Shown here piece after piece: positions 1-64,000 of a stretch of 64,000 nucleotides of DNA (position 1 is the first letter of the stretch; every line of letters begins with the position of its first letter). The position numbers and the translations under genes were made by a program. Below the pieces are notes generated by a model. That model was not told the DNA's origin. It was given only the letters and a program-made list of their open reading frames with translations, and ran no database searches. The DNA comes from Flavobacteriales bacterium (lineage in GTDB: Bacteria; Bacteroidota; Bacteroidia; Flavobacteriales_F; PHOS-HE28), in the NCBI GenBank assembly GCA_019638085.1, contig JAHBUL010000009.1:62001-126000 (forward strand), read 5' to 3'.

Positions 1-573
1 ACCTCGGTAGGTATTCGCCTTGTCCTCTTCCGCCAGTTTGATCGCATCGAGTTCGGCCAATGATCGCAGCTGCTTCAAGCCGTCCTGCAGATCAGGCCCA
101 ATGATCGTGTCGATGTCATTGAATACAAGATAGATGCGCTTGAAGAAATCATTACTGCTCTCAAATGTCCACGTTACATGGGTGCTATCCATCAAGGAGT
201 TCAACTTTAGTTCCAGTTCGGCCTGCTGTTGATATGGCTCACTGAAGTGGACCTCCAGTTTCACGCGCTTATTGGGTACCAAACCAGTGTCGATCTCACT
301 GGATGCCTCGTCCTTCTCACGCCAGGTTCCATCCTGACCTACTTCAACGGTTTGCCCGGAATAGATCAATTTACTGTTTGCATCCTTCCTGTTCCATGGA
401 TTCCACTCTTCCATGCGCTGAAGGGATGAGGCGTGAGCGTATACCACTGGCGCAGTTGCGTGGATCACCACTGAACGTGTGACGATGGAACGCTTAGGTC
501 CGATGAGCCCTAGGATCGCTCCCAAGGCGATCACGGCAACCAGAATGATCAGAAGCGTTTTCAATGCGCGCAT
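1..573 (-). CDS. SRPBCC (polyketide cyclase-like) protein, cut by window edge
   Basis: The reading frame opens at an ATG at 573 on the minus strand and stays open for 191 codons to base 1, so the C-terminus lies outside the window. An N-terminal hydrophobic stretch (about residues 4-22) suggests a membrane anchor. It is followed by a run resembling SRPBCC/polyketide-cyclase proteins: a serine-rich 'ITRSVVIHATAPVVYAHA' opening strand and an 'EWNPWN' segment like the 'WSPW' of the related gene at 29647-30174. Ligand and role are unknown. It is divergent from the lipoprotein gene at 684. Confidence 0.75.
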   Translation of the reverse strand, partial: MRALKTLLIILVAVIALGAILGLIGPKRSIVTRSVVIHATAPVVYAHASSLQRMEEWNPWNRKDANSKLIYSGQTVEVGQDGTWREKDEASSEIDTGLVPNKRVKLEVHFSEPYQQQAELELKLNSLMDSTHVTWTFESSNDFFKRIYLVFNDIDTIIGPDLQDGLKQLRSLAELDAIKLAEEDKANTYRG

Positions 574-639
574 GGACTGAAATTTCCCGAAAGATGCGGG
601 TTCCCGTGAAAACCACCGTAAGAAGATGGCTGCATTGAC

Positions 640-647
640 TATCCTTG
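640..647 (+). promoter_or_regulatory. candidate Bacteroidota -7 box TATCCTTG
   Basis: Seven of eight positions match TAnnTTTG. It lies 36 bases before the ATG at 684, which would give a leader of about 30 bases. No clear -33 element was seen. Confidence 0.35.
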
Positions 648-683
648 GCATGATTTTCCCAAGGACCTCCAAAAACCACCAAC

Positions 684-1268
684 ATGCGTTCGACCACCAC
701 CCGTCTTGTCCGCCCCTTCCTGTTTCTTCCTTTGGTAGGGCTTCTGGCGTTCTCTCTTCCCTCCTGCAAAAGCAGCAGCCCTGCGGGGGAAAAAGTGAAG
801 ATGCCCTTTACAGGCAACAAGTATGAGAGCAACAACCGCTTTTTCCGGGGCACGGGGAGCGGTGTCAGTGTAAAGCAGAACATTGCACGAGGCAAGGCGG
901 ATATCGATGCCAAGAACCAATTAGCCGCGCAAGTGCGAACGAACATCCGGGCTGTTACGGACCAGTACTTGGCCCAGACGGAGAACGCCGAAGCCGCTGA
1001 TGTGGCGGATAAATTCCAGTCGTTGGTCCGTGAGGTGATGAACACCGATGTGGCGGATATGCGGAAGATCGGTGAGGAGACCCGCTATAACGAGACCACG
1101 AAGGAGTACACACAATATGTGGCGTACGAGATCAAGAAGAACGCCATGTTCCGCTTCATGAAGAAGCAGGCCAAAACGGACGACAAGATCAACGAGGTGA
1201 CCCGGAAGAAGATCGAGGAGATCCTGGACGAAGAGATCAAGAAGGCGGACCTGGAGGATCACGATTGA
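684..1268 (+). CDS. LPP20-like lipoprotein
   Basis: This 194-residue protein starts with an arginine-containing n-region and a hydrophobic stretch ending in the lipobox LPSC (Cys 28), so it should be an outer-membrane or periplasmic lipoprotein. The segment 'FRGTGSGVSVKQNIARGKADIDAKNQLAAQVRTN' (in parts) resembles the LPP20 fold, with the pattern of small residues followed by an amphipathic helix. The C-terminal third is highly charged and rich in Lys/Glu, probably helical. Function is unknown. It converges with the HerA-like ATPase gene, leaving a 20-base gap. Confidence 0.8.
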   Translation: MRSTTTRLVRPFLFLPLVGLLAFSLPSCKSSSPAGEKVKMPFTGNKYESNNRFFRGTGSGVSVKQNIARGKADIDAKNQLAAQVRTNIRAVTDQYLAQTENAEAADVADKFQSLVREVMNTDVADMRKIGEETRYNETTKEYTQYVAYEIKKNAMFRFMKKQAKTDDKINEVTRKKIEEILDEEIKKADLEDHD

Positions 1269-1288
1269 TCACTCTAGAGGACTCGTTT

Positions 1289-2818
1289 TCACCGTCGCCT
1301 TGACTTCACGCCAAGCACGCCCAGCAGACCTCTGGTGAATTCGCGCATGGCGGTCCGTCCGAGCTGGCGCACCATGGTATTTTTACTGATGTCCTCCAGC
1401 ATGCTCGGCTCCTTCTTGGTGGTTTTGCTCTTAGCGGGCTTGGCCGGTGCGGCCTCGATCTGTTGATGATCGCGAAGGCGTTTCTCCAGGATCTCGGCTG
1501 CGCTCTCGCGATTGATCACCTCATTGTACTTCGTCACCAGTTGGGAGCGGGCCACCAAGGCTGAAAGCTCGTCCGGTGTGAGGATGTCCATGCGTGTACC
1601 CGGTGCACGCACCAGTGTGTGGGCTAGCGGCGTGGGCATACCCTTATTACCCAGTACGGTTACCATGGCCTCGCCAATGCCCATGGAAGTGAGCAATTCC
1701 TCGGAGCTATAGAACTCGGTGAGGGGATAGTTCTGTGCGGTTTTCTTGATCGTGGTGCGATCCTTGGCGGTGAAGGCGCGCAACGAATGCTGCACCTTCA
1801 TGCCTAGCTGGCCGAGCACACTATCCGGAACGTCGCTGGGATCCTGGGTACAGAAGTAGATACCCACCCCCTTGGAGCGGATCAACTTGATGATGCTTTC
1901 GATCTGGTCCAGCAACGGCTTGGTGGCATTGTCGAAGATCAAGTGAGCTTCATCGATGAAGATGACCAGCTTGGGTTTGTCGGCATCACCCACCTCCGGA
2001 AAGGTGGAATAGATCTCCGCCAATAGGCAGAGCATGAAGGTGCTGAACAGGCGCGGCTTGTCCTGGATATCCGTAAGTCGTACGATGTGGATCACGCCCT
2101 TGCCATCCCGGAGCTTCAGCATATCCTCCGGATCGAAGCTGCGCTCACCGAAGAAGCTCCCCGCGCCCTGTTGCTCCAGCTCGATCAGCTTGCGCATGAT
2201 GGTGCCGACCGATGCGCTGCTCACTCGGCCATACTCCTTCTCAATGGCTTCATTTCCACTATCCGTGGTATAGCGGAGCATGGCTCGCAGGTCCTCGAGG
2301 TCCAGTAGCGGCCATCCCTTATCGTCGCAATATTTGAAGATCAATGAAAGCACACTGCTTTGGGTCTCGTTCAATTCCAGTAACCTGCTGAGCAGGACCG
2401 GCCCGAACTCGCTGGTGGTAGCCCGAAGCTGAGCACCGGGTTCCTTGCTGAGACTGAGTAATTCCACAGGAAGCGAGAGCGGCTCCCATGGGATGCCCAT
2501 CCGCTGTTGCCGCTCTTCGATCTTCGAATTGGACACGGCCGGGGCGGCAATTCCACTGAGATCACCCTTGATGTCCATCAGGAGCGTTGGCACGCCATGC
2601 AAGGAAAGCTGCTCAGCGATCACTTGGAGGGTCTTTGTCTTTCCGGTCCCGGTTGCTCCGGCGATCAGGCCATGCCTGTTCATCATGCGCAGGGGCATCT
2701 TCACCGAGGTACCCGAGGGGCATTCGCCTTGGAACAAGGGTCCTCCCAACTCAATGGTCTCGCCCTTAAAGGTGTATCCCGCCTGCATGGCGGCCGTGAA
2801 ATCAGTAATGGTGGCCAT
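1289..2818 (-). CDS. HerA-like/DUF853 ATPase (helicase HerA-like domain)
   Basis: The 509-residue protein has a Walker A motif GATGTGKT at residues 54-61 and a Walker B 'LVIFIDEAHL' near residue 286, followed by a sensor-like 'GIYFCTQDPSDVP' segment. These belong to the HerA/FtsK-type ATPases known as DUF853 (E. coli YjgR). The C-terminal tail is Lys/Ala-rich, then basic. A role in DNA translocation or repair is inferred from the superfamily; no substrate is known for this subfamily. The gene stands alone: the upstream dodecin has its own terminator at 2852-2870. Confidence 0.88.
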   Translation of the reverse strand: MATITDFTAAMQAGYTFKGETIELGGPLFQGECPSGTSVKMPLRMMNRHGLIAGATGTGKTKTLQVIAEQLSLHGVPTLLMDIKGDLSGIAAPAVSNSKIEERQQRMGIPWEPLSLPVELLSLSKEPGAQLRATTSEFGPVLLSRLLELNETQSSVLSLIFKYCDDKGWPLLDLEDLRAMLRYTTDSGNEAIEKEYGRVSSASVGTIMRKLIELEQQGAGSFFGERSFDPEDMLKLRDGKGVIHIVRLTDIQDKPRLFSTFMLCLLAEIYSTFPEVGDADKPKLVIFIDEAHLIFDNATKPLLDQIESIIKLIRSKGVGIYFCTQDPSDVPDSVLGQLGMKVQHSLRAFTAKDRTTIKKTAQNYPLTEFYSSEELLTSMGIGEAMVTVLGNKGMPTPLAHTLVRAPGTRMDILTPDELSALVARSQLVTKYNEVINRESAAEILEKRLRDHQQIEAAPAKPAKSKTTKKEPSMLEDISKNTMVRQLGRTAMREFTRGLLGVLGVKSRRR

Positions 2819-2851
2819 TTTCGTTCGTATTGGAATGGGCGAAGGAAATGG

Positions 2852-2870
2852 AAAAAGGGGCCGCAGCCCC
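2852..2870 (-). terminator. intrinsic terminator after the dodecin gene
   Basis: On the minus strand, a GGGGC/GCCCC stem with a 4-base loop is followed directly by TTTTT. It lies about 30 bases past the dodecin stop codon and ahead of the HerA-like gene. Confidence 0.65.
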
Positions 2871-2899
2871 CATTTCCCATGTTAAGAATGATATGTCCT

Positions 2900-3103
2900 C
2901 TACCGTTCCACGCTGAACGTGACCTTGCAATTGAGGCGGTACTCGGAGATCTTGCCATCCACCACCACGGCACTTTGGTTACTTACGTTCACGGAGCGGA
3001 TGTCCCGAACGGTCTTGCCCATTTCAGCTACAGCGTTCTGGGCGGCATCTTCCCAACTGGTCTTACTGGAGGCAAGGATCTCAACAACTTTCAAAATTCC
3101 CAT
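2900..3103 (-). CDS. dodecin family flavin-binding protein
   Basis: Its 67 residues match the dodecin family in length and layout: a first strand, 'SSKTSWEDAAQNAV' helix, then two strands with 'VNVSNQSAVV' and the C-terminal 'YRLNCKVTFSVE'. Dodecins assemble into hollow dodecamers that store riboflavin, FMN or related flavins in the cytosol. The usual flavin-stacking Trp is visible in the 'SWEDA' helix. The gene is monocistronic or follows the gene at 3145 by 41 bases. Confidence 0.9.
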   Translation of the reverse strand: MGILKVVEILASSKTSWEDAAQNAVAEMGKTVRDIRSVNVSNQSAVVVDGKISEYRLNCKVTFSVER

Positions 3104-3144
3104 GGTTTGTGTGTTTTTGAATTAAGGGTTACGGGTTGCGGGTT

Positions 3145-3582
3145 TCACTTGAACAGCTTACCCAGCATGCCCTTGGCCGCATCGGCCATGTCGCTGCCTC
3201 CGGTGAGGCCACCCAAAAGGCCTTGTAACTTGCCGGTATCGCCTCCCACATGCTTGGTGATAAGATCTGTGATCATCGGGAGAAGCATCGCTGATACACC
3301 GCCCGCTTTCGTGTCATCCAGCCCAACTTGGCCTGTGAGCTTGCCTTGGAGCAATGTTCCGACCTTGCCCAGGATGCCGTCCGCACCGCTGGAGTTCTGG
3401 CCACTGCTAAAGAGGCTGGTCAAGTCGTTCATATCAAAGCCCTCACCACCCGCGATGACCTCTTGGACGCTGGAGGCTGCGGCGTTCACCGAGCCGGAAG
3501 CCTGCTGTTGGTTCAGGCCCAGCTTGGACATCAAAACGGGGGTGGCTTCTTTTTGCAGTGTGGAAAGGATCTGGTCGAACAT
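3145..3582 (-). CDS. DUF937-like small protein
   Basis: A 145-residue soluble protein of Gly/Ser/Leu-rich composition with an amphipathic start 'MFDQILSTLQKEATPVLMSKLGL' and repeated 'GLLGGLTGG' loops. The composition and the repeating helix-glycine pattern resemble DUF937/YidB-like proteins, whose function is unknown. No signal peptide or membrane segment. It may be cotranscribed with dodecin (41 bases downstream on the same strand). Confidence 0.75.
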   Translation of the reverse strand: MFDQILSTLQKEATPVLMSKLGLNQQQASGSVNAAASSVQEVIAGGEGFDMNDLTSLFSSGQNSSGADGILGKVGTLLQGKLTGQVGLDDTKAGGVSAMLLPMITDLITKHVGGDTGKLQGLLGGLTGGSDMADAAKGMLGKLFK

Positions 3583-3774
3583 GGTTGGTTTTTGGGCAGG
3601 GAACGCTCAGCGGTGGTGATTGTTCGTTCACGTCATCCACGATCACCGCATACGGACAACCCCTACATCCTCACGAGTTAGCGTGGCTGCAGCGTGAACT
3701 GATCAACAGGGCGGAACAGCCGATCGTTCAAAAGTATCGCCTCCACACCACTGGAACCAGGTAGCGTACTCCGC

Positions 3775-3782
3775 TACCTTCG
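3775..3782 (+). promoter_or_regulatory. candidate -7 box TACCTTCG
   Basis: It matches the TAnnTTCG variant of the Bacteroidota -7 element, 76 bases ahead of the hydrolase-parA-parB run. No -33 element is obvious. Confidence 0.35.
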
Positions 3783-3858
3783 CTGCCGCCGAATCGTTGA
3801 CCCAACGGCTGTTGAATTCCTTCAGAAGGATCGACCATCACCGAAGGGTACGCTTTGA

Positions 3859-4545
3859 ATGAAAAGAATGAAACTGACGTACTACGGCCATAGCTGCATT
3901 GGGATCCAAACCGGGGATGCCCATCTGCTTTTCGACCCGTTCATCAGCGGGAACTCCTTGGCCAAGGATATTGACATGGAATCGATCCCCGCTACTCACG
4001 TGCTCCTCTCCCATGGTCACGGCGACCATGTAGCGGATGCCGAGGCCATTCTGAAGCGCACGGATGCCATGCTGATCAGCAATGCGGAGATCTGTGACTG
4101 GTACGCCGCCAAGGGCATCAAGAAAGCCAACCCCATGAACATCGGGGGCGAGGCTGATCTCGGATCCTTCCGTGTCCGCTTTACCATGGCGCAGCACAGC
4201 AGCACGCTCCCTGATGGTGCTTCGGGAGGGGATCCGGGCGGCTTTGTGATCATGACCGAAGAGGGCAACATCCACCACGCGGGCGATACCGGACTGATGC
4301 TGGACATGCAGCTTTTGAAACGCCACAACCTCCGCTTTGCATGCCTACCGATCGGCGACAACTACACCATGGGCTTTGCCGATGCCGTGGAAGCCGCCCA
4401 GTACATGGGCGTGAAAACCGTTGTTGGCATGCACTACGATACGTTCCCGGCGATCACCATCGACCTTGAAGCGGCCAAGGCTGCCTTTGCCGCAGCGAAC
4501 ATCCAACTTTTGCTCCCTGCCATTGGGCAGACCATTGAACCTTGA
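3859..4545 (+). CDS. UPF0173 metal-dependent hydrolase (MBL fold)
   Basis: The 228-residue protein has the metallo-beta-lactamase signature HGHGDH at residues 52-57, an early 'YGHSC' strand typical of UPF0173, the later 'HAGDTGL' metal-bridging Asp motif and a C-terminal 'GMHYDTFP' His. It should bind two metal ions and act as a cytosolic hydrolase of unknown substrate. The start may be three codons further in (ATG at 3868, 'MKLTYYGHSC'). Its stop lies 20 bases before the parA ATG, suggesting one transcript with parA and parB. Confidence 0.9.
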   Translation: MKRMKLTYYGHSCIGIQTGDAHLLFDPFISGNSLAKDIDMESIPATHVLLSHGHGDHVADAEAILKRTDAMLISNAEICDWYAAKGIKKANPMNIGGEADLGSFRVRFTMAQHSSTLPDGASGGDPGGFVIMTEEGNIHHAGDTGLMLDMQLLKRHNLRFACLPIGDNYTMGFADAVEAAQYMGVKTVVGMHYDTFPAITIDLEAAKAAFAAANIQLLLPAIGQTIEP

Positions 4546-4565
4546 ACACGAAAAACACAACACAC

Positions 4566-5381
4566 ATGGCCAAGATCATCGCCATCGTCAACCAAAAGGG
4601 CGGCGTAGGAAAGACCACCACCGCGATCAACCTTGCCGCTTGCTTGGGCATCTTGGAGCGGCGTACATTGATCGTGGATGCCGATCCGCAAGCAAATGCC
4701 ACCAGCGGCACCGGCTTGGATCCCCGCGAGACCAAGACCAGCATCTACGAAAGCATTGTGAACGGCGCTCCGGCCCAGGATGTGATCCATCGCACGGACA
4801 ATCCGAACCTGGATATCCTGCCCGGCTCAATCGATCTGGTGGGCGCCGAGATCGAGATGATCGACATGCCCGATCGTGAGCAGCAGATGAAGAAGGTGCT
4901 CGAACCCTTGCGCGAACTCTATGACTTCATCATCATTGATTGTTCTCCTTCGTTGGGTCTGGTAACCGTGAACGCCTTGGTCGCCGCCGATAGCGTGATC
5001 GTACCCGTACAGTGCGAGTACTTCGCCTTGGAAGGCTTGGGCAAATTGCTCAACACCATCAAGATCATCCAACAGCGATTGAACCCCGAGCTGATCATAG
5101 AAGGCATGCTGCTCACGATGTACGACAGCCGCCTGCGCTTGGCCAACCAAGTGGTGGAAGAGGTGAAGACCCACTTCCAGCAACTGGTGTTCGACACGGT
5201 GATCCACCGCAACGTGGCCTTGGGTGAAGCTCCCAGCCATGGACAGACCATCATCATGCACGATGCCAGCAGCAAGGGTGCCACCAACTACCTGAACTTG
5301 GCACGTGAGATCCTGCAGAAGAACGACCTGACACGCATCAAGGAACAGGAGCGCACCATTACCATCGCCGAAGCACAATGA
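4566..5381 (+). CDS. parA: ParA chromosome-partitioning ATPase
   Basis: The 271-residue protein opens 'MAKIIAIVNQKGGVGKTT', the deviant Walker A of ParA/Soj (Lys 11 and Lys 16), followed by 'LIVDADPQANATSG' and 'FIIIDCSPSLG'. ParA is a dynamic ATPase that, with ParB on parS, moves newly replicated origins apart. A TTG eight codons upstream would extend the frame, but the family start is this ATG. It overlaps parB by four bases (ATGA), so the two are translationally coupled. Confidence 0.97.
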   Translation: MAKIIAIVNQKGGVGKTTTAINLAACLGILERRTLIVDADPQANATSGTGLDPRETKTSIYESIVNGAPAQDVIHRTDNPNLDILPGSIDLVGAEIEMIDMPDREQQMKKVLEPLRELYDFIIIDCSPSLGLVTVNALVAADSVIVPVQCEYFALEGLGKLLNTIKIIQQRLNPELIIEGMLLTMYDSRLRLANQVVEEVKTHFQQLVFDTVIHRNVALGEAPSHGQTIIMHDASSKGATNYLNLAREILQKNDLTRIKEQERTITIAEAQ

Positions 5382-6277
5382 CGAAAAAACGAGGCCTTGG
5401 GCGCGGATTGAGCGCCCTTTTGGAAGACCCCGGAACCGATATCACGGCACACCATGCTTCGCCGGATGCATCGGCTCAACGCGTAGCAGGGAACATTGCG
5501 AGCATCCCGATCGGGCAGATCGAGCCCAATCCTTTTCAACCCCGCACCACGTTCGCTCCGGAGGCCATCCTGGAGTTGGCGCAGAGCATCAAGGAGCTGG
5601 GGATCATCCAACCGGTCACCGTCCGCAAGTTGGGCTACGACCGCTACCAGCTGATCAGCGGGGAGCGCCGCTTCCGTGCCTCCCAAGTGGCGGGACTGTC
5701 GGAGGTGCCTGCCTACATCCGCATTGCCAACGATGAGAGCATGCTGGAAATGGCGCTGGTGGAGAACATCCAGCGGGAGGAATTGGATGCCATCGAGGTG
5801 GCCATCAGTTTCCAGCGCCTCTTGGAGGAGGTGAACCTGACCCAGGAGGCATTGAGCGAAAAGGTGGGTAAGGACCGCGCCACCGTAGCCAACTACCTGC
5901 GCCTGCTGAAGTTGCCACCGGAGATCCAACTGGGGCTTCGTCAGCGGCAGATCGGCATGGGACATGCCCGTGCATTGATCACCATTAACGACCCTGCCAA
6001 GCAAGCCGAACTGTACCGCCGTATCGTGGAAAGCCAACTCTCGGTGCGGCAAGTGGAAGACCTGGCACGCGTAGACAAACGCACTGCTGGGCGCGGAGCT
6101 TCAACCGGAAAGAAGCTGAGCGCTGCGCGACATAAGGATCTCGGCAAGGAACTCTCGAACATGTTCGGAACCCGCGTAGCTGTGAAGCAGGCCGATGCAG
6201 GGAAAGGGCGAATTGAGATCGCCTTCCGAAATGATGAGGACCTTGAGCGGATCAAGCGGTTGCTGGAGCGTCGGTGA
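5378..6277 (+). CDS. parB: ParB/Spo0J CTPase, parS-binding protein
   Basis: The 299-residue protein has the family layout: N-terminal 'KKRGLGRGLSALL', 'IEPNPFQPR' strand, CTP-binding 'GERRFRAS' (near residue 95) and 'ENIQREELDAIE', a helix-turn-helix around residues 153-180 ('LTQEALSEKVGKDRATV'), and a C-terminal dimer domain. It loads on parS sites and partners ParA. No canonical parS (a CACGTG-centred 16-mer) was found in the window. Confidence 0.96.
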   Translation: MTKKRGLGRGLSALLEDPGTDITAHHASPDASAQRVAGNIASIPIGQIEPNPFQPRTTFAPEAILELAQSIKELGIIQPVTVRKLGYDRYQLISGERRFRASQVAGLSEVPAYIRIANDESMLEMALVENIQREELDAIEVAISFQRLLEEVNLTQEALSEKVGKDRATVANYLRLLKLPPEIQLGLRQRQIGMGHARALITINDPAKQAELYRRIVESQLSVRQVEDLARVDKRTAGRGASTGKKLSAARHKDLGKELSNMFGTRVAVKQADAGKGRIEIAFRNDEDLERIKRLLERR

Positions 6278-6284
6278 TTTTGAT

Positions 6285-6304
6285 TGATCAGCTGATCAGC
6301 TGAT
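6285..6304. repeat. overlapping palindromes after parB
   Basis: TGATCAGCTGATCAGCTGAT consists of two overlapping copies of the palindrome ATCAGCTGAT. A further CAGCTGATC follows at 6324-6332. It lies just past the parB stop. There is no T-run, so it is a poor terminator. Confidence 0.5.
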
Positions 6305-6423
6305 GTCGGTCCGGGAACCTGCCTCAGCTGATCGTCACATCCTCTATTGCTCAATAGCTCCCTCAGCGGTCTCCGCCTCGGGACCCTGAGGACGCTGAAA
6401 TTCCAACTCCTCCTGTATTCCCC

Positions 6424-6431
6424 GACCTTCG
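6424..6431 (+). promoter_or_regulatory. candidate -7 box GACCTTCG, leaderless spacing
   Basis: It matches TAnnTTCG except for the first base and ends 4 bases before the ribD ATG. On its own it is weak; it gains weight from the same spacing at other genes in the window. Confidence 0.3.
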
Positions 6432-6435
6432 CAGC

Positions 6436-7494
6436 ATGGAGCACACTACTTGGATGCAACGTTGCCTGCAACTGGCCGTGAACGGTGCTGGCCTTGTAGC
6501 GCCCAACCCCTTGGTGGGCGCCGTGCTGGTGCAGGGCGATCGCATTCTTTCCGAAGGCTGGCACCGTGCCCATGGAGGGCCGCATGCTGAAGTGGAATGC
6601 CTCAGCGCGTTCGGTGAAACCGGGATCCCGGCCGATGCTGTGATGTACGTCTCGCTGGAACCTTGCTCCCACAAGGGACTCACACCCCCTTGTGCCGACC
6701 TGTTGATCGCACGCGGCATGCGTACTGTCGTGGTTGGTTGCAGCGATCCCGACCCGCGCGTGGCTGGAACAGGTATTGCCAAGCTTCGGGAAGCAGGCAT
6801 CACGGTGATCACCGATGTACTGGGCGATCAGTGCCGCTGGCAGAACCGACGCTTCATCACTTCCGTGGAAGAAGAGCGACCCTACATCATCCTGAAATGG
6901 GCGCGCACATCGGATGGCTTCCTTGATCAACATCCCCGCAGTGGACGCTTGGTGCAGCGCATCAGCTCCTTCCCGTCCGACGTGCTCGTACACCGTTGGC
7001 GCAGCGAGGAACAAGCGATCATGGTGGGCAGCCGCACAGTGCTCAATGATGACCCACAGCTTGACGTTCGGCATGTTGCCGGGCGCTCACCGTTACGTGT
7101 GATCATGGATCGGAACGGCATTGCTCCTGTAGCATCCCGCGTTTTCGATGGGATCGCCTCCACCCTGCTCTTCACACAAGTTCTTCGCACGGATGTAGAA
7201 GTAGAGCAGGTGATCCTGCAGCCTGAGGATAATCCCTTGCCTGTGGTACTGGCCGAACTACATCGACGAAAGGTGCGCTCCATCCTGGTGGAAGGCGGTG
7301 CCGAACTGCTTGGTCATTTCCTGCGGAACAACCTGTGGGACGAAGCACGGGAGATCATTGGTGAATCACTTTTCCTGAACGGAACTCCCGCTCCACGGAT
7401 GCCAGTTCATCCCCAGCGGTCCTTTGCTTCCGGTAGTGAACGGATCCATCTCTACAGTCGCCTTCTGCAACCGGATCCCACATGGCATTGGTGA
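6436..7494 (+). CDS. ribD: bifunctional riboflavin biosynthesis deaminase/reductase RibD
   Basis: The 352-residue protein has an N-terminal cytidine-deaminase-like domain with 'PHAEVEC' (His 50, catalytic Glu 52) and 'EPCSHKGLTPPC' (about 75-86), which supply the zinc ligands. A C-terminal RibD_C/DHFR-like reductase domain follows, with 'LVEGGAELLGHFL' near its end. It converts diaminohydroxyphosphoribosylaminopyrimidine to the ribitylamino-uracil phosphate precursor of riboflavin. The stop overlaps the EamA gene start by 13 bases. No FMN riboswitch fold is recognisable upstream. Confidence 0.95.
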   Translation: MEHTTWMQRCLQLAVNGAGLVAPNPLVGAVLVQGDRILSEGWHRAHGGPHAEVECLSAFGETGIPADAVMYVSLEPCSHKGLTPPCADLLIARGMRTVVVGCSDPDPRVAGTGIAKLREAGITVITDVLGDQCRWQNRRFITSVEEERPYIILKWARTSDGFLDQHPRSGRLVQRISSFPSDVLVHRWRSEEQAIMVGSRTVLNDDPQLDVRHVAGRSPLRVIMDRNGIAPVASRVFDGIASTLLFTQVLRTDVEVEQVILQPEDNPLPVVLAELHRRKVRSILVEGGAELLGHFLRNNLWDEAREIIGESLFLNGTPAPRMPVHPQRSFASGSERIHLYSRLLQPDPTWHW

Positions 7495-8333
7495 TCCTTT
7501 CGGCGCTCTTCGGAGCTGCGCTCTATCTTTTCTTCAAGGCATTCGAACGGCTTGGCATTTCCTTGCTGCCAGCCATTGTGGTGAACTACCTCACGGCTTT
7601 CGGCTTCGGCCTGGCCTACTCACAACCGTGGGCGGTTGGCGACATCAGTCTACTATGGTTGCCTTCAGCGTTGCAGGGTGGCTTGTTCATCCTTCTCTTC
7701 TGGCTCATCGGCATCGCATCGCAACGCGTGGGCATCTCTCCCACTACTGTGGCCAGCAAAATGAGCTTGGCCTTTACCGTACTGATCACCGTGCTGATCT
7801 TCCGTGAAGCGCCCTCAGTACTGGCATGGACCGGCATTGCCCTGGCGGTGTTGGGTGTTTCGTTCAGCAGCTGGGGAGGTAGCCTCCAAGGCGCGAAAGG
7901 CTGGTGGTATCTCCCGGTGATCTTCGTTGCAAGCACCTTCAGCGATGTGTTATTGAATGCGGCGCAACGCACGCGTGTCACGCCCCTTACCGAAGCAGTT
8001 TTTCCCACGCTGATCTTCGGATTCGCCGCATTGTTCGGTGTGTGTTGGTTGCTCTTCCGCAAGGACAGATCAGCCCTGCGCGAGCCACGTACATGGATCG
8101 GTGGTGCACTCCTGGGTGGCGTCAACTATGGCTCGATCTATTTCCTCGTACTCGCATTGTCCAAGAGCGGCCTTCCCGCCAGTAGCGTGTTCTCCTTGCT
8201 GAACGTGGGGGTGATCCTGATCGGCACAGCGGCAGCGATGGTGCTGTTCAAGGAGCGCTTGCGCCCGGTGCAATGGATCGGATTGGCATGTTCCATTGCA
8301 TCGCTGAGCCTCCTTCTTTCATCCATGCCATGA
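7482..8333 (+). CDS. EamA/DMT family transporter
   Basis: The 283-residue protein is mostly hydrophobic, with about ten membrane segments arranged as two EamA repeats (first half to about residue 130, second half after the 'GAKGWWYLPV' segment). This is the drug/metabolite transporter layout of inner-membrane exporters. The substrate is unknown. It overlaps ribD by 13 bases and yigZ by four (ATGA), so the three genes form an operon; a link to flavin export is only a guess. Confidence 0.88.
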   Translation: MALVILSALFGAALYLFFKAFERLGISLLPAIVVNYLTAFGFGLAYSQPWAVGDISLLWLPSALQGGLFILLFWLIGIASQRVGISPTTVASKMSLAFTVLITVLIFREAPSVLAWTGIALAVLGVSFSSWGGSLQGAKGWWYLPVIFVASTFSDVLLNAAQRTRVTPLTEAVFPTLIFGFAALFGVCWLLFRKDRSALREPRTWIGGALLGGVNYGSIYFLVLALSKSGLPASSVFSLLNVGVILIGTAAAMVLFKERLRPVQWIGLACSIASLSLLLSSMP

Positions 8334-8935
8334 GCACGGATCGCTATTTGACCCTCTCCGGAGAAAGCTTCGGCGAAGTGCGGGAGAAGGCCAGCAAATT
8401 CCAAGCGTATGCCTTCCCTATCGCGGATGAGGATGCGTTCAAGGAGCGCCAAGCGGCGATCGCACGAGAGCATCATACGGCACGGCACATCTGCCATGCA
8501 TGGGTGTTGGGGAATGATGGCGGGCAGTATCGTTCCTTCGATGCAGGCGAGCCATCCGGCAGTGCAGGCAAGCCGATCTTGCGCCAGTTACAAGGTGCCG
8601 GACTTACTTATTGTGCCATCGTGGTGGTCCGCTACTTCGGTGGCACCTTGCTCGGAAAGGCTGGACTCTCCCATGCTTTTTCGGATGCCGCAAAAGCCGC
8701 ATTGGCCAACAATACCATCGTGGAGCGCATCGTGCTCACCAGCCTAGGGGTCCGTTGCTCCTATGCGGAAGTGGAAGCTGTGAAACGCGATGTATTGCAG
8801 CAAGAAGGCGAAGTGGTACAGGCCGAGTACACGGAAAGTTGCGTACTCCAAATAGCGGTACCACGGAGCGCAGTGGAGGGACTGAAGGAACTATGGGAAA
8901 GGCGGGAGATCGAGGTGATCCAGAGTGATCCCTGA
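8330..8935 (+). CDS. YigZ/IMPACT family protein (UPF0029)
   Basis: The 201-residue protein begins 'MSTDRYLTLSGES'; this ATG overlaps the preceding stop by four bases and is preferred over an in-frame ATG 19 codons upstream inside the EamA gene. It shows the IMPACT N-domain pattern: 'SKFQAYAFPI', 'ARHICHAWVLG', 'DAGEPSGSAGKPIL' and 'VVRYFGGTLLGKAGL'. A ferredoxin-like C-terminal domain follows. Bacterial YigZ proteins are cytosolic and linked only loosely to translation control. Confidence 0.92.
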   Translation: MSTDRYLTLSGESFGEVREKASKFQAYAFPIADEDAFKERQAAIAREHHTARHICHAWVLGNDGGQYRSFDAGEPSGSAGKPILRQLQGAGLTYCAIVVVRYFGGTLLGKAGLSHAFSDAAKAALANNTIVERIVLTSLGVRCSYAEVEAVKRDVLQQEGEVVQAEYTESCVLQIAVPRSAVEGLKELWERREIEVIQSDP

Positions 8936-9004
8936 TCCACTGGTGTCCGGGTTGAGCATAGATCCGTTGCTCGTTTTCAGCCTTCTTGTTCCAGCTTTCA
9001 AGTT

Positions 9005-9409
9005 TCAAAAAAACGGTGCAAGCTTCTCCAATAGTTCTGCCGGTGCACGGCACGGGCGGTTGGTGGCGCGATCGATGAAGACCAGCGTGGTCAAGGCTTT
9101 CGTGAGCAAGTCCCCTTCTTCATTCCGCACTTCGTAGGCGAACTTGATGCGGACGGATGGCATGGCTTCAATGGTGGTCCGCACGGTAAGCAGGTCGTCG
9201 TAAAAGGCGGGTTTGTGGTAGGAGATGGAGAGGTCGTGTACCGGGAGCATCACTCCTTGCTCCTCCATTCTTCTATACGACAAACCCAAGCTGCGCAAGG
9301 CTTCCACCCGCCCCACCTCAAAGTATTGAGCATAGGTACCATAGTAGACATAGCCCATTTTATCGGTTTCGGCATATCGCACCCGCAAACTTGTTTCATG
9401 GCTATACAT
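9005..9409 (-). CDS. YbgC-type acyl-CoA thioesterase (hot-dog fold)
   Basis: The 134-residue protein opens 'MYSHETSLRVRYAETDKMGYVYYGTYAQYFEVGR', the 4HBT/YbgC signature with the catalytic Asp in 'AETDKMG'. It should hydrolyse acyl-CoA thioesters in the cytosol. The start at 9409 is preferred to an ATG at 9466 because the family begins here and a TATCTTCC box (9415-9422) ends five bases before it. It converges with yigZ. Confidence 0.9.
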   Translation of the reverse strand: MYSHETSLRVRYAETDKMGYVYYGTYAQYFEVGRVEALRSLGLSYRRMEEQGVMLPVHDLSISYHKPAFYDDLLTVRTTIEAMPSVRIKFAYEVRNEEGDLLTKALTTLVFIDRATNRPCRAPAELLEKLAPFF

Positions 9410-9674
9410 GGGCGGGAAGATAGCGACGAAGGACTTTTTCAGCGGGCTCGACATCATGGTTCGCAAGCACTAACTTCACCGCCATGCTCTCCAAAAAAAC
9501 CTCCTGTTCAACACCGTCCGATTGGAGTTTTTTCAGGAGGATGGAAAAAGGCGTTGCACATTCGGCTTTTTCCTTAGGCAGGCGTGCCCTACGGCATGTG
9601 GACCATTTTACCTCAACCTTCGGAAACCCTTGCAGGACGCGGGATGCATACGTGAGCACATTCTGCGGACCCAT
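9402..9674 (-). CDS. hypothetical ORF upstream of the thioesterase
   Basis: A 90-codon frame on the minus strand ends at 9402, overlapping the thioesterase start by eight bases as operon partners often do. Codon use is fairly ordinary (many Lys, Glu, Leu and Val codons) and there is no poly-T artefact inside. No motif, signal peptide or membrane segment was recognised. The DNA between here and dnaA otherwise holds no gene. It may equally be non-coding. Confidence 0.3.
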   Translation of the reverse strand: MGPQNVLTYASRVLQGFPKVEVKWSTCRRARLPKEKAECATPFSILLKKLQSDGVEQEVFLESMAVKLVLANHDVEPAEKVLRRYLPAHV

Positions 9675-9822
9675 CGCAATTAAATCGATCGCCGCAAGTA
9701 CTCACACACTTTTTTTTTCACTTCCCACTGCTCATATTTGCCACCCTTCACCGCACATCACGAGCGTTAGTAGGACGCACCAAAAAAACACTTCCACCTG
9801 ATCCAATCCTCTCTCCCCTGAA
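9675..9822. other. dnaA upstream region
   Basis: This region holds a T-run at 9711-9719, a weak -7 box CATATTTG at 9733-9740 and a leader of about 75 bases before the dnaA ATG. No DnaA boxes (TTATCCACA type) or AT-rich unwinding repeats were seen, so there is no support for oriC here. Confidence 0.4.
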
Positions 9823-11253
9823 ATGAAGAAAGACCATGAGAAGATCTGGGACCGGTGCCTCGATGTGATCAAGGACAACGTCAGCCAACAAAGCTTCAAG
9901 ACCTGGTTCGAACCGATCCGGTCCGTGAAGATGGCTGACAACGTGCTGACCATCCAAGTACCGTCGCAGTTCTTTTATGAGTGGCTCGAAGAGCACTATA
10001 TCGGCCTATTGAAGAAGATCATCCGCAAGGAGATCGGGGCCGAGGGCCGCTTGGAGTACTCCATCATTATGGAGAACAACTTCAAGAGTTCCAACCCTTA
10101 CACCGTGCGTGTCCCCACCAGCAATGCACGAGAGGTGAAGAACCCTGCGGTGAGTTTGCCGATCGATGTGGCCAACAGCCCGATCAAGAACCCGTTCATC
10201 ATTCCCGGTCTGCGCAAGATCAAGATCGAGAGCCACCTGAACGCGAACTATTCCTTTGAGAACTTCATCGAGGGCGATTGCAATCGCTTGGCACGCAGCG
10301 CCGGTTTCGCCGTAGCGCAAAAGCCGGGTGGCACTGCATTCAACCCGCTGTTGATCTATGGTGGTGTAGGCTTGGGCAAGACCCACCTCACCCATGCCAT
10401 CGGCATCGAGATCAAGCGCAACCACCCTGAGAAGACCATTCTCTATGTTCCCGCAGAGAAGTTCACGCAGCAGTTCATTGAAGCTGTGAAGAACAACACC
10501 ATGGGAGACTTCCAGCAGTTCTATCAAATGATGGACGTGCTGATCATTGACGATGTGCAGTTCCTCGCAGGCAAAGAGAAAACGCAGGACGTTTTCTTCC
10601 ACATCTTCAATCATCTGCATCAGAGCGGCAAGCAGCTGGTGATCTCCAGCGACAAAGCGCCGGTGGAAATGTCCGGCATGGAGCAACGTCTGCTCTCCCG
10701 CTTCAAGTGGGGCCTGAGCGCGGATCTACAGACACCTGGACTGGAAACACGCATCGCCATCCTCGAGAAGAAGATGTACGCCGAGGGCATCGATCTGCCG
10801 AAGGACGTAGTGGAATACTTGGCCTACAGCATCACCACGAACATCCGCGAACTGGAAGGCGCCATGATCAGCCTCATTGCCCAGAGCTCCCTGAACAAGA
10901 AAGCGGTGAACCTGGAGCTCGCCAAGCAGATGATCGACAAGTTCGTGAAGAACACGGCCCGCGAGGTGTCGATCGACTACATCCAAAAAGTGGTGTGCGA
11001 CTACTTCGACCTGCCGATCGAACTTTTGAAGAGCAAGACCCGCAAGCGCGAGGTGGTGCAGGCTCGCCAGATCGCGATGTACTTCGCCAAGAAGATGACC
11101 AAGAGCTCGTTGGCCAACATCGGCGCACATTGCGGCGGAAAGGACCACGCCACCGTGCTACACGCCTGCCGTACGGTGAACAACTTGCAGGAGACGGACA
11201 AGCAGTTCCGCGGCTACCTGGAAGACCTGGAAAAGAAGCTGAGCATCCACTAA
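9823..11253 (+). CDS. dnaA: chromosomal replication initiator DnaA
   Basis: The 476-residue protein has domain I ('IWDRCLDVIKDNVSQQSFKTWF'), a short linker, the AAA+ domain with Walker A 'GGVGLGKTH' near residue 180 and Walker B 'VLIIDDVQFLAGKEKTQ' near 239. The DNA-binding domain IV carries the signature 'GGKDHATVLHACRTV' near 437. It binds oriC and melts the origin. The gene is monocistronic, ending in a strong palindromic terminator, and lies within 4 kb of parAB. Confidence 0.98.
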   Translation: MKKDHEKIWDRCLDVIKDNVSQQSFKTWFEPIRSVKMADNVLTIQVPSQFFYEWLEEHYIGLLKKIIRKEIGAEGRLEYSIIMENNFKSSNPYTVRVPTSNAREVKNPAVSLPIDVANSPIKNPFIIPGLRKIKIESHLNANYSFENFIEGDCNRLARSAGFAVAQKPGGTAFNPLLIYGGVGLGKTHLTHAIGIEIKRNHPEKTILYVPAEKFTQQFIEAVKNNTMGDFQQFYQMMDVLIIDDVQFLAGKEKTQDVFFHIFNHLHQSGKQLVISSDKAPVEMSGMEQRLLSRFKWGLSADLQTPGLETRIAILEKKMYAEGIDLPKDVVEYLAYSITTNIRELEGAMISLIAQSSLNKKAVNLELAKQMIDKFVKNTAREVSIDYIQKVVCDYFDLPIELLKSKTRKREVVQARQIAMYFAKKMTKSSLANIGAHCGGKDHATVLHACRTVNNLQETDKQFRGYLEDLEKKLSIH

Positions 11254-11273
11254 GCAGTGAATTGGACCCATTG

Positions 11274-11303
11274 AAAAAGCCCCGGATCGATCCGGGGCTT
11301 TTT
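11274..11303. terminator. perfect palindromic terminator after dnaA
   Basis: A 30-base perfect palindrome: five A, GCCCCGGATC, its complement, then five T. It is a rho-independent terminator readable on both strands, serving dnaA on plus and the operon ending at 11335 on minus. Confidence 0.9.
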
Positions 11304-11334
11304 GGTTGAATAAACGTGAGCTACATCAATGCTC

Positions 11335-11607
11335 TCAGAGCAACACCCCCGTGCCCCAAAGCACCCACATCACCAAGGCACAAACACTTCCTACCAGCGC
11401 CAAGCGGAATCCCCATTTCGAGCGATTGATGCTGTCAGCAGGATATTTCTTGCTGCGTTGCATGCGGCGGCCCAGAAGGTTAAAGATGATCGCCAATACG
11501 CCCATGATCAAGGCTGGCACACAAAGCTGACGAGCGAAGGCCAACGGGATGCTCAATACGCCGAATACGAGCGTGACCGTGCTCAGCGGTAGGGAGCGTT
11601 GCTTCAT
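11335..11607 (-). CDS. small two- or three-helix membrane protein (DUF4190-like)
   Basis: The 90-residue product starts at 'MKQRSLPLSTVTLVFGVLSIP'; its ATG overlaps the coaE stop by four bases, which fixes the start against a longer in-frame ATG inside coaE. It has hydrophobic segments at about 8-25, 28-45 and 68-88, with a short basic loop 'RRMQRSKKYP'. The pattern resembles DUF4190-type inner-membrane proteins of unknown function. It is the last gene of the minus-strand operon. Confidence 0.82.
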   Translation of the reverse strand: MKQRSLPLSTVTLVFGVLSIPLAFARQLCVPALIMGVLAIIFNLLGRRMQRSKKYPADSINRSKWGFRLALVGSVCALVMWVLWGTGVLL

Positions 11608-12197
11608 TTGGAGCCGGCCTTCAGGATCAGGGACTGGTGTACAGCCAATACCTGTGGGATCACCAAGGTCTTCCCGTCGTTCACGATGACCGAATGCGCC
11701 GCAGCGTTGCGCGTAGCATCGTCGGTTTGGTTCCGCATCCGCGCTCGCACCTGCTCTTCCGTCGCACTGTCGCGCCGCATCACCCATGCGATGCGCTGCT
11801 GTTCGGGTGCATCCACTACGATCAAATGGTCGAGCTGCTTGTAGGCTCCGGTCTCCACAAGGATGGCCGCCTCGTTGATCACGTAGGGTGCATCCTGCGC
11901 TTCCGCCCAGCGGGCGAAGGCCTTGCGCACGGCGGGATGTACGATCGCGTTCAACCGGTCCAGCGCTGCGCGATCATTGAACACCAATGCGCCTAAGGCC
12001 TTTCGGTCGAGCGCACCATCCATGAAGACCGCATCTCCGAATGCATCGATCAGGGCGTTACGCACATCCGGATCTTCCGCGAGGAGGCGCTTGCCCTCAT
12101 CATCGGAGCTGAACACGGGAATGCCAAGCACAGCGAACATGCAGCACACGGTGCTTTTTCCGCTGCCGATACCGCCGGTGACACCGACCGTCAACAT
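11604..12197 (-). CDS. coaE: dephospho-CoA kinase
   Basis: The 197-residue protein starts 'MLTVGVTGGIGSGKST', a P-loop at residues 8-16, followed by 'IPVFSSDDEGKRLL' (substrate-binding Asp pair) and 'IVHPAVRKAF'. It phosphorylates the ribose 3'-OH of dephospho-CoA, the last step of coenzyme A synthesis. Length matches the family. It lies 19 bases after yajC and overlaps the next gene by four bases. Confidence 0.96.
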   Translation of the reverse strand: MLTVGVTGGIGSGKSTVCCMFAVLGIPVFSSDDEGKRLLAEDPDVRNALIDAFGDAVFMDGALDRKALGALVFNDRAALDRLNAIVHPAVRKAFARWAEAQDAPYVINEAAILVETGAYKQLDHLIVVDAPEQQRIAWVMRRDSATEEQVRARMRNQTDDATRNAAAHSVIVNDGKTLVIPQVLAVHQSLILKAGSK

Positions 12198-12216
12198 GTG
12201 GATCGCCTTGCCTGGA

Positions 12217-12549
12217 TCACGCGCCCTTGGCGGTCTCCTCGGTGAGTTGCATGGAGTTGTCCATGGCCACGGCGCTCTTCTCGAAGCGCATCTTCACGCC
12301 ATCGGAAACTTCCATCAACACGGTCTTTTCGCTTACCTCCACCACCTTGCCGTGGATGCCTCCGATGGTGACCACCTTGGCCCCCTTCTGCAAGCTCTCA
12401 CGGAATTTACGGGCATCCTTCGCCTTCTTTTGCTGAGGGCGGATCATGAAAAAGTAGAAGACCACGAACAGCAGTACCATCATGATAATGGTGGACATGC
12501 CGCCGCCGGCCCCGGGTGCTCCTTGTAGGAAGATCGAAAGGTTGTTCAT
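12217..12549 (-). CDS. yajC: preprotein translocase accessory subunit YajC
   Basis: The 110-residue protein has one membrane helix (about residues 18-37) followed by the hallmark 'FFMIRPQQKKAKDARKF' and a small soluble beta domain with 'GAKVVTIGGIHGKV'. YajC sits in the inner membrane with SecDF. It lies between DUF1573 and coaE, a neighbourhood common in Bacteroidota. Confidence 0.96.
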   Translation of the reverse strand: MNNLSIFLQGAPGAGGGMSTIIMMVLLFVVFYFFMIRPQQKKAKDARKFRESLQKGAKVVTIGGIHGKVVEVSEKTVLMEVSDGVKMRFEKSAVAMDNSMQLTEETAKGA

Positions 12550-12597
12550 TGCTTGTACTGTGAGGTTTTATCCGCGTTGCGGGTATCGTTTTAAAAG

Positions 12598-13128
12598 TTA
12601 GTCGTTGCCGGGTGCCACCACATCGCCCTTGAGCGTGAGCACGGTGGTAGGTGGTGTGGTGTTGGCCACCACGGTTATGGTCTTGTGCTGTACGCCGGGC
12701 CTACCTTCACTGTTGAAGTTCACGGTGATGGCCCCTTGTTCTCCCGCTGCCACCGGCATGCGCGGCCAATTCTTGGCCACCGTGCATCCACAAGAGCCAC
12801 GTACATCGGTAATAACGAGGTCTGTCTTTCCCGTATTCGTGAAGCTGTACACCTTTTCCACTTGCACGCCTTCGGCGATCCTGCCCATGTTCATCTCCGT
12901 GCTATCGAACTTGATCCGGGGCATTCTGGAGGGATCCGCTTCCTTATAGCCTGATGCTGGGATCTGTAGATCCTTGGGGCTGATCGCGTCAGCATCGTTC
13001 TCGCTGTGGTCGGTTAAGCGACACGAGGTCAAGCCCAGCATGAGCGTGAGCAAGATGGCCAATGGCGCCGCGATACGTTTGATCACCCGGGCCGGTCCAT
13101 GTCGTTCTACTTGTTCCATTCCGTTCAA
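12598..13128 (-). CDS. DUF1573 lipoprotein
   Basis: The 176-residue protein has an N-terminal signal with lipobox 'LTSC' (Cys about 36). A DUF1573 immunoglobulin-like domain follows: 'FDSTEMNMGRIAEG', 'YSFTNTGKTDLVITDVRGSCGCTVAKNWP' and 'GEQGAITVNFNSEGRPG'. Such proteins are common extracytoplasmic lipoproteins of Bacteroidota with no known activity. The start overlaps nusB by four bases (ATGA). Confidence 0.9.
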   Translation of the reverse strand: MNGMEQVERHGPARVIKRIAAPLAILLTLMLGLTSCRLTDHSENDADAISPKDLQIPASGYKEADPSRMPRIKFDSTEMNMGRIAEGVQVEKVYSFTNTGKTDLVITDVRGSCGCTVAKNWPRMPVAAGEQGAITVNFNSEGRPGVQHKTITVVANTTPPTTVLTLKGDVVAPGND

Positions 13129-14072
13129 TTTTCCAGGAGTCCCCGGCCCACTTTGCGGATGGTACCGTCCTCCTTCATTTCTGCAAAAAGCTTATCGAGG
13201 ATGCCATTGATGAAGTTCTTGCTCTTCGGGGTGCTGTACGCCTTGGCGATCTCGATGTACTCGTTCATGGTCACCTTCACCGGGATCAGGTCGAAGCTGC
13301 GCGCTTCGGTGAGGGCCATCCGCATCAGCAGCATGTCGCTAAGTGCGATGCGATCAGCCTCCCAGTTCTTGGCACGCTCGGCGATGAGTTCCTCATCCTT
13401 GGCCTGTGCTGCAATGGTATCCCTATATAGCGTTGTGATGAACTCGCGTTCTTCCACGGTGTCCTTGCCCACTTCCTCCAGTGGCAGGTCCTGCTCCTTG
13501 AGGTCGATGTTCTCCAAGGTGCGTTTCACCATGGCGCAGGCCAGATCGAGGTCCTCCAACCAGTGGATGCTCTTGGCCTCCACATGTTCATGCAGGCCCT
13601 CGTCCTGTGCGATGTGTTCCACGAACAGATCAACCAATACCGTGCGGTCCATCGCCGGAGTGGTCTCCGATGCGGACATATATGCGATGTATTCGTCGCT
13701 GGCTTGAATGCGCTTGTACAGCTGGTTCAAGAGGTCCTTCTCCCCCATCCATCCCACCTTGCGCCGTTCACTTTCGTCCAAGAGCTGTTTGCTCTCACTG
13801 ACCTTTACGAGGAAGGGATTGTCCACGAACCGCCTACTGGGTTCGAGGTCATCGCCGGTAGGCATCCGTTTGGCCTTTCGATCCTCGATCCGGTTCTCGG
13901 CCAAACGTCGCATCTCGCCGAAGAGCTGGAGCACGTGGATGAAGAGGTCATAGGTCCGTTCCACCCCCAAGAGCAACTCCTTTTCATTCTTGGCCGCACT
14001 TCCTCCCGCGCTCTGTTCGTGGGCATAGAGCGCTTGGTAGACCTTGATGCGGAGAAATCGTCGATTCAGCAT
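13125..14072 (-). CDS. nusB: transcription antitermination factor NusB, long form
   Basis: The 315-residue protein begins 'MLNRRFLRIKVYQALYAHEQS' and ends with the canonical NusB helical core ('FVEHIAQDEGLHEHVEAKSIHWLEDLDLACAMV', then 'RMALTEARSFDLIPVKVTMNEYIEIAKAYS'). E. coli NusB has about 140 residues; the long N-terminal extension is usual in Bacteroidota. It binds boxA RNA with NusE to stop early termination in rRNA operons. It lies 16 bases after the amino-acid dehydrogenase gene. Confidence 0.93.
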   Translation of the reverse strand: MLNRRFLRIKVYQALYAHEQSAGGSAAKNEKELLLGVERTYDLFIHVLQLFGEMRRLAENRIEDRKAKRMPTGDDLEPSRRFVDNPFLVKVSESKQLLDESERRKVGWMGEKDLLNQLYKRIQASDEYIAYMSASETTPAMDRTVLVDLFVEHIAQDEGLHEHVEAKSIHWLEDLDLACAMVKRTLENIDLKEQDLPLEEVGKDTVEEREFITTLYRDTIAAQAKDEELIAERAKNWEADRIALSDMLLMRMALTEARSFDLIPVKVTMNEYIEIAKAYSTPKSKNFINGILDKLFAEMKEDGTIRKVGRGLLEN

Positions 14073-14088
14073 GTATGGTGTGTGCTGT

Positions 14089-15195
14089 TCAGAAGCCGAG
14101 CCCGGCCTCTCGAACGCTGCGAACGCGTTGTTCGGCGGCTTGGTTGGCCGCCAAGTAAGTGGGAATGTTCTCTTCTTCGCTGCGCTTGAAGATACTCAAT
14201 GCGGTCCGATAGATCTCTTCGGCCTGGGCATAGGCGGCCTTGGAATTGTAGCCGCGAAGTTCCCAAGCACAGTTGATGATGCCACCGGCATTGATCAGGA
14301 AGTCCGGGGCATACACGATCCCCTTCTCCATCAGGGCGCGGCCATGTTTGGCCTCATCGGCCAGCTGGTTATTGGCGGCACCGGCGATCACGCTGCACTT
14401 CAACAGGGGTAACGTCTGGTCATTCACCGTGGCACCCAAGGCACAGGGTGAGTAGATGTCCACATCCAGGCCGATCACCTCATCGGGCTTCACCAAGTTC
14501 ACTGCAGGGTGCTCCGCTTTGATGGCTGCAAGCTTGTCGTCGTGTATATCGGTGAGATAGACCGTGGCGCCTTCCTTCAGCAGATGCCCCACCAAGTTGT
14601 GCCCCACGTTGCCGGCACCTTGCACAGCTACTTTGCGTTTTTGCAGATCGTCCGTGCCATACGCGGTCTTGGCGGCCGCTTTCAATCCACAGAACACCCC
14701 GAATGCCGTGACCGGTGAAGGGTCGCCACTACCTCCCATGGTGGTAGGAAGTCCCACTACGTTGCGGGTTTCCTTGCGGATGTTCACCATTTCGGTGAGG
14801 CTCATGCCTACATCCTCGGCCGTGATATAGCGGCCATTGAGGCTGTCCACAAAACGACCGAAGCGGCGGAACATGGCCTCGGTCTTATCGGTACGGGGAT
14901 CGCCGATGATCACGGCTTTACCGCCACCGAGGTCCAGACCGGCCAATGAGCTTTTGTAGGTCATGCCCCGGCTCAGCCGGAGCACATCCTCCAAGGCATC
15001 CGCCTCGCTCGCATAGGGCCACATACGGGTTCCACCCAAAGCGGGACCCAGGGTGGTGTCGTGCAAGGCGATGATGGCGCGCAGTCCAGTGATGCTGTCG
15101 TTGCAGAAGAGGACCTCTTCATGGTCGTGCACCTTCATGCGATCTATGACCGCGGAGGTGGATGCGGATGCTGGCCGTTCAGTTACCAATGTCAT
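14089..15195 (-). CDS. Leu/Phe/Val-type amino-acid dehydrogenase
   Basis: The 368-residue protein has the Glu/Leu/Phe/Val dehydrogenase layout: 'GGTRMWPYASEADALEDV', catalytic-Lys segment 'GMTYKSSLAGLDLGGGKAVI', and a C-terminal Rossmann domain with 'VAVQGAGNVGHNLVGHL'. The motif set and length fit leucine or phenylalanine dehydrogenase rather than hexameric glutamate dehydrogenase (a separate gene lies at 24369). It deaminates branched or aromatic amino acids with NAD. It is the first gene of the nusB-yajC-coaE operon. Confidence 0.9.
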   Translation of the reverse strand: MTLVTERPASASTSAVIDRMKVHDHEEVLFCNDSITGLRAIIALHDTTLGPALGGTRMWPYASEADALEDVLRLSRGMTYKSSLAGLDLGGGKAVIIGDPRTDKTEAMFRRFGRFVDSLNGRYITAEDVGMSLTEMVNIRKETRNVVGLPTTMGGSGDPSPVTAFGVFCGLKAAAKTAYGTDDLQKRKVAVQGAGNVGHNLVGHLLKEGATVYLTDIHDDKLAAIKAEHPAVNLVKPDEVIGLDVDIYSPCALGATVNDQTLPLLKCSVIAGAANNQLADEAKHGRALMEKGIVYAPDFLINAGGIINCAWELRGYNSKAAYAQAEEIYRTALSIFKRSEEENIPTYLAANQAAEQRVRSVREAGLGF

Positions 15196-15355
15196 GGGTA
15201 AATCCGGTTGATGGGAGACTTTGTGTGGTTGCCGTGAATGCCTTCAAGTTTTCGAGGGCCCTGTTGGGCGGATGCGATCTCCCGAACTGATCGGGATGAA
15301 GCATTTGCTTCTGGAGGCTTTGATATCATCACTTCACGATCGGCGATTGCCGGTC

Positions 15356-15363
15356 TACTTTTG
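15356..15363 (+). promoter_or_regulatory. candidate -7 box TACTTTTG
   Basis: It is a perfect match to TAnnTTTG, 57 bases before the ABC exporter ATG at 15420. It lies in the 224-base gap between divergent transcription units. Confidence 0.5.
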
Positions 15364-15419
15364 CGGGGTGCTTACCCTGCTGTCCTTTTTCAAGGCGCGC
15401 AAAGGTAGCAACCTCGCCC

Positions 15420-17300
15420 ATGCGTTCACTCGTTTCCATCCTTCCCTATTTCGGCCGCTATTGGGGTCGCATGGTCATGGGAGTGGTCTTCATCATCCTC
15501 ACCGGCCTGTTCGCTGTATTCACCCCGCAAGTGGTGCGTGAAGCCTTCAACCTCATTGGTGAGGGCATTGCCCAACAAGCACTCCCGGTGGATCAACGTC
15601 ATATGGAGGTATCAGACCAGCTCCTGACCTGGACCTCTTGGACCGGCATCGACCTGCAGGCCAAACTGGACGGCCCCATGGATGATGCTTCGCTGCATGC
15701 CAAGGTGATGTGGTTCGCGGTGTTCTATGCAGGACTTTTCATCCTCTTCACCGTACTCAGTGGGCTCTTTCTGTTCCTTACCCGCCAAACCATCATCGTA
15801 GTGAGCAGACTGATGGAATTCGACCTGAAGAATGCCGTGTACGCCCACTACCAAGTGCTGGACCGGGCCTTTTACAAGCGCAACAGTACCGGTGATCTGA
15901 TGAACCGCATCAGCGAGGATGTGAGCAAGGTGCGCCAGTTCATAGGGCCTGCGGTGATGTACATCATCAACTTGGTGGTGCTCACGGTAATGATCGTTTG
16001 GGTGATGCTGGACGTGAACGTGGAGCTCACGCTCTGGTCCTTGGCACCGTTGCCGCTGTTGAGCGTTGCGATCTATATGGTGAGTGAAACGATCAACCAG
16101 CGTAGCATGGCCACCCAGCGCCAACAAAGCCGATTGAGTTCCATGGCGCAAGAATCCTTTAGCGGCATCCGGGTGATCAAGGCCTATGCCAAGGAAGAGC
16201 AAGTGATCGGGCGGTTCAGGCGTGCTGCCAAGGACTACCGGCGAACGAGCTTGGCGCAGGCCAAAGTGGATGCGCTCTTCATGCCGGCGATCATGCTTTT
16301 GGTAGGGATCAGTACTGCCTTGGTGATCTTTGTGGGAGGCATCCTATTGATCCAAGGCGATACAGGCGTTACCGTTGGCAACTTGGCGGAATTCACGCTC
16401 TATGTCACCAAGCTTACGTGGCCATTCGCGAGCTTGGGACTGATCACCTCGCAAGTGCAGCAGGCGGCTGTGAGCATGCAGCGGATCAATGAATTCCTGG
16501 ACACCAAGCCGACGATCACTTCGGAACACGACCGACTTCCGGAGGTCAAAGGAGCCATCACGTTCAAGAACGTAAGCTTCACCTTCCCGGAAACGGGGAT
16601 CGAAGCACTGAAGAACGTGAGCTTCCACATTCCCGAAGGCAGCACATTGGCCATTGTGGGCCATACAGGAAGCGGTAAAAGCACCATCGCCGACCTGATC
16701 GGCAGGCTCTACGACCCCACCTCGGGCACGGTACTACTTGATGGTGTGCCTTTACCTGAGGTGTCGATGGAGAAACTGCGAGATCGGTTGGGGGTCGTAC
16801 CACAGGATGTTTTCCTGTTCAGCGACAGCATCTCGAACAATATCGCTTTCAGTCTCGATGCAGCCCCGGACGTGCAGGAGCGCGTGGAGGCAGCAGCCCG
16901 GATCGCACAGGTCCATCACGACATCCGGCAGTTTCCCAGAGGATACGACACGTTGCTGGGCGAGCGGGGCGTAACGCTCAGTGGTGGGCAGAAGCAACGG
17001 GTGAGCATTGCCCGTGCCGTGGTGCGCAAACCGCGCATCCTGCTCTTCGACGACCCGTTGAGCGCTGTGGACACCGCTACTGAGGAGGCCATTCTGTCGG
17101 GTTTGCGGGGGGTAATGCAAGGCCGCACCACGGTTATCATCAGCCACCGGATAAGTGCAGTGCAGGCCGCGGACCATATCCTGGTGCTGGAGCAAGGCCG
17201 CATCATTGAGGAAGGCAGCCACCAGCAATTGATCCAACAAGGCGGTAATTACGCGCAATTGTACGAGGAGCAATTATTGGAAGAGGCCGACGGGAGCTGA
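15420..17300 (+). CDS. ABC exporter half-transporter with degenerate Walker B
   Basis: The 626-residue protein has an N-terminal six-helix exporter domain (to about residue 360). Its nucleotide-binding domain has Walker A 'GHTGSGKST' near 413, signature 'LSGGQKQR' near 520 and Walker B 'ILLFDDPLSAVD' near 540. The Walker B ends DD rather than DE, so the catalytic Glu is replaced by Asp, as in MdlA/BmrC-type halves of heterodimeric exporters. It probably exports lipid or drug-like molecules across the inner membrane. No partner half is present in this window. Confidence 0.92.
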   Translation: MRSLVSILPYFGRYWGRMVMGVVFIILTGLFAVFTPQVVREAFNLIGEGIAQQALPVDQRHMEVSDQLLTWTSWTGIDLQAKLDGPMDDASLHAKVMWFAVFYAGLFILFTVLSGLFLFLTRQTIIVVSRLMEFDLKNAVYAHYQVLDRAFYKRNSTGDLMNRISEDVSKVRQFIGPAVMYIINLVVLTVMIVWVMLDVNVELTLWSLAPLPLLSVAIYMVSETINQRSMATQRQQSRLSSMAQESFSGIRVIKAYAKEEQVIGRFRRAAKDYRRTSLAQAKVDALFMPAIMLLVGISTALVIFVGGILLIQGDTGVTVGNLAEFTLYVTKLTWPFASLGLITSQVQQAAVSMQRINEFLDTKPTITSEHDRLPEVKGAITFKNVSFTFPETGIEALKNVSFHIPEGSTLAIVGHTGSGKSTIADLIGRLYDPTSGTVLLDGVPLPEVSMEKLRDRLGVVPQDVFLFSDSISNNIAFSLDAAPDVQERVEAAARIAQVHHDIRQFPRGYDTLLGERGVTLSGGQKQRVSIARAVVRKPRILLFDDPLSAVDTATEEAILSGLRGVMQGRTTVIISHRISAVQAADHILVLEQGRIIEEGSHQQLIQQGGNYAQLYEEQLLEEADGS

Positions 17301-17344
17301 GCGTTCGTGTGGCTAGCGCCGTGCCCCGATGTTATTCGTGCTCT

Positions 17345-17352
17345 TATATTTG
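17345..17352 (+). promoter_or_regulatory. -7 box TATATTTG of the PUR gene
   Basis: It is a perfect TAnnTTTG, 19 bases before the ATG at 17372, in the short gap after the ABC exporter gene. Confidence 0.6.
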
Positions 17353-17371
17353 AAGTACAAAGCCCAACAGA

Positions 17372-17740
17372 ATGAGGGAGGACGAGCGGGAAGATGTGTA
17401 TTCAAAGGTGGTGCGCGCTGGGAAACGCACTTATTTTTTCGATGTACGGAGCACCCGGGGCAATGACCTCTTCCTCACCATCACTGAAAGCAAGAAACGC
17501 ACGCATGGTGAGGGCCAGGTGAGCTACGAAAAACACAAGATCTTTCTGTACAAGGAGGATTTCGACAAGTTCGTGGAAGGGCTGCATCACGCGCTGGACG
17601 AGTTGGAGCGCATTCGCACCACCGGAGAGCTTCCACGGAAAGAGGCACACGACGAGAAGCGAACAGATGATCGGCCCGATCAGGATCAACCACCCAGCGG
17701 TTTTTCGGATATCAGCTTCGACGATCTTGGGAAGCCTTGA
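17372..17740 (+). CDS. PUR family DNA/RNA-binding protein (DUF3276)
   Basis: The 122-residue protein has the conserved 'EDVYSKVVRAGKRTYFFDVRSTRGNDLFLTITESKKR' (seen in parts) and 'KIFLYKEDFDKFVEGL' of bacterial PUR-alpha-like proteins, followed by an acidic, Asp-rich disordered tail. These single-PUR-repeat proteins dimerise and bind single-stranded nucleic acids; the family is typical of Bacteroidota and spirochaetes. It has its own promoter. Confidence 0.93.
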   Translation: MREDEREDVYSKVVRAGKRTYFFDVRSTRGNDLFLTITESKKRTHGEGQVSYEKHKIFLYKEDFDKFVEGLHHALDELERIRTTGELPRKEAHDEKRTDDRPDQDQPPSGFSDISFDDLGKP

Positions 17741-17852
17741 TCCCGGGTCCCTGATCCGCAGACCGTTGATGCTCGGCCAGCTTGGTTCGCCGTGTAGGAT
17801 CTGATCATGTGGTGATAGAGAATCCCCCGTCTCGTGAACCTTCCTTTACGCA

Positions 17853-17874
17853 GAAAGCCCCTCTCGGGGCTTTC
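17853..17874. terminator. hairpin between PUR gene and 17896 gene
   Basis: A perfect 9-base stem GAAAGCCCC/GGGGCTTTC with loop TCTC lies between converging genes. T-runs are short, so it probably acts on both strands but weakly. Confidence 0.6.
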
Positions 17875-17895
17875 CTTCTCGTTGATGGCTTGGTC

Positions 17896-18318
17896 CTATT
17901 TCGTCCCGGCCGGAGTGGTCTCCTCCATGCCGTAGCTTTCCTTGAGCAACGCCCTCTTCACTGCATCCATTTTCGTCATTTGCTCGGGGGTGAGCACGTC
18001 CGCCACCATTTTGGCCCGCTGGGCATACAGTTCCTCCTCTTGGGGGTCACGCACCTCTGGGTCGAGCTTGGATATGGCGACCAACTGCTGATTGATCTCC
18101 GCCTCTATGCTCCTGAGCTTTTCACCCTGCGCATCACTGACCCCGAGCTCTTGGATCATATACTCCGCGCTCAGCACCATGGTATTCACGTTCTCCTCGA
18201 ATTGTTCGGGTGTCACGGTCTTCATCTGGATGGCACTGGTGCCCTGCACTTGGGCAAAGGTGACAGTGGAGAGTAGGAGGACGCCCATTAGAATGGTGCT
18301 CCGGACAAAAGTCTTCAT
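17896..18318 (-). CDS. secreted helical protein of unknown function
   Basis: The 140-residue product starts 'MKTFVRSTILMGVLLLSTVTFAQ', a clear signal peptide cleaved after the Ala of 'TFA'. This ATG (18318) is chosen over an in-frame ATG upstream of the signal. The mature part is helical and charged, with 'RDPQEEELYAQRAKMVADVLTPEQMTKMDAVKRALL', reminiscent of Spy/LTXXQ-type periplasmic helical proteins; this likeness is tentative. A TATCTTTG box lies at 18380-18387. Confidence 0.75.
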   Translation of the reverse strand: MKTFVRSTILMGVLLLSTVTFAQVQGTSAIQMKTVTPEQFEENVNTMVLSAEYMIQELGVSDAQGEKLRSIEAEINQQLVAISKLDPEVRDPQEEELYAQRAKMVADVLTPEQMTKMDAVKRALLKESYGMEETTPAGTK

Positions 18319-18379
18319 GTGGTATGGAATTTTCAGGTTGGTCGGCTTCTGCATGCAAAGGCCTTGCCGTCGCACTGAA

Positions 18380-18387
18380 CAAAGATA
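18380..18387 (-). promoter_or_regulatory. -7 box TATCTTTG (minus strand)
   Basis: It is a perfect TAnnTTTG on the minus strand, 61 bases ahead of the ATG at 18318. No -33 box is evident. Confidence 0.5.
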
Positions 18388-18467
18388 TATCAATGCCGAT
18401 CATGGGCGCACTGCTTCCCTCCGTGCGGGGATCGCCGATAGGCACCGCCGCAAGTAAGCTGAATGAC

Positions 18468-18475
18468 GACCTTTG
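18468..18475 (+). promoter_or_regulatory. -7-like box GACCTTTG, leaderless spacing
   Basis: Seven of eight positions match TAnnTTTG, and the box ends 5 bases before the rhodanese ATG at 18481. Confidence 0.4.
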
Positions 18476-18480
18476 TCCCC

Positions 18481-18864
18481 ATGAAACGATTACTGATCTT
18501 TTTGATGTTGATCCCCTTCACGCTTGCCGCACAGGCCCAGGCCAGTGGCACAAGCCTGGATGTGAAGGCGTTCAAGGCTGCGGTGGAAAGGGATGATGCC
18601 CTTCTTTTGGACGTGCGCACCGCCGAGGAGTACAACGAAGGACACATCGAAGGTGCGGCGAACATCGATTGGAACGGCGGCACCCTGCTAATGGATGTTT
18701 CCGGTATCGATAAAACCTTGCCGGTGCTGCTCTACTGTGCATCCGGCGGCCGAAGTGGCCAAGCCATGGAGGCCCTGATCAAGGCCGGTTTCACCGATGT
18801 ACAAGATCTTAAGGGCGGGATCATTGAATGGGAGAGCCACGGAGAACCTGTCATCACCCAATGA
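18481..18864 (+). CDS. periplasmic rhodanese-like protein
   Basis: The 127-residue product has a signal peptide ('MKRLLIFLMLIPFTLAAQAQA') and a single rhodanese domain: 'DALLLDVRTAEEYNEGHIEGAANID' and the active-site loop 'YCASGGRSGQA' with Cys. It may move sulfane sulfur or act in periplasmic thiol chemistry. The in-frame ATG six codons upstream would lengthen the n-region and was not chosen; the promoter-like box also points to 18481. It overlaps the endonuclease gene by four bases. Confidence 0.9.
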   Translation: MKRLLIFLMLIPFTLAAQAQASGTSLDVKAFKAAVERDDALLLDVRTAEEYNEGHIEGAANIDWNGGTLLMDVSGIDKTLPVLLYCASGGRSGQAMEALIKAGFTDVQDLKGGIIEWESHGEPVITQ

Positions 18865-19913
18865 TGTACCGAAATCCTATATCCTCCACGGCCGTGCTAC
18901 TGGGCTTCCTTGTCTGGGGGCTACATCCCGTCAACGCCCAACCGCCAGCTGGTTATTATGATAGTGCTGAAGGACTCACTGGTCAACCGTTGCGCATCGC
19001 CTTGCACAACATCATTGACAACCACACGGCGCTTTCCTACAATGCGCTCTGGAATGCTTTTCTGACCACCGATGCCAGACCCGGCAATAAGGTATGGGAC
19101 ATGTACAGCGACATCCCAGGTGGCACGCCTCCTTATGTGTACACATTCGGCAGTGATCAATGCGGCAATTACAGCGCTGAAGGAGACTGCTACAACCGCG
19201 AACACAGCTTCCCGAAGAGCTGGTTCAACGACGACAGCCCCATGTTAACGGACCTCTTCCATATATACCCTACCGACGGCTGGGTGAACAACAAGCGGGA
19301 CAACTTCCCTTACGGCAACGTTGGGAGTGCGGACTGGACCAGCCAGAACGGTTCGAAATTGGGGCTATGCGTGGATCCCGGATACAATGGGACGGTTTTT
19401 GAACCTTTGGATGCGTACAAAGGTGACTTCGCGCGCTCCTACTTCTACATGATGACGCGCTACTATGGAGAAATGTCGGGATGGAGTTCGCCGATGCTCG
19501 CCAATGGTGACTTGTCCCTATGGGCGATGGCGGTGCTGGTGCAATGGAATGATCTGGACCCGGTAAGCACCAAGGAGACCGACCGCAACAATGTGGTGTT
19601 CACGAAACAGCACAATCGCAATCCTTATATCGACCGGCCAGAATGGGTACATGATATCTGGGGGACCATCCTTGGCATCCCGGAGCGAAGTGGCCCCTCC
19701 TTGAGCATCCACTACGATGGAAGCAACCTATTGGTGGATCGCGGGGATGCCTTGCCCGGCACACTTTCGGTGCTGGATATGGCGGGCCGAACGCTCTTCA
19801 CCAGTTCGATCGCTGGAGGCAGAACCAACTTCACCTTCAATGGTACCGCAGGGATCTACATTGTGGAGGTGGCCTCTCCGGAAGGCCGTTCCATTCAACG
19901 CTTCATTCGCTGA
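18861..19913 (+). CDS. secreted endonuclease I with T9SS sorting domain
   Basis: The 350-residue product has a signal peptide ('LLGFLVWGLHPVNAQ') and the endonuclease I/EndA core with 'YNREHSFPKSWFND' (general-base His), 'DLFHIYPTDGWVNNKR' and 'NRNPYIDRPEWV'. The last 70 residues ('LLVDRGDALPGTLSVLDMAGRTLF' through 'GIYIVEVASPEGRSIQRFIR') form a type A T9SS C-terminal domain. It should be exported and cut extracellular DNA, supplying nutrients. It is coupled to the rhodanese gene through ATGATG; the second ATG (18864) is an equal start. Confidence 0.92.
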   Translation: MMYRNPISSTAVLLGFLVWGLHPVNAQPPAGYYDSAEGLTGQPLRIALHNIIDNHTALSYNALWNAFLTTDARPGNKVWDMYSDIPGGTPPYVYTFGSDQCGNYSAEGDCYNREHSFPKSWFNDDSPMLTDLFHIYPTDGWVNNKRDNFPYGNVGSADWTSQNGSKLGLCVDPGYNGTVFEPLDAYKGDFARSYFYMMTRYYGEMSGWSSPMLANGDLSLWAMAVLVQWNDLDPVSTKETDRNNVVFTKQHNRNPYIDRPEWVHDIWGTILGIPERSGPSLSIHYDGSNLLVDRGDALPGTLSVLDMAGRTLFTSSIAGGRTNFTFNGTAGIYIVEVASPEGRSIQRFIR

Positions 19914-19943
19914 CCCAGGCAACACACCGCTACATCCATCATT

Positions 19944-19951
19944 CACCTTCG
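19944..19951 (+). promoter_or_regulatory. -7-like box CACCTTCG, leaderless spacing
   Basis: It matches TAnnTTCG except for the first base and ends three bases before the enoyl-CoA hydratase ATG. Confidence 0.3.
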
Positions 19952-19954
19952 CAA

Positions 19955-20734
19955 ATGACCTACGAACAGATCCAGTACACCGCTTCGGAGGGCGTGGCCA
20001 CCATCAGGCTGCACAGACCCGATAAGTTGAACAGCTTCACTGCACAAATGGCGGAGGAGACCATACATGCGCTCAACACCGCTCAATCTGATGAAGCCGT
20101 GCGTGCACTAGTGATCACCGGTGAAGGTCGCGCGTTCTGTGCCGGACAAGATCTTGCGGAGGCAACCGCTCCCGGGGTGCGTATTGAGGACGTGGTGGAG
20201 AAGCAGTACAATGCGATCATCCGCATACTGCGCCAAATGCCCAAGCCGGTACTGGCCAGCGTGAACGGTGTGGCCGCCGGTGCTGGGGCGAACATCGCCT
20301 ACGCTTGCGACCTTACCTTTGCTGCGGAAAGTGCCGTATTCGTGCAGAGCTTCATCCACATCGGCCTGATCCCCGATAGTGGCGGCACCTTCACCCTACC
20401 TCGCTTAGTTGGTATGCAGCAAGCGTTCGGGCAAATGATATTGGCGGATAAACTAGCTGCTTCCAAGGCTGCCGAGCTGGGAATGATCTGGAAAGCCGTG
20501 CCTGATGCGGAACTGGAGAACGAGGTGATGACCGTGGCCAGAAAGCTCGCCACCATGCCCACCTTAGCCATTGCGCTTACCAAGTATGCGCTGAACCGCT
20601 CCCAAGGCAGCAACTTGGAGCAACATTTACTCGTGGAAGCCGAATTGCAGGCCATTGCGGGTCGTAGCCAAGACAGTAAGGAAGGTGTGGCAGCATTCCT
20701 CCAGAAGCGGAAAGCGACCTTTATCGGGCACTAG
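19955..20734 (+). CDS. enoyl-CoA hydratase/isomerase, PaaG-like
   Basis: The 259-residue crotonase-fold protein has oxyanion-hole strands 'GRAFCAGQDLAEA' and 'GVAAGAGANIAYACDLTFA', an Asp in 'LIPDSGGTF', and the C-terminal helix 'LLVEAELQAIAGRSQDSKEGVAAFL'. The D-S-G-G form and length fit the PaaG/PaaB isomerase group of phenylacetate breakdown or a general enoyl-CoA hydratase. Next to it is a 3-hydroxyacyl-CoA dehydrogenase. The ring-attacking PaaABCDE genes are not in the window, so the pathway assignment stays open. Confidence 0.85.
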   Translation: MTYEQIQYTASEGVATIRLHRPDKLNSFTAQMAEETIHALNTAQSDEAVRALVITGEGRAFCAGQDLAEATAPGVRIEDVVEKQYNAIIRILRQMPKPVLASVNGVAAGAGANIAYACDLTFAAESAVFVQSFIHIGLIPDSGGTFTLPRLVGMQQAFGQMILADKLAASKAAELGMIWKAVPDAELENEVMTVARKLATMPTLAIALTKYALNRSQGSNLEQHLLVEAELQAIAGRSQDSKEGVAAFLQKRKATFIGH

Positions 20735-20760
20735 AGCGCATCCGGTCATTAGAGCGCATC
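20732..20760 (+). repeat. 11-base direct repeat upstream of the dehydrogenase promoter
   Basis: TAGAGCGCATC occurs at 20732-20742 and 20750-20760, an 18-base period. The first copy includes the stop codon of the enoyl-CoA hydratase. Both lie just upstream of the TTG (20764-20766) and CATCTTTG of the next gene, where an activator would bind. Confidence 0.55.
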
Positions 20761-20782
20761 GTCTTGTTCACTAGCTGTCCGC

Positions 20783-20790
20783 CATCTTTG
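20783..20790 (+). promoter_or_regulatory. -7-like box CATCTTTG, leaderless spacing
   Basis: It ends four bases before the ATG at 20795. A TTG lies 16 bases upstream as a possible -33 element. Confidence 0.4.
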
Positions 20791-20794
20791 GCGC

Positions 20795-21970
20795 ATGGAA
20801 GGTCGCATACATATTGGCTTGATCGGTGCCGGGACCATGGGCACAGGTATTGCACAGGTAGCTGCCCAAGCAGGGCATCCGGTATTGATGTTCGACACTC
20901 GCCCAGGTGCAGTCGAAGCCGCGCTGAAAGGCTTGCACGCTACCTTGGAAAAGTTGGTGGCCAAAGGAAAATTCACCCGTGCGGAGGCCGATGCACTGCT
21001 GGGTCGTATCCGTCCTGCGGCCGCGCTGGGGGATCTTTCCAGCTGTGGACTGACGATCGAGGCCATAGTGGAGAACTTGGACATCAAGAAGAAACTCTTC
21101 ACCCAGCTGGAGGAGATCTTGGGCGCTGACGCTATCTTGGCGAGTAATACCTCGTCCCTCGCGATCACCGCCATTGCCGCTGCATGCGAGCACCCGGAAC
21201 GCGTCATTGGCCTGCACTTCTTCAACCCGGCACCGGTGATGCCCTTGGTGGAGGTGGTCCCCGGATTGCTTACTGCCCCCGGACTGTCCGAGCGCTGCGC
21301 AGGGTTGATGCGGGCATGGGGAAAGGAACCTGTGACCTGCAAGGACACGCCCGGTTTCATAGTCAATCGGGTGGCCCGGCCTTTCTACGGGGAAAGCATC
21401 CGGATCTACGAGGAGGGCATCGCGGATATGGCGAGTATTGACCAGGCCTTGAAGAGCGTAGGTGGATTCCGAATGGGGCCATTCGAACTGATGGATCTGA
21501 TCGGTAACGATATCAACCTGGCCGTGACCCGAAGCGTGTGGGAGGCCTTCTTCTATGACCCACGCTATAAGCCAAGCCTTACCCAACAGCGGCAGGTGGA
21601 AAGCGGCCGCTTGGGCCGAAAGACCAATCAGGGCTACTTCGACTATTCAGGATCAGCCGCTCGAACCGCACCCGAGGTTGATCCTGATCTTGCACACAGC
21701 ATTACGGAACGCGTGCTCGCCATGTTGATCAACGAAGCGGCCGACGCGCTCTTTCTTCAGGTAGCTTCCAAGGAAGACCTTGATCTGGCCATGATCAAGG
21801 GTGTGAATTACCCGAAAGGATTATTGGCTTGGGCTGATGAGAAGGGAGCTGCTTATTGGAGCCGCAAACTGGATGCACTGCAAGCGGAATATGGCGAGGA
21901 CCGGTATCGCGCCTCCCCCCTGCTCCGACGAATGGCTCGGACGAGCGCACAATTCCATGGAGTCAAATAG
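20795..21970 (+). CDS. 3-hydroxyacyl-CoA dehydrogenase, PaaH/FadB-type
   Basis: The 391-residue protein has an N-terminal NAD-binding fold 'IGLIGAGTMGTGIAQV' (GxGxxG at 11-16). The catalytic His/Asn region 'GLHFFNPAPVMPLVEVV' follows, then two C-terminal 3HCDH domains, giving the length of PaaH rather than short 3-hydroxybutyryl-CoA dehydrogenases (about 290). It oxidises 3-hydroxyacyl-CoA to 3-oxoacyl-CoA, and would follow the enoyl-CoA hydratase encoded upstream in beta-oxidation or phenylacetate degradation. Confidence 0.9.
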   Translation: MEGRIHIGLIGAGTMGTGIAQVAAQAGHPVLMFDTRPGAVEAALKGLHATLEKLVAKGKFTRAEADALLGRIRPAAALGDLSSCGLTIEAIVENLDIKKKLFTQLEEILGADAILASNTSSLAITAIAAACEHPERVIGLHFFNPAPVMPLVEVVPGLLTAPGLSERCAGLMRAWGKEPVTCKDTPGFIVNRVARPFYGESIRIYEEGIADMASIDQALKSVGGFRMGPFELMDLIGNDINLAVTRSVWEAFFYDPRYKPSLTQQRQVESGRLGRKTNQGYFDYSGSAARTAPEVDPDLAHSITERVLAMLINEAADALFLQVASKEDLDLAMIKGVNYPKGLLAWADEKGAAYWSRKLDALQAEYGEDRYRASPLLRRMARTSAQFHGVK

Positions 21971-21983
21971 GTAAGGAAAATAG

Positions 21984-21995
21984 TTTACATGTAAA
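21984..21995. promoter_or_regulatory. palindromic operator candidate TTTACATGTAAA
   Basis: This 12-base perfect palindrome ends nine bases before the TATCTTTG -7 box of the YceI gene, covering the -33 area. A repressor binding there would block transcription. No regulator gene is adjacent. Confidence 0.5.
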
Positions 21996-22004
21996 ATACA
22001 TTTC

Positions 22005-22012
22005 TATCTTTG
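22005..22012 (+). promoter_or_regulatory. -7 box TATCTTTG of the YceI gene
   Basis: It is a perfect TAnnTTTG, 23 bases before the ATG at 22036, in an AT-rich stretch that contrasts with the surrounding GC-rich DNA. Confidence 0.65.
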
Positions 22013-22035
22013 CCCGCTCATCCAAAAAAACTGAC

Positions 22036-22680
22036 ATGAAGAAAATGAACCGAACCCTCCTTATGGGTGCCCTTGCAACTTTCGTCCTCGCATCTTGCGG
22101 TACGACCGAAGCCCCTTCCACTGATACGCCGAACGCCGAACCTACGGGGATCACCGGCACGGCGATCTATGCGCTGGATACCGCCACCAGCGAGGTGGAT
22201 TGGAAAGGAACGATGCTGGGTGTGAAAAGCCATACCGGTACCCTTCATTTCGTGAATGGTGAGTTGACGACCATCAATGGCGAATTGAGCGGTGGTTCAT
22301 TTACCGTGGACATGCACAGTTACACCTTCACCGATACGAACTATGCCCAGGCGGGTTCAAAAGGAGGCACTCGGGTGGACCTGATGAACCACTTGATGTC
22401 CCCTGATTTTTTCGCTGTGGATAGTTTCCCTACCGCCCATTTCAGCATCACGAAAGTGGAAGGAAATACCGCTACCGGAGATCTAACGGTGCGTGGGCAT
22501 ACCCAGCAAGAGCAAGTGAAGAACATCAGCTTGACGCATGAGGGGAATACCATTCAAGCTACAGGTGATCTCACCTTCAATCGCAAGAACTACAATGTTC
22601 ATTGGGATTCACCCATGAAGGACATGACCCTTTCGAACGATATCGTTCTCACAGTGGTCCTGAAAGGCACCGCGAACTGA
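22036..22680 (+). CDS. YceI family lipoprotein
   Basis: The 214-residue product starts 'MKKMNRTLLMGALATFVLASCG', a lipoprotein signal with Cys 21. The YceI lipocalin-like domain follows: 'ATSEVDWKGTMLGVKSHTGTLHF', 'INGELSGGSFTVDMHSY', 'LMNHLMSPDFFAVDSFPTAHF' and 'GDLTVRGHTQQEQV'. YceI proteins bind isoprenoid-like or fatty ligands in the periplasm. The start follows the promoter; a longer frame into the upstream gene is rejected. A strong terminator follows. Confidence 0.93.
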   Translation: MKKMNRTLLMGALATFVLASCGTTEAPSTDTPNAEPTGITGTAIYALDTATSEVDWKGTMLGVKSHTGTLHFVNGELTTINGELSGGSFTVDMHSYTFTDTNYAQAGSKGGTRVDLMNHLMSPDFFAVDSFPTAHFSITKVEGNTATGDLTVRGHTQQEQVKNISLTHEGNTIQATGDLTFNRKNYNVHWDSPMKDMTLSNDIVLTVVLKGTAN

Positions 22681-22702
22681 GTACGTGCTAATACGGAACG
22701 GC

Positions 22703-22750
22703 AAGGGCCGGGAATGGAGCAAGTTGAATTGCTGTCATTCCCGGCCTTTT
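22703..22750 (+). terminator. intrinsic terminator of the YceI gene
   Basis: An 11-base perfect stem GGCCGGGAATG/CATTCCCGGCC is extended by a wobble and A-T pairs, then TTTT. It starts about 23 bases past the stop codon. Confidence 0.8.
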
Positions 22751-22999
22751 CTATTCACTGGTGCAGTTTGTAGCGAAACGGGAGTGCCCCGAATTGGAAG
22801 GCTGCTCACCCGTACCGGTATTCACCCGGCCCTTCACGTCCCCATCCAGGATCTGACCGGCCATCACAGCATGATCCTTTTCTTCCTCCACGTGATGGAA
22901 ACCTGGGATCCCGTGCAACGGAACGTCCGGGCATGCAGGCTTGAGTTCCCGGTGATCCGGTGACGCCCAATTCGTATTGCTCTGAAGTTGCTTATCCAT
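22751..22999 (-). CDS. small hydrophilic hypothetical protein
   Basis: An 82-codon frame lies 21 bases after the universal-stress gene on the same strand. It starts 'MDKQLQSNTNWASPDHRELKP' and contains 'VEEEKDHAVMAGQILDGDVKGRVN'. Codon use is like neighbouring genes, and it fills the gap up to the YceI terminator. No signal peptide, membrane segment or known motif is visible. It is plausible as the second gene of a stress operon, but unproven. Confidence 0.5.
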   Translation of the reverse strand: MDKQLQSNTNWASPDHRELKPACPDVPLHGIPGFHHVEEEKDHAVMAGQILDGDVKGRVNTGTGEQPSNSGHSRFATNCTSE

Positions 23000-23020
23000 A
23001 ATGATGGGTGGTTCAATTGG

Positions 23021-23887
23021 TCATTGGAAAGTCCAACCTGTGGTGCCGGCTGTATTATTCGCGGGGTTCAATAGCATTACAGGGATCATGGCCTTATTGG
23101 TGATGATAGCCTCCTCATAGGGTACTCCCAGAGCACCGAAGATATTGGTACCTACCATGTTCATCACAGCGATCAGGTCGGCATCGATCTGATCGGCATA
23201 GGCAAGAACGGCATCAACGAAGCCATCGCTATCCGCATCCGCCACGCTAGCTTCCATATGGATGTTCCGCTCCCCGAAATACTTCTTGGCAAAGAGGATA
23301 TTATCGTGCAATTGCTTCTGTAGAAACTCATCCGATTCCTTCGGCACGATCACATGAGCGGTTCCTTTGAAGTAGGAGGCCATGGCGGCCACCATACCGA
23401 TCTTCTGCCGGGTTTCCCGTTGCAGGTCCATAGGAACCACTATATCCCGGTACCCATCCACTTTCAATCCTCGCTCTTGCACCACAATGAAAGGGACATC
23501 ACTCTTCGTGATAACACGTAATGCACGGCTCCCGGTAATGAATTGCATACCGCGCATGCCGTGGGTACCCATGATGATCAACTCGGCGCCGACCTCCTTT
23601 GCCGCATCTCCGATGCCTTCATAGACCTTCCCTTTCCGTAGCATGGTCTTCAATGGCACCGTCGTGTTTATCGCTCTACCGCGCTCCTTTTCAGCGCTCA
23701 ACCTCCGCTGCATCACTTCTTGTTCATCCATATCCGGAACCAGATGCAACAAGTACACCTCAGCCCCCATTGTGTGAGCCAATTTCATTGCGTGGTCCAT
23801 GGCATAATCCACCACATTGGTAAAATCGGTTGGGACCAGGATGCGCTTTACGGAACTACTTTTCGCGGATGTTTCAGGGTTGGTCAT
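23021..23887 (-). CDS. tandem-domain universal stress protein
   Basis: The 288-residue product starts 'MTNPETSAKSSSVKRILVPTDF'; a longer frame has 34 unlikely N-terminal residues. It has two Usp (PF00582-type) domains: the first holds 'RILVPTDFTNVVDYAMDHAMKLA' and the ATP-binding-like 'IIMGTHGMRGMQFITGSRALRVI'; the second covers residues about 150-288. UspA proteins act in the cytosol under starvation and stress. The gene stands alone or precedes the small ORF at 22751. Confidence 0.9.
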   Translation of the reverse strand: MTNPETSAKSSSVKRILVPTDFTNVVDYAMDHAMKLAHTMGAEVYLLHLVPDMDEQEVMQRRLSAEKERGRAINTTVPLKTMLRKGKVYEGIGDAAKEVGAELIIMGTHGMRGMQFITGSRALRVITKSDVPFIVVQERGLKVDGYRDIVVPMDLQRETRQKIGMVAAMASYFKGTAHVIVPKESDEFLQKQLHDNILFAKKYFGERNIHMEASVADADSDGFVDAVLAYADQIDADLIAVMNMVGTNIFGALGVPYEEAIITNKAMIPVMLLNPANNTAGTTGWTFQ

Positions 23888-24368
23888 GATGCAGTGAATG
23901 CACAAATCCCATGCCTTCGTGTGGTATAAATGCTGGAACAAGGAATTTCCTAGTGGTCCCAACTCCCCACGGAACATGAGGTGAATCAAAGGAGATGCGG
24001 AAAGTACATGAGGAAAGTGGCATTTTCACCCCGCGCTACGGAGGCGCACACGCCTCGGGTATGCAAGCATGGTTGTTTCCAGTACCGCTGCCGGATGAAA
24101 CGGAAGCGTACATTTGACCCCGAAACGGGCGGGAATTAACACATTCAGGCGCGATGACGAACACGGAGCACCAACCACGAGCAAAGCGAGCGGCCACTTG
24201 GACCGCATCGTTACCGTGGAACTTGATGCCGGGCCGGAGCGTACCAACGCCGCCAACCACCTAGATCAACAGATTTAACCGGACGGTAGGAGATCGAAAG
24301 AACCACCTACTGGTCCTTTACAACGCTCTTCGGAGCACAGCAATCATCATTACCGATAAAACCTCACA
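23888..24368. other. intergenic region, no gene recognised
   Basis: These 481 bases separate the divergent stress-protein and glutamate dehydrogenase genes. Only a weak GAGGCG/CGCCTC hairpin (24041-24056) was noted. Short open frames here lack motifs and sensible codon use. Promoters for both flanking genes must lie here, but no perfect -7 box was found. Confidence 0.5.
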
Positions 24369-25658
24369 ATGACAACCAAAGCCGTTGATAAGCCCGAGCG
24401 CAAGCAAGGGATGTATGATGTGGTCATGGATCAATTCGCACATGCCGCAGATATCATGAACCTTGATCCCGGTGTCCGGAAGATCCTGGCCAAGACCAAC
24501 ACCGAGATCGTGGTCCACTTCCCTGTGCGTTTGGACAACGGGAAGATCGAGGTGTTCACGGGCTACCGCGTGCAACACAACAATGCGCTCGGACCCTACA
24601 AGGGCGGCCTGCGCTACCACGAAACGGTGGATATCGACGCGGCACGCGCCTTGGCGATCTGGATGACCTGGAAGACCGCCTTGGCTGGCCTACCCTATGG
24701 GGGGGCAAAGGGTGGTATTCAGCTTAACCCCAAGGAATATTCCAAGGGTGAGCTCGAGCGCATCACGCGTCGGTTCACGTATGCTTTGGGCGACAACATC
24801 GGGCCCGATCTGGATATCCCCGCACCGGATATCAACACGAACGCGCAGATCATGGCATGGATCGCGGATACATACTCCTCAACAAAATCCCCTGCCACCC
24901 GCTTCGCCAACCTGCATGTGGTCACCGGGAAGCCCATGGGCGCTGGCGGCCTTGCCGGTCGCGACCGTGCTACGGGCTTCGGGGTGGTATCCAATCTGAA
25001 ATCCTGGTCGGTTCGCAGCAAGCAACCACTGAAGGGCATGCGTTTTATCGTGCAAGGCTTCGGCAACGTGGGGTACTGGACCTCACATTTCCTCTTGAAG
25101 GAAGGGGCAATACTGGTTGGTGTGCAGGACGCAACTGCTACTCTCCACGACCCCAAAGGCATCAATCCGGAGGCACTGCTTGAGCATAGTGATGCCAACG
25201 GCCGCAACATCAAGGGCTACACAGGGGCCAAGGAGATGGAGCCAAGCGAATTCTTCGGATTGGAATGCGACATTGTGGTGCCCGCTGCGTTGGGCAACCA
25301 GATCACCGGCGAAAATGCGGGGAGCATCAAGGCCAAAGTGGTGGCCGAAGGTGCCAATGGCCCCACGAACACAGCTGGCGAAGAGATCCTGCGCAAAAAC
25401 CGGGTGGACATCATCCCCGACATCCTGTGCAATTCCGGCGGAGTGATCGGCAGCTACTACGAGTGGTTGCAGAACAAACGTAGCGAGATCTGGAAGATCG
25501 AAGAAGTGCTGGAGATGATCCACGACAAGATCGATACGGCCTTCGCGCAAGTGGTGGCTACTTCGGGCGAGTTCAATGTGGACTGGCGCACGAGCGCCTA
25601 TATTGTCGCCTTGCGCCGCTTGGAGAACACCTATATGGAGCGCGGCATCTTCCCTTGA
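24369..25658 (+). CDS. glutamate dehydrogenase (GdhA-type)
   Basis: The 429-residue protein has the glutamate dehydrogenase signature 'GPYKGGLRYHETVDIDAARALAIWMTWKTALAGLPYGGAKGGI' (in parts) with substrate and catalytic Lys residues. 'LDIPAPDINTNAQIMAWIADTYS' and a Rossmann domain with 'FIVQGFGNVGYWTSHFLLKEGA' follow. It interconverts glutamate and 2-oxoglutarate plus ammonia. The stop is two bases before the pntA ATG, so it heads an operon with the transhydrogenase genes. Confidence 0.93.
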   Translation: MTTKAVDKPERKQGMYDVVMDQFAHAADIMNLDPGVRKILAKTNTEIVVHFPVRLDNGKIEVFTGYRVQHNNALGPYKGGLRYHETVDIDAARALAIWMTWKTALAGLPYGGAKGGIQLNPKEYSKGELERITRRFTYALGDNIGPDLDIPAPDINTNAQIMAWIADTYSSTKSPATRFANLHVVTGKPMGAGGLAGRDRATGFGVVSNLKSWSVRSKQPLKGMRFIVQGFGNVGYWTSHFLLKEGAILVGVQDATATLHDPKGINPEALLEHSDANGRNIKGYTGAKEMEPSEFFGLECDIVVPAALGNQITGENAGSIKAKVVAEGANGPTNTAGEEILRKNRVDIIPDILCNSGGVIGSYYEWLQNKRSEIWKIEEVLEMIHDKIDTAFAQVVATSGEFNVDWRTSAYIVALRRLENTYMERGIFP

Positions 25659-25660
25659 GC

Positions 25661-26782
25661 ATGGTACGGATCGGTGTATTGAAAGAACCTACCGACCGAC
25701 GATTAACGGTCCTTGCTCCTTCAGGCGTTGAACGTCTGAAGGACAAGGCCGTTATGGTCATTCAGCGGGATGCCGGGCGTTCCGCAGGCTTTACCAATGA
25801 GGCCTATGAGGCGGCGGGTGCCACACTCGTGGACAGCAAGGAGGAGTTGATGGCCGGTTCGGACATCATTCTTAGTTATGGCCATCACTATTCCGATGGC
25901 CCGCTCAAAAATGAAAAGACCTTCATCGGCATCTTCAACTTCCTTTGGGAACCGCAGAACGTAGCGCATTACCAACATCCGGGTATTACCGTCCATAGTT
26001 TGGACCTGATACCGCGCAGCACTTTGGCACAGGCGATGGATGTTCTTTCCTCGGTTGGATCCATCTCAGGATATCAAGCCGTGCTGTTGGCTGCGGAACG
26101 CTCGTTGGCAACCGTGCCTATGATCACCAGTGCCGGGGGCACCTTGCGGCCCGCAAAGTTCCTGATCATGGGCGCCGGTGTAGCTGGTCTTCAGGCCATT
26201 GCCACCGCCCGCAGGCTAGGTGCGGTGGTGAAGTCCTATGACGTGCGGACCGCCTCCAAGGAGGAAGTGGAAAGTCTGGGTGCCACCTTCATCGAGGTGG
26301 AAGGTTCCGTTGATGATCGCAGTGCCGGTGGCTACGCAACTGAACAGACCGAGGAATTCCTGCAGCGGGTGCGGGATCGGATCCATCAGGAAGCATCGCA
26401 GGCCGATGTGATCATCACCACCGCCCGGATCCCTGGTAGGAAGGCACCTTTGCTGATCACCGAGGAAATGGTGATGGGCATGAAGCCCGGAGCTGTGATC
26501 GTGGATATCGCAGCAGCCACAGGTGGCAACTGCGAGCTCACCGAGCCGGATAAGACCGTGATGCGCAACGAGGTGACGATCCTCGGTCCAACATCCATCG
26601 AATCCAGTTGTGCGCACAGTACTTCTTTCCTGCTGTCGAATAACTACGTCGCCTTTATCGAGTACCTCCTGAAGAATCAGGATCAGATCGCGGATGATCC
26701 GATCCTGAGATCCACCTTGGTGGTGAAGGATGGCCGTTCGGTGAATGAGCGTGTTCTTGCGCTCCAAGGCGCAGCAAACTGA
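25661..26782 (+). CDS. pntA: NAD(P) transhydrogenase alpha subunit, soluble domain I
   Basis: The 373-residue product starts 'MVRIGVLKEPTDRRLTVLAPSGVERL' and carries an AlaDh/PNT fold with 'FLIMGAGVAGLQAIATARRLGAVVKSYDVR' (NAD site) and 'QADVIITTARIPGRKAPLLITEEMV'. It is the cytosolic NADH-binding part of the split alpha subunit. Two bases separate it from the glutamate dehydrogenase stop. A TTG two codons upstream is a possible alternative start. Confidence 0.95.
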   Translation: MVRIGVLKEPTDRRLTVLAPSGVERLKDKAVMVIQRDAGRSAGFTNEAYEAAGATLVDSKEELMAGSDIILSYGHHYSDGPLKNEKTFIGIFNFLWEPQNVAHYQHPGITVHSLDLIPRSTLAQAMDVLSSVGSISGYQAVLLAAERSLATVPMITSAGGTLRPAKFLIMGAGVAGLQAIATARRLGAVVKSYDVRTASKEEVESLGATFIEVEGSVDDRSAGGYATEQTEEFLQRVRDRIHQEASQADVIITTARIPGRKAPLLITEEMVMGMKPGAVIVDIAAATGGNCELTEPDKTVMRNEVTILGPTSIESSCAHSTSFLLSNNYVAFIEYLLKNQDQIADDPILRSTLVVKDGRSVNERVLALQGAAN

Positions 26783-26788
26783 TCCTTC

Positions 26789-27115
26789 ATGGACCTGAGC
26801 TATACGATCACCCCCATTGATGGCATTTTCGTTCTTGCGCTCAGCCTCCTGCTGGGTTTCGAAGTGATCAAGAACATCCCGGCGGTCCTGCACACCCCAT
26901 TGATGTCAGGGTCGAATGCCATTAGCGGCATCATCCTTTTCGGAGGGATCACCCAACTCTTGAATACGCCGCTGGAACACGGTTGGACCCTCGCGGCTGC
27001 ATCCCTGGCCGTGATCCTCGGCGCGATCAACTTGGCCGGTGGCTTCTTCGTGACCCACCGGATGCTCTCCATGTTCGTGGTGAAGAAGAAAACGAACAAA
27101 CCCTCCAAGCCTTGA
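26789..27115 (+). CDS. NAD(P) transhydrogenase alpha subunit, membrane part
   Basis: The 108-residue protein has three or four membrane helices. Its conserved 'GFEVIKNIPAVLHTPLMSGSNAISGIILFGG' and C-terminal 'GGFFVTHRMLSMF' match the PntA membrane domain encoded as a separate short gene (PntA2/PntAB type). It forms the proton channel with PntB. It starts six bases after pntA. Confidence 0.94.
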   Translation: MDLSYTITPIDGIFVLALSLLLGFEVIKNIPAVLHTPLMSGSNAISGIILFGGITQLLNTPLEHGWTLAAASLAVILGAINLAGGFFVTHRMLSMFVVKKKTNKPSKP

Positions 27116-27117
27116 TC

Positions 27118-28491
27118 ATGGTATACGCTTACTTGATCGCCACCATTGGATTGGTACAAGGCCTGAAGTTCATGGGCGACCCTGCCCGTGCCAAAATGGG
27201 CAACATGCTCGCCGCAGCCAGTGTGCTTTTGGCATTGGTGGCACTGGTGATCGCCACGGGATGGTCACATATCGCCAATGTGTTCCTGCTCTTGGCGTTG
27301 TTGGCCGTGGGTACCTTCATCGGCAACATTTGGAGCAACCGCGTGGCCATGACGGAAATGCCACAGTTGGTGAGCATCTTCAATGCCCTCGGCGGTGCCT
27401 GTGCCGTGGTCCTCGGCCTTAACGCCGTGTATGGTGTGGGCACACCGGTGGATACCAAGCTCTTGGGCAGCGTACTGATCTTGGCCAACCTCTTCGGGGG
27501 CGTTGCATTCACCGGTAGTCTGGTCGCCTTCCTGAAACTGGACGGACGTAAACTCCCTCGCCCCGCTCCAGTGCAGAAAATACTGGCCCGTACATCCCTC
27601 GCACTTCTCCTCATAGCAACGGTCTATTACTTGGTGATGCCTGTCGATATAGGCTTCTACCCCACCCTGTTGCTAGCGATCTCCATAGTCGCGTTGCTCT
27701 ATGGCGTGTTCCTCACCCTACCCATTGGTGGGGCGGACATGCCGGTACTGATCTCGCTGCTCAACGCCCTTACGGGGGTGGCCACAATGATGGCCGGCCT
27801 GCTCTTCCACGACCCCATCATGATCATTGGCGGTATCCTGGTAGGTGCCACGGGCGTTTTGCTCACCCTGCAAATGTGCGTTGCGATGAACCGCTCATTG
27901 GGCGGTGTACTGGCAGGCAAATTCGCTGGCTCCGGGTCGGCAAAGCCGGAAGGCGAACAAGATATCCGCAGCATCACGGCCGTGGAGACTGCTTCCATGC
28001 TGGCTTTCAGTAAGCAAGTGGCGGTGGTTCCGGGCTATGGTATGGCCGTGGCGCAGGCTCAAAGGGAATGCTTCGCTTTGCAGGAGATGCTGAAGCAGAA
28101 CGATGTTGACCTTCATTTCATCATCCACCCGGTGGCCGGCCGTATGCCCGGGCACATGAACGTATTGCTGGCCGAGGCGAACATTCCATACGCCTCAGTG
28201 CTGGAAATGAGCGAGGTCAACAACACCATGGAACACTACGACACCGTGCTCGTGATCGGTGCGAACGACGTGGTAAACCCCGCAGCGGAGAACGACCCGG
28301 ACAGCATCATCTACGGCATGCCGATCATCAGGGCGTACAAGGCCAAGCAGGTGATCGTAATGAAACGGAGCATGGCCAAAGGATACTCCGGAGCGGTGAA
28401 CACACTTTTCGACCGCCAGAACTGTAAAGTCCTTTTCGGGGATGCCAAGAGCAGCCTGGAAGAGATCATCAATGAACTTAAACGCATCTGA
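27118..28491 (+). CDS. pntB: NAD(P) transhydrogenase beta subunit
   Basis: The 457-residue product starts 'MVYAYLIATIGLVQGLKFMG' (ATG at 27118, two bases after the preceding gene; a longer frame inside the membrane gene is rejected). About nine membrane helices are followed by the NADP-binding domain III with 'VAVVPGYGMAVAQAQ', 'FIIHPVAGRMPGHMNVLLAEA' and 'VIGANDVVNPAA'. It uses the proton gradient to reduce NADP+ with NADH, supplying NADPH. Confidence 0.95.
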   Translation: MVYAYLIATIGLVQGLKFMGDPARAKMGNMLAAASVLLALVALVIATGWSHIANVFLLLALLAVGTFIGNIWSNRVAMTEMPQLVSIFNALGGACAVVLGLNAVYGVGTPVDTKLLGSVLILANLFGGVAFTGSLVAFLKLDGRKLPRPAPVQKILARTSLALLLIATVYYLVMPVDIGFYPTLLLAISIVALLYGVFLTLPIGGADMPVLISLLNALTGVATMMAGLLFHDPIMIIGGILVGATGVLLTLQMCVAMNRSLGGVLAGKFAGSGSAKPEGEQDIRSITAVETASMLAFSKQVAVVPGYGMAVAQAQRECFALQEMLKQNDVDLHFIIHPVAGRMPGHMNVLLAEANIPYASVLEMSEVNNTMEHYDTVLVIGANDVVNPAAENDPDSIIYGMPIIRAYKAKQVIVMKRSMAKGYSGAVNTLFDRQNCKVLFGDAKSSLEEIINELKRI

Positions 28492-28492
28492 T

Positions 28493-28888
28493 ATGACCAA
28501 TCCGAAACTGATCGTTTCCGCCAAGGAACGCGATATGATCGTGGACTGGATCACCGGCTTCACGGCTCCTGATTTCTCCACGAAGAAGAGCTTGGAAAAG
28601 CTGTTGGAAGAGTTGCAACAAGCTGAGATCCGCGAGGAAAATGACTTGCCTAAGGACGTGGTCCGTGTGGGGAGTGTGGTGACTTTCAAATCACCATCCG
28701 TACGCAAGGAGAATTTGCAGCTTGTTATGCCGAAAGACGCCGACCTGAAGGCAAACAAGCTTTCAGTGTTCACTGTTATGGGCTCCGCCTTGATCGGCTA
28801 CCGGGAAGGCACCAAATTCAGTTGGATGCTGCCTAAAGGCGAGGAGACCATTCATCTGGAAAGCGTTGACAACTCAAAAGTTCCTTGA
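28493..28888 (+). CDS. GreA/GreB C-terminal domain protein (Rnk-like)
   Basis: The 131-residue product starts 'MTNPKLIVSAKERDMIVDWI', one base past the pntB stop. The second half ('RVGSVVTFKSPSVRKENLQLVMPKDADLKANKLSVF' and 'GSALIGYREGTKFSWMLPKGE') is the Gre FKBP-like domain. The short N-terminal part lacks the Gre coiled coil, so it resembles Rnk, which binds RNA polymerase without RNA cleavage. Why it sits in a redox operon is unclear. Confidence 0.88.
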   Translation: MTNPKLIVSAKERDMIVDWITGFTAPDFSTKKSLEKLLEELQQAEIREENDLPKDVVRVGSVVTFKSPSVRKENLQLVMPKDADLKANKLSVFTVMGSALIGYREGTKFSWMLPKGEETIHLESVDNSKVP

Positions 28889-28958
28889 GGGTGTGATCCG
28901 GGAGTGATCGTTCCACCCCTGAACGACTCTTCAGCCTTCCGAACTGACATCAGCCAAT

Positions 28959-28986
28959 GCGGTGGTCCATTCCGGGCCACCGCTTT
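28959..28986. terminator. hairpin between converging units
   Basis: GCGGTGG and CCACCGC pair around an 11-base loop, followed by TTTC on the plus strand. It lies 70 bases after the gdh-pnt operon, before the minus-strand SRPBCC cluster ends. Confidence 0.55.
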
Positions 28987-29053
28987 CGTATTACGATGCC
29001 TTCAAGGGCATGACTTCATCGAGGCTCACCCCACAGTCGAAAACACGAGCCTC

Positions 29054-29560
29054 CTAGCTTCCTTGAAAACGCTTATGCAACGCTTCAAAGGAATCGCTCC
29101 ATCCGCCGATGTGCGAATCGCGTGAAGCTTCCGTGGCCAATCCGGTCTGCCGGAACTCCATGCGGGTGCCTGCTTCCACATCGAGGAATTCCACGGTGAC
29201 CACCGTGCGATGATCCGGCGGGTTCACCCCGGCCACGGGCTTTTCCCATTGGTGGGTAAAGCTCAAGCGCCCGGGTGAGCGCACCTCCAAATAAGTGCCG
29301 TAAGCAGGGAACTCCTCCCCGTCCGGCGCATTCATCACCACGCGCCATTGGCCGCCGGGTCGCACATCCGCTGCGGCATGCGTGGTGGTGAAAGCAGCAC
29401 AGCCGAACCAGCGCACCAGCATTTCCGGCCGTGTCCAAGCCTTGAAGACCAGTTCCCGGGGAGCGGAGAATACCCGTGTGATCCGAAGTTCATCGGACTT
29501 GGGCGTGGTCACCGCGAACTTTTGCTGAAGGGTTTGCTGCGTCATGGGGTGAGGATCCAT
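29054..29560 (-). CDS. SRPBCC (AHSA1-like) protein
   Basis: The 168-residue protein has the AHSA1/START layout: 'ELRITRVFSAPRELVFKAWTRPEMLVRWFGCAAF', 'DVRPGGQWRVVMNAPDGEEFPAYGTYLEV' and a C-terminal 'HIGGWSDSFEALHKRF'. Such proteins bind hydrophobic ligands in a helix-grip fold; the partner is unknown. A TAATTTTA box ends four bases before the ATG at 29560, supporting this start over the ATG at 29545. It is the last gene of the ArsR-SRPBCC run. Confidence 0.88.
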   Translation of the reverse strand: MDPHPMTQQTLQQKFAVTTPKSDELRITRVFSAPRELVFKAWTRPEMLVRWFGCAAFTTTHAAADVRPGGQWRVVMNAPDGEEFPAYGTYLEVRSPGRLSFTHQWEKPVAGVNPPDHRTVVTVEFLDVEAGTRMEFRQTGLATEASRDSHIGGWSDSFEALHKRFQGS

Positions 29561-29646
29561 GCCCTAAAATTATTACCGAAAACCAATTCCCGGAGATCAA
29601 CCACTGAAATTCCATCACGCATGCCTCCTGCACGCTGCCCGGGCGT

Positions 29647-30174
29647 TCAGCTTTTCTCCACCTCCGCCTTCATGCCTGCCAAGCCGGTCTCGAAATCCTT
29701 CCCGACCATCATATCCATGTTGATGAAGATCCCCATCAGCTTGCCCATGAAGAGGTTCGGGCCGTCCATGGTCCAGGTCACCGTTGTGCCCGCCCCTTGC
29801 GGGACCATCCGGAACCACGTGACGCACGCGTTCTTGAAAGGCCGTACGAAGCGAAGGTCGATGTGCACACCGGCGTTCGAAGCCTCCAGCAATTCCATGC
29901 TGCCCTCCCCCGCCTTGCCGGTGCTGCTCCAGAAATACTTCGCCCCGGGGCCGCTCGCCGCACCGCTGTATTCCCGCTTCATCTGCGGGTCCAGCTTTTC
30001 CCACGGCGACCAGGCCGACCACTTATGGAAATCCTCGATGTGCGGAATGATCCTCTCCGGTGACGCATTGATCACAATGCTGCGCTCATAGTGTACGGTA
30101 TCGGGTTTCCGGGAGGCGACGATGAGCAGGATGGCGAGGAGGGCTGCGAGGCCGAGGAGGATGTAGGGCAGCAT
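29647..30174 (-). CDS. membrane-anchored SRPBCC (polyketide cyclase-like) protein
   Basis: The 175-residue product starts 'MLPYILLGLAALLAILLIVASRKP', one N-terminal membrane segment. An SRPBCC domain follows: 'HYERSIVINASPERIIPHIEDFHKWSAWSPWEKLDPQMKREYSG' (in parts) and 'ELLEASNAGVHIDLRFVRPFKN'. The start replaces a longer frame inside the DoxX gene. It resembles the gene cut off at bases 1-573 and is tightly spaced after DoxX (2 bases). Confidence 0.88.
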   Translation of the reverse strand: MLPYILLGLAALLAILLIVASRKPDTVHYERSIVINASPERIIPHIEDFHKWSAWSPWEKLDPQMKREYSGAASGPGAKYFWSSTGKAGEGSMELLEASNAGVHIDLRFVRPFKNACVTWFRMVPQGAGTTVTWTMDGPNLFMGKLMGIFINMDMMVGKDFETGLAGMKAEVEKS

Positions 30175-30176
30175 GT

Positions 30177-30572
30177 TCAGGATCTTTGGTGGTTTCCGAC
30201 GATAGTCTTCAAATGCTTGCGATGGAGCCAGTAGGCCAGAAAGAGGAAGCCGATGAACAGCAGCATCGGCCACCAACTGGACGGTGGATCGCCCACGGCG
30301 ATGAACGAAAAGACCGCAGTGGCCAGGTCGATGAAGAATCCGAAGTAGGCCAGGTCCTTCAGCCGCGCGGGCACGAAAGGCAACAGGATGGCGACGGCAC
30401 CGATGATCTTCGCCACGGAGATCCATTGGATGAAATAGACCGGATAGCCCAAGTGGACGTTCATCAGGTCCACGGCCTGCTTTTCAAGCATTAGCCCGCC
30501 GGAACTGGAAAAGGCCATGAAAGCTGAAAAGAGCGCGGTGATGATCCAGTAGGCGATATTGATGCGTTTCAT
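30177..30572 (-). CDS. DoxX-like membrane protein
   Basis: The 131-residue protein has four membrane helices, with 'YWIITALFSAFMAFSSSGGLML', 'WISVAKIIGAVAILLPFVPARLKDLAYFGFFIDLATAV' in parts, matching DoxX/DUF4870-like small membrane proteins. It could serve in thiol or redox homeostasis at the inner membrane. The start overlaps the DUF1801 gene by four bases. Confidence 0.85.
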   Translation of the reverse strand: MKRINIAYWIITALFSAFMAFSSSGGLMLEKQAVDLMNVHLGYPVYFIQWISVAKIIGAVAILLPFVPARLKDLAYFGFFIDLATAVFSFIAVGDPPSSWWPMLLFIGFLFLAYWLHRKHLKTIVGNHQRS

Positions 30573-30979
30573 GCTTTCAGTTGTTCAGGGTGCCTCATAT
30601 TTCCATTCTGCTTGTTCTGCTTCACCGGCCAGCGCATCTCGTTCTCGGCCACCTTCGCTTTTAGTATCGCTTTCACTAACACGGCGGGCAGCGGCTTTTC
30701 CGGTGTGAATTGGATGGCACCTTTGCTGGTCTTGAAGTTTTTCAATTGCTCTGTAAAGCCCGGTGGCACCGCACCGTACAGGGCACAGTGCTTCTTGCCC
30801 GCACCGAAATACACCAGCGGATGCCCGTTCAACTTGAACCCCGGAAGGCCATATCCGAAGTGCTCCTCGCAACCGGGCGCCGCAGCACGGATCTGTTTCC
30901 GCAGCTTGAGCAAGGCACCGCGCTGGTCGGCAGGCAACGCCTCCATATAATCCGTTGCATTCGTGGGTTTCCGGTTCAT
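30569..30979 (-). CDS. DUF1801 protein
   Basis: The 136-residue protein shows the DUF1801/YdhG-like core: 'ATDYMEALPADQRGALLKLRKQIRAAAPGCEEHFGYGLPGFKLNGHPLVYFGAGKKHCALY' (in parts) and 'KGAIQFTPEKPLPAVLVKAIL'. One relative, Bacillus Fra/YdhG, is an iron chaperone, but most members are uncharacterised. It starts 5 bases after the broken SRPBCC gene. Confidence 0.87.
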   Translation of the reverse strand: MNRKPTNATDYMEALPADQRGALLKLRKQIRAAAPGCEEHFGYGLPGFKLNGHPLVYFGAGKKHCALYGAVPPGFTEQLKNFKTSKGAIQFTPEKPLPAVLVKAILKAKVAENEMRWPVKQNKQNGNMRHPEQLKA

Positions 30980-30984
30980 TTCGA

Positions 30985-31443
30985 TCAGCGTTGCCGCAGG
31001 AAATCCGCCAGGCGATCAAGGCATTCGCTCCAGCCGCCGTTGTGGTCGTCGCGCTCCATCTGCGTGTCGAAGAGGGCATGGTGCAAGATCATCTTGGTCT
31101 TTCCATCGATCTCCTCGAAAGTGAGTGTCACGATGTTGTCCACCCACGGTTCCGGCTGGTCGTCCGAACGCGTCCACGTGAACACCAAGCGATCGTACTC
31201 GCTGATCTCCAAATATTCTCACCATACCCAATGATCCCTGCCGCTGGGTGCGTGCATGCAGAACTTGTATTTGCCCCCGATGCGAAAGTCCTGCTCGCAT
31301 GTGGGCAAGGTGAAGCCTGAAGGGCCGAACCAATGGACCAGATGCTCGGGCCTTGTCCAGGCATTGAAGACCAGTTTCGGCGGTGCATCGAACATGCGTT
31401 CGATCACCAAGGTGCGTTGTGCGGTATCTGTTGCAGTTGCCAT
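30985..31443 (-). pseudogene. SRPBCC (AHSA1-like) gene with in-frame TGA
   Basis: One reading frame of 153 codons encodes a complete AHSA1 protein: 'TLVIERMFDAPPKLVFNAWTRPEHLVHWFGPSGF' in the first half, and 'WVDNIVTLTFEEIDGKTKMILHHALF' with 'GGWSECLDRLADFLRQ' in the second. It is interrupted by a single TGA at 31219-31221 between 'DHWVW' and 'EYLEISEYD'. Relatives have Gly there, so GGA to TGA is a likely single change. There is no frameshift. It is either a recent nonsense mutation, a sequencing error, or two separately translated pieces (a TTG at 31210-31212 could restart). Confidence 0.75.
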
Positions 31444-31469
31444 CGTGCGTGTTGAGGGTTGGTTCCCGA

Positions 31470-31877
31470 TCACTGGACATGGGCCGGATCCATCCAGAAC
31501 ACCTCCCAGATATGCCCGTCGAGGTCGTTGAAGCTGCGCCCGTACATGAAGCCGTGGTCCTCGGTCGGGCGACATTCCGTGGCACCCGCGGCAATGGCCT
31601 TGTCGAAGATCGCGTTCACCGCATCCTTGCTTTCAAAGGAAAGCGCGATCAACACCTCGGTGGACTTGGTCGCGTCGTTGGCCGTCTTCCCTTTCGGCAG
31701 GAAACGCGCCATGCTGTTGGGCGTGTGCAGCATCGCGTAGATGGTATCGCTGATCACCAGCGAAGCCGCATCGTCATTGGTGAATTGGGCGTTGAAGGTG
31801 TAGCCCAAGGCTTCAAAGAAGGTCTTGGAACGGCGCAGGTCCTTCACCTGCATGTTGATGAAGACTTGTGTGGTCAT
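31470..31877 (-). CDS. VOC family (glyoxalase-like) protein
   Basis: The 135-residue protein is a vicinal-oxygen-chelate fold: 'VFINMQVKDLRRSKTFFEALGYTF', 'IYAMLHTPNSMARFL' and the C-terminal 'HGFMYGRSFNDLDGHIWEVFWMDP' with the metal-ligand Glu. Members include glyoxalases and antibiotic-binding proteins; no substrate can be assigned. It lies 22 bases after the arr gene. Confidence 0.9.
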   Translation of the reverse strand: MTTQVFINMQVKDLRRSKTFFEALGYTFNAQFTNDDAASLVISDTIYAMLHTPNSMARFLPKGKTANDATKSTEVLIALSFESKDAVNAIFDKAIAAGATECRPTEDHGFMYGRSFNDLDGHIWEVFWMDPAHVQ

Positions 31878-31899
31878 GGTGTGTTGAGGTTTCGTGGTG

Positions 31900-32358
31900 T
31901 CATTGATCGGGATCGTCGTTCAACGAGCCGATGCCTTGGCTCTTGAGCTTTGCAATTCCATCCTTCATGGCTCTCACTTGCTCGGAAGGATGGCCGTGCC
32001 AACCCGTTACCTCGCCCACCACCCTGAACGGGTGTTGTGACCGGTAGGACATCGTCGGGTTGCCCGGGAACTTCTGGTCCGTCAGGTCCGGGTCGTTCTC
32101 GATCTCCCCGGTCGGTTCCACCAGATAGATCCGCTCCCTTCCTTCGCCCATGGCCAGTTCCGCACCCCAGATGGCCGCATCCAGCGTGGCCGAGAGGAAG
32201 ATGTACTTCGCATTCTTCTTCTGCCCGTAGTTGGACTTGAAGCCTACTTCGATCCGGTCCCCGACCTGCAGATCGACCCGTGTGCCATGAAAGTAGGTTT
32301 GGGCAAAAGGAACGGGACCTTGTCGGGCCGGACTTTCGTTGTCATGGGTTCTTTCCAT
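31900..32358 (-). CDS. arr: rifampin ADP-ribosyltransferase (Arr)
   Basis: The 152-residue protein matches Arr throughout: 'FAQTYFHGTRVDLQVGDRIEVGF', 'YIFLSATLDAAIWGAELAMGEGRERIYLVEPTGEIENDPDLTDQKFPGNPTMSYRS' (in parts) and 'VVGEVTGWHGHP'. The His of 'YFHGT', Tyr of 'KYIFLSA' and an acidic residue form the NAD site. It transfers ADP-ribose from NAD+ to the 23-hydroxyl of rifamycins, giving resistance in known members; environmental Arr proteins may have other natural targets. Confidence 0.92.
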   Translation of the reverse strand: MERTHDNESPARQGPVPFAQTYFHGTRVDLQVGDRIEVGFKSNYGQKKNAKYIFLSATLDAAIWGAELAMGEGRERIYLVEPTGEIENDPDLTDQKFPGNPTMSYRSQHPFRVVGEVTGWHGHPSEQVRAMKDGIAKLKSQGIGSLNDDPDQ

Positions 32359-32380
32359 TGTGGGAAGGTTGGTTTGGAAC

Positions 32381-32878
32381 TTACTTGGCCGTTCCGTTGT
32401 ACGCTGCCTTCAACTTGGCCAGGTCCATTTTCTTCATCTGAAGCATGGCCTTCATCCCGCGCACCACTTTCTCCTCGTCATTGCTGGTCACCATTTCCAT
32501 CCATTCCGCTGGGTCGATCTGCCAACTGAGGCCGAACTTGTCCTTTGCCCAACCGCAAGGCTGCTCACTTCCACCGGCGGTAAGCTTTTTCCAGTAGTGG
32601 TCCACTTCTTCCTGGTCCTTGCAGTGTACCATGAAGGAGACCGCTTCATTGAATTTGAAGGCCGGACCACCGTTAAGGCCAAGGAAGGGCTGGCCGTTCA
32701 GTTCAAACTCCACCATGAGCACGGAACCCGGCTTCGCGCCGATCTCCTTGCTCAATGCCGCAGGCACCTTGGTCTTGCGCACGATCCTGGAGTTCGGGAA
32801 GATGGAGACGTAGAAGTTCGCGGCTTCCTCGGCATTGCCGTCGAACCAAAGGTTGGGGGTGATGGGTTGGAGTTTCAT
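32381..32878 (-). CDS. VOC family protein, PhnB-like (3-demethylubiquinone methyltransferase type)
   Basis: The 165-residue protein starts 'MKLQPITPNLWFDGNAEEAANFYVSIFPNSRI', with 'MVEFELNGQPFLGLNGGPAFKFNEAVSFMVHC' (in parts) and 'WYKKL'-like 'YWKKLTAGGSEQPCGWAKDKFGLSWQIDP'. These are marks of the PhnB/3-dmu-9_3-mt VOC subgroup. The subgroup has no proven reaction. It is 36 bases after the next VOC gene, suggesting tandem duplication. Confidence 0.9.
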   Translation of the reverse strand: MKLQPITPNLWFDGNAEEAANFYVSIFPNSRIVRKTKVPAALSKEIGAKPGSVLMVEFELNGQPFLGLNGGPAFKFNEAVSFMVHCKDQEEVDHYWKKLTAGGSEQPCGWAKDKFGLSWQIDPAEWMEMVTSNDEEKVVRGMKAMLQMKKMDLAKLKAAYNGTAK

Positions 32879-32914
32879 CGGGGTTGGTTTTTTGTTTGAT
32901 CCATATTGTCCAAT

Positions 32915-33343
32915 TCATTCCTTCGCCGTGCATTGCAACATCCATTGCACACCGAACTTGTCGACGCAGGCCCCGAAATAGTCGCCCATTTCGTGCAGTT
33001 CCATTTCCACTTTGCCACCGGCGGAAAGCGCCTTGAACAAACGCTCGGTTTCCTTCCGGGTGTCGGGCTGCAGGTTGATGTCCATGTTGTTCCCCTTGAT
33101 CAATTCGCCAAGGAATTCCGGGGCATCGTTCCCCTTGATGATGTGCCCACCCAGAATGGGCAGCGCCACCTGGATCACGAGGTTCTTATCGGCTTCCGCA
33201 ATGGGCGGATACCCTTTTTCCGGTGTGAGCGAGGAATAGCGGGTGATGCCGTTCACGAAGTCGCCGCCGAAGACGCTCTTGTAAAAGTTGAAGGCTTCTT
33301 CGGCGTTGCCGCGAAAGTGGAGCCAGGTGCTGGTGCTTGCCAT
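32915..33343 (-). CDS. VOC family protein, PhnB-like
   Basis: The 142-residue product starts 'MASTSTWLHFRGNAEEAFNFYKSVFGGDF' (ATG at 33343; the ATG at 33373 adds ten uncharacteristic residues). It contains 'HIIKGNDAPEFLGELIKGNNMDINLQPDTRKETERLFKALSAGGKVEM' in parts and 'DYFGACVDKFGVQWML', typical of the PhnB subgroup of VOC proteins. It is paralogous to its neighbour at 32381. Confidence 0.9.
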   Translation of the reverse strand: MASTSTWLHFRGNAEEAFNFYKSVFGGDFVNGITRYSSLTPEKGYPPIAEADKNLVIQVALPILGGHIIKGNDAPEFLGELIKGNNMDINLQPDTRKETERLFKALSAGGKVEMELHEMGDYFGACVDKFGVQWMLQCTAKE

Positions 33344-33403
33344 TTTTTTGAGGTTGAGTCGGTTTGTTGCCAACGGGTTTGTTCTTATGAGGAAGGGTTC
33401 TTG

Positions 33404-33985
33404 TCAATGGATCGTTTCTCCGCGCTCCAACATGCCCATGAAAAGCGCAAGCCGTTTGGCGCGGGTCTCTTCCTTCTTGGCCGTATGCAGCCGATGGAGG
33501 ATCGAGAAGCGGTTGCTTCCGGTCAAGGTCTCGAAGAAGGCGGCGGCTTTCTTGTTCTTCTTCAATGCCGCTTCCAGATCGGGCGGAACAGTGATGGTCT
33601 TCGCCGGTGCATATGCCTTGTCCCATTGGCCGTTCGCCTTGGCGCGCTTCACGGCGGCAAGGCCGGCCGGCCCCATCAGTTCGGCCTTGATCAATTGCTG
33701 CGCCTTTTTCTTGTTGATCTCGCTCCAGATACTGCGCGGGCCACGGGGCACGTATTTCTGCAGGAAGTAGCTTTCGTCAAAGCGTTTCCGAATGGCATCT
33801 ATCCAGCCATGGCACAGTGCCACTTCCAACGCTTCGGCATACGTTACGGAGCGCACGCCGCTGTTCTTCTTGGCGATCTTGATGTAGACGCCCGGCGAGG
33901 TCCCGCCGTTCTTCAACAACCAGGTCTCCCACGCAAGCGGGGACTCGAATTCCATGATCGGCCGGTCGGTGGGGAGCTCTGCCAT
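33404..33985 (-). CDS. YdeI/OmpD-associated family protein
   Basis: The 193-residue product starts 'MAELPTDRPIMEFESPLAWETWLLKNG' and contains 'GVYIKIAKKNSGVRSVTYAEALEVALCHGWIDAIRKRFDESYFLQKYVPRGPRSIWSEINKKKAQQLI' in parts, the hallmark of YdeI/bacteriocin-protection proteins. E. coli YdeI is linked to polymyxin resistance; the mechanism is unclear. The C-terminus is basic. Repeats lie directly upstream of its ATG. Confidence 0.9.
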   Translation of the reverse strand: MAELPTDRPIMEFESPLAWETWLLKNGGTSPGVYIKIAKKNSGVRSVTYAEALEVALCHGWIDAIRKRFDESYFLQKYVPRGPRSIWSEINKKKAQQLIKAELMGPAGLAAVKRAKANGQWDKAYAPAKTITVPPDLEAALKKNKKAAAFFETLTGSNRFSILHRLHTAKKEETRAKRLALFMGMLERGETIH

Positions 33986-34046
33986 TCTGATCGTCTGATG
34001 TTCTGATGGTCTGTTTTCTGATCGTCTGCCCCGATACATATCGGGG
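33985..34046 (-). repeat. imperfect tandem repeats plus hairpin before the YdeI-like gene
   Basis: Three imperfect units of TTCTGATSGTCTG at about 15-base spacing fill 33985-34028. A hairpin CCCCGAT/ATCGGGG follows at 34029-34046. They fill most of the gap between the SRPBCC-GyrI fusion gene and the YdeI-like gene. Confidence 0.5.
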
Positions 34047-34052
34047 GACTGA

Positions 34053-34964
34053 TCATCCTTCCACCACCCAATTCAACTCCGTGCGGTACTCCTTCGGGTC
34101 CTTCACTTCTGCAGGGTTGTTCAAGTAGCATTCCCAGAAGCGACCGCTATCCGATACGCCCTGCCCCTTCACCCAGGCTTGTAATTCGCCCCAGGCGGAA
34201 GCCAGCTTTTCATACGGGCCTTGATAAACGGAGCGAGCCACTTTTTCCGCAGGCAGTACGCCGTTCACTACACGACCAACTTCCTTGATCCTTTTCGAAA
34301 CGGGAAAGCCCAGCTCGAAGTCGAAAGTGTCCGATGGACGGCGATGGTGGTAGGAGAACATGGGGCCAGCGGGTTGCAGGCCTTGGTCCGCAAGGGCTTT
34401 CAGGATCTCCTTTACGGCGGGATCCATGTACTTCGGCATGTCCTTTCCGGGGATCTTCAAATGGATCACAGCGGTGGGCATTTCCTTGGTGCGGATGACT
34501 TCAGGCGTACCGATCAATTGCTGAACGCCGAATCCCGGCGGTTCACTCGGTTTTTCCGCGTGTTTCTTGAAACGGTCCAGAATGGCCTGCCAGCCGCCTT
34601 GCTGCATTTCCACGCTGTTCTGCGTTTCAGCGTCGAAGGTTTCCACCACGCGGGTGCCGCTCTTTCCTTCGGTGAAGCGCACCTCGCAGGTACGACCGTC
34701 CTCCATGGTGTAGGCGATGCGCTTGTGCAACTGCACGTCGTCGTAGGTGCCGGAGAAGGCGAAGCTGGCGCTTCCGTCACGCGCAGCCATGGTGCTGCTG
34801 AACGCGCCGCCGGTGCGTAGGTCGTTGGTAGCCTGCGGGCAGTGCCAGTCGTCGCTGGCGGCGCACCATTGCATGATGTGCTCCGGCTCGGACCAGACCT
34901 TCCAGACGTGGTCCACGGGCTTGTTGACGAAGGTGCTGACGGTGATGCGCGTTGCGGTGCTCAT
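34053..34964 (-). CDS. fusion of SRPBCC (AHSA1) and GyrI-like effector-binding domains
   Basis: The 303-residue protein has two parts. Residues 1-145 are an AHSA1 domain ('TVSTFVNKPVDHVWKVWSEPEHIMQWCAASDDW', in parts, and 'GGWQAILDRFKKH'). Residues about 160-303 resemble a GyrI/AraC effector-binding domain ('PGKDMPKYMDPAVKEILKALADQGLQPAGPMFSYHHR' and 'VYQGPYEKLASAWGELQAWV'). Both folds bind small hydrophobic or drug-like ligands. No DNA-binding region is present, so it is not a regulator of the usual GyrI-fused type. Confidence 0.85.
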   Translation of the reverse strand: MSTATRITVSTFVNKPVDHVWKVWSEPEHIMQWCAASDDWHCPQATNDLRTGGAFSSTMAARDGSASFAFSGTYDDVQLHKRIAYTMEDGRTCEVRFTEGKSGTRVVETFDAETQNSVEMQQGGWQAILDRFKKHAEKPSEPPGFGVQQLIGTPEVIRTKEMPTAVIHLKIPGKDMPKYMDPAVKEILKALADQGLQPAGPMFSYHHRRPSDTFDFELGFPVSKRIKEVGRVVNGVLPAEKVARSVYQGPYEKLASAWGELQAWVKGQGVSDSGRFWECYLNNPAEVKDPKEYRTELNWVVEG

Positions 34965-35020
34965 TGCTGCGGGGTATTAAAGTTCACGACTAGCGAGTTG
35001 TGGCCGGCGCCCGGCCTGTT

Positions 35021-35536
35021 TCATGCTTCCTTTGCTTGCTTGTTCGCCGCTAGCAGTTCGTCCAGCTGGCGGAAGTCCAGGGCGATGCCTTCCGTGAAGC
35101 CCATGGCCAGCAGGCGCTCCATGTCCTCCACGGATGGGTAGGTGATCTCGATGCGCACGATGGTCTGCCCGCTGCTTTCACTGAAGTGGTTCTCCCATTT
35201 CGCCATCGGCATCGCGGCATTGGGCGTACCGTGCTCATCGCAGAAGCCGTCTGTGCCGGTGAAGGAGGTCTTGGGGCGGATGGTCTCATAATCGAAATAG
35301 GACCAGTGCCGCACGCCCTCAGGGCTTTCCATGGCGTACAGCCAGCGGCCGCCTTCGCGGAAGTCGAGCGATCTGATCACGCATCTCCACGGCGCGGGCG
35401 CCCACCACTTGCACAGGATGTCCGCCTCGGTCCACGCCGCCCACACGGGGGCCAGGGGAGCAGCGAAGGAGCGCTCAAGCGTTATGGACTTGTCCTCCTT
35501 CCGAACAATGAAATTATTGATCGCTTCCTTGTTCAT
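35021..35536 (-). CDS. SRPBCC (AHSA1-like) protein
   Basis: The 171-residue protein has the AHSA1 pattern 'SITLERSFAAPLAPVWAAWTEADILCKWWAPAPW', 'DFREGGRWLYAMESPEGVRHWSYFDYETI' and a C-terminal helix ending 'FRQLDELLAANKQAKEA'. It overlaps the upstream gene by four bases (ATGA), showing operon structure. Confidence 0.9.
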   Translation of the reverse strand: MNKEAINNFIVRKEDKSITLERSFAAPLAPVWAAWTEADILCKWWAPAPWRCVIRSLDFREGGRWLYAMESPEGVRHWSYFDYETIRPKTSFTGTDGFCDEHGTPNAAMPMAKWENHFSESSGQTIVRIEITYPSVEDMERLLAMGFTEGIALDFRQLDELLAANKQAKEA

Positions 35537-36012
35537 CGGTCCATGTTCTCAGGATCCGTAGTTACTGTTTGCCCAGGATGGGAACTGTCCCGTTGTTCAG
35601 CAGGGCCGCCGGAATAGCCCAATAATGCGTCCGTGATGGCGTAAAGACGTTCTTCCCAGAGGTCGTCGATGCCCAGTTCATAGATCATTGCGAGATCATG
35701 CGGTGGCTGAGGGCTCAACCGCACCCGGATCATACTTGCACATGCCCCGTCGTCGACCATGGAGATCCGCGTGGTGAGCATCACCCCGCGATGGGACTCC
35801 TTCAGCACTAGCTCACAATTCGAGCACACGTTCAATACCCTCCGGTCCTTCTCGGCTCCGGAGTTCCACGTCATCCCGAATTGCGGATCCAGAAAGAGGG
35901 CGATCACCCGTTCCATTGGCGCGGCCAATACGCGTGTCAAGCAGTGCGAGGAGCTTTGTTCCAGCACCTCCGACGCATTCACCTCCAAGGCTTCAGCGCT
36001 TCCCCTTCGCAT
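35533..36012 (-). CDS. SRPBCC-like protein, divergent
   Basis: A 159-residue protein with an N-terminal SRPBCC-like strand-helix ('HCLTRVLAAPMERVIALFLDPQF') and central 'VLKESHRGVMLTTRISMVDDGACASMIRVRLSP'. It is the least typical SRPBCC of the cluster and holds three Cys in a short stretch ('NVCSNCELV'). The start lies 20 bases inside the ArsR gene end and four bases overlap the next gene. Function unknown. Confidence 0.7.
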   Translation of the reverse strand: MRRGSAEALEVNASEVLEQSSSHCLTRVLAAPMERVIALFLDPQFGMTWNSGAEKDRRVLNVCSNCELVLKESHRGVMLTTRISMVDDGACASMIRVRLSPQPPHDLAMIYELGIDDLWEERLYAITDALLGYSGGPAEQRDSSHPGQTVTTDPENMDR

Positions 36013-36367
36013 TGCGTTTTCTGGTCGTTGGTTTGACCTCCTTCTCCTGCACTTCCTTCAAATAGGCATCCAATCGGTCGAAGCGGGCCTCCCACATCGC
36101 ACGGTATTGCTCCACCCAATCCGAAGCGGCCTCCAAGGGCGCAGCCTCCAACTTGCATGGCCGCCATTGCGCCTCCTTTCCACGGGAGATCAAGCTCGCA
36201 CGCTCCAATACCTTCAGGTGTTTGCTGATAGCCGGCATGCTCATGCTGAAGGGAGCCGCCAGCTCGGTAACCGATGCCTCACCCTTGGACAACCGCGCAA
36301 GAATGGCTCTGCGCGTGGGGTCGGCAAGCGCTTGGAAGGTGGAACTGAGATGATCTGGAGCAAGCAT
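35993..36367 (-). CDS. ArsR/SdpR-family transcriptional repressor
   Basis: The 124-residue product starts 'MLAPDHLSSTFQALADPTRRAILARLSKGEASVTELAAPFSMSMPAISKHLKVLERASLISR', a winged helix-turn-helix of the ArsR family. No Cys metal-binding motif is present, so it belongs to the metal-free SdpR-like group often paired with AHSA1 genes. The start at 36367 is set by the TACATTTG box four bases upstream, against a 21-residue longer frame. An inverted repeat in its own promoter suggests autoregulation. Confidence 0.92.
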   Translation of the reverse strand: MLAPDHLSSTFQALADPTRRAILARLSKGEASVTELAAPFSMSMPAISKHLKVLERASLISRGKEAQWRPCKLEAAPLEAASDWVEQYRAMWEARFDRLDAYLKEVQEKEVKPTTRKRNAKGKR

Positions 36368-36371
36368 GGCG

Positions 36372-36405
36372 CAAATGTATATAACCAAACGGTTAAATAC
36401 AAAAA
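36372..36405 (-). promoter_or_regulatory. promoter of the ArsR-SRPBCC operon (TTTTTG-N20-TACATTTG)
   Basis: On the minus strand a TTTTTG at 36405-36400 is followed after 20 bases by TACATTTG at 36379-36372, a full Bacteroidota promoter. The box ends four bases before the ATG, predicting a leaderless transcript. Confidence 0.7.
36382..36395. promoter_or_regulatory. operator candidate for the ArsR repressor
   Basis: The inverted repeat TAACC-N4-GGTTA (TAACCAAACGGTTA) sits wholly between the -33 and -7 elements, where ArsR-family dimers typically block polymerase. Confidence 0.6.
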
Positions 36406-36492
36406 TTGAATGAAAGCAGTCCTCCTCCATCTCTTCAACCGTTGGCCAGTAGCGCCATTGCCACAGAAGACCTCCTTACTTTGCGAATACAG

Positions 36493-37320
36493 ATGAGAAC
36501 AGCACTTTCCAGGTCCTTTCACATTCTCTTGTGGATGTTGACCTGCGTTCCCTCGAACGCACAGGATACGCGCATGAGCGAGCGAGCCGCTACGGAGGCC
36601 GTCCGGCGCATCGTTCAATACTCTGGTCTCACGCCAGACATTACTGTGCGCGAGGATCCTTCGGTACGCACCGCTAACGCCTACATCAAAGGACATGTGC
36701 GCGTGATCGCTTTCAACCCGGCCTTCATCACTACTGTCCTTGATTCAAGCAAAACCAACTGGGCGGCGATCAGTATTCTTGCACACGAGGTGGCCCACCA
36801 CCTTTTGGGGCACACGCTTGACCCCTCCACGCTTCGGCCCGGTGACGAGCTGGCCTGCGACCATTATTCGGGTTTTATCCTTTTCTCCATGGGTGCCAGC
36901 CTGCCCGAAAGCTTGGCCGCGATAGAAGTGGCGGGTAACCCGCACGGTACATGGAGCCATCCGCCAAAGCATGCGCGCTCCGCTGCGATCGAGCAAGGGT
37001 GGCGAGAGGCTGAGCGGCTTCGTGCCGGCGTTGTGGCAGCACCGATCGCACTCAATGATGATTTTCGGTTCGTCGTGCGCTTCGTGGGTGACCGCAGCAC
37101 CTATTATGTGGACCGCTCCGGAGCCTTGGTCTGGTTCAACACACAAGCCGAGCCGATCGCTTTCGGTACCTTCACCGAGACCCCGAAAGCCGATGGCGTG
37201 TACCAACTGAACTGGGAAGACCAGTCCTTCTTCGTGGACCGCAACAACGCGATCTGGCGGCGCGGCGAACATGGCTTGCAGACCATCGTTGGTCGCATGG
37301 AAGCGTACGCACGGCCTTGA
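36493..37320 (+). CDS. secreted M48-like metallopeptidase
   Basis: The 275-residue product starts 'MRTALSRSFHILLWMLTCVPSNAQ' (signal peptide); the frame upstream to 36406 is rejected. The zinc motif 'HEVAHHLLGHT' is followed by a downstream acidic 'GDELACDHYSGF' as in M48 peptidases. The C-terminal 90 residues ('YYVDRSGALVWFNTQAEPIAFG' and 'SFFVDRNNAIWRRGE') form two similar short beta repeats. It is probably periplasmic or exported. Divergent from the ArsR gene. Confidence 0.8.
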   Translation: MRTALSRSFHILLWMLTCVPSNAQDTRMSERAATEAVRRIVQYSGLTPDITVREDPSVRTANAYIKGHVRVIAFNPAFITTVLDSSKTNWAAISILAHEVAHHLLGHTLDPSTLRPGDELACDHYSGFILFSMGASLPESLAAIEVAGNPHGTWSHPPKHARSAAIEQGWREAERLRAGVVAAPIALNDDFRFVVRFVGDRSTYYVDRSGALVWFNTQAEPIAFGTFTETPKADGVYQLNWEDQSFFVDRNNAIWRRGEHGLQTIVGRMEAYARP

Positions 37321-37407
37321 TCAGTCACACGCCACACGCGGCCATCACGGGCAATTGCTCACAACCGGCGCGGGAACAATTGTCACGTAGCCGGTGGGTT
37401 ACGGGGC

Positions 37408-37415
37408 TAACTTTG
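37408..37415 (+). promoter_or_regulatory. -7 box TAACTTTG, leaderless spacing
   Basis: It is a perfect TAnnTTTG ending five bases before the ATG at 37421. Confidence 0.6.
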
Positions 37416-37420
37416 CTTTC

Positions 37421-37999
37421 ATGAAGTGGACCATTGGTATTTTGGCTGGTGTGCTACTGGCTGCCACCAGCTGCACTAGTGCTCTTTCGGAAGCGGAGGA
37501 GAAGGCGGCCATGGAAAAGGGAGCCAGCTTGGCGGGTGCCTCGTTCCAAGCGCTGAGCGCACAACTCCAACACGCCATGAAGGAAGGTGGCCCGGCTCAT
37601 GCGGTGGATTTCTGTTCCTTGAACGCACTCTCCATCGTCGATTCGTTGTCAGAAGCACATGGCGCACAAATCCGCAGGACCAGCGATCGTATACGTGCCC
37701 CGCACGATCGGCCGGATGCCGAGGAAACCCGATACCTGCAAGCCATGCTGGAGGAATGGAAGGCGGGAGCGACGGCAGCGGACCTCTCTGCGCGCGCTGT
37801 GGTGCATGGCGATAGTGTTGCCTATTACCAGCCCATCTTCATCAATTCACCGGCCTGCCTGAAATGCCATGGCACAGCTGGGGAAAACCTCGACGCTTCC
37901 GCCGTCGCTGTGATCAATGAACGCTATCCGGATGATCAAGCCACCGGTTACGCCATGGGTGATCTCAGGGGTATGTGGAGCATCCGTTGGGCACGCTGA
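37421..37999 (+). CDS. DUF3365/Tll0287-like c-type heme lipoprotein
   Basis: The 192-residue product starts 'MKWTIGILAGVLLAATSCTSA', a lipoprotein signal with Cys 18. It contains 'GPAHAVDFCSLNALSIVDSLSEAHGAQIRRTSDRIRAPHDRPDAEE' in parts and the heme-attachment motif 'CLKCHG', as in DUF3365 (Tll0287-like) sensors. It likely binds one heme c outside the cytoplasm, perhaps as a redox or gas sensor. The start follows the promoter box rather than a GTG nine codons upstream. Its stop abuts the opposing methyltransferase stop. Confidence 0.88.
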   Translation: MKWTIGILAGVLLAATSCTSALSEAEEKAAMEKGASLAGASFQALSAQLQHAMKEGGPAHAVDFCSLNALSIVDSLSEAHGAQIRRTSDRIRAPHDRPDAEETRYLQAMLEEWKAGATAADLSARAVVHGDSVAYYQPIFINSPACLKCHGTAGENLDASAVAVINERYPDDQATGYAMGDLRGMWSIRWAR

Positions 38000-39253
38000 T
38001 CAGCCCTTTACCCGCCGTTCGAGCACCTTCCCTACCCGCTCGATCACGCCGGTCACCAAGGCATTGCCCATCAGAAAGGCACGGCGCCCGTCCGCGGTGC
38101 CTGCGGTATGGCCATCGGGGAACATGTTCAACCGCTCCAGTTCCACAGGGGTCAATCGGCGCAAGCGTCCATCCGGCATACACACCACATGCTTGAAGCG
38201 CGATGGCGAGCTGCCTCCTTCCCCGGTAATGATCGTCCGTGCGGGCTTGTCCAATGCATCCGGAAATGCCATGGCGCCTTCCATGTAATCGTAGGAGAAG
38301 CCATTGGCGGCATTCGTGCGCCTTTCCCGCTTGCTTCCTTTCAAATACATCCACGCCTTTCTCTTCGCTTCAGGGATGAAGAACTCAGCAGGCACTTCGT
38401 CCAGCGGTAGAAGAACATCACCCAATGTGGTGCCCTTTCCGTGATGGTCAGCGATCACTGCCAAGGTGTCTACAGTACGGTCCACCATCACACCCGCATT
38501 CCCGAAAGGACCGTTGCGGCTGTGGGGGCCATTGTTGAAGTGTTCGGTCACTTCCGCTAGATCGCCCTCGATCCGGGAGCGGATGGTTTTACCATCCTTT
38601 GCTTGCGCAGGAAAGGCCTCGGCAAAAATCCCCTTCCTCAGCAACCAGTTCTCTGGTCGTTTTGTCGCCACAAGCTTTTTCCCGAGCGGGGTACTCTTGT
38701 GATATCCCAGGAAGAACACCCTTCGGCGGCGCTGAGGCATGCCGTAGTCGGCAGCATTTATCACGCGCCATTCCACCGCGTAGCCCAAGTCCGCCAAGGA
38801 GGCCAGCATCACGGCAAAGTCCCGGCCGCGTTGTGTGGCAGGAGATTTCAGCAAGCGGTCCACATTCTCCAGGAAGAAGTACCCGGGTTCCTTCGCCTTC
38901 AGGATCCGGTGGATCTCCCACCAGAGCACGCCCTTTTTTCCCACCAATCCGTCGGCTTTGTTCAGCGTGCGTGCCACGGAGTAATCCTGACAAGGAAAGC
39001 CGCCTACGAGAAGATCATGATCGGGGATGTCCCTCACCGGCACCGTGGAAATGTCCGTATTGGAATGCCCATCGGCCCCGAAGCGTGCAACGTATATCGC
39101 TGAAGCATCCTGCTTCTTTCTGGCCGGTTCCCACTGGTTGCTCCAAACCGTATCGAAATGATCGGAAGCCCGTTCCAATCCAACGCGAAAACCGCCAACA
39201 CCCGCAAAAAGTTCCACAACCCGCATGTTCCCCTTGGGGCCCTTCTTCGGCAT
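38000..39253 (-). CDS. C5 cytosine DNA methyltransferase, orphan
   Basis: The 417-residue protein has the ordered C5 motifs: I 'VVELFAGVGGFRVGLE', IV 'GGFPCQDYSVA' with catalytic Cys 88, VI 'ENVDRLL', VIII 'QRRRRVFFLGY', then a target-recognition region and IX/X ('RRLTPVELERLNMFPDGH', 'GNALVTGVIERVGKVL'). It methylates cytosine at the 5 position in a sequence that cannot be read from the protein. No restriction endonuclease or Vsr gene is adjacent, so it may be a solitary epigenetic enzyme. Confidence 0.95.
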   Translation of the reverse strand: MPKKGPKGNMRVVELFAGVGGFRVGLERASDHFDTVWSNQWEPARKKQDASAIYVARFGADGHSNTDISTVPVRDIPDHDLLVGGFPCQDYSVARTLNKADGLVGKKGVLWWEIHRILKAKEPGYFFLENVDRLLKSPATQRGRDFAVMLASLADLGYAVEWRVINAADYGMPQRRRRVFFLGYHKSTPLGKKLVATKRPENWLLRKGIFAEAFPAQAKDGKTIRSRIEGDLAEVTEHFNNGPHSRNGPFGNAGVMVDRTVDTLAVIADHHGKGTTLGDVLLPLDEVPAEFFIPEAKRKAWMYLKGSKRERRTNAANGFSYDYMEGAMAFPDALDKPARTIITGEGGSSPSRFKHVVCMPDGRLRRLTPVELERLNMFPDGHTAGTADGRRAFLMGNALVTGVIERVGKVLERRVKG

Positions 39254-39257
39254 GGCC

Positions 39258-39265
39258 CAAAAATA
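39258..39265 (-). promoter_or_regulatory. -7 box TATTTTTG of the methyltransferase gene, leaderless spacing
   Basis: It is a perfect TAnnTTTG on the minus strand, ending four bases before the ATG at 39253. Confidence 0.55.
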
Positions 39266-39330
39266 TCGCCAGCGACCATCGGCATATCATCGGGATCGCG
39301 CTGTTATGAACAGTACACCCCGGATACATC

Positions 39331-41079
39331 TCAGACCAGCTTATCGATCGAGGTTTCGATCTCCTCGCTCAGGTTCTGCCATTGCTTGGCATTGCCGGAG
39401 ACGGCCAGCACGGCCTCCTTGACCTTCGAGCGGCCAAAACCAAGGATCTGCTTCCATGAAATATGTGGTGGAAAGGAGACCTCACCCCCGCTCACCACTG
39501 CATCGATAATGAACGGCTTCGTGGAATTCTTCGCCATCACGATGGCCGCCTGGATGTCCTTGGCGTGCTCCACACGGATGCCTTCCCCACCACAAAGCCG
39601 CGCATAATCGGCAAAATTCGGATTGAACTGTTTCAGCGCCTCATATTGGGGCGCAAGACCCGCCTCCTCCATCTCCAACTTCACGAAACCCAGTTCACTG
39701 TTGTTGAAGACGATGATCTTGATCGGCAGCTTTCGTTCCACAGCAGTGAGGAAGTCCTGCATACCCATCACGAATGAGCCATCGCCCACCAAGCCCCATA
39801 CTTCACGCTGTGGAAAGAGTGCCTGCGCCCCAATGGCGGAAGGCAAGCCCACTCCCATGGATCCATGGTTGAACGAACCCAGGATCCGTCGATCGCCGTG
39901 GAAAGAGATGTGACGTGCCGCCCAGATGGCCGAGGTGCCGGTCTCGATGGTGAAAATGGCATCCGTGGCGGCCTGCTGGTCAATGGCCCGGGCGAAGATC
40001 TGCGGGTGCAACGGTTCATGATCTTCCCGGGGATCAGCATCCTGTCGCATCTGATCTTTCCATTTATCGAATGCATCCATCAGCGAAGCCCGGAAAGTCT
40101 CGTCCTGCTTCTCCGCGACCATCCCCAACAATTTGTTCACCGTGGCTTTCACATCTCCATGCACGGCGGCCTTCACCGGAGTACGGTTGCCGATGTTCTC
40201 CAAGCGTGTGTCCACCTGCACGGTCTCGGTTCCATGTGGCAGGAAATCGGTGTAGGGGAAATCCGTTCCGAGCATCAGCAACCGATCAGCCTTCATTACC
40301 GCGTGGAAGCCGGGCGGGTCGCCGATCAAGCCGGTGAGCCCTACCACCCCGGGGGTATCCCGGTCGAAGATGTCGGCTGCGCGAAAGGTGTGTACGATCG
40401 GTGCTTTCAGCTTTTTCGCAAGCTGCAATACTTCCTGGCGGGCATCCCGGCAGCCGGCGCCGGCGAGGATGGTAACGTGCTTACCGCTGTCCAGGACGGC
40501 AGCGGCCTCTTTCACGGAGCGATCACCCGGAACCAGCATGGCATCAGATGAAGGGATGCTTGAGATGAATCTTTCCCCGGCCGCTGGCATTGCAGCGACA
40601 TCAGCCGGCAATTCAATGCGACACACCACGCCTTGGGCCAAGGCGATCCTGATGGCACGCAGGATCATACGAGGAGCTTCCTCCGGAGTGCGGATGATGG
40701 CTTGGTATGCACAGACATCATCGAACATCTTCTTCAGATCCACCTCCTGGAAGTAGTTCGTGCCTTGTTGGACCATCGGGACCTGACCGGTGATCGCCAG
40801 CACTGGCGCGCGCTCCTTCTTGGCATTGTACAGCCCATTGATCAGGTGCAGGGCTCCCGGGCCTACCGTGCCGGCACACACGCCCAGCCTGCCCGTGAGC
40901 GCGGCTTGTGCATAGGCGGCATAGGCCGCCGTTTCCTCGTGGCGAACCGTTATCCACTTCACCCTTTCCTGTTTGCGGATCGCATCCACGAAGTGGTTCA
41001 AGGCATCCCCTGTAAGTCCGAAAACCTGGCGAACGCCCGCTTTGGTAAGGATCTGCAATAATTGATCGGAAACATTCAT
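39331..41079 (-). CDS. ThDP-dependent pyruvate oxidase/dehydrogenase (PoxB-like)
   Basis: The 582-residue protein has the three-domain ThDP enzyme layout: 'VFGLTGDALNHFVDAIRKQERVKWITVRHEETAAYAAYAQA' in parts (cofactor Glu in 'RHEE'), a central FAD/Rossmann-like domain, and the ThDP motif 'GDGSFVMGMQDFLTAVERKLPIKIIVFNN' in parts. The arrangement and length match PoxB, which decarboxylates pyruvate to acetate at the membrane with quinone as acceptor. Acetolactate synthase-like activity cannot be excluded. Confidence 0.88.
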   Translation of the reverse strand: MNVSDQLLQILTKAGVRQVFGLTGDALNHFVDAIRKQERVKWITVRHEETAAYAAYAQAALTGRLGVCAGTVGPGALHLINGLYNAKKERAPVLAITGQVPMVQQGTNYFQEVDLKKMFDDVCAYQAIIRTPEEAPRMILRAIRIALAQGVVCRIELPADVAAMPAAGERFISSIPSSDAMLVPGDRSVKEAAAVLDSGKHVTILAGAGCRDARQEVLQLAKKLKAPIVHTFRAADIFDRDTPGVVGLTGLIGDPPGFHAVMKADRLLMLGTDFPYTDFLPHGTETVQVDTRLENIGNRTPVKAAVHGDVKATVNKLLGMVAEKQDETFRASLMDAFDKWKDQMRQDADPREDHEPLHPQIFARAIDQQAATDAIFTIETGTSAIWAARHISFHGDRRILGSFNHGSMGVGLPSAIGAQALFPQREVWGLVGDGSFVMGMQDFLTAVERKLPIKIIVFNNSELGFVKLEMEEAGLAPQYEALKQFNPNFADYARLCGGEGIRVEHAKDIQAAIVMAKNSTKPFIIDAVVSGGEVSFPPHISWKQILGFGRSKVKEAVLAVSGNAKQWQNLSEEIETSIDKLV

Positions 41080-41238
41080 GGTCGCAGTTGCTTTAGGTGA
41101 AGGAACAGTCCGTGGTCATCTGTTCCACTTGCAGAAACAATCTGTAGGCTGCTTTGTTTTCCATGTCTCCAACAAGCCCCGGCCAATCCCACATCCCTTC
41201 CACGAGGCTTTAACTTTCGGCTTCAAATTCATCCTATC

Positions 41239-41700
41239 ATGAAACCAAGATCCACCTATGCCAAGGATGCCCCCGGCGTATACAAGGCCATGGGGGTGCT
41301 GGAGGAATATCTTCGCCAATGTTCCCTTGAGATCCCCTTGATCCATCTCATCAAGCTACGTGCCTCGCAGGTCAATGGATGTGCATATTGCATCGACATG
41401 CACTGGAAGGACCTACGCGCCCTGGGAGAGACCGAACAGCGGCTCTATTCACTGGATGCTTGGCGTGAATGCACATGGTACACCGATCGCGAACGTGCAG
41501 CACTTGCATGGACAGAGGCCGTGACCTTGGTAGCTGACGGCCATGTGCCTGACACTGTCTTCGAAGAAGTACGACCACACTTCAGTGCCACCGAGCTGGC
41601 GGACCTCACATTCGCCATCTCTGTGATCAACGCGTGGAATCGATTGAGCATCGCGGGCCGGGTCCCCGCTGGGAATTACCAGGTGAAGAAACACACCTGA
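41239..41700 (+). CDS. AhpD-like carboxymuconolactone decarboxylase family protein
   Basis: The 153-residue protein has the AhpD core 'LIHLIKLRASQVNGCAYCIDMHWKDLRALGE', where CAYC is the CxxC redox pair and His follows, with a proton-relay Glu region near 'RERAALAWTEAVT'. AhpD-like proteins are peroxidases or thiol oxidoreductases in the cytosol. It stands alone, divergent from the pyruvate oxidase gene. Confidence 0.92.
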   Translation: MKPRSTYAKDAPGVYKAMGVLEEYLRQCSLEIPLIHLIKLRASQVNGCAYCIDMHWKDLRALGETEQRLYSLDAWRECTWYTDRERAALAWTEAVTLVADGHVPDTVFEEVRPHFSATELADLTFAISVINAWNRLSIAGRVPAGNYQVKKHT

Positions 41701-41732
41701 GCCAATGTTGACAGGACAAAAAGTATCTCTAG

Positions 41733-41753
41733 CCGTTCGACTCGATCGAACGG
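41733..41753. terminator. hairpin between converging genes
   Basis: A perfect 8-base stem CCGTTCGA/TCGAACGG with a 5-base loop lies between the AhpD-like and phospholipase-like stops. On the minus strand a T-run follows about nine bases later. Confidence 0.5.
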
Positions 41754-41792
41754 AGCACTTCGAAAATCAGCACCTCCGTAAAAGACCGTAGA

Positions 41793-42806
41793 TCACTCAT
41801 TCGGTTCCGGGCGACCCAGTTGCTTTCTGGACTGCTTCAGGACCTCTTGCTCGGCTTTCAGCACTTGCTTCAGGCTATCGCTCACTTCCTTTTGGTCGAA
41901 GTGGTCCAGATCGGGCTGTCCGGCATCCACCCATGCGGAGTACCAGAAGCTTCCCACCGCCAGGATGGCGGCATTCATGCGGCGTTCCACCATCCCCCCC
42001 ATGCTTTCCTCATAGGCCTTTGTGAATTCCTTGGAGTACAGTTGCACACTGCTCCGCCCCCGCTGTTCGTAGATGTATTTCTCGCTTTCGGGGAAGCGTT
42101 TCTGTAGTTCCGCTTCCATGCGAAAGACAGTGTCAAGTGCTGCATGGCTGGCGATCACTGCGTCCCAAGAGGCTTCCAAGGGATCGGCGATATAGTGTGC
42201 CCTTCCCACGAAGTGATCGTAATCCTCGGCACTGAGTTCGGGTATGCGGGTCTCCCAGAAGGCATGTATACCATGCTGTCCGCTCAATTGCCCGTTGTAG
42301 TTCAATGTAGTGTGCAAGGGCACATGAGCATCGGCGATGTAGTGCCCGATCTCCGCGCTGTAGTACAGGATGCGGTCCACGCTGCCTCGTTTGAAAGCAT
42401 TCACCAAGCGCCTGTACATTACTGGGATGTACCAAGGCACAATGCCATAGGCTTGCAGTGTATCCTCCGTGAATTTCTGGACAGCCATGTCCCATTGTTT
42501 GGGTACTTCCTTGAAGGGGTCCTCTCCTTCCGGCACATAATGGTCGATATCGATGTAGTGCCGGGGAGCTTCAGCCGCCACCGCATAGCGTCGGCTATCG
42601 GGGTCCGTAGCATGGTCGGTGACATAGTCGATATGGCGTTTGTAGAAGCCGAACATCGCCGGTGGTAATGTGAATACGGCCATCCGATTGATGCGCCGAT
42701 GGCCGTAGAAGCCCCATGCTTGTGCGTCACTCTGAAGGAAGAATGGCCACAACATGGCTAGCACGAGGGTGAGCACAACGGTGCGGATCAATGTGGTCCG
42801 TTTCAT
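41793..42806 (-). CDS. zinc-dependent phospholipase C/S1-P1-nuclease-like secreted protein
   Basis: The 337-residue product has a signal peptide ('LVLAMLWPFFLQSDAQA') and a mature start 'WGFYGHRRINRMA', whose Trp and His are the N-terminal zinc ligands of the phospholipase C/P1 nuclease fold. Further His/Asp motifs are 'HYIDIDHY' and 'YYSAEIGHYIADAHVPLHTTLNYNGQLSGQHGIHAFWE' in parts. The enzyme would act outside the cytoplasm on phospholipids or nucleic acids. It starts 6 bases after the comB stop. Confidence 0.88.
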   Translation of the reverse strand: MKRTTLIRTVVLTLVLAMLWPFFLQSDAQAWGFYGHRRINRMAVFTLPPAMFGFYKRHIDYVTDHATDPDSRRYAVAAEAPRHYIDIDHYVPEGEDPFKEVPKQWDMAVQKFTEDTLQAYGIVPWYIPVMYRRLVNAFKRGSVDRILYYSAEIGHYIADAHVPLHTTLNYNGQLSGQHGIHAFWETRIPELSAEDYDHFVGRAHYIADPLEASWDAVIASHAALDTVFRMEAELQKRFPESEKYIYEQRGRSSVQLYSKEFTKAYEESMGGMVERRMNAAILAVGSFWYSAWVDAGQPDLDHFDQKEVSDSLKQVLKAEQEVLKQSRKQLGRPEPNE

Positions 42807-42812
42807 GGTCGA

Positions 42813-43562
42813 TCAGTGCTCAAGTGGTACCAAGCGACCACCCCGCAAAATGGGGATCACGGTGGATTGGTCCGGGGTAAGGCAGAATTTCACGTCTTCG
42901 AGCAAGTGTAATTGTTGGAGCCGTTTGCGGCGGGGCGCGGCCTTCAGTATGGACATGAGGTTATCCCTTGCCGCCATGTAAAGGTACTTCGATGCGATGC
43001 TGCTATCCTCTTCCACGCCGAACTTACCACTTTCGAGGAGGCGCTCCATCACAGCACCTGCGAAGACGCTGTCCTCCAAACTGAACTTGTCTCGCCAACC
43101 GGAACACAGCAGAAGTATGTTATCATCCTGCTTTACCAACCAATCCGTGAGGGCAGTAAGGTTGAGGAACGCACCGATCACCAATTGACGGGCCTCCCGA
43201 CCGGTATTGATGGCTTGTGTCCCGTTGGTGGTGGATATCACGATGGTCTTTTCGCGCAGATCCATCGCCTTGAATGCCAAAGGCGAGTTACCAACAGGGA
43301 AGCCCTCCACCACTTCGCCGTTCCTTTCCGCTGCCGCAATATGCCCCGGTCGTCCGATGTATTGGCGAGCCTCCTCAATGGTGGCCACGGGTATGATGTC
43401 CTTCACCCCATGCTCGAAGGCGGTGACCATGGCACTGGTGGCCCGCAGGATATCGATCACCACCACAATCCCCATACCCTGGCTGTACAGGGGGTATTGC
43501 CCAGGTGTGTAGCATACCTCCACCCGGAATTTGTAATCCGTATTCTTGGAAACGGCCTTCAT
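42813..43562 (-). CDS. comB: 2-phosphosulfolactate phosphatase ComB
   Basis: The 249-residue product starts 'MKAVSKNTDYKFRVEVCYTPGQYPLY' and has 'VVIDILRATSAMVTAFEHG', 'GFPVGNSPLAFKAMDLREKTIVISTTNGTQAI' in parts and 'LLCSGWRDKFSLEDSVFAGAV', the ComB pattern. ComB removes phosphate from 2-phosphosulfolactate, giving sulfolactate, known from coenzyme M synthesis; in Bacteroidota the product may feed sulfonate-containing metabolites. A longer frame to 43649 adds repeat-like sequence and is rejected. Confidence 0.9.
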   Translation of the reverse strand: MKAVSKNTDYKFRVEVCYTPGQYPLYSQGMGIVVVIDILRATSAMVTAFEHGVKDIIPVATIEEARQYIGRPGHIAAAERNGEVVEGFPVGNSPLAFKAMDLREKTIVISTTNGTQAINTGREARQLVIGAFLNLTALTDWLVKQDDNILLLCSGWRDKFSLEDSVFAGAVMERLLESGKFGVEEDSSIASKYLYMAARDNLMSILKAAPRRKRLQQLHLLEDVKFCLTPDQSTVIPILRGGRLVPLEH

Positions 43563-43577
43563 GGATACATATGGTTG

Positions 43578-43762
43578 GCCGCAGAGACGCGGTGGCGCAG
43601 GGGGATGTGGCGAAAAGACGCTGAGGTATACAGGTGGGGAGAAATACAAATGAAACCATCCGCAGCCCTACCAAGCGACGGGATAAACTTGCGATGGGAC
43701 ATGCGAACGGCAATGTGATTCCACGATCTTCCTTCCCCGCGCCTCAGCGCCTCCGTGTCCCC
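43578..43762. repeat. degenerate inverted G/C-rich repeats between comB and gcvT
   Basis: GCCGCAGAGACGC, GGCGCAGG and AGACGCTGAGG at 43578-43626 face GCGCCTCAGCGCCTCCGTG at 43739-43757 in the opposite direction. Such CGCAGAGGCGC-type units recur in intergenic DNA of many Bacteroidota. The 200-base gap has no gene. Confidence 0.45.
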
Positions 43763-43764
43763 TA

Positions 43765-44871
43765 TCATGAACCTGCAGTGATGAACGGTGTTTTCACCAC
43801 TTGGGCTTTCAGCTTTTTCCCACGTACATCGATGAGGAGTTCCGTCCCGGGTGTAGCCATTTCCTTGGGTACATAGGCCAGTCCAATGGGCTTTTGCAGG
43901 CTTGGGCTCATGGTGCCGCTGGTAACCCTTCCGATGTTTTTTCCATCCGCATCCACCACGGGATAGTCATGCCGTGGAATGCCTCGATCGAGCAACTCGA
44001 AGCCGACGAGCTTGTTCTTCACTCCGGCTTCCTTCTCTGCCCTCAATGCCTCGGAATTGGTGAATTCCTTGGTGAACTTGGTGATCCAGCCCAAGCCGGC
44101 CTCCAGCGGTGAGGTATTCTCGTCAATGTCGTTGCCATAGAGGCAGAAGCCCATCTCCAAGCGGAGCGTATCACGGGCGGCCAATCCGGCCGGTTTGATG
44201 CCGAAAGGGGTTCCGGCCTCCATGATGGCGTTCCACGCCTTCTCCACTAAATTGTTAGGTACATAGATCTCAAATCCACCAGCGCCGGTATACCCCGTCA
44301 CCGAAAGGAGCACCAAGCCCACACCCTTCATCTCGGCATACTTGGCCGTGTAATATGGCATGGCCGCGATGTCCTCCTCGAAGAAATTCTTCAGCGTATC
44401 CACAGCCTTGGGTCCTTGCACGGCGAGAAGACCCATGTGGTCGCTGATGTTCTCCAGCTGGGCATCAAAAGTGTTGTGGCTTTGGATCCAGTCCCAGTCC
44501 TTCTGAATGTTACCCGCATTCACAACCAAAATGTAATGATGGTCGTCACCGTGCTGCATGTTGTATACAAGGAGGTCGTCCACAATACCTCCATTTTCAT
44601 TCGGCAGGTAGGTGTACTGCACCTTGCCAGGACCTAGCTTGGACACATCGTTGCTGGTCACTTTTTGGAGAAGGTCCAATGCCTGGGGCCCTCGTACGAG
44701 GAACTCGCCCATGTGGCTCACATCGAACATGCCCACCGCCTTGCGCACGGTGACGTGTTCATCGTTGACCCCGCTGTACTGAACAGGCATCAGGAAACCT
44801 GCGAAGGGTACCATTTTGGCACCGAGGGATTCATGTACGGAGGAGAGCGCAATGCGCTTGGGTTCGGTCAT
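43765..44871 (-). CDS. gcvT: glycine cleavage system aminomethyltransferase GcvT
   Basis: The 368-residue protein has the GcvT features '[22 protein letters not shown]', '[19 protein letters not shown]', folate-site '[12 protein letters not shown]' and a C-terminal beta domain ('[29 protein letters not shown]' in parts). It transfers the methylene group of aminomethylated GcvH to tetrahydrofolate. Other gcv genes are not here. It overlaps the upstream glycosyltransferase gene by four bases. Confidence 0.96.
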
Positions 44872-45977
44872 GGTTGTTTATCGGAGATGAGTTCGTTGAA
44901 GATATCCGTGTAGCGGTGCTTCCACGCGGAAAGACTATATCGTTCTACCACGGTCTTGCGGCCAGCAGCACCCACAGCGCTGCGAAGTTCGGCATCTTCC
45001 ACCAAGCGGGAGATCTGCTCTACCCATTCCGCTTCCGAACGGGGCAAAAAGCCATCAACACCGTGTTGGATTATGTCGTTGTTCACGCCCACAGGGCTCA
45101 TCAATGTGGGAATCCCTAGCGCCATGTACTGAAGCCCTTTGAGGCCACATTTGCCACGGGACCACTGATCATCCGGCAGCGGCATAATGCCAATATCCAT
45201 CGCACGGAGGTCGTCCAGCTCGGTCTCCTTTCTCCATGGCAGGCCCTTGATGCCGAGTTCCGGGCGACTGAATGAGCCATCACCCACCACGCGGATCGCA
45301 ATGCGGTCGCCGTACCTCGCTTTCAGCTTCAGTAGCGTAGGCACTGCATACTGGAAATGTTGAATGGTCGTAATACTACCGCTCCAACCGATGACCACCG
45401 GTCCATCAGCACGCATGGTGCGAGGCTGGTATTCTTCGGTATCAATGGTTGTTGGCATAACCATCACGTTGGCATTGATCGGGCGGGCGAATTCTGCGAG
45501 ATAATCGTTCCCGGCCAGGACCAGATCGCTCAAAGCGATCAATTTGGCGGTCTTTCCGGCATGCTTTACCCAGCTCCACCTCTTGTTGGCCTCGCTTACG
45601 TTGCTGAGCCAGATCGCATCATCGAAGTCGAAAACGATGCGTGCTCCACTTTTCTTGAATGCCCGTTCAAACCATGTGCTGCGGGTCATCAGGGCCTCGC
45701 GGCAAATGAAGATGATATCGAATTCATCCATGCGTGCCACATCCGCTCGTCGCTTTGCGATGCTGCGCCGCACGAAGGCCATCTTCCGGCGCAGATTTCC
45801 CTTGCTGTACAAGATGCGGTCATCCGATTCATCCACCAAATGGGACACTACACAATCGAAGCCCACGTTGCGTAGGTGATCCAGATATTGTTCGAAGCGG
45901 AACCGCTGATTCGGGCTTCTTCCAGGACGATGGGAGGCTATGAACAGAATGCGCGGCATACGGGAAGCTTCATCCAT
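44868..45977 (-). CDS. GT-B family glycosyltransferase (group 1)
   Basis: The 369-residue product starts '[26 protein letters not shown]'; a second ATG six codons on is possible. Two Rossmann-like halves are visible, with '[24 protein letters not shown]' and the C-terminal donor region '[39 protein letters not shown]' in parts. It should add a sugar to a surface glycan in the cytosol. It lies between the epimerase gene (34 bases upstream) and gcvT (ATGA overlap). Confidence 0.88.
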
Positions 45978-46011
45978 ATTGGTTCCGGCCCAAGGTAGCA
46001 GTGACCTGCTG

Positions 46012-47013
46012 TCAGCTGCTCCAGCTTGCTGGTAAGTTCTTCTCGATCTCAATGTTCCCGAACGTGCTGCTTACCCGTGCTCCAGTGGCCTTGGCCCAGG
46101 GCACCATGCGCTCCAATCCCTCCTTCAGTGAAGTCTCCCTCACATCCCCGAATACCTTTCTTGACTTACTGTGATCGCTGAATGCGAATGCCACTTCGTT
46201 ACGCGCTTCCAAGTGGTTCACTTCACCCCGCATTCCCATGGCCTCCATCACCAAGGTGGCCAGTTCGTTCACGGTGTACGGCTTATCTGCTCCCACGTTG
46301 AAGACCTCACCGTAGGCTGCCGGTGTAAAGGCCGATCGAGCGATCGTCGGGGCGATATCCCCCACATACGTGAAGGCTCGCTTTTGGCTACCATCCCCGA
46401 AGACCGAAAGGGGCTTGCCTTGCATCAGCTGGTTCATGAAGATGCCCACCACATTCCGGTAGCGATCACCCAGGTTCTGATATTCACCATAGACGTTGTG
46501 CGGTCGGAACACTACGTAGTCCAGACCGAACATGTGTTTGGCCGCATAGAGGTCCATTTCCACGGCAAACTTGGCCACGCCATATGGATCCTCGGGCATG
46601 GGTCGCATGTTCTCCTTCATGGGTGGTTCCAGCGCACCATACACCGCGATCGAACTAGTGAAGACGAAACACTTTACCTCATGCCGGACGGCAGCATTGA
46701 TGAGATTGATGCTCCCGATCAGGTTGTTCTCGTAATTGAAGCGCCGGATGAAGTGGCTCAATCCTTCAGCAGCGTATGCCGCCAAATGGTATACATAGGT
46801 GAACTGGTGCTCACTGAACAATTGCTCCACCAGCTTCTCATCCGTGATCGATCCTTCAATAAAATGTGCCTTCGGATCCACTTGGTCGCGGAACCCGCCG
46901 CTCAGATCGTCCAGTACCACCACCCGATGCCCCATACCGATCAGCTCCTTCACTACGTGGGCACCAATGAATCCGGCCCCACCGGTGACGAGGGATACAT
47001 GGGAGTCTGACAT
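46012..47013 (-). CDS. NAD-dependent nucleotide-sugar epimerase (SDR)
   Basis: The 333-residue extended SDR has 'VTGGAGFIGAHVVKELIGMGHRVVVLDDLSGG' in parts (NAD site). The catalytic Ser and Tyr/Lys region here reads 'FTSSIAVYGALE' and 'EDPYGVAKFAVEM' (YxxxK). It probably epimerises UDP- or other NDP-sugars for the glycan made by neighbouring transferases. It diverges from the CapD-type gene, with boxes CATCTTTG (47049-47056) and TAGCTTCG (47060-47067) on the minus strand upstream. Confidence 0.9.
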   Translation of the reverse strand: MSDSHVSLVTGGAGFIGAHVVKELIGMGHRVVVLDDLSGGFRDQVDPKAHFIEGSITDEKLVEQLFSEHQFTYVYHLAAYAAEGLSHFIRRFNYENNLIGSINLINAAVRHEVKCFVFTSSIAVYGALEPPMKENMRPMPEDPYGVAKFAVEMDLYAAKHMFGLDYVVFRPHNVYGEYQNLGDRYRNVVGIFMNQLMQGKPLSVFGDGSQKRAFTYVGDIAPTIARSAFTPAAYGEVFNVGADKPYTVNELATLVMEAMGMRGEVNHLEARNEVAFAFSDHSKSRKVFGDVRETSLKEGLERMVPWAKATGARVSSTFGNIEIEKNLPASWSS

Positions 47014-47092
47014 GTTGGGTCGTGGTCGGTTCGTTTTTGGGAGCCGCGCAAAGATGCGCCGAAGCTAGGTAAGTGCCAACAGCGTCCACCGC

Positions 47093-47100
47093 TACCTTCG
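47093..47100 (+). promoter_or_regulatory. -7 box TACCTTCG, leaderless spacing
   Basis: It matches TAnnTTCG and ends five bases before the ATG at 47106. Confidence 0.5.
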
Positions 47101-47105
47101 CCGCC

Positions 47106-49022
47106 ATGGGCAGGCAACGGCTTCTTCCCCGCTGGTCGATCACGCTGATCGATCTGGCCATGTGTACCGTATCGCTTCTTGCGGCGTATCAGCTGCGGTT
47201 CAATTTCAATGTACCTGCCCATGAGTACCGGTTGCTGTGGCCGGTGTTCCCATTATTTCTTGCGGTACGCTTGGCCTGGCATGCGGGTGCCGGGATCCAG
47301 CGCAGTATGGTGCGCCACACGGGCACTGAGGATGCCAAGCGGATCTTCCTGGTGGTGCTCGGCGGCAGCCTCACCTTGGGTGCGCTCAATGCCGTGCGCT
47401 ATTTCGCCATGGATGGGCAGTTCGTGCTGCCCACCTCGGTGATCATCATCGATTTTTTGGGAACGGCCATGCTACTGATCGCCTCCCGGATCGCCTTCAA
47501 GTTGCTGCACCTACGCAAGCGTGGCATGGGTAAGGACACGTTACGCATCTTGATCTACGGTGCCGGTGAGGCCGGCCTGATCACCAAACGCACCTTGGAG
47601 CGGGAGGGTTCTGTCCATTACGGTGTGGCAGCCTTCGTGGATGACGATCCCGGCAAGGTGGGTAAGCGTTTGGAGGGCGTGCGGGTACATGCCACCAGCG
47701 AACTGCCCAAGTTGCTGGCGCACGATGCCGTGGACCAATTGATCATTGCCATCCAACAGCCGGAACCCGAGAACCGGCGCAACGTGGTGGACCTGGCAAT
47801 GAAGGCACGCGTGTCCGTTCGCACCGTGCCGCCCGTGCGCGACTGGATCGATGGGCAACTCAGTAGTGGACAGATCCGAGAGGTACGCATTGAGGACCTG
47901 CTCGGGCGATCGCCGATACAGCTGGAGGACTCCTCGGTACAGGAACGGTTCCGCGGACGCAGGGTGCTGGTAACAGGGGCTGCAGGCAGTATTGGCAGTG
48001 AACTGGCGCGGCAATTGATCGCCCTGGGCGCAAGTGAGGCCACACTGGTGGACCAAGCGGAAAGCGCGCTTTACGAGCTGGAGATGGAGCTGCTCCGCAT
48101 GGGTCATACCGCCTTCCGACCGGTTGTTGCGGATGTACGCGATCGTGAAGCCATGGGCCGATTGCTTGCAGAAGTACGGCCGGAGGTGGTGCTCCATGCT
48201 GCAGCGTACAAGCATGTGCCTCTGATGGAGGCTCAGCCGACCGAGGCCGTGCTCACCAACATCGGCGGCACGCGGACGATGGCGGAGCTGTCCCTGGTGC
48301 ATGGTGTCAAGGAATTCATCCTGATCAGTACGGACAAGGCCGTGAACCCTACCAGCGTAATGGGTGCTTCAAAACGTTGCGCCGAGCTCTACATGCAGGG
48401 TGTGGGCGCGGCAAACCCATCGATGGCCATTGTTACCACCCGCTTCGGGAATGTGCTCGGCAGCAGTGGCTCGGTGATCCCCTTGTTCCGAAAGCAGATC
48501 GCTGCTGGTGGTCCGGTCACAGTGACCCATCCTGAGGTCACCCGCTTCTTCATGACCATCCCCGAGGCCTGTCGACTGGTATTGGAGGCCGCCACCATGG
48601 GGAAGGGCGGCGAGATCTACGTGTTCGACATGGGCAGCCCGGTACGCATCGCCGACTTGGCGGACCGGATGATCCGCCTCAGTGGGTTGGAACCCGGGCG
48701 TGATATCGAGATCCGCTTCAGCGGCCTCCGACCAGGAGAGAAATTGTACGAGGAATTACTGGCCGACCAGGAGGGAACGGAACAGACACACCATCCACGG
48801 ATCTTGATCGGCCGAACACGTCAAGTAGATCCACACACAACCCAAGAAGCAATTGACCGCATACTGGAAGCCGCGCACCGTGGCGATGCCGAGGAATGTG
48901 TACGCGGCATGAAGGCCTTGGTGCCCGAATACCGGAGCCGCAATTCGGCCTATGGTAAATTAGACCCGACAAACGAGGCGGAGCAGGTAGGAACACGATC
49001 AGGAACAGCAGACACGGAATAG
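47106..49022 (+). CDS. CapD/WbpM-type polysaccharide biosynthesis dehydratase
   Basis: The 638-residue product starts 'MGRQRLLPRWSITLIDLAM', with four N-terminal membrane helices. A first Rossmann domain ('LIYGAGEAGLITKRTLEREG') and a second, catalytic SDR domain ('VLVTGAAGSIGSELARQLIALGA', 'HVPLMEAQPTEAVLTN', 'STDKAVNPTSVMGASKR') follow. WbpM/PglF enzymes are 4,6-dehydratases of UDP-GlcNAc at the inner membrane. The start at 47106 is fixed by the upstream box. The usual Ser-Met-Lys triad appears as Thr/Asp-Lys ('STDKA'). Confidence 0.93.
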   Translation: MGRQRLLPRWSITLIDLAMCTVSLLAAYQLRFNFNVPAHEYRLLWPVFPLFLAVRLAWHAGAGIQRSMVRHTGTEDAKRIFLVVLGGSLTLGALNAVRYFAMDGQFVLPTSVIIIDFLGTAMLLIASRIAFKLLHLRKRGMGKDTLRILIYGAGEAGLITKRTLEREGSVHYGVAAFVDDDPGKVGKRLEGVRVHATSELPKLLAHDAVDQLIIAIQQPEPENRRNVVDLAMKARVSVRTVPPVRDWIDGQLSSGQIREVRIEDLLGRSPIQLEDSSVQERFRGRRVLVTGAAGSIGSELARQLIALGASEATLVDQAESALYELEMELLRMGHTAFRPVVADVRDREAMGRLLAEVRPEVVLHAAAYKHVPLMEAQPTEAVLTNIGGTRTMAELSLVHGVKEFILISTDKAVNPTSVMGASKRCAELYMQGVGAANPSMAIVTTRFGNVLGSSGSVIPLFRKQIAAGGPVTVTHPEVTRFFMTIPEACRLVLEAATMGKGGEIYVFDMGSPVRIADLADRMIRLSGLEPGRDIEIRFSGLRPGEKLYEELLADQEGTEQTHHPRILIGRTRQVDPHTTQEAIDRILEAAHRGDAEECVRGMKALVPEYRSRNSAYGKLDPTNEAEQVGTRSGTADTE

Positions 49023-49032
49023 ACCCGACATC

Positions 49033-49437
49033 ATGACGCGAGACAAGAATCTGGAAATGGCCAAATTGCAGAAGGAGATCGGCGACCACATCGGTGTGGG
49101 CGTGGACAGCCTGATGTTCAATTATGTGGAAGAGCCCGGTAAGGGCGCCAAACTCTACTTGATCACCCTCAATCCGCGCCACAACCAGAGCTTCCTATTC
49201 CACTCCACCTCAGGAAGTGACAAGCTGGAAGCCCTCCGCGCCATGCGCGAATATGTGAGCACGTACAAGGATCGCACCAGCAGTTACACCGTTCAATGGA
49301 GCGCACGCGGGGAAGGCGAACTGAACACTTCCTACTTCAGGGCGAAGAACGTTCTCGATGCCTTGGACAAGCTCTTTTTTGACCGCGACCCCAACAGCAT
49401 CACCGTGTTCTCGGTGATCTTGAACCCGATCTCGTGA
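49033..49437 (+). CDS. conserved-looking hypothetical protein
   Basis: A 134-residue soluble protein starting 'MTRDKNLEMAKLQKEIGDHIGVGVDSLMFNY', ten bases after the CapD-type stop. It has predicted alpha-beta character with 'YLITLNPRHNQSFLFHSTSG' and 'YFRAKNVLDALDKLFFDRDPNSITVFSVIL'. No signal, membrane helix or known motif was recognised. It reads as a small alpha/beta fold of perhaps RNA- or ligand-binding type, but that is speculation. Confidence 0.75.
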   Translation: MTRDKNLEMAKLQKEIGDHIGVGVDSLMFNYVEEPGKGAKLYLITLNPRHNQSFLFHSTSGSDKLEALRAMREYVSTYKDRTSSYTVQWSARGEGELNTSYFRAKNVLDALDKLFFDRDPNSITVFSVILNPIS

Positions 49438-49503
49438 ATCCCGGTCCGGGGAAGCTGAACCGTTCTTTGGCCAAGCCGCCATCAAGAAACCAAGTTGACC
49501 AAG

Positions 49504-49926
49504 ATGTCGATCACCACACGTGTGCAAGTCCGGTTCAGCGATGTTGACCTTGCGCGTCACGTACACAACGCCGCCTACCTCCAATACTTCGAACTGGGAC
49601 GCATGGACCTGTTGCGCCGGTTCATGGAGAAGGAGCATGATTGGATGCGCACGGGGTTGATCCTGGCGAGGAACGAAGTGGACTATCGAAAGCCGATCCA
49701 TCTTGCGGATGACATCTCGGTGGAGACCAGCTGCACCAAGTTGGGCAACAAGAGCTTCGACCTCAGCTATACCATTTTCTCCATGAAGGAAGGGCAACGG
49801 CAGTTGCATGCCGAAGGGCGGAGTGTGATGGTCTGTTTCGACTATAGCAAGAACGCCACCATCCCATTGCCGGAGGAATGGCGATCGGCTTTGGCACGAA
49901 TGATGAAGGACGCTGACCACAAATGA
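49504..49926 (+). CDS. acyl-CoA thioesterase (4HBT hot-dog)
   Basis: The 140-residue product starts 'MSITTRVQVRFSDVDLARHVHNAAYLQYFELGR', a hot-dog thioesterase with the 'FSDVDLARHVHNA' active-site segment (Asp and His). It is similar to, but distinct from, the YbgC-like protein at 9005. It would hydrolyse acyl-CoA. It overlaps the DUF4197 gene by four bases. A TTG three codons upstream is an alternative start. Confidence 0.9.
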   Translation: MSITTRVQVRFSDVDLARHVHNAAYLQYFELGRMDLLRRFMEKEHDWMRTGLILARNEVDYRKPIHLADDISVETSCTKLGNKSFDLSYTIFSMKEGQRQLHAEGRSVMVCFDYSKNATIPLPEEWRSALARMMKDADHK

Positions 49927-50669
49927 CACTACAAATGAAGAATGTCCTCGGCCTTGCCGTGGTGGCCCTGCTCGGGGCCTCGTGCAGTGCACAGTTCCCT
50001 AAAACGCTGAAGGATGCCGCCGATGCCGTAGCCGGTTCCGGCAGCACCGCAGGCTTGAGCAATGCCGATGTGGTCGCCGGCCTGAAGGAGGCGCTTATCA
50101 AAGGCGCGGACCATTCGGTAGCCATGGCTTCGGTAACCGATGGCTTCTGGCAGAACCCACGTCTTCGCATCCCCTTCCCACCGGAAGCGCAGAAGGTGAA
50201 GAATACCTTGAATGATCTGGGGATGTCCGCTCAAGTGGAGAAGTTCGAATTGACCATGAACCGCGCTGCTGAGAATGCGGCCAAGGAGGCGGTCCCGGTA
50301 TTCGTGAATGCCATCAAAGGCATGACCGTTGCCGACGGTTTCGCGATCCTGCGCGGTGGGGATCATGCCGCCACCAATTTCCTGAAGGAACGGACCACGG
50401 CTGAGCTCACGAATAAGTTCCGGCCGATCGTAGAGCATGCCACCCAGCAAGTGGCCCTTACCAGTTACTGGAATCCATTGGCCGGTGCCTATAACAAGAC
50501 CCTCCTCTTTACCGGCGGTGAAGCGGTGGACCCGGACCTGGATGCGTATGTAACGCAGAAGGCCATCGATGGCCTCTTTGTGCTGGTGGCTGATGAGGAG
50601 CAGAAGATCCGGCAGGATCCCATGGCCCGCACCACTGATCTGCTGCGCCGCGTGTTCGGTGCCCAGTGA
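49923..50669 (+). CDS. DUF4197 lipoprotein
   Basis: The 248-residue product starts 'MTLQMKNVLGLAVVALLGASCSAQ', a lipoprotein signal with Cys 21. The DUF4197 body is visible as 'LSNADVVAGLKEALIKGADHSVAMASVTDGFWQNPRLRIPFPPEAQKV' in parts and 'EKFELTMNRAAENAAKEAVPVFVNAIKGM'. Family role unknown; members are secreted helical proteins. It is coupled to the thioesterase gene and ends before a strong hairpin. Confidence 0.9.
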   Translation: MTLQMKNVLGLAVVALLGASCSAQFPKTLKDAADAVAGSGSTAGLSNADVVAGLKEALIKGADHSVAMASVTDGFWQNPRLRIPFPPEAQKVKNTLNDLGMSAQVEKFELTMNRAAENAAKEAVPVFVNAIKGMTVADGFAILRGGDHAATNFLKERTTAELTNKFRPIVEHATQQVALTSYWNPLAGAYNKTLLFTGGEAVDPDLDAYVTQKAIDGLFVLVADEEQKIRQDPMARTTDLLRRVFGAQ

Positions 50670-50682
50670 TCGGGCCAATGAT

Positions 50683-50726
50683 AAAACCGTCGGATCCAGG
50701 CAATGCGCCCGGACCCGACGGTTTTG
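50683..50726. terminator. bidirectional terminator
   Basis: AAAACCGTCGG pairs with CCGACGGTTTT, and the stem continues with one mismatch. It lies between converging DUF4197 and T9SS genes, with A-run and T-run on both sides. Confidence 0.75.
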
Positions 50727-50741
50727 TATTTCGGATCTTCC

Positions 50742-52484
50742 CTATTGATGGATCATGCGCAAAGTGGCCACACGACCATCCGTTGTGACACGCACGAGAT
50801 ACATACCGGGATGCGCCCCGGACATATTGATCGTCAGGCGATCCCCTTGGAGGTTGGTCATTGCTTCCAACTGCCGACCTGAGGCATCAAACAATTCCAC
50901 TGTGCTTGGCTTGTCTGCTCCTACCCGTATCTGATGTGTATTGCCTCGCTGGCCCAACCAGTGAGGCGCGCTCAAGCCGCCCTCCACTTCGCCGATGCCC
51001 GTGCATATCTCTTCCGTAACGCACACGGTTGCCGTTGCATTCGGGCAAGGAGCGGTGCCAGCTACAGTATAGGTATAGCAACCAGACGGCATCGTTACCG
51101 GATTGAAGATGCCACCGATGACGACAGTTGGACCAGACCATGTTCCACCCGCATTCGGTGTTCCTCCAAGGGAATCCAAGAGATTGAAAGCAGGGTCATT
51201 TTCGCAGATAATTACAGTGACGCTCTCGCCCGCATCAGGTGCCGGCACGATACCAATGACGAGCTCGGCTTGGTCCTGCGGGCAACCTCCGGGGCAGTTG
51301 GTAGTGTAGGTGTAGGTTCCGCTAATCGCTACCGATGGGTCCAGGATATCCGATGTGGCTGCTCCATCCGGTCCGGTCCATGCTCCGCAAGTGGATGCTC
51401 CAGGAAGCAGATCGATCAATACTTGGGGATCATCATTCTCGCAGAAGGACATGTGGTCATTCTCTCCTGCATAAGGCGCATCCATGATGGTAATGACAGC
51501 GGTGGTGTTACTGGCTATGGTGGCCGGGTCGCTACCTGTGACGCGGATGAGATATCCGGTGCCTGTTGCTGTTGAGGCCGGGATGGTAGCTACGATCGTA
51601 CCTGAAGTGGTAGAGGTGGCCGAGCCGATGGCTAATGGGGAAGCGAAGCTACCGGTGATGTCAGAGAGTTCCGCCGTGAATACATTGCCCGTGTTCCACG
51701 TTCCAGTAACCGTGTATGGTATGTTCGCCGTGCTTTCGGGGCAATAGGTAGTGGACGTGAGCGCATCGGTCTCGATGGAGTTTTCAGCCGAAATGGAGGT
51801 GATGGACACATCATCGATCCCGAATGCAGGATCGCTGGCAGCGGTGGCCATCGCATTCACGAAGCGAAAACCGAAGCGAAGTGTGGCTTGCCCTGCAAAA
51901 GCAGGGAGCGACACGGTTTGCTGCACCCAGGTGGACTGGTTCCTGTATGCCGCGATCGGTGTGGACACCAAGTTCCAGCTGGTGCCTGCATCCGCGCTGT
52001 AGTACAGCTCGCCATAGCTGTTCGGTCCACCGGCACAGAGCCACCAAAAATCCAGGGAAACCTCTGTGGCACCCACAGTGGAAACATCGGACGACATCCG
52101 GGTGAAGTGGTTGCCAGCATTGGTGCAAAGCCCATCGGCAGCCGCGAAATTGGAGTTTACCACACCACTGGAGCTTCCGGCCGCACTTGTAATATGCAGA
52201 TACTTACCATTGGCGTTCGTGATCCCGCCAGGTTGGGCAGGTGTGTTGGGGATGGTGAATGTGAAGGGAAAACCAAAGCAATCCAGCGTTCCTGAGCCGC
52301 CCGTATAGGCGTTGTTGATCAGCCAGTAATTAGCCCCAGCTACGCCTGCAACGGAGCTCATATCCACGGTATTCAAGGTGAAGGCGGGCTGTGCACCTTC
52401 AAAATCCTCGGAAAAGAGGACCTGCTGCCCAAGCACAGGAATAAGGAACAGAGCTAGGATGGAAGTAAGGGTAAAATGTTTCAT
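50742..52484 (-). CDS. secreted Ig-like repeat protein with T9SS sorting domain
   Basis: The 580-residue product has a signal peptide ('MKHFTLTSILALFLIPVLG') and an N-terminal jelly-roll-like domain (to about residue 235; 'FSEDFEGAQPAFTLNT' and 'DFWWLCAGGPNSYGELYYSADAGTSW' in parts). Ig-like segments rich in Gly/Pro/Cys ('GENDHMSFCENDDPQVLIDLLPG') and a type A T9SS C-terminal region ('TVELFDASGRQLE' and 'HPGMYLVRVTTDGRVATLRMI') follow. It is likely an exposed adhesin or surface protein. No enzyme motif was seen. Confidence 0.9.
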   Translation of the reverse strand: MKHFTLTSILALFLIPVLGQQVLFSEDFEGAQPAFTLNTVDMSSVAGVAGANYWLINNAYTGGSGTLDCFGFPFTFTIPNTPAQPGGITNANGKYLHITSAAGSSSGVVNSNFAAADGLCTNAGNHFTRMSSDVSTVGATEVSLDFWWLCAGGPNSYGELYYSADAGTSWNLVSTPIAAYRNQSTWVQQTVSLPAFAGQATLRFGFRFVNAMATAASDPAFGIDDVSITSISAENSIETDALTSTTYCPESTANIPYTVTGTWNTGNVFTAELSDITGSFASPLAIGSATSTTSGTIVATIPASTATGTGYLIRVTGSDPATIASNTTAVITIMDAPYAGENDHMSFCENDDPQVLIDLLPGASTCGAWTGPDGAATSDILDPSVAISGTYTYTTNCPGGCPQDQAELVIGIVPAPDAGESVTVIICENDPAFNLLDSLGGTPNAGGTWSGPTVVIGGIFNPVTMPSGCYTYTVAGTAPCPNATATVCVTEEICTGIGEVEGGLSAPHWLGQRGNTHQIRVGADKPSTVELFDASGRQLEAMTNLQGDRLTINMSGAHPGMYLVRVTTDGRVATLRMIHQ

Positions 52485-52620
52485 GCAATGTGGGTTTGTA
52501 TGGGCAATATATGTGGATCCGATCGCTCCATGACATTCCTACCCGGCTGGTTCGGGTATTCCTGTGCACATTTGCCCTGCATCGGTGATCACGCCTTTGC
52601 TGAATAAAACATCCTACGGC

Positions 52621-53520
52621 ATGCATCCTATCCTCTTGACCGAACCCGGCGTGGAGCTGGCACCCAGCGAATTGATCCTGAATCCCGATGGCTCCGTATA
52701 CCACTTGGCCTTGCGCCCGGAGCATTTGGGCGACCTGATCTTCGTGGTGGGCGATCCCGGCCGGGTGGCCCGCATCAGCGCGCATTTCGAGAAGATCGAC
52801 CACCAAGGCCAGAACCGGGAATTCGTGGCACATACCGGCACCTACCACGGCACACGGATCACGGCGCTGGCCACGGGCATCGGGACGGACAACATCGACA
52901 TTGTACTGGGCGAGTTGGACGCGCTTGTAAATATCGACCTGGAGAAGCGCACCCCGAAAAAGGAACACAAGGCATTGACCATTGTGCGCATGGGCACCTG
53001 TGGCGCGTTGCAGGAGGATATCCCTTGTGACGATCTCGTGGTGAGCCATAGTGGGCTCGGTTTGGACAATGTGCTTCACTATTACGCCCACGAGCAAACG
53101 GATGCTGAGCTGCGCATTCTTCAAGCCTTCCTGCAGCACACCGAATGGCCGGACAACCTGCCCCTGCCCTATCTCGCCACAGGCGATGAACAGTTGGTGG
53201 AGCGCCTCGGGAACGGCAACCACATCGGCCTCACAGCCACCGCTGGCGGGTTCTATGGGCCACAGGGACGTCAGCTCCGTGCCGTGCCGAGCGTGGGCGG
53301 GTTGAACGAAGCGTTCACCTCCTTCAAGCATGAAGACCTGCGTCTGTTGAATTTCGAGATGGAGACCAGCGCGCTCTATGGTCTTAGCGGGCTTCTGGGG
53401 CACCGCGCCTGCACCATCTGTACCGTAGTGGCCAATCGCCTGCGCAAGGAATACAGCAAGGACCACAATGCGGCCATCGACCGGATGATCGCGCAAGTGC
53501 TGGAGCGATTGGCAGGCTGA
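52621..53520 (+). CDS. nucleoside phosphorylase (PNP/UdP type I)
   Basis: The 299-residue product starts 'MHPILLTEPGVELAPSELILNPDGSVYHLALRPEHLGDLIFVVGDPGRVARI' (read in parts); 'VVGDPGRV' and 'MGTCGALQEDIP' form the phosphate and ribose sites, and 'FEMETSALYGLSGLLGHRACTICTVVANR' the purine/uridine site with Glu. It cleaves nucleosides with phosphate for salvage. A 20-residue longer frame from a GTG is not preferred. Confidence 0.92.
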   Translation: MHPILLTEPGVELAPSELILNPDGSVYHLALRPEHLGDLIFVVGDPGRVARISAHFEKIDHQGQNREFVAHTGTYHGTRITALATGIGTDNIDIVLGELDALVNIDLEKRTPKKEHKALTIVRMGTCGALQEDIPCDDLVVSHSGLGLDNVLHYYAHEQTDAELRILQAFLQHTEWPDNLPLPYLATGDEQLVERLGNGNHIGLTATAGGFYGPQGRQLRAVPSVGGLNEAFTSFKHEDLRLLNFEMETSALYGLSGLLGHRACTICTVVANRLRKEYSKDHNAAIDRMIAQVLERLAG

Positions 53521-53616
53521 TCGTAATTCCGCGCCGGTAGCGCGATCCGGACCTGATCAACAGCGGCTTGGTGGAAACATGCGGCCGATAACCCGGCCAG
53601 CGCCCCACGAGCCCGA

Positions 53617-53624
53617 TACTTTCG
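53617..53624 (+). promoter_or_regulatory. candidate -7 box TACTTTCG
   Basis: It matches TAnnTTCG, 55 bases ahead of the SirB1-like ATG at 53680. Confidence 0.4.
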
Positions 53625-53679
53625 TCGGCGTCGGGCAGGGAACAAGATCGTAGTTCCCCTCCGGCAGACCATTGATGCC

Positions 53680-54543
53680 ATGAGCGACACCGAGATCCAA
53701 GCCCTGATCACGTTGATCGATGACCCTGATGAGGATATTTACTGCCATGTGCGGGACCGCATCCTCTCACTGGGGCAACCGGTTGTTTCCGTGCTGGAGC
53801 ACGCTTGGGAACTCGATGAGCGGAACGATCTGTTCAGGAATCGCGTGGAGGACCTCTTGCACACGATCCACTTGGACATCACCTATAACCGACTGGTGGC
53901 CTGGCGGAAGACGGGTGGCGAGGAACTGCTGGAAGGCGTATTGGCCGTATGTCGTTACCGCTACGCGGAACTGGATGAACAGCGCGTAAGGGCCCGATTG
54001 GCCGCTGTACGGCAGGATATCTGGTTGGAACTGAACGACCACCTCACCGCATTCGAGAAGGTGCGCGTGTTCAACCACATCTTCTTCCAGGTACATGGCT
54101 TCAAGGGCAACAAGCGGAATTATCATGCTCCGCAGAACAGTTACATCAACGAAGTGCTGGAAAGCAAGAAGGGCAACCCGCTTTCCTTGGCGGTGATCTA
54201 CCAATTGATCGCAGAGGAATTGGAACTGCCCCTGCGCGGCGTGAACCTACCCAATCACTTTGTGCTGGCCTACATGGATGAGACCGGTGTAGCGGCCAGC
54301 GAATTCGGCCATGGGGATGTGCTCTTCTATGTGAATGCCTTCAGCCAAGGCGACATCCTCGGTAAGGCCGAGATCGATGAATTCCTCGGGAAGTTGGACC
54401 TTCCCCTTCATGAGAACTTCTACCAGCCCTGTACGAACCTGGACATCATCCGCCGCTTGCTGAACAACCTACTGAACAGCTATGAAAAGCTGAATGACCC
54501 TGATCGGGTGGAAGATCTGCAACGGTTGATCAGTGCACTCTAG
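53680..54543 (+). CDS. SirB1-like transglutaminase-fold protein
   Basis: The 287-residue protein has an N-terminal helical region ('LITLIDDPDEDIYCHVRDRILSLGQPVVSVLEHAWE') and the SirB1 signature 'YINEVLESKKGNPLSLAVIYQLIAEELELPLRGVNLPNHFVLAY' (in parts), ending in a helical tail. SirB1 proteins have a transglutaminase-like fold, but the Cys position is 'GNPLSLAVIYQ' without Cys, so catalysis is doubtful. Its 3' end overlaps the opposing sugar transferase by 14 bases. Confidence 0.88.
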   Translation: MSDTEIQALITLIDDPDEDIYCHVRDRILSLGQPVVSVLEHAWELDERNDLFRNRVEDLLHTIHLDITYNRLVAWRKTGGEELLEGVLAVCRYRYAELDEQRVRARLAAVRQDIWLELNDHLTAFEKVRVFNHIFFQVHGFKGNKRNYHAPQNSYINEVLESKKGNPLSLAVIYQLIAEELELPLRGVNLPNHFVLAYMDETGVAASEFGHGDVLFYVNAFSQGDILGKAEIDEFLGKLDLPLHENFYQPCTNLDIIRRLLNNLLNSYEKLNDPDRVEDLQRLISAL

Positions 54544-55141
54544 CGCTCCAGCCCCCGAAGACCTTGCCCACGGTGGCCAGGATGATGCGTAGGTCCAGCC
54601 CGAAATTGCGCTCCTGCACGTACTTCATATCCAACGCCAGCTTGGCAGGCATCACTTCTTCGATGTAGGCCCGCTCAGGATCCCCGGCACGTGCCAGCAT
54701 TTCGTTCTCATCGATGTAATTGATACTGGCCATGCCCGTGATGCCGGGCCTAACTGAAAGGATGATCCGTTCTTCGTTGGAATACATGGCGACATATTTC
54801 GGCACCTCCGGCCGTGGGCCCACCACGCTCATGTCCCCGATCAGCACATTCCACAGCTGCGGGAGTTCGTCCAACTTCGTCTTCCGCAGGAAATAACCGA
54901 TACCTGTAATACGGGGATCACGCCCCCCGATGGTGAGCTGCCCTTGGGCCTCGCTCCCGGGTCGCATGGTGCGGAATTTCAACAACCGAAAAGGACGCCC
55001 CTCCTTCCCTACCCTTACCTGCCTGAAAAAGGCGCCACCAGGGGAGGTGAATGCTACGGCCAGCGCAAAAAGAAGTAGCAGCGGCAACAGCACGAGCAAT
55101 AGCACCAATGCGAACACAATGTCGAAAGCGCGTTTCAACAT
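54530..55141 (-). CDS. undecaprenyl-phosphate sugar transferase (WcaJ/EpsL-type)
   Basis: The 203-residue protein has one N-terminal membrane helix (about residues 8-30) and the bacterial sugar transferase core: '[13 protein letters not shown]', '[33 protein letters not shown]' in parts, and '[11 protein letters not shown]'. It transfers the first sugar-phosphate to undecaprenyl phosphate, starting the glycan repeat unit. It follows the aminotransferase gene by three bases. Confidence 0.94.
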
Positions 55142-55144
55142 GAC

Positions 55145-56371
55145 CTAGGCCATCACCTCTTTCACTGCTGCCAATACTGCTGCGATCACCGTATCCACCT
55201 GCGCATCGGTAAGGTCGAAGTACACGGGTAGGCTGATCTCCCTGCTGTAGTGCATGTAGGTGTTGGGATAATCCTTGATGCGATATCCCACACCCTTGTA
55301 GTGGCCAAGCATCGGCAATGGAATGAAATGAACGTTCACGCTCACCTGCTTCGCCGCAATGGCCGTGATGATCGCGTCCCGTTGATCCTCCGTGGCCTCG
55401 TTCACACGCAACATGTACAAGTGGTAGCTGCTTTCTCTTTCATTGTCCTTCAGCAATGGCTGAATGAAGCGTGGATCATTCGCAAAAGCTGCGTTGTACC
55501 GCTCACAGATGGCCTTTCGCCTTGGCAACGTCTCGCTATCATAGCGCTCCAGTTCCACCATGCCGATGGCTGCTTGCAGGTCCGTCATGTTGCATTTCCA
55601 ACCGGGTGCTTCCACGTCATATCGCCAAGCGCCGGGGGTGGTCTTCGCTAGTGCATCCTTGCTTTGGCCGTGCAGGCTCATGGTGTTGAACCAAGCGTAC
55701 AATTCATCCGGGTTGAACGGCGGGGGTAGTGCAAATGCCAAGGCCCCACCTTCAGCCGTGGTGAGGTTCTTAACGGCATGGAAGCTGAAGCCCGTGATAT
55801 CGGCCTGGCTTCCCACCGGCTTGCCACCGATCCGGGCACCGAATGAATGGGCGGCATCGCTCAGCACCAACACCCGCCCCAAGCGCATTTGTGGATTCGT
55901 CCCCCCAACACGCAAGTTCACCGCCGGGGAGAACCAAGCGCAAGCATCCTCCGCCACCTTTACGATCTCCTCAATGCGAGCCGGCATCCCGCCGATGTCC
56001 ACCGGAATGATGCACTTCGTGCGGGAATTCATGGCATTGCGCACCGCCTCGGGATCCATGGTGAAATCGTCGAGCACATCCACCATCACCGGCTTCGCAC
56101 CCACGTGCTTCACAATGTTCGCAGTGGCACAGTAAGTATAGGCCGGCACGATCACCTCATCCCCCGGCCCGATCCCGAACCAGCGCAGGACCAGCTCACT
56201 TGCATTGGTCCAACTGTTCAGCGCGATCACGCGCTTCACTTCGCAATAGGCCGCCAAGCGCTTTTCGAACTCCTTGGTGCGCGGCCCCGTGGTGATCCAA
56301 CCGCTGCGGAGCACCTCCGTAACGGCCTGGATCGTGCGCTCATCGATGCGGGGGGGGGCGAAGGGGATCAT
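55145..56371 (-). CDS. DegT/DnrJ/EryC1/StrS nucleotide-sugar aminotransferase
   Basis: The 408-residue product starts 'MIPFAPPRIDERTIQAVTEVLRSGWITTGP' and has the PLP Lys in 'GFSFHAVKNLTTAEGG'. Its chemistry fits a DegT aminotransferase making 4-amino- or 3-amino-NDP-sugars. The start at 56371 is preferred over 56440 because it overlaps the upstream stop by four bases and a CAACTTCG box lies five bases before it. Confidence 0.94.
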   Translation of the reverse strand: MIPFAPPRIDERTIQAVTEVLRSGWITTGPRTKEFEKRLAAYCEVKRVIALNSWTNASELVLRWFGIGPGDEVIVPAYTYCATANIVKHVGAKPVMVDVLDDFTMDPEAVRNAMNSRTKCIIPVDIGGMPARIEEIVKVAEDACAWFSPAVNLRVGGTNPQMRLGRVLVLSDAAHSFGARIGGKPVGSQADITGFSFHAVKNLTTAEGGALAFALPPPFNPDELYAWFNTMSLHGQSKDALAKTTPGAWRYDVEAPGWKCNMTDLQAAIGMVELERYDSETLPRRKAICERYNAAFANDPRFIQPLLKDNERESSYHLYMLRVNEATEDQRDAIITAIAAKQVSVNVHFIPLPMLGHYKGVGYRIKDYPNTYMHYSREISLPVYFDLTDAQVDTVIAAVLAAVKEVMA

Positions 56372-57660
56372 GGGGTCGAAGTTGCGCAGGAGTTTGATCT
56401 TGGAGGCAAAGTTCGTCTTTCGTCCAAGGTGTAAAGCCATGCAAAGAATGCAAAGAACATCACCCCTGCCTGCACTTCCAACATGCTTTCGACGAGCCAG
56501 TTCAACGAATTCAACAGAAGGAAGTAGATCAGGAGCTTATCCTTCCGGCGGAATGCGAACACCAATGGAACCACGATCATGAGGATCAGGATCGCCGCAC
56601 CTGCAAGACCGAGCGCCACCGCAGTGTTCAAATACTGATCATGGGCATTCAGCTTTTTCGTCAATGGATCCACATAGCCACGCTCGGCATAAGCACGGAG
56701 CATTTCATCCTTCACGTCCCCTGTACCCACACCGAACCACGGCTGCTCAGAAATCAGAGCACCGGCAGCCCGCCACACCAGCTTTCTATCATCCGTGCTA
56801 TTCGCTGCGTCTTCCGTGGGAGCATCACCAACCAGCGCATTCACGACCTGTCCAACCCGCTCGTGTACATAATCCGTGGTGGAATACAACACCAAACCCA
56901 AAAGGAACGAGCCGACCAGACCAGTGACCATGGTCCTTCGTATTATGGGGTCTGACCATCGCTCCACCAAAATGGCGATGCCTGCCAAAAAAACGAGCAG
57001 CCATCCGGCTTTACTGGCACAAAGCGCGATACCCAAAAGGAGTATAATGCCAGCTGGAATGTTCCAGCGAGCACTCCCCCTTCCAACCGCATCCGGTCTC
57101 AACAAAAGGATCAAAGCCCACGTGAGGTACATCGCCATGTACGTGGGATGAATGAAAAGGGAGAATTCCGAGGAAAAGAACGGGGTGCTGAGGGCGAAGG
57201 CCGTCATGGGTTCCGCCCCCGGCTGGGACGTGGCAGATAGATTGAGGCTGAATGTGAGCAGAGCACGAAGTGTGCAGATCAAAACTGCCAGCACGTTGGC
57301 GAATATGAACCAGCGATGGACCTGCCCCACCTTGCTGAGAGGTCTACCGAAAAGAAAGACAAGGGGGAACACGAGCAGGGGGGCCTTGATGCCCAGATCC
57401 AACCCTGCGAAATCCATGTTCCTTGTCCAAACCAGGCCTATGAGGTGGAACAGGTATAACAGTAGCATCCAAAGCAATGGCCCATCCGGGCGAAGTTTGC
57501 CTCGCCTACTGCGGAAAGCCCGTGGCCATACAGCGAAACCGGTCAACAGGATGAGCAGTGGTGGTAGAAGTGCCGGAGCCAAAGGCAGGCACAGCGCCAT
57601 ACCGATAGCTGAGATGGACATTCCCCGGTCCAACAGGTAATCTCGTAGGCCTGGTTCCAT
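56368..57660 (-). CDS. O-antigen ligase family protein
   Basis: The 430-residue protein has about eleven membrane helices and a large periplasmic loop ('STTDYVHERVGQVVNALVGDAPTEDAANSTDDRKLVWRAAGALISEQPWFGVGTGDVKDE' in parts). That loop carries the 'RxxxW...PxFGxGxG' pattern of the Wzy/WaaL family. It joins glycan to a carrier or polymerises it. It overlaps the aminotransferase gene by four bases. Confidence 0.88.
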   Translation of the reverse strand: MEPGLRDYLLDRGMSISAIGMALCLPLAPALLPPLLILLTGFAVWPRAFRSRRGKLRPDGPLLWMLLLYLFHLIGLVWTRNMDFAGLDLGIKAPLLVFPLVFLFGRPLSKVGQVHRWFIFANVLAVLICTLRALLTFSLNLSATSQPGAEPMTAFALSTPFFSSEFSLFIHPTYMAMYLTWALILLLRPDAVGRGSARWNIPAGIILLLGIALCASKAGWLLVFLAGIAILVERWSDPIIRRTMVTGLVGSFLLGLVLYSTTDYVHERVGQVVNALVGDAPTEDAANSTDDRKLVWRAAGALISEQPWFGVGTGDVKDEMLRAYAERGYVDPLTKKLNAHDQYLNTAVALGLAGAAILILMIVVPLVFAFRRKDKLLIYFLLLNSLNWLVESMLEVQAGVMFFAFFAWLYTLDERRTLPPRSNSCATSTP

Positions 57661-57665
57661 CCCGT

Positions 57666-58682
57666 TCAGCGCGTCAATTTTTTGCTGTGTTCACCCGGCT
57701 TTCTCCGGAGCAGGACGAAAAGGACGATTCCTTTCAGATACCCCCAGCCGTATGCGATATGCATGGTAAGGAACGCCTTGATGATACCCGGAACATCTCC
57801 TCGCATGGTGGAAGCCTTCATGGCAGATACCGTGGCCAATGCTACATAGAGCAGCAGCAGGGCAAGTAGCGGTATTCCCAGCATGGGTAGGAGGGCTGCT
57901 ACGATGGGCGCACCGAAAAGGAAAAGGACCAGGAATGCGGGAACCAGCTGGCGGAACGTGGTGACCGTGCGATGCTTACGATTCACATACACCTTCCAAT
58001 ATCCGTACTGCTGGTATTGCTGGAAGAGCCGTATGTAAGAGGCCCGCACGTAGTACTTGGAGCGAATGGCGCGGCTTAGGAAGATCTTGAATCCTCCCTG
58101 CGTGACCCGGAAATTGAACTCATCATCCTGATTACGCACCAAGTCCTCATCAAACCAGCCGACGCGTTCGAAAACTTCTCGCCTGTACGCGCCGAAAGCA
58201 ACCGTATCCACATAGCCATCCCGCATCCCTGTCCGGAAGTGAGCCCCCCCCACCCCGAAGGGATGCCCCATTGCCGCGCAGATCCTTCGTGACACGGGTC
58301 CCTCGGAGACATTCTCGATGATTCCACCTGCACACCCTACTGTCGGGTCGCGATCCAGCACATCCATATTCCCACGGATGAAAAGCGGGTCGATCTCCGC
58401 GTGTGCTCCGAGGATGATGCCCACATCGAAAGGCAGGCTCTTCAATCCTAAGTTCAATGCCTGGGGGGTCGTGCGTTCGAGGTTGTCGATCAAATGCACG
58501 GATGGGTTTTCCCGGGCAAGGGCAGTAACGATGGCACGGGTGTCATCTTCACTCATCCCGTCACAGACCAATATGGACACTTTGCATCCAGCGGTGTCTG
58601 CAGCTAGGATCGACCCGATACAAGCCGCGATGTATTGCTGCTCGTTCCGGCAGGGAATGACAATGCTCACCTTACGCTCCAT
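57666..58682 (-). CDS. GT-A family 2 glycosyltransferase, membrane-linked
   Basis: The 338-residue protein begins 'MERKVSIVIPCRNEQQYIAACIGSIL', with 'ILVCDGMSEDDTRAIVTALARE' and 'ILGAHAEIDPLFI' in the DxD position, as in GT2. Three C-terminal membrane helices follow. It probably adds a sugar to the lipid-linked glycan. It overlaps the polymerase gene by 11 bases. Confidence 0.9.
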   Translation of the reverse strand: MERKVSIVIPCRNEQQYIAACIGSILAADTAGCKVSILVCDGMSEDDTRAIVTALARENPSVHLIDNLERTTPQALNLGLKSLPFDVGIILGAHAEIDPLFIRGNMDVLDRDPTVGCAGGIIENVSEGPVSRRICAAMGHPFGVGGAHFRTGMRDGYVDTVAFGAYRREVFERVGWFDEDLVRNQDDEFNFRVTQGGFKIFLSRAIRSKYYVRASYIRLFQQYQQYGYWKVYVNRKHRTVTTFRQLVPAFLVLFLFGAPIVAALLPMLGIPLLALLLLYVALATVSAMKASTMRGDVPGIIKAFLTMHIAYGWGYLKGIVLFVLLRRKPGEHSKKLTR

Positions 58683-60144
58683 GGGATCCTACGTGTTCTT
58701 TCCTGAGCATTTTTGCAACAGTCGCGGAAAGCAGCACCACCGCTATGGGGATCCCAAAGCCTTCCACCAGCAAAGCCTTGAAGGTTTCCGGGCCATCACG
58801 CACCAGGATCGGCAAATAAGCGATCCAGCAGGACGTTCCCATGATGGAGATGACCTTCATGGTGATCGAATTACCGATGGGTCGCGCACTCCACCTCATC
58901 AGCAGCCCCCATATCAGGCCCAAGAACAGACCTCCGATTGCCACCATCACCCATCCCCCGTTCATATACCATCCTGCAGCTTGGTGGATCGTGTACCCTT
59001 GACCCACCACCAACCCCGCTTGGGCGGCATACTCATCATATGCCGAAGCTGGGCGATCCGCCTTCAGCACACGAGGTATCACGGACGCGACCAAGTACTT
59101 GGCACTGACCCCCTGAACGGGTTGCACTTCTTCGCGGCAGATGCCGTAAAGCGAGAAATGCGCAGCAAACATCTCGTTACTTAGAAAAGCCTGTCCCAAG
59201 CGCATTACAAACCCTGTTGGCTTCGGACCTCTAGGGACATGCTCAATGATCGGGACACTAAAAGGTTCAACTTCGGGGGCTTTCTGCACCTCCAAGGAGC
59301 TGATCTCCTGAAGGCTGGCTCCCCTGATCTTTCCGGTAATGAATAAGGGGATCATGCAAAGCCCCAAGTATAACACGAGCCGGCGGGCATCAGGCCGCAC
59401 CGAATTGACGAAGAACAGCAGTGTGCCCAGCACCATGGCCATCACAAGTTCATGCTTGTTGCCCAGCATCATCAGGTACAACTCCAAGCATATCAACAGT
59501 ACCGGATAAGCCCAAGCTGCCCATGCTTGTCCATGAACGGAGAAATACCGCGGGCGCTTGGAACTGAGGTAGAAAGACCAGCCCAGTAGCACGCTGAAGA
59601 CGGCCATTTCGTTGAATATGGCATGAAGAGTAGACCCCGCGAACGCCGTGGAGCGAGTCACGAGATAGATGGACTCCTCCTGTTCAAATGCCAGCAATAC
59701 CAAAGGACGAACCAAGATGAAGCTACATATCGAGGCGATCACGGCGACCAACATGAATATCCGGTGATCAAGCTGTAGCATGGGCATCCGCGCTGCAGCT
59801 GTGCTAACGGGGGAGCGGCTCATGAACAATACACCCGCTAATATGGCTAGAGTGAAGAGGCCATACCCCGCAAGACTGACCAAATAACAATGATCCAGTT
59901 CGAAGGGGAACATCTTCTCCATCAAATAGTAGTAGCCCAATCCGATCTTATAGCCTGGGTAGCCGCTCAGGGCATCACCAATGAAGAACCAAGCCCCGAG
60001 AAAAGTCCAGAAATAAAGGATGCTCATCCCTACCAGGAACGACCACTGCCGTGTTTTCCGAAGCACGAGCACTATGCCCACGCAGATGAGAACGGTTATG
60101 CCGACCAAGAGCAGGTACGCCATCATTCCCGGTACCATGTACAA
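58672..60144 (-). CDS. oligosaccharide repeat-unit (O-antigen) polymerase
   Basis: The 490-residue protein has about twelve membrane helices and the long loop typical of Wzy polymerases ('LGQAFLSNEMFAAHFSLYGICREEVQPVQGVSAKYLVASVIPRVLKADRPASAYDEY' in parts). Wzy proteins share little sequence, so the call rests on topology, length and the locus. It overlaps the fusion gene by 22 bases. Confidence 0.8.
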   Translation of the reverse strand: MYMVPGMMAYLLLVGITVLICVGIVLVLRKTRQWSFLVGMSILYFWTFLGAWFFIGDALSGYPGYKIGLGYYYLMEKMFPFELDHCYLVSLAGYGLFTLAILAGVLFMSRSPVSTAAARMPMLQLDHRIFMLVAVIASICSFILVRPLVLLAFEQEESIYLVTRSTAFAGSTLHAIFNEMAVFSVLLGWSFYLSSKRPRYFSVHGQAWAAWAYPVLLICLELYLMMLGNKHELVMAMVLGTLLFFVNSVRPDARRLVLYLGLCMIPLFITGKIRGASLQEISSLEVQKAPEVEPFSVPIIEHVPRGPKPTGFVMRLGQAFLSNEMFAAHFSLYGICREEVQPVQGVSAKYLVASVIPRVLKADRPASAYDEYAAQAGLVVGQGYTIHQAAGWYMNGGWVMVAIGGLFLGLIWGLLMRWSARPIGNSITMKVISIMGTSCWIAYLPILVRDGPETFKALLVEGFGIPIAVVLLSATVAKMLRKEHVGSHGA

Positions 60145-62381
60145 TTTTTCAGCAACACGGCCACCCGTTGATCCAGAGATGCTGACGTGTAGCCCTGCGC
60201 TATTAGCACATCCCTTCCATTGGACCTTTGATCCACTGCGAGTACCTGAAGGATCGCATCGGCAAATGCCTCGGTCCGTTGTTCCACGATGGCCCCGGGG
60301 TACACACCTGCGACCCGTTCTACCACATCACCAACATCGTTACTGACCACCGGCACGTTGCACGCCATGGCTTCCTTTACCATGGTAGGACTTCCTTCTG
60401 CATCGCTGCAAAGCAACACCAGATTGGAGGCATTGATCCAGAACGGCATTTCTGAGGGGCCTACCCCTCCCCGGAGTGCTTCCAAGCGGGCATCCGGTAA
60501 TGACTCGTTCACCAATGCCATTGCCCCTTCTGCGAGGTCAAGCCGTTTAAGTTTCGGGTTTCCTGCGTTGAAAAGCACGACGGCTCCTGAAGTCCAGCCC
60601 AAGCGCGCCCGACATTCCTCCCGATCCATGGGAAGGAACTCCTGCGTATCAGTTCCTATTGGAATAACCTCTACGTCATCACGGCGCCACCAAAGCCGAT
60701 CGCGCAATCCTTGAGAGACACATATGATCCCAGTGGCACCCAGAGCGGCGAACTGGGAGAAGATCCTACCGAACAGGTCCCGGCAAAGTCCATCTGTGGG
60801 TGTCTTGTTCAGATCGCTTCCATGGAACGTGACCACCAAAGGGCAGCGCACGGTGAGGAGTGTAAATAAGGCAGTGACCGTTCCATAGTGTACATGTACC
60901 ACATCCGGCCGGAACATCTGTTCCACTTTTTTCAATTCCCCACGAGCTTTCCATAGTCCTCCCAGAGATGTACGGCTGGTCAGCATGTACTTTTCCACCT
61001 TATAGCCCGGCATCTTACGGATCGCCTCGGCCTGCCGGTGGGAGAACGGCATTCCTGCGGATGCAGGATCTCCCGGGATCACCACGAGCACGCGTAGGGC
61101 ATGATCTGTTGCATGGCCCTTGCTGCGCAGATCATGGCGCATCCATGTGATGCTTCGCCAGGTTAGCCATGCCAACAGAGCGAGAGGAACCACAACAGTA
61201 CCAATTAGGGCAACCGGCAGAATGGGCCAAACCCAAACGTATAAAACGGTGCCCAACCAGAATAAACCGAATGCAGCCAACAAGTTGAAGGTGTTTCGGG
61301 GAGCTGTGTAATAGGCGTCGAGAATACTGCGGAGGGAAACGAACACGCCCATGAAAACGGAACCAACGAAAATGATGCGGCAGGTAGTTTCCATTGCCGC
61401 ACCCGTATCACCCAAATACCATGTCAATAAGGGAGTAGCAATCAGTTGGAACACCGCCACCAAGAGGAGTCCACTTATCAATGCGGTCCACGCCACCCGC
61501 AGTGTACGTTGCTCAAGCTCCGGCCATCGTTTCTTGGCCAGCATGTTGGAAGCGGCAGGCAACAGCAAAAGACTCAAGGGCGAATACGCGGATGCAGCAA
61601 GATTCACCAAGGTGAGCCCGAATGCAACTTGGGCACCCATGGCAAGCCCTTCCACTTGGTTCACAATGTATACTGGCAGGGTGAGCAGACTGGCGAGAAC
61701 CAGATCTCCGGGCACACGTGGCAGTCCGTATCGGAGCAATCGCGAGCGCTCCTTCGCAGGCAGTAATGTCCTTGTGGAGAACAGGACTGGTAACAGACCG
61801 ATCAAACTGAAGATGATCCAAGCCGCAGCCATTGTCCACAGGACCGCGATCAGGTCCGTCCCCCACCACATGGCAGCGTTGGGCACTATGGCCAAGTTCA
61901 ACACCTGCAACAGATTTGCCTTGCCCATTTCCATGCTCCCACGCCAGAAACTATAGATCACGGAGTGCATAAGCAACCCCACGGTTAGTAGCCCAATGGG
62001 CAATGTGAGGTCAGCGTGCGCCGCATCGCCGAAAAAGAGCATGGATAACTGCTCTTGAAATACTGCACACAAGAGCACGATGCCCGCGCTCACTGCTGCC
62101 AGGGGTCTCACCACCGCATGCAATAATCCTACGCGTTCCTCCCTTGTGGCAGCGATCGCGACAAAGCGAACCAATGCTACCCCCAGTCCGAAAAGAAGGA
62201 TGGTCTGCAGAAAGGAAATAGTGCGGCGTACAACGGTATAGGGTTCGAAGCCTTCAGTTCCGAACTGGAGGACCGCCAGCTTATAGACCAGAACGGTGCC
62301 TACGAGCACGAATCCTTCTGCCGCGTACGTAGTAACGTGAACGCGTTGATTCGAGGAGAGTCCGATCCGTGTGATCCTCAT
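60123..62381 (-). CDS. fusion of Wzx-like flippase and GT-B glycosyltransferase
   Basis: The 752-residue protein has two parts. Residues 1 to about 425 hold about twelve membrane helices with the polysaccharide-flippase pattern ('YGLPRVPGDLVLASLLTLPVYIV' and 'RIIFVGSVFMGVFVSLRSILDAYYTAPRN'). Residues about 430-752 are a complete GT-B transferase: 'PDVVHVHYGTVTALFTLLT', 'VEVIPIGTDTQEF' and the donor-binding 'EGSPTMVKEAMACNVPVVSNDVGDVVE' (Glu-x7-Glu). The start may be the ATG at 62399, six codons earlier. The two activities are normally separate proteins. Confidence 0.9.
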   Translation of the reverse strand: MRITRIGLSSNQRVHVTTYAAEGFVLVGTVLVYKLAVLQFGTEGFEPYTVVRRTISFLQTILLFGLGVALVRFVAIAATREERVGLLHAVVRPLAAVSAGIVLLCAVFQEQLSMLFFGDAAHADLTLPIGLLTVGLLMHSVIYSFWRGSMEMGKANLLQVLNLAIVPNAAMWWGTDLIAVLWTMAAAWIIFSLIGLLPVLFSTRTLLPAKERSRLLRYGLPRVPGDLVLASLLTLPVYIVNQVEGLAMGAQVAFGLTLVNLAASAYSPLSLLLLPAASNMLAKKRWPELEQRTLRVAWTALISGLLLVAVFQLIATPLLTWYLGDTGAAMETTCRIIFVGSVFMGVFVSLRSILDAYYTAPRNTFNLLAAFGLFWLGTVLYVWVWPILPVALIGTVVVPLALLAWLTWRSITWMRHDLRSKGHATDHALRVLVVIPGDPASAGMPFSHRQAEAIRKMPGYKVEKYMLTSRTSLGGLWKARGELKKVEQMFRPDVVHVHYGTVTALFTLLTVRCPLVVTFHGSDLNKTPTDGLCRDLFGRIFSQFAALGATGIICVSQGLRDRLWWRRDDVEVIPIGTDTQEFLPMDREECRARLGWTSGAVVLFNAGNPKLKRLDLAEGAMALVNESLPDARLEALRGGVGPSEMPFWINASNLVLLCSDAEGSPTMVKEAMACNVPVVSNDVGDVVERVAGVYPGAIVEQRTEAFADAILQVLAVDQRSNGRDVLIAQGYTSASLDQRVAVLLKNCTWYRE

Positions 62382-62382
62382 T

Positions 62383-64000
62383 TCACGGCTTCGTCTCATT
62401 CGCCCCCTTATGCAAGGCCACCTCCCGCAAAAAGCTCAGCGTGCCTTCCATGCTCCCGTTGCCGTCCTCACCCAAGGGCAACACGGCCACTTCACTTTGT
62501 CTCCACCACAGATGGTCCTTCACTTGCTCATCCGAGCAGATAATGCCGGAAGCGAAAAATGCGGCCACTTGGCTGAACAAGCCTCCCATCCATGGCTTTG
62601 CGATGCCCTTTACCTCTCGCCGGTCCAGATCATCACCCATGAAAGTGACCACCACCGGCACTGTGCTGGTAAGCACACCGAAAAGGGCGGCCACGGAGCC
62701 ATAGTGAACGTGTACGGCATCCGGTCGCTTTTCCCGAAGGAGTTTTTTGAACCTTCTGCGGGCCGCCCACAGTCGCATGAATGAGGTTCGGCTTTCCAAG
62801 TGGAACAGTGTGACCTCGCAGCCCATATCGGCCAATGCTCGTGCTTGCTTCTTGGAGGCGGCGAAGGTGGTACCCTCAGCGCGGTCGGGGATCAGCACCA
62901 CAAGCCTCAATTCACCTGTGGCCCTGGTGCTCAACCGCCTCAACTCACTACGCACGTATCGCACATCGCGCCATGTGGCCCAGCCCAGCCAGAACATGGA
63001 CAGGACCAGCACCACGCCCATGGTGTACCAGGGTGTGGGTATGGCCAAATGCACAACGCTTCCCAGCAACAGGATGCCAAAGGCTGCGGTCAAGTTCATG
63101 CCGTTGCGCGGTGTGTGGAAGTAGGCGTCCAGCACACTGCGCATACCGTTGAAAAAGGCAAAGGGCAAGGCACCGATGAAGATGATGCGGGCCATCGGGA
63201 TGTAGGCGGCACCAGAAGGCCCCAGATAGGCCAGCAACAACGGTTCCGAGAGCAGTTCGAAGCCCAGCATGAGCGCTACCGATGCGGCCAGTATTACCCA
63301 GGTCATCCGGCCGATGCTCTGTTCCAAGGAAGCATGTTCGCCAGCAGCCAGGCGCCCGGCCGTAGCAGGAAGCAGGAGCAGCGCCACAGGGGAGAACGCT
63401 GCTGCGGCCAGGTTCAACAAAGTGGCACCGAAGCCCACTTCGCCACTGACATCAAGCCCATGTGTACGCAGGGCCACATAGCCGGGCACCGTGAGCAGGG
63501 CACCCAAAGCGATATCACCCGGTACGCGCGGCAATCCGTAGCGCAGCAGTTCGCTTCGCTCCCGCCGCATCTTCTTCTTGCGCGGGGCCATGATCGCAGG
63601 CACGATGGAGAGCAGCGGGGTGGCCACCCATGCAATCCCGGTAGCCCATAGCACAGTGACCATGTCCGACCACAGTAGGAATGCTGCGCACGGCGCGATC
63701 GCCAGCACCATCAACTGGACGGCATTGGCGGACACCATGGCCTGCTTCCCACGGAGGAAACCGTAGGCAACACCGTGCAGGCTGATGCCCACCGTCATCA
63801 ATGCCAATGGAGGAATGAGTTCCGCACTGGCCTCCGAGCCGAACACAGCCCATGCCAATGGCTTGGCCAGAAGCACCGACAGCACCATGGTCAACACACT
63901 GAGGGGTACCACCCAGGCCAAAGCACCGCGTAGATAGCCACGCTGCTGTTCGGGCTCCCGGCTCATGGCCACGAAGCGGGTAAGACCTACCATGGCGCCC
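62383..64000 (-). CDS. paralogous flippase-GT fusion with truncated transferase, N-terminus outside window
   Basis: The frame is open to the window edge, so the N-terminus is missing; at least 538 codons are visible. The membrane part is clearly paralogous to its neighbour ('YGLPRVPGDIALGALLTVPGYV' and 'RIIFIGALPFAFFNGMRSVLDAYFHTPRN'). The C-terminal part has only the first GT-B half ('RPDAVHVHYGSVAALFGVLTSTVPVVVTF' through 'EVAVLPLGEDG') and ends with an unrelated tail 'LREVALHKGANETKP'. It lacks the donor-binding half with the Glu-x7-Glu motif. It lies one base before its paralogue. Confidence 0.85.
   Translation of the reverse strand, partial: GAMVGLTRFVAMSREPEQQRGYLRGALAWVVPLSVLTMVLSVLLAKPLAWAVFGSEASAELIPPLALMTVGISLHGVAYGFLRGKQAMVSANAVQLMVLAIAPCAAFLLWSDMVTVLWATGIAWVATPLLSIVPAIMAPRKKKMRRERSELLRYGLPRVPGDIALGALLTVPGYVALRTHGLDVSGEVGFGATLLNLAAAAFSPVALLLLPATAGRLAAGEHASLEQSIGRMTWVILAASVALMLGFELLSEPLLLAYLGPSGAAYIPMARIIFIGALPFAFFNGMRSVLDAYFHTPRNGMNLTAAFGILLLGSVVHLAIPTPWYTMGVVLVLSMFWLGWATWRDVRYVRSELRRLSTRATGELRLVVLIPDRAEGTTFAASKKQARALADMGCEVTLFHLESRTSFMRLWAARRRFKKLLREKRPDAVHVHYGSVAALFGVLTSTVPVVVTFMGDDLDRREVKGIAKPWMGGLFSQVAAFFASGIICSDEQVKDHLWWRQSEVAVLPLGEDGNGSMEGTLSFLREVALHKGANETKP

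Follow-up and report, generated by a model that had tools for sequence, protein, structure and literature searches.

Can a Wzx-type flippase and a GT-B glycosyltransferase be one protein, and what would such a protein do? We asked this of a locus in the window analysed here, a stretch of 64,000 nucleotides from a Flavobacteriales genome, where an earlier note had described the two joined in a single open frame. Both parts belong to known families, and neither a flippase-GT fusion nor a half-GT flippase family was described in the open-access literature that we searched. Our preferred reading, to which we give a probability of about 0.6, is that the protein, FlipB::GT4, is a bifunctional product of a polysaccharide operon, in which the GT4 part adds a late sugar and the tethered flippase exports, and that the fusion goes back to a single event in the common ancestor of the genus. 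Coordinates of the features are collected in Table 1.

Table 1. Features of the fusion locus (window coordinates; residue numbers refer to the protein).
Feature	Position	Strand	Evidence
FlipB::GT4, flippase-glycosyltransferase fusion, 758 aa	60123..62399	minus	ORF, Pfam, AlphaFold2 model, Foldseek
Wzx/MOP flippase part, 12 TM, residues 15-429	61113..62357	minus	Pfam, hydropathy, model helices, WzxE match, conserved Arg/Asp
GT-B N-terminal (acceptor-side) Rossmann domain, residues 433-588, T-F-H526-G-S-D motif	60636..61103	minus	Pfam, alignment, model
GT-B C-terminal (donor-side) Rossmann domain, residues 590-752, K618-R619 and E668-x7-E676	60144..60632	minus	Pfam, alignment, model
c10, multi-TM, 490 aa, overlaps end of FlipB::GT4 gene	58672..60144	minus	Position, gene order
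GT2 glycosyltransferase	57666..58682	minus	Pfam, NCBIfam, gene order
O-antigen ligase/Wzy_C family protein	56368..57660	minus	Pfam, gene order
DegT/PseC-like aminotransferase	55145..56440	minus	Pfam, NCBIfam, gene order
Bacterial sugar transferase (phosphoglycosyl transferase, starts lipid-linked sugar)	54530..55141	minus	Pfam, NCBIfam, gene order
FlipA, tandem flippase paralogue with GT-B N-half only, 622 aa	62383..64000, onward to about G000:C36:126252	minus	ORF, Pfam, alignment, model
Half GT-B of FlipA (Rossmann N-domain; MGDD replaces HGSD)	62470..62904	minus	Pfam, alignment, model
Conserved C-terminal helix of FlipA, akin to last helix of some relatives' full GT4s	62413..62451	minus	Model, helix comparison

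One reading frame encodes a flippase and a GT-B transferase

The FlipB::GT4 frame runs without an internal stop from either of two start codons, ATG 62399 (758 aa) or ATG 62381 (752 aa), and terminates at 60123. Read on the plus strand, 60123-62381 has stops throughout and no open frame for the fusion. The flippase part matched PF01943 (Polysacc_synt) at residues 47-254 with 23.7 bits (E 3.7e-5), below the cut-off of 28.2, and it retains the charged residues of the flippase family (R58, R59, R153, R228, D232, R357 and D361). Both GT-B halves scored far over the Pfam cut-off (PF13439 at 437-586; PF13692/PF00534 at 644-722), and a profile search of the PDB with FlipB::GT4 returned matches that include BshA, MshA, PglA and PimA. 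The catalytic features of GT4 enzymes are kept, namely the T-F-H526-G-S-D loop, K618/R619 and E668-x7-E676, and the C-domain block is conserved among the aligned complete relatives.

An AlphaFold2 model built with an alignment of 58 relatives had a mean pLDDT of 93.8 and a pTM of 0.89. When it was compared with known structures by Foldseek, the flippase part matched inward-facing WzxE (9g9p, TMt 0.79), and the transferase part matched MshA, BshA, PglA, WbnH and PimA with TMt mostly of 0.6-0.72. The C-terminal part is predicted to be two Rossmann domains of the GT-B type, and the flippase part to be a 12-TM MOP fold with N and C termini in the cytosol. Taken together, the frame, the Pfam matches to both halves, the predicted folds and the Foldseek matches bear out what the earlier note had claimed, that a membrane flippase-like domain leads into a complete GT-B transferase in one open frame, which lies on the minus strand.

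Hydropathy across the alignment gave 12 TM segments with positive-inside loops, and the transferase should therefore be cytosolic. This agrees with the side of the membrane proposed earlier and with WzxE, whose N and C termini are both cytoplasmic (PMC11706664). In the model, TM12 is a continuous helix (394-429) that runs out of the membrane into the cytosol, and a linker of about five residues joins it to the first GT strand (435-442). WzxE ends in an essential Arg-rich tail near the lumen entrance (PMC11706664), and the GT is attached in the model at this same site, the cytosolic end of TM12. Because the module hangs there, the GT product would be released beside the flippase entrance.

The fusion is conserved in an independent genome

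We next considered whether FlipB::GT4 could be two separate genes joined by an assembly or sequencing error, since the source assembly of the window is a draft in 36 contigs. A search for the same architecture in related genomes found it in an independent MAG, G006 (CALMYC010000344.1), which carries the full fusion in an equally uninterrupted ORF of 753-755 aa with 73% identity to FlipB::GT4. No stop or frameshift was found at residues 400-450 of our ORF, and the same junction occurs in the FlipA-type paralogues of about 20 genomes. Between the source genome (G000) and G006, dN/dS was about 0.07 for the flippase, 0.11 for GT-N and 0.12 for GT-C, rough values with dS near saturation, and all three parts are under strong purifying selection. 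Because G006 holds the same fusion at 73% identity and selection acts on every part, we rejected a frameshift or assembly artefact, to which we leave next to no probability.

The genus set comprised 45 genomes, in which order and family are the same group as the genus. A contig scan with the single protein as query found nothing, but a relative was present in 32 of the 45. The full fusion is confirmed in two of them, G000 and G006, and an uninterrupted half-GT flippase (FlipA) is found in about 20; a third flippase lineage, FlipC, occurs in G012 and G067, and the copies of four genomes (G008, G025, G033 and G026) have a decayed half-GT tail. Since relatives manage without the full fusion, tethering is not required, and the GT tail is dispensable in G021, because its FlipB tail has decayed (GT-N tree branch 5.27). 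Two contigs, G012:C90 (L115) and G022:C97 (L128), stop inside the same GT gene, and further full fusions are possible there.

Outside the genus, a search of 395 genomes of the class and 396 of the phylum with the family profile found no flippase-GT fusion; the members of the flippase family there were all free proteins, about 417-448 aa long. Thus every relative searched beyond the genus agrees with the premise that flippases and GT-B enzymes are normally separate. A scan of 118 genomes with PF01943 likewise gave no credible flippase-GT fusion among the matches listed. It did give one long ORF of about 796-806 aa in G479 (L199:2208-4598, minus strand), a DegT aminotransferase with a flippase, which we did not accept as a true fusion because an odd middle stretch suggests a frameshift.

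The upstream paralogue carries half of a GT-B domain

FlipB::GT4 is adjoined upstream by FlipA, which the earlier note did not mention. The flippase parts of the two are about 40% identical, and 538 of the 622 residues of FlipA lie inside the window, with the remainder further along the contig. Its GT part ends after the N-terminal Rossmann domain. The FlipA model (pLDDT 93.1, pTM 0.90) has a complete Rossmann fold as the half domain, followed by a conserved last helix, and its top Foldseek match was WzxE (TMt 0.75). The NCBIfam WzxE model matched FlipA with E 3.7e-8, far under the cut-off, and a PDB sequence search with FlipA alone as query gave no useful match. This half-GT flippase is the genus-wide form, and it is more unusual than the full fusion.

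We asked what the half domain could be. A decaying pseudogene was rejected: dN/dS among FlipA copies was about 0.23 for the half domain and 0.15 for the flippase, which together with the confident model argues that the half domain is relaxed yet constrained; decay is marked only in FlipB of G021 and in the copies of G008, G025, G033 and G026. A split GT-B enzyme, with FlipA as one of its parts, seems unlikely as well: when a stand-alone GT-B C-half was sought by profile in nine genomes, one of them a single contig, the only matches were ORFs of at least 363 aa, and therefore no split partner of the same family was found for FlipA. Nor did we take the H-to-M change in the FlipA motif as proof of inactivity, because the complete GT4s of Acidobacteria-type genomes (L156, L159, L170, L174, L175 and L176) also carry MGDD in place of the usual HGSD, so that the His is not universal.

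The last helix of FlipA resembles that of the GT4s of G067, G022 and G023 (p under 0.01) and shows no resemblance to the last helix of FlipB. Because the tail resembles the GT4s of three relatives and not FlipB, an internal deletion of the C-domain, as opposed to truncation, is only suggested as the origin of FlipA.

The GT4 belongs to one polysaccharide operon, fused or free

FlipB::GT4 sits in a polyprenyl-linked polysaccharide cluster, as judged from Pfam, NCBIfam and gene order. In G000 and G006 the order is FlipA (half), FlipB::GT4, c10, GT2, ligase, DegT and initiating transferase. G021 has FlipA (half), FlipB with the decayed tail, c10, GT2 and a free GT4, and a second contig, which begins inside GT4, continues with ligase, DegT and initiating transferase. 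The order in G067 is FlipC (half), c10, GT2, free GT4, ligase, DegT and initiating transferase, and G026 and G023 have the same order but without the flippase. In the outgroups L132 and L136 (Flavobacteriales/Crocinitomicaceae MAGs) the order is flippase, c10, GT4, ligase and GT2, and in a further outgroup, G227 (L193), flippase and GT4 are separate frames that overlap by about 10 bp. The c10 protein, which had no match in Pfam or NCBIfam, is syntenic in the related clusters, outgroups included, and by its position is probably an undescribed Wzy-like polymerase. The GT4 thus belongs to one polysaccharide operon, fused in G000 and G006 and free in G021, G067, G026 and G023, and this is the strongest evidence that flippase and GT4 serve one pathway.

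Evolutionary history of the fusion

In the flippase tree the genus is monophyletic (100/99) and splits into FlipB, FlipC and FlipA, with a GT tail attached at one and the same point in all three lineages. In the GT-N tree, whose deep nodes have moderate support, the GT-N domains of the genus form one group (87/92), in which FlipB and the majority of free GT4s are basal and the FlipA halves derived. Most likely, to judge from these trees, a single event in the ancestor of the genus fused a flippase gene to the GT4 gene beside it, and most copies then lost the C-half. FlipA-type copies would have shed the C-domain, which binds the donor. Their remaining N-half would be a module that still folds but is presumably non-catalytic, and it may recognise the lipid-linked substrate.

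A different history is that the full fusion is not ancestral and that the GT-B of FlipB is a recent reacquisition, through recombination of a half-GT flippase with the free GT4 of the operon. Such free GT4s are present in the same operon of G021 and G067, the former with a decayed half tail on FlipB and a free GT4 downstream, and the GT-N of FlipB is 54-59% identical to free GT4s and about 45% identical to the FlipA halves. The GT-N tree, however, places FlipB, the G021 GT4 and the other free GT4s on separate basal branches, and we consider a recent regain possible but doubtful. It concerns ancestry, and is compatible with the function proposed below.

A proposed role in coupling sugar addition to export

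What does FlipB::GT4 do? We propose that it is a bifunctional membrane protein in a Wzx/Wzy-type surface-polysaccharide operon. The neighbouring initiating transferase and GT2 would build an undecaprenyl-linked repeat unit, to which the cytosolic GT4/GT-B module would add a sugar, probably late or last, and the tethered flippase would then carry the finished unit across the membrane. Catalysis, substrate and coupling are what we infer here; that the last sugar is added in step with export, as the earlier note suggested, is plausible. Wzx flippases show a preference for cognate O units, and some discriminate by the terminal sugar (PMC6436433). Because Wzx favours cognate units, a tethered late transferase would raise the local concentration of its product and disfavour the flipping of unfinished units.

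It could also be that two adjacent operon genes were joined neutrally, with both activities present and a tether that adds only equal amounts and co-localisation. In the outgroups the flippase and GT4 genes lie side by side or a short way apart, with an overlap in L193, and close relatives have the split form. Neutral joining is nevertheless rather unlikely in our judgement, given that the helix from TM12 towards the GT is continuous and the linker short in a confident model, that the fusion was retained across the divergence to G006, where dS is near saturation, and that the GT tail was retained in three flippase lineages.

More tentatively, and with the chances against it, a genus-wide family of Wzx flippases may have captured the acceptor domain of a GT-B and made it a built-in substrate reader, in which case FlipB, with the complete enzyme, would add the sugar and hand over the unit, and FlipA, left with the acceptor-binding half, would recognise the finished unit and gate flipping. 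An acceptor-binding half without a donor domain would fit such a reader or gate role. It is unsettled how Wzx flippases distinguish a complete sugar unit from an incomplete one, and the reader model, if true, would give a physical basis for Wzx quality control towards complete repeat units. The FlipB fusion, the half-GT paralogues and the split-gene relatives form a natural series for testing the coupling of synthesis to export.

Comparison with known systems

FlipB shares with the Wzx/MOP flippases WzxE and MurJ the 12 TM segments, the fold and the cytosolic termini, all as predicted, and the Wzx/Wzy-type cluster. WzxE ends in its short Arg-rich tail, whereas TM12 leads on into a GT-B in FlipB and into half of one in FlipA. 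With the GT4 GT-B enzymes PglA, BshA, MshA, WbnH and PimA, FlipB::GT4 shares two Rossmann domains, the HGSD-type loop, and the Lys/Arg and E-x7-E of the C-domain. Those enzymes are soluble or peripheral membrane proteins, whereas the GT4 module of FlipB is covalently held beneath a flippase. For GT-B half domains such as that of FlipA, the nearest precedent is the split enzymes Alg13/Alg14 and EpsE/EpsF, whose N- and C-halves lie on different chains with the N-half as membrane anchor (PMC4973528). Unlike these, FlipA is without a stand-alone C-half of its family in the nine genomes. The system closest to the proposed way of working of FlipB::GT4 is different in its folds and substrates, which are unrelated. 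This is MprF, in which a synthase and a flippase in one polypeptide modify a lipid and then flip it, so that modification and flipping are combined in one protein as we propose for FlipB::GT4.
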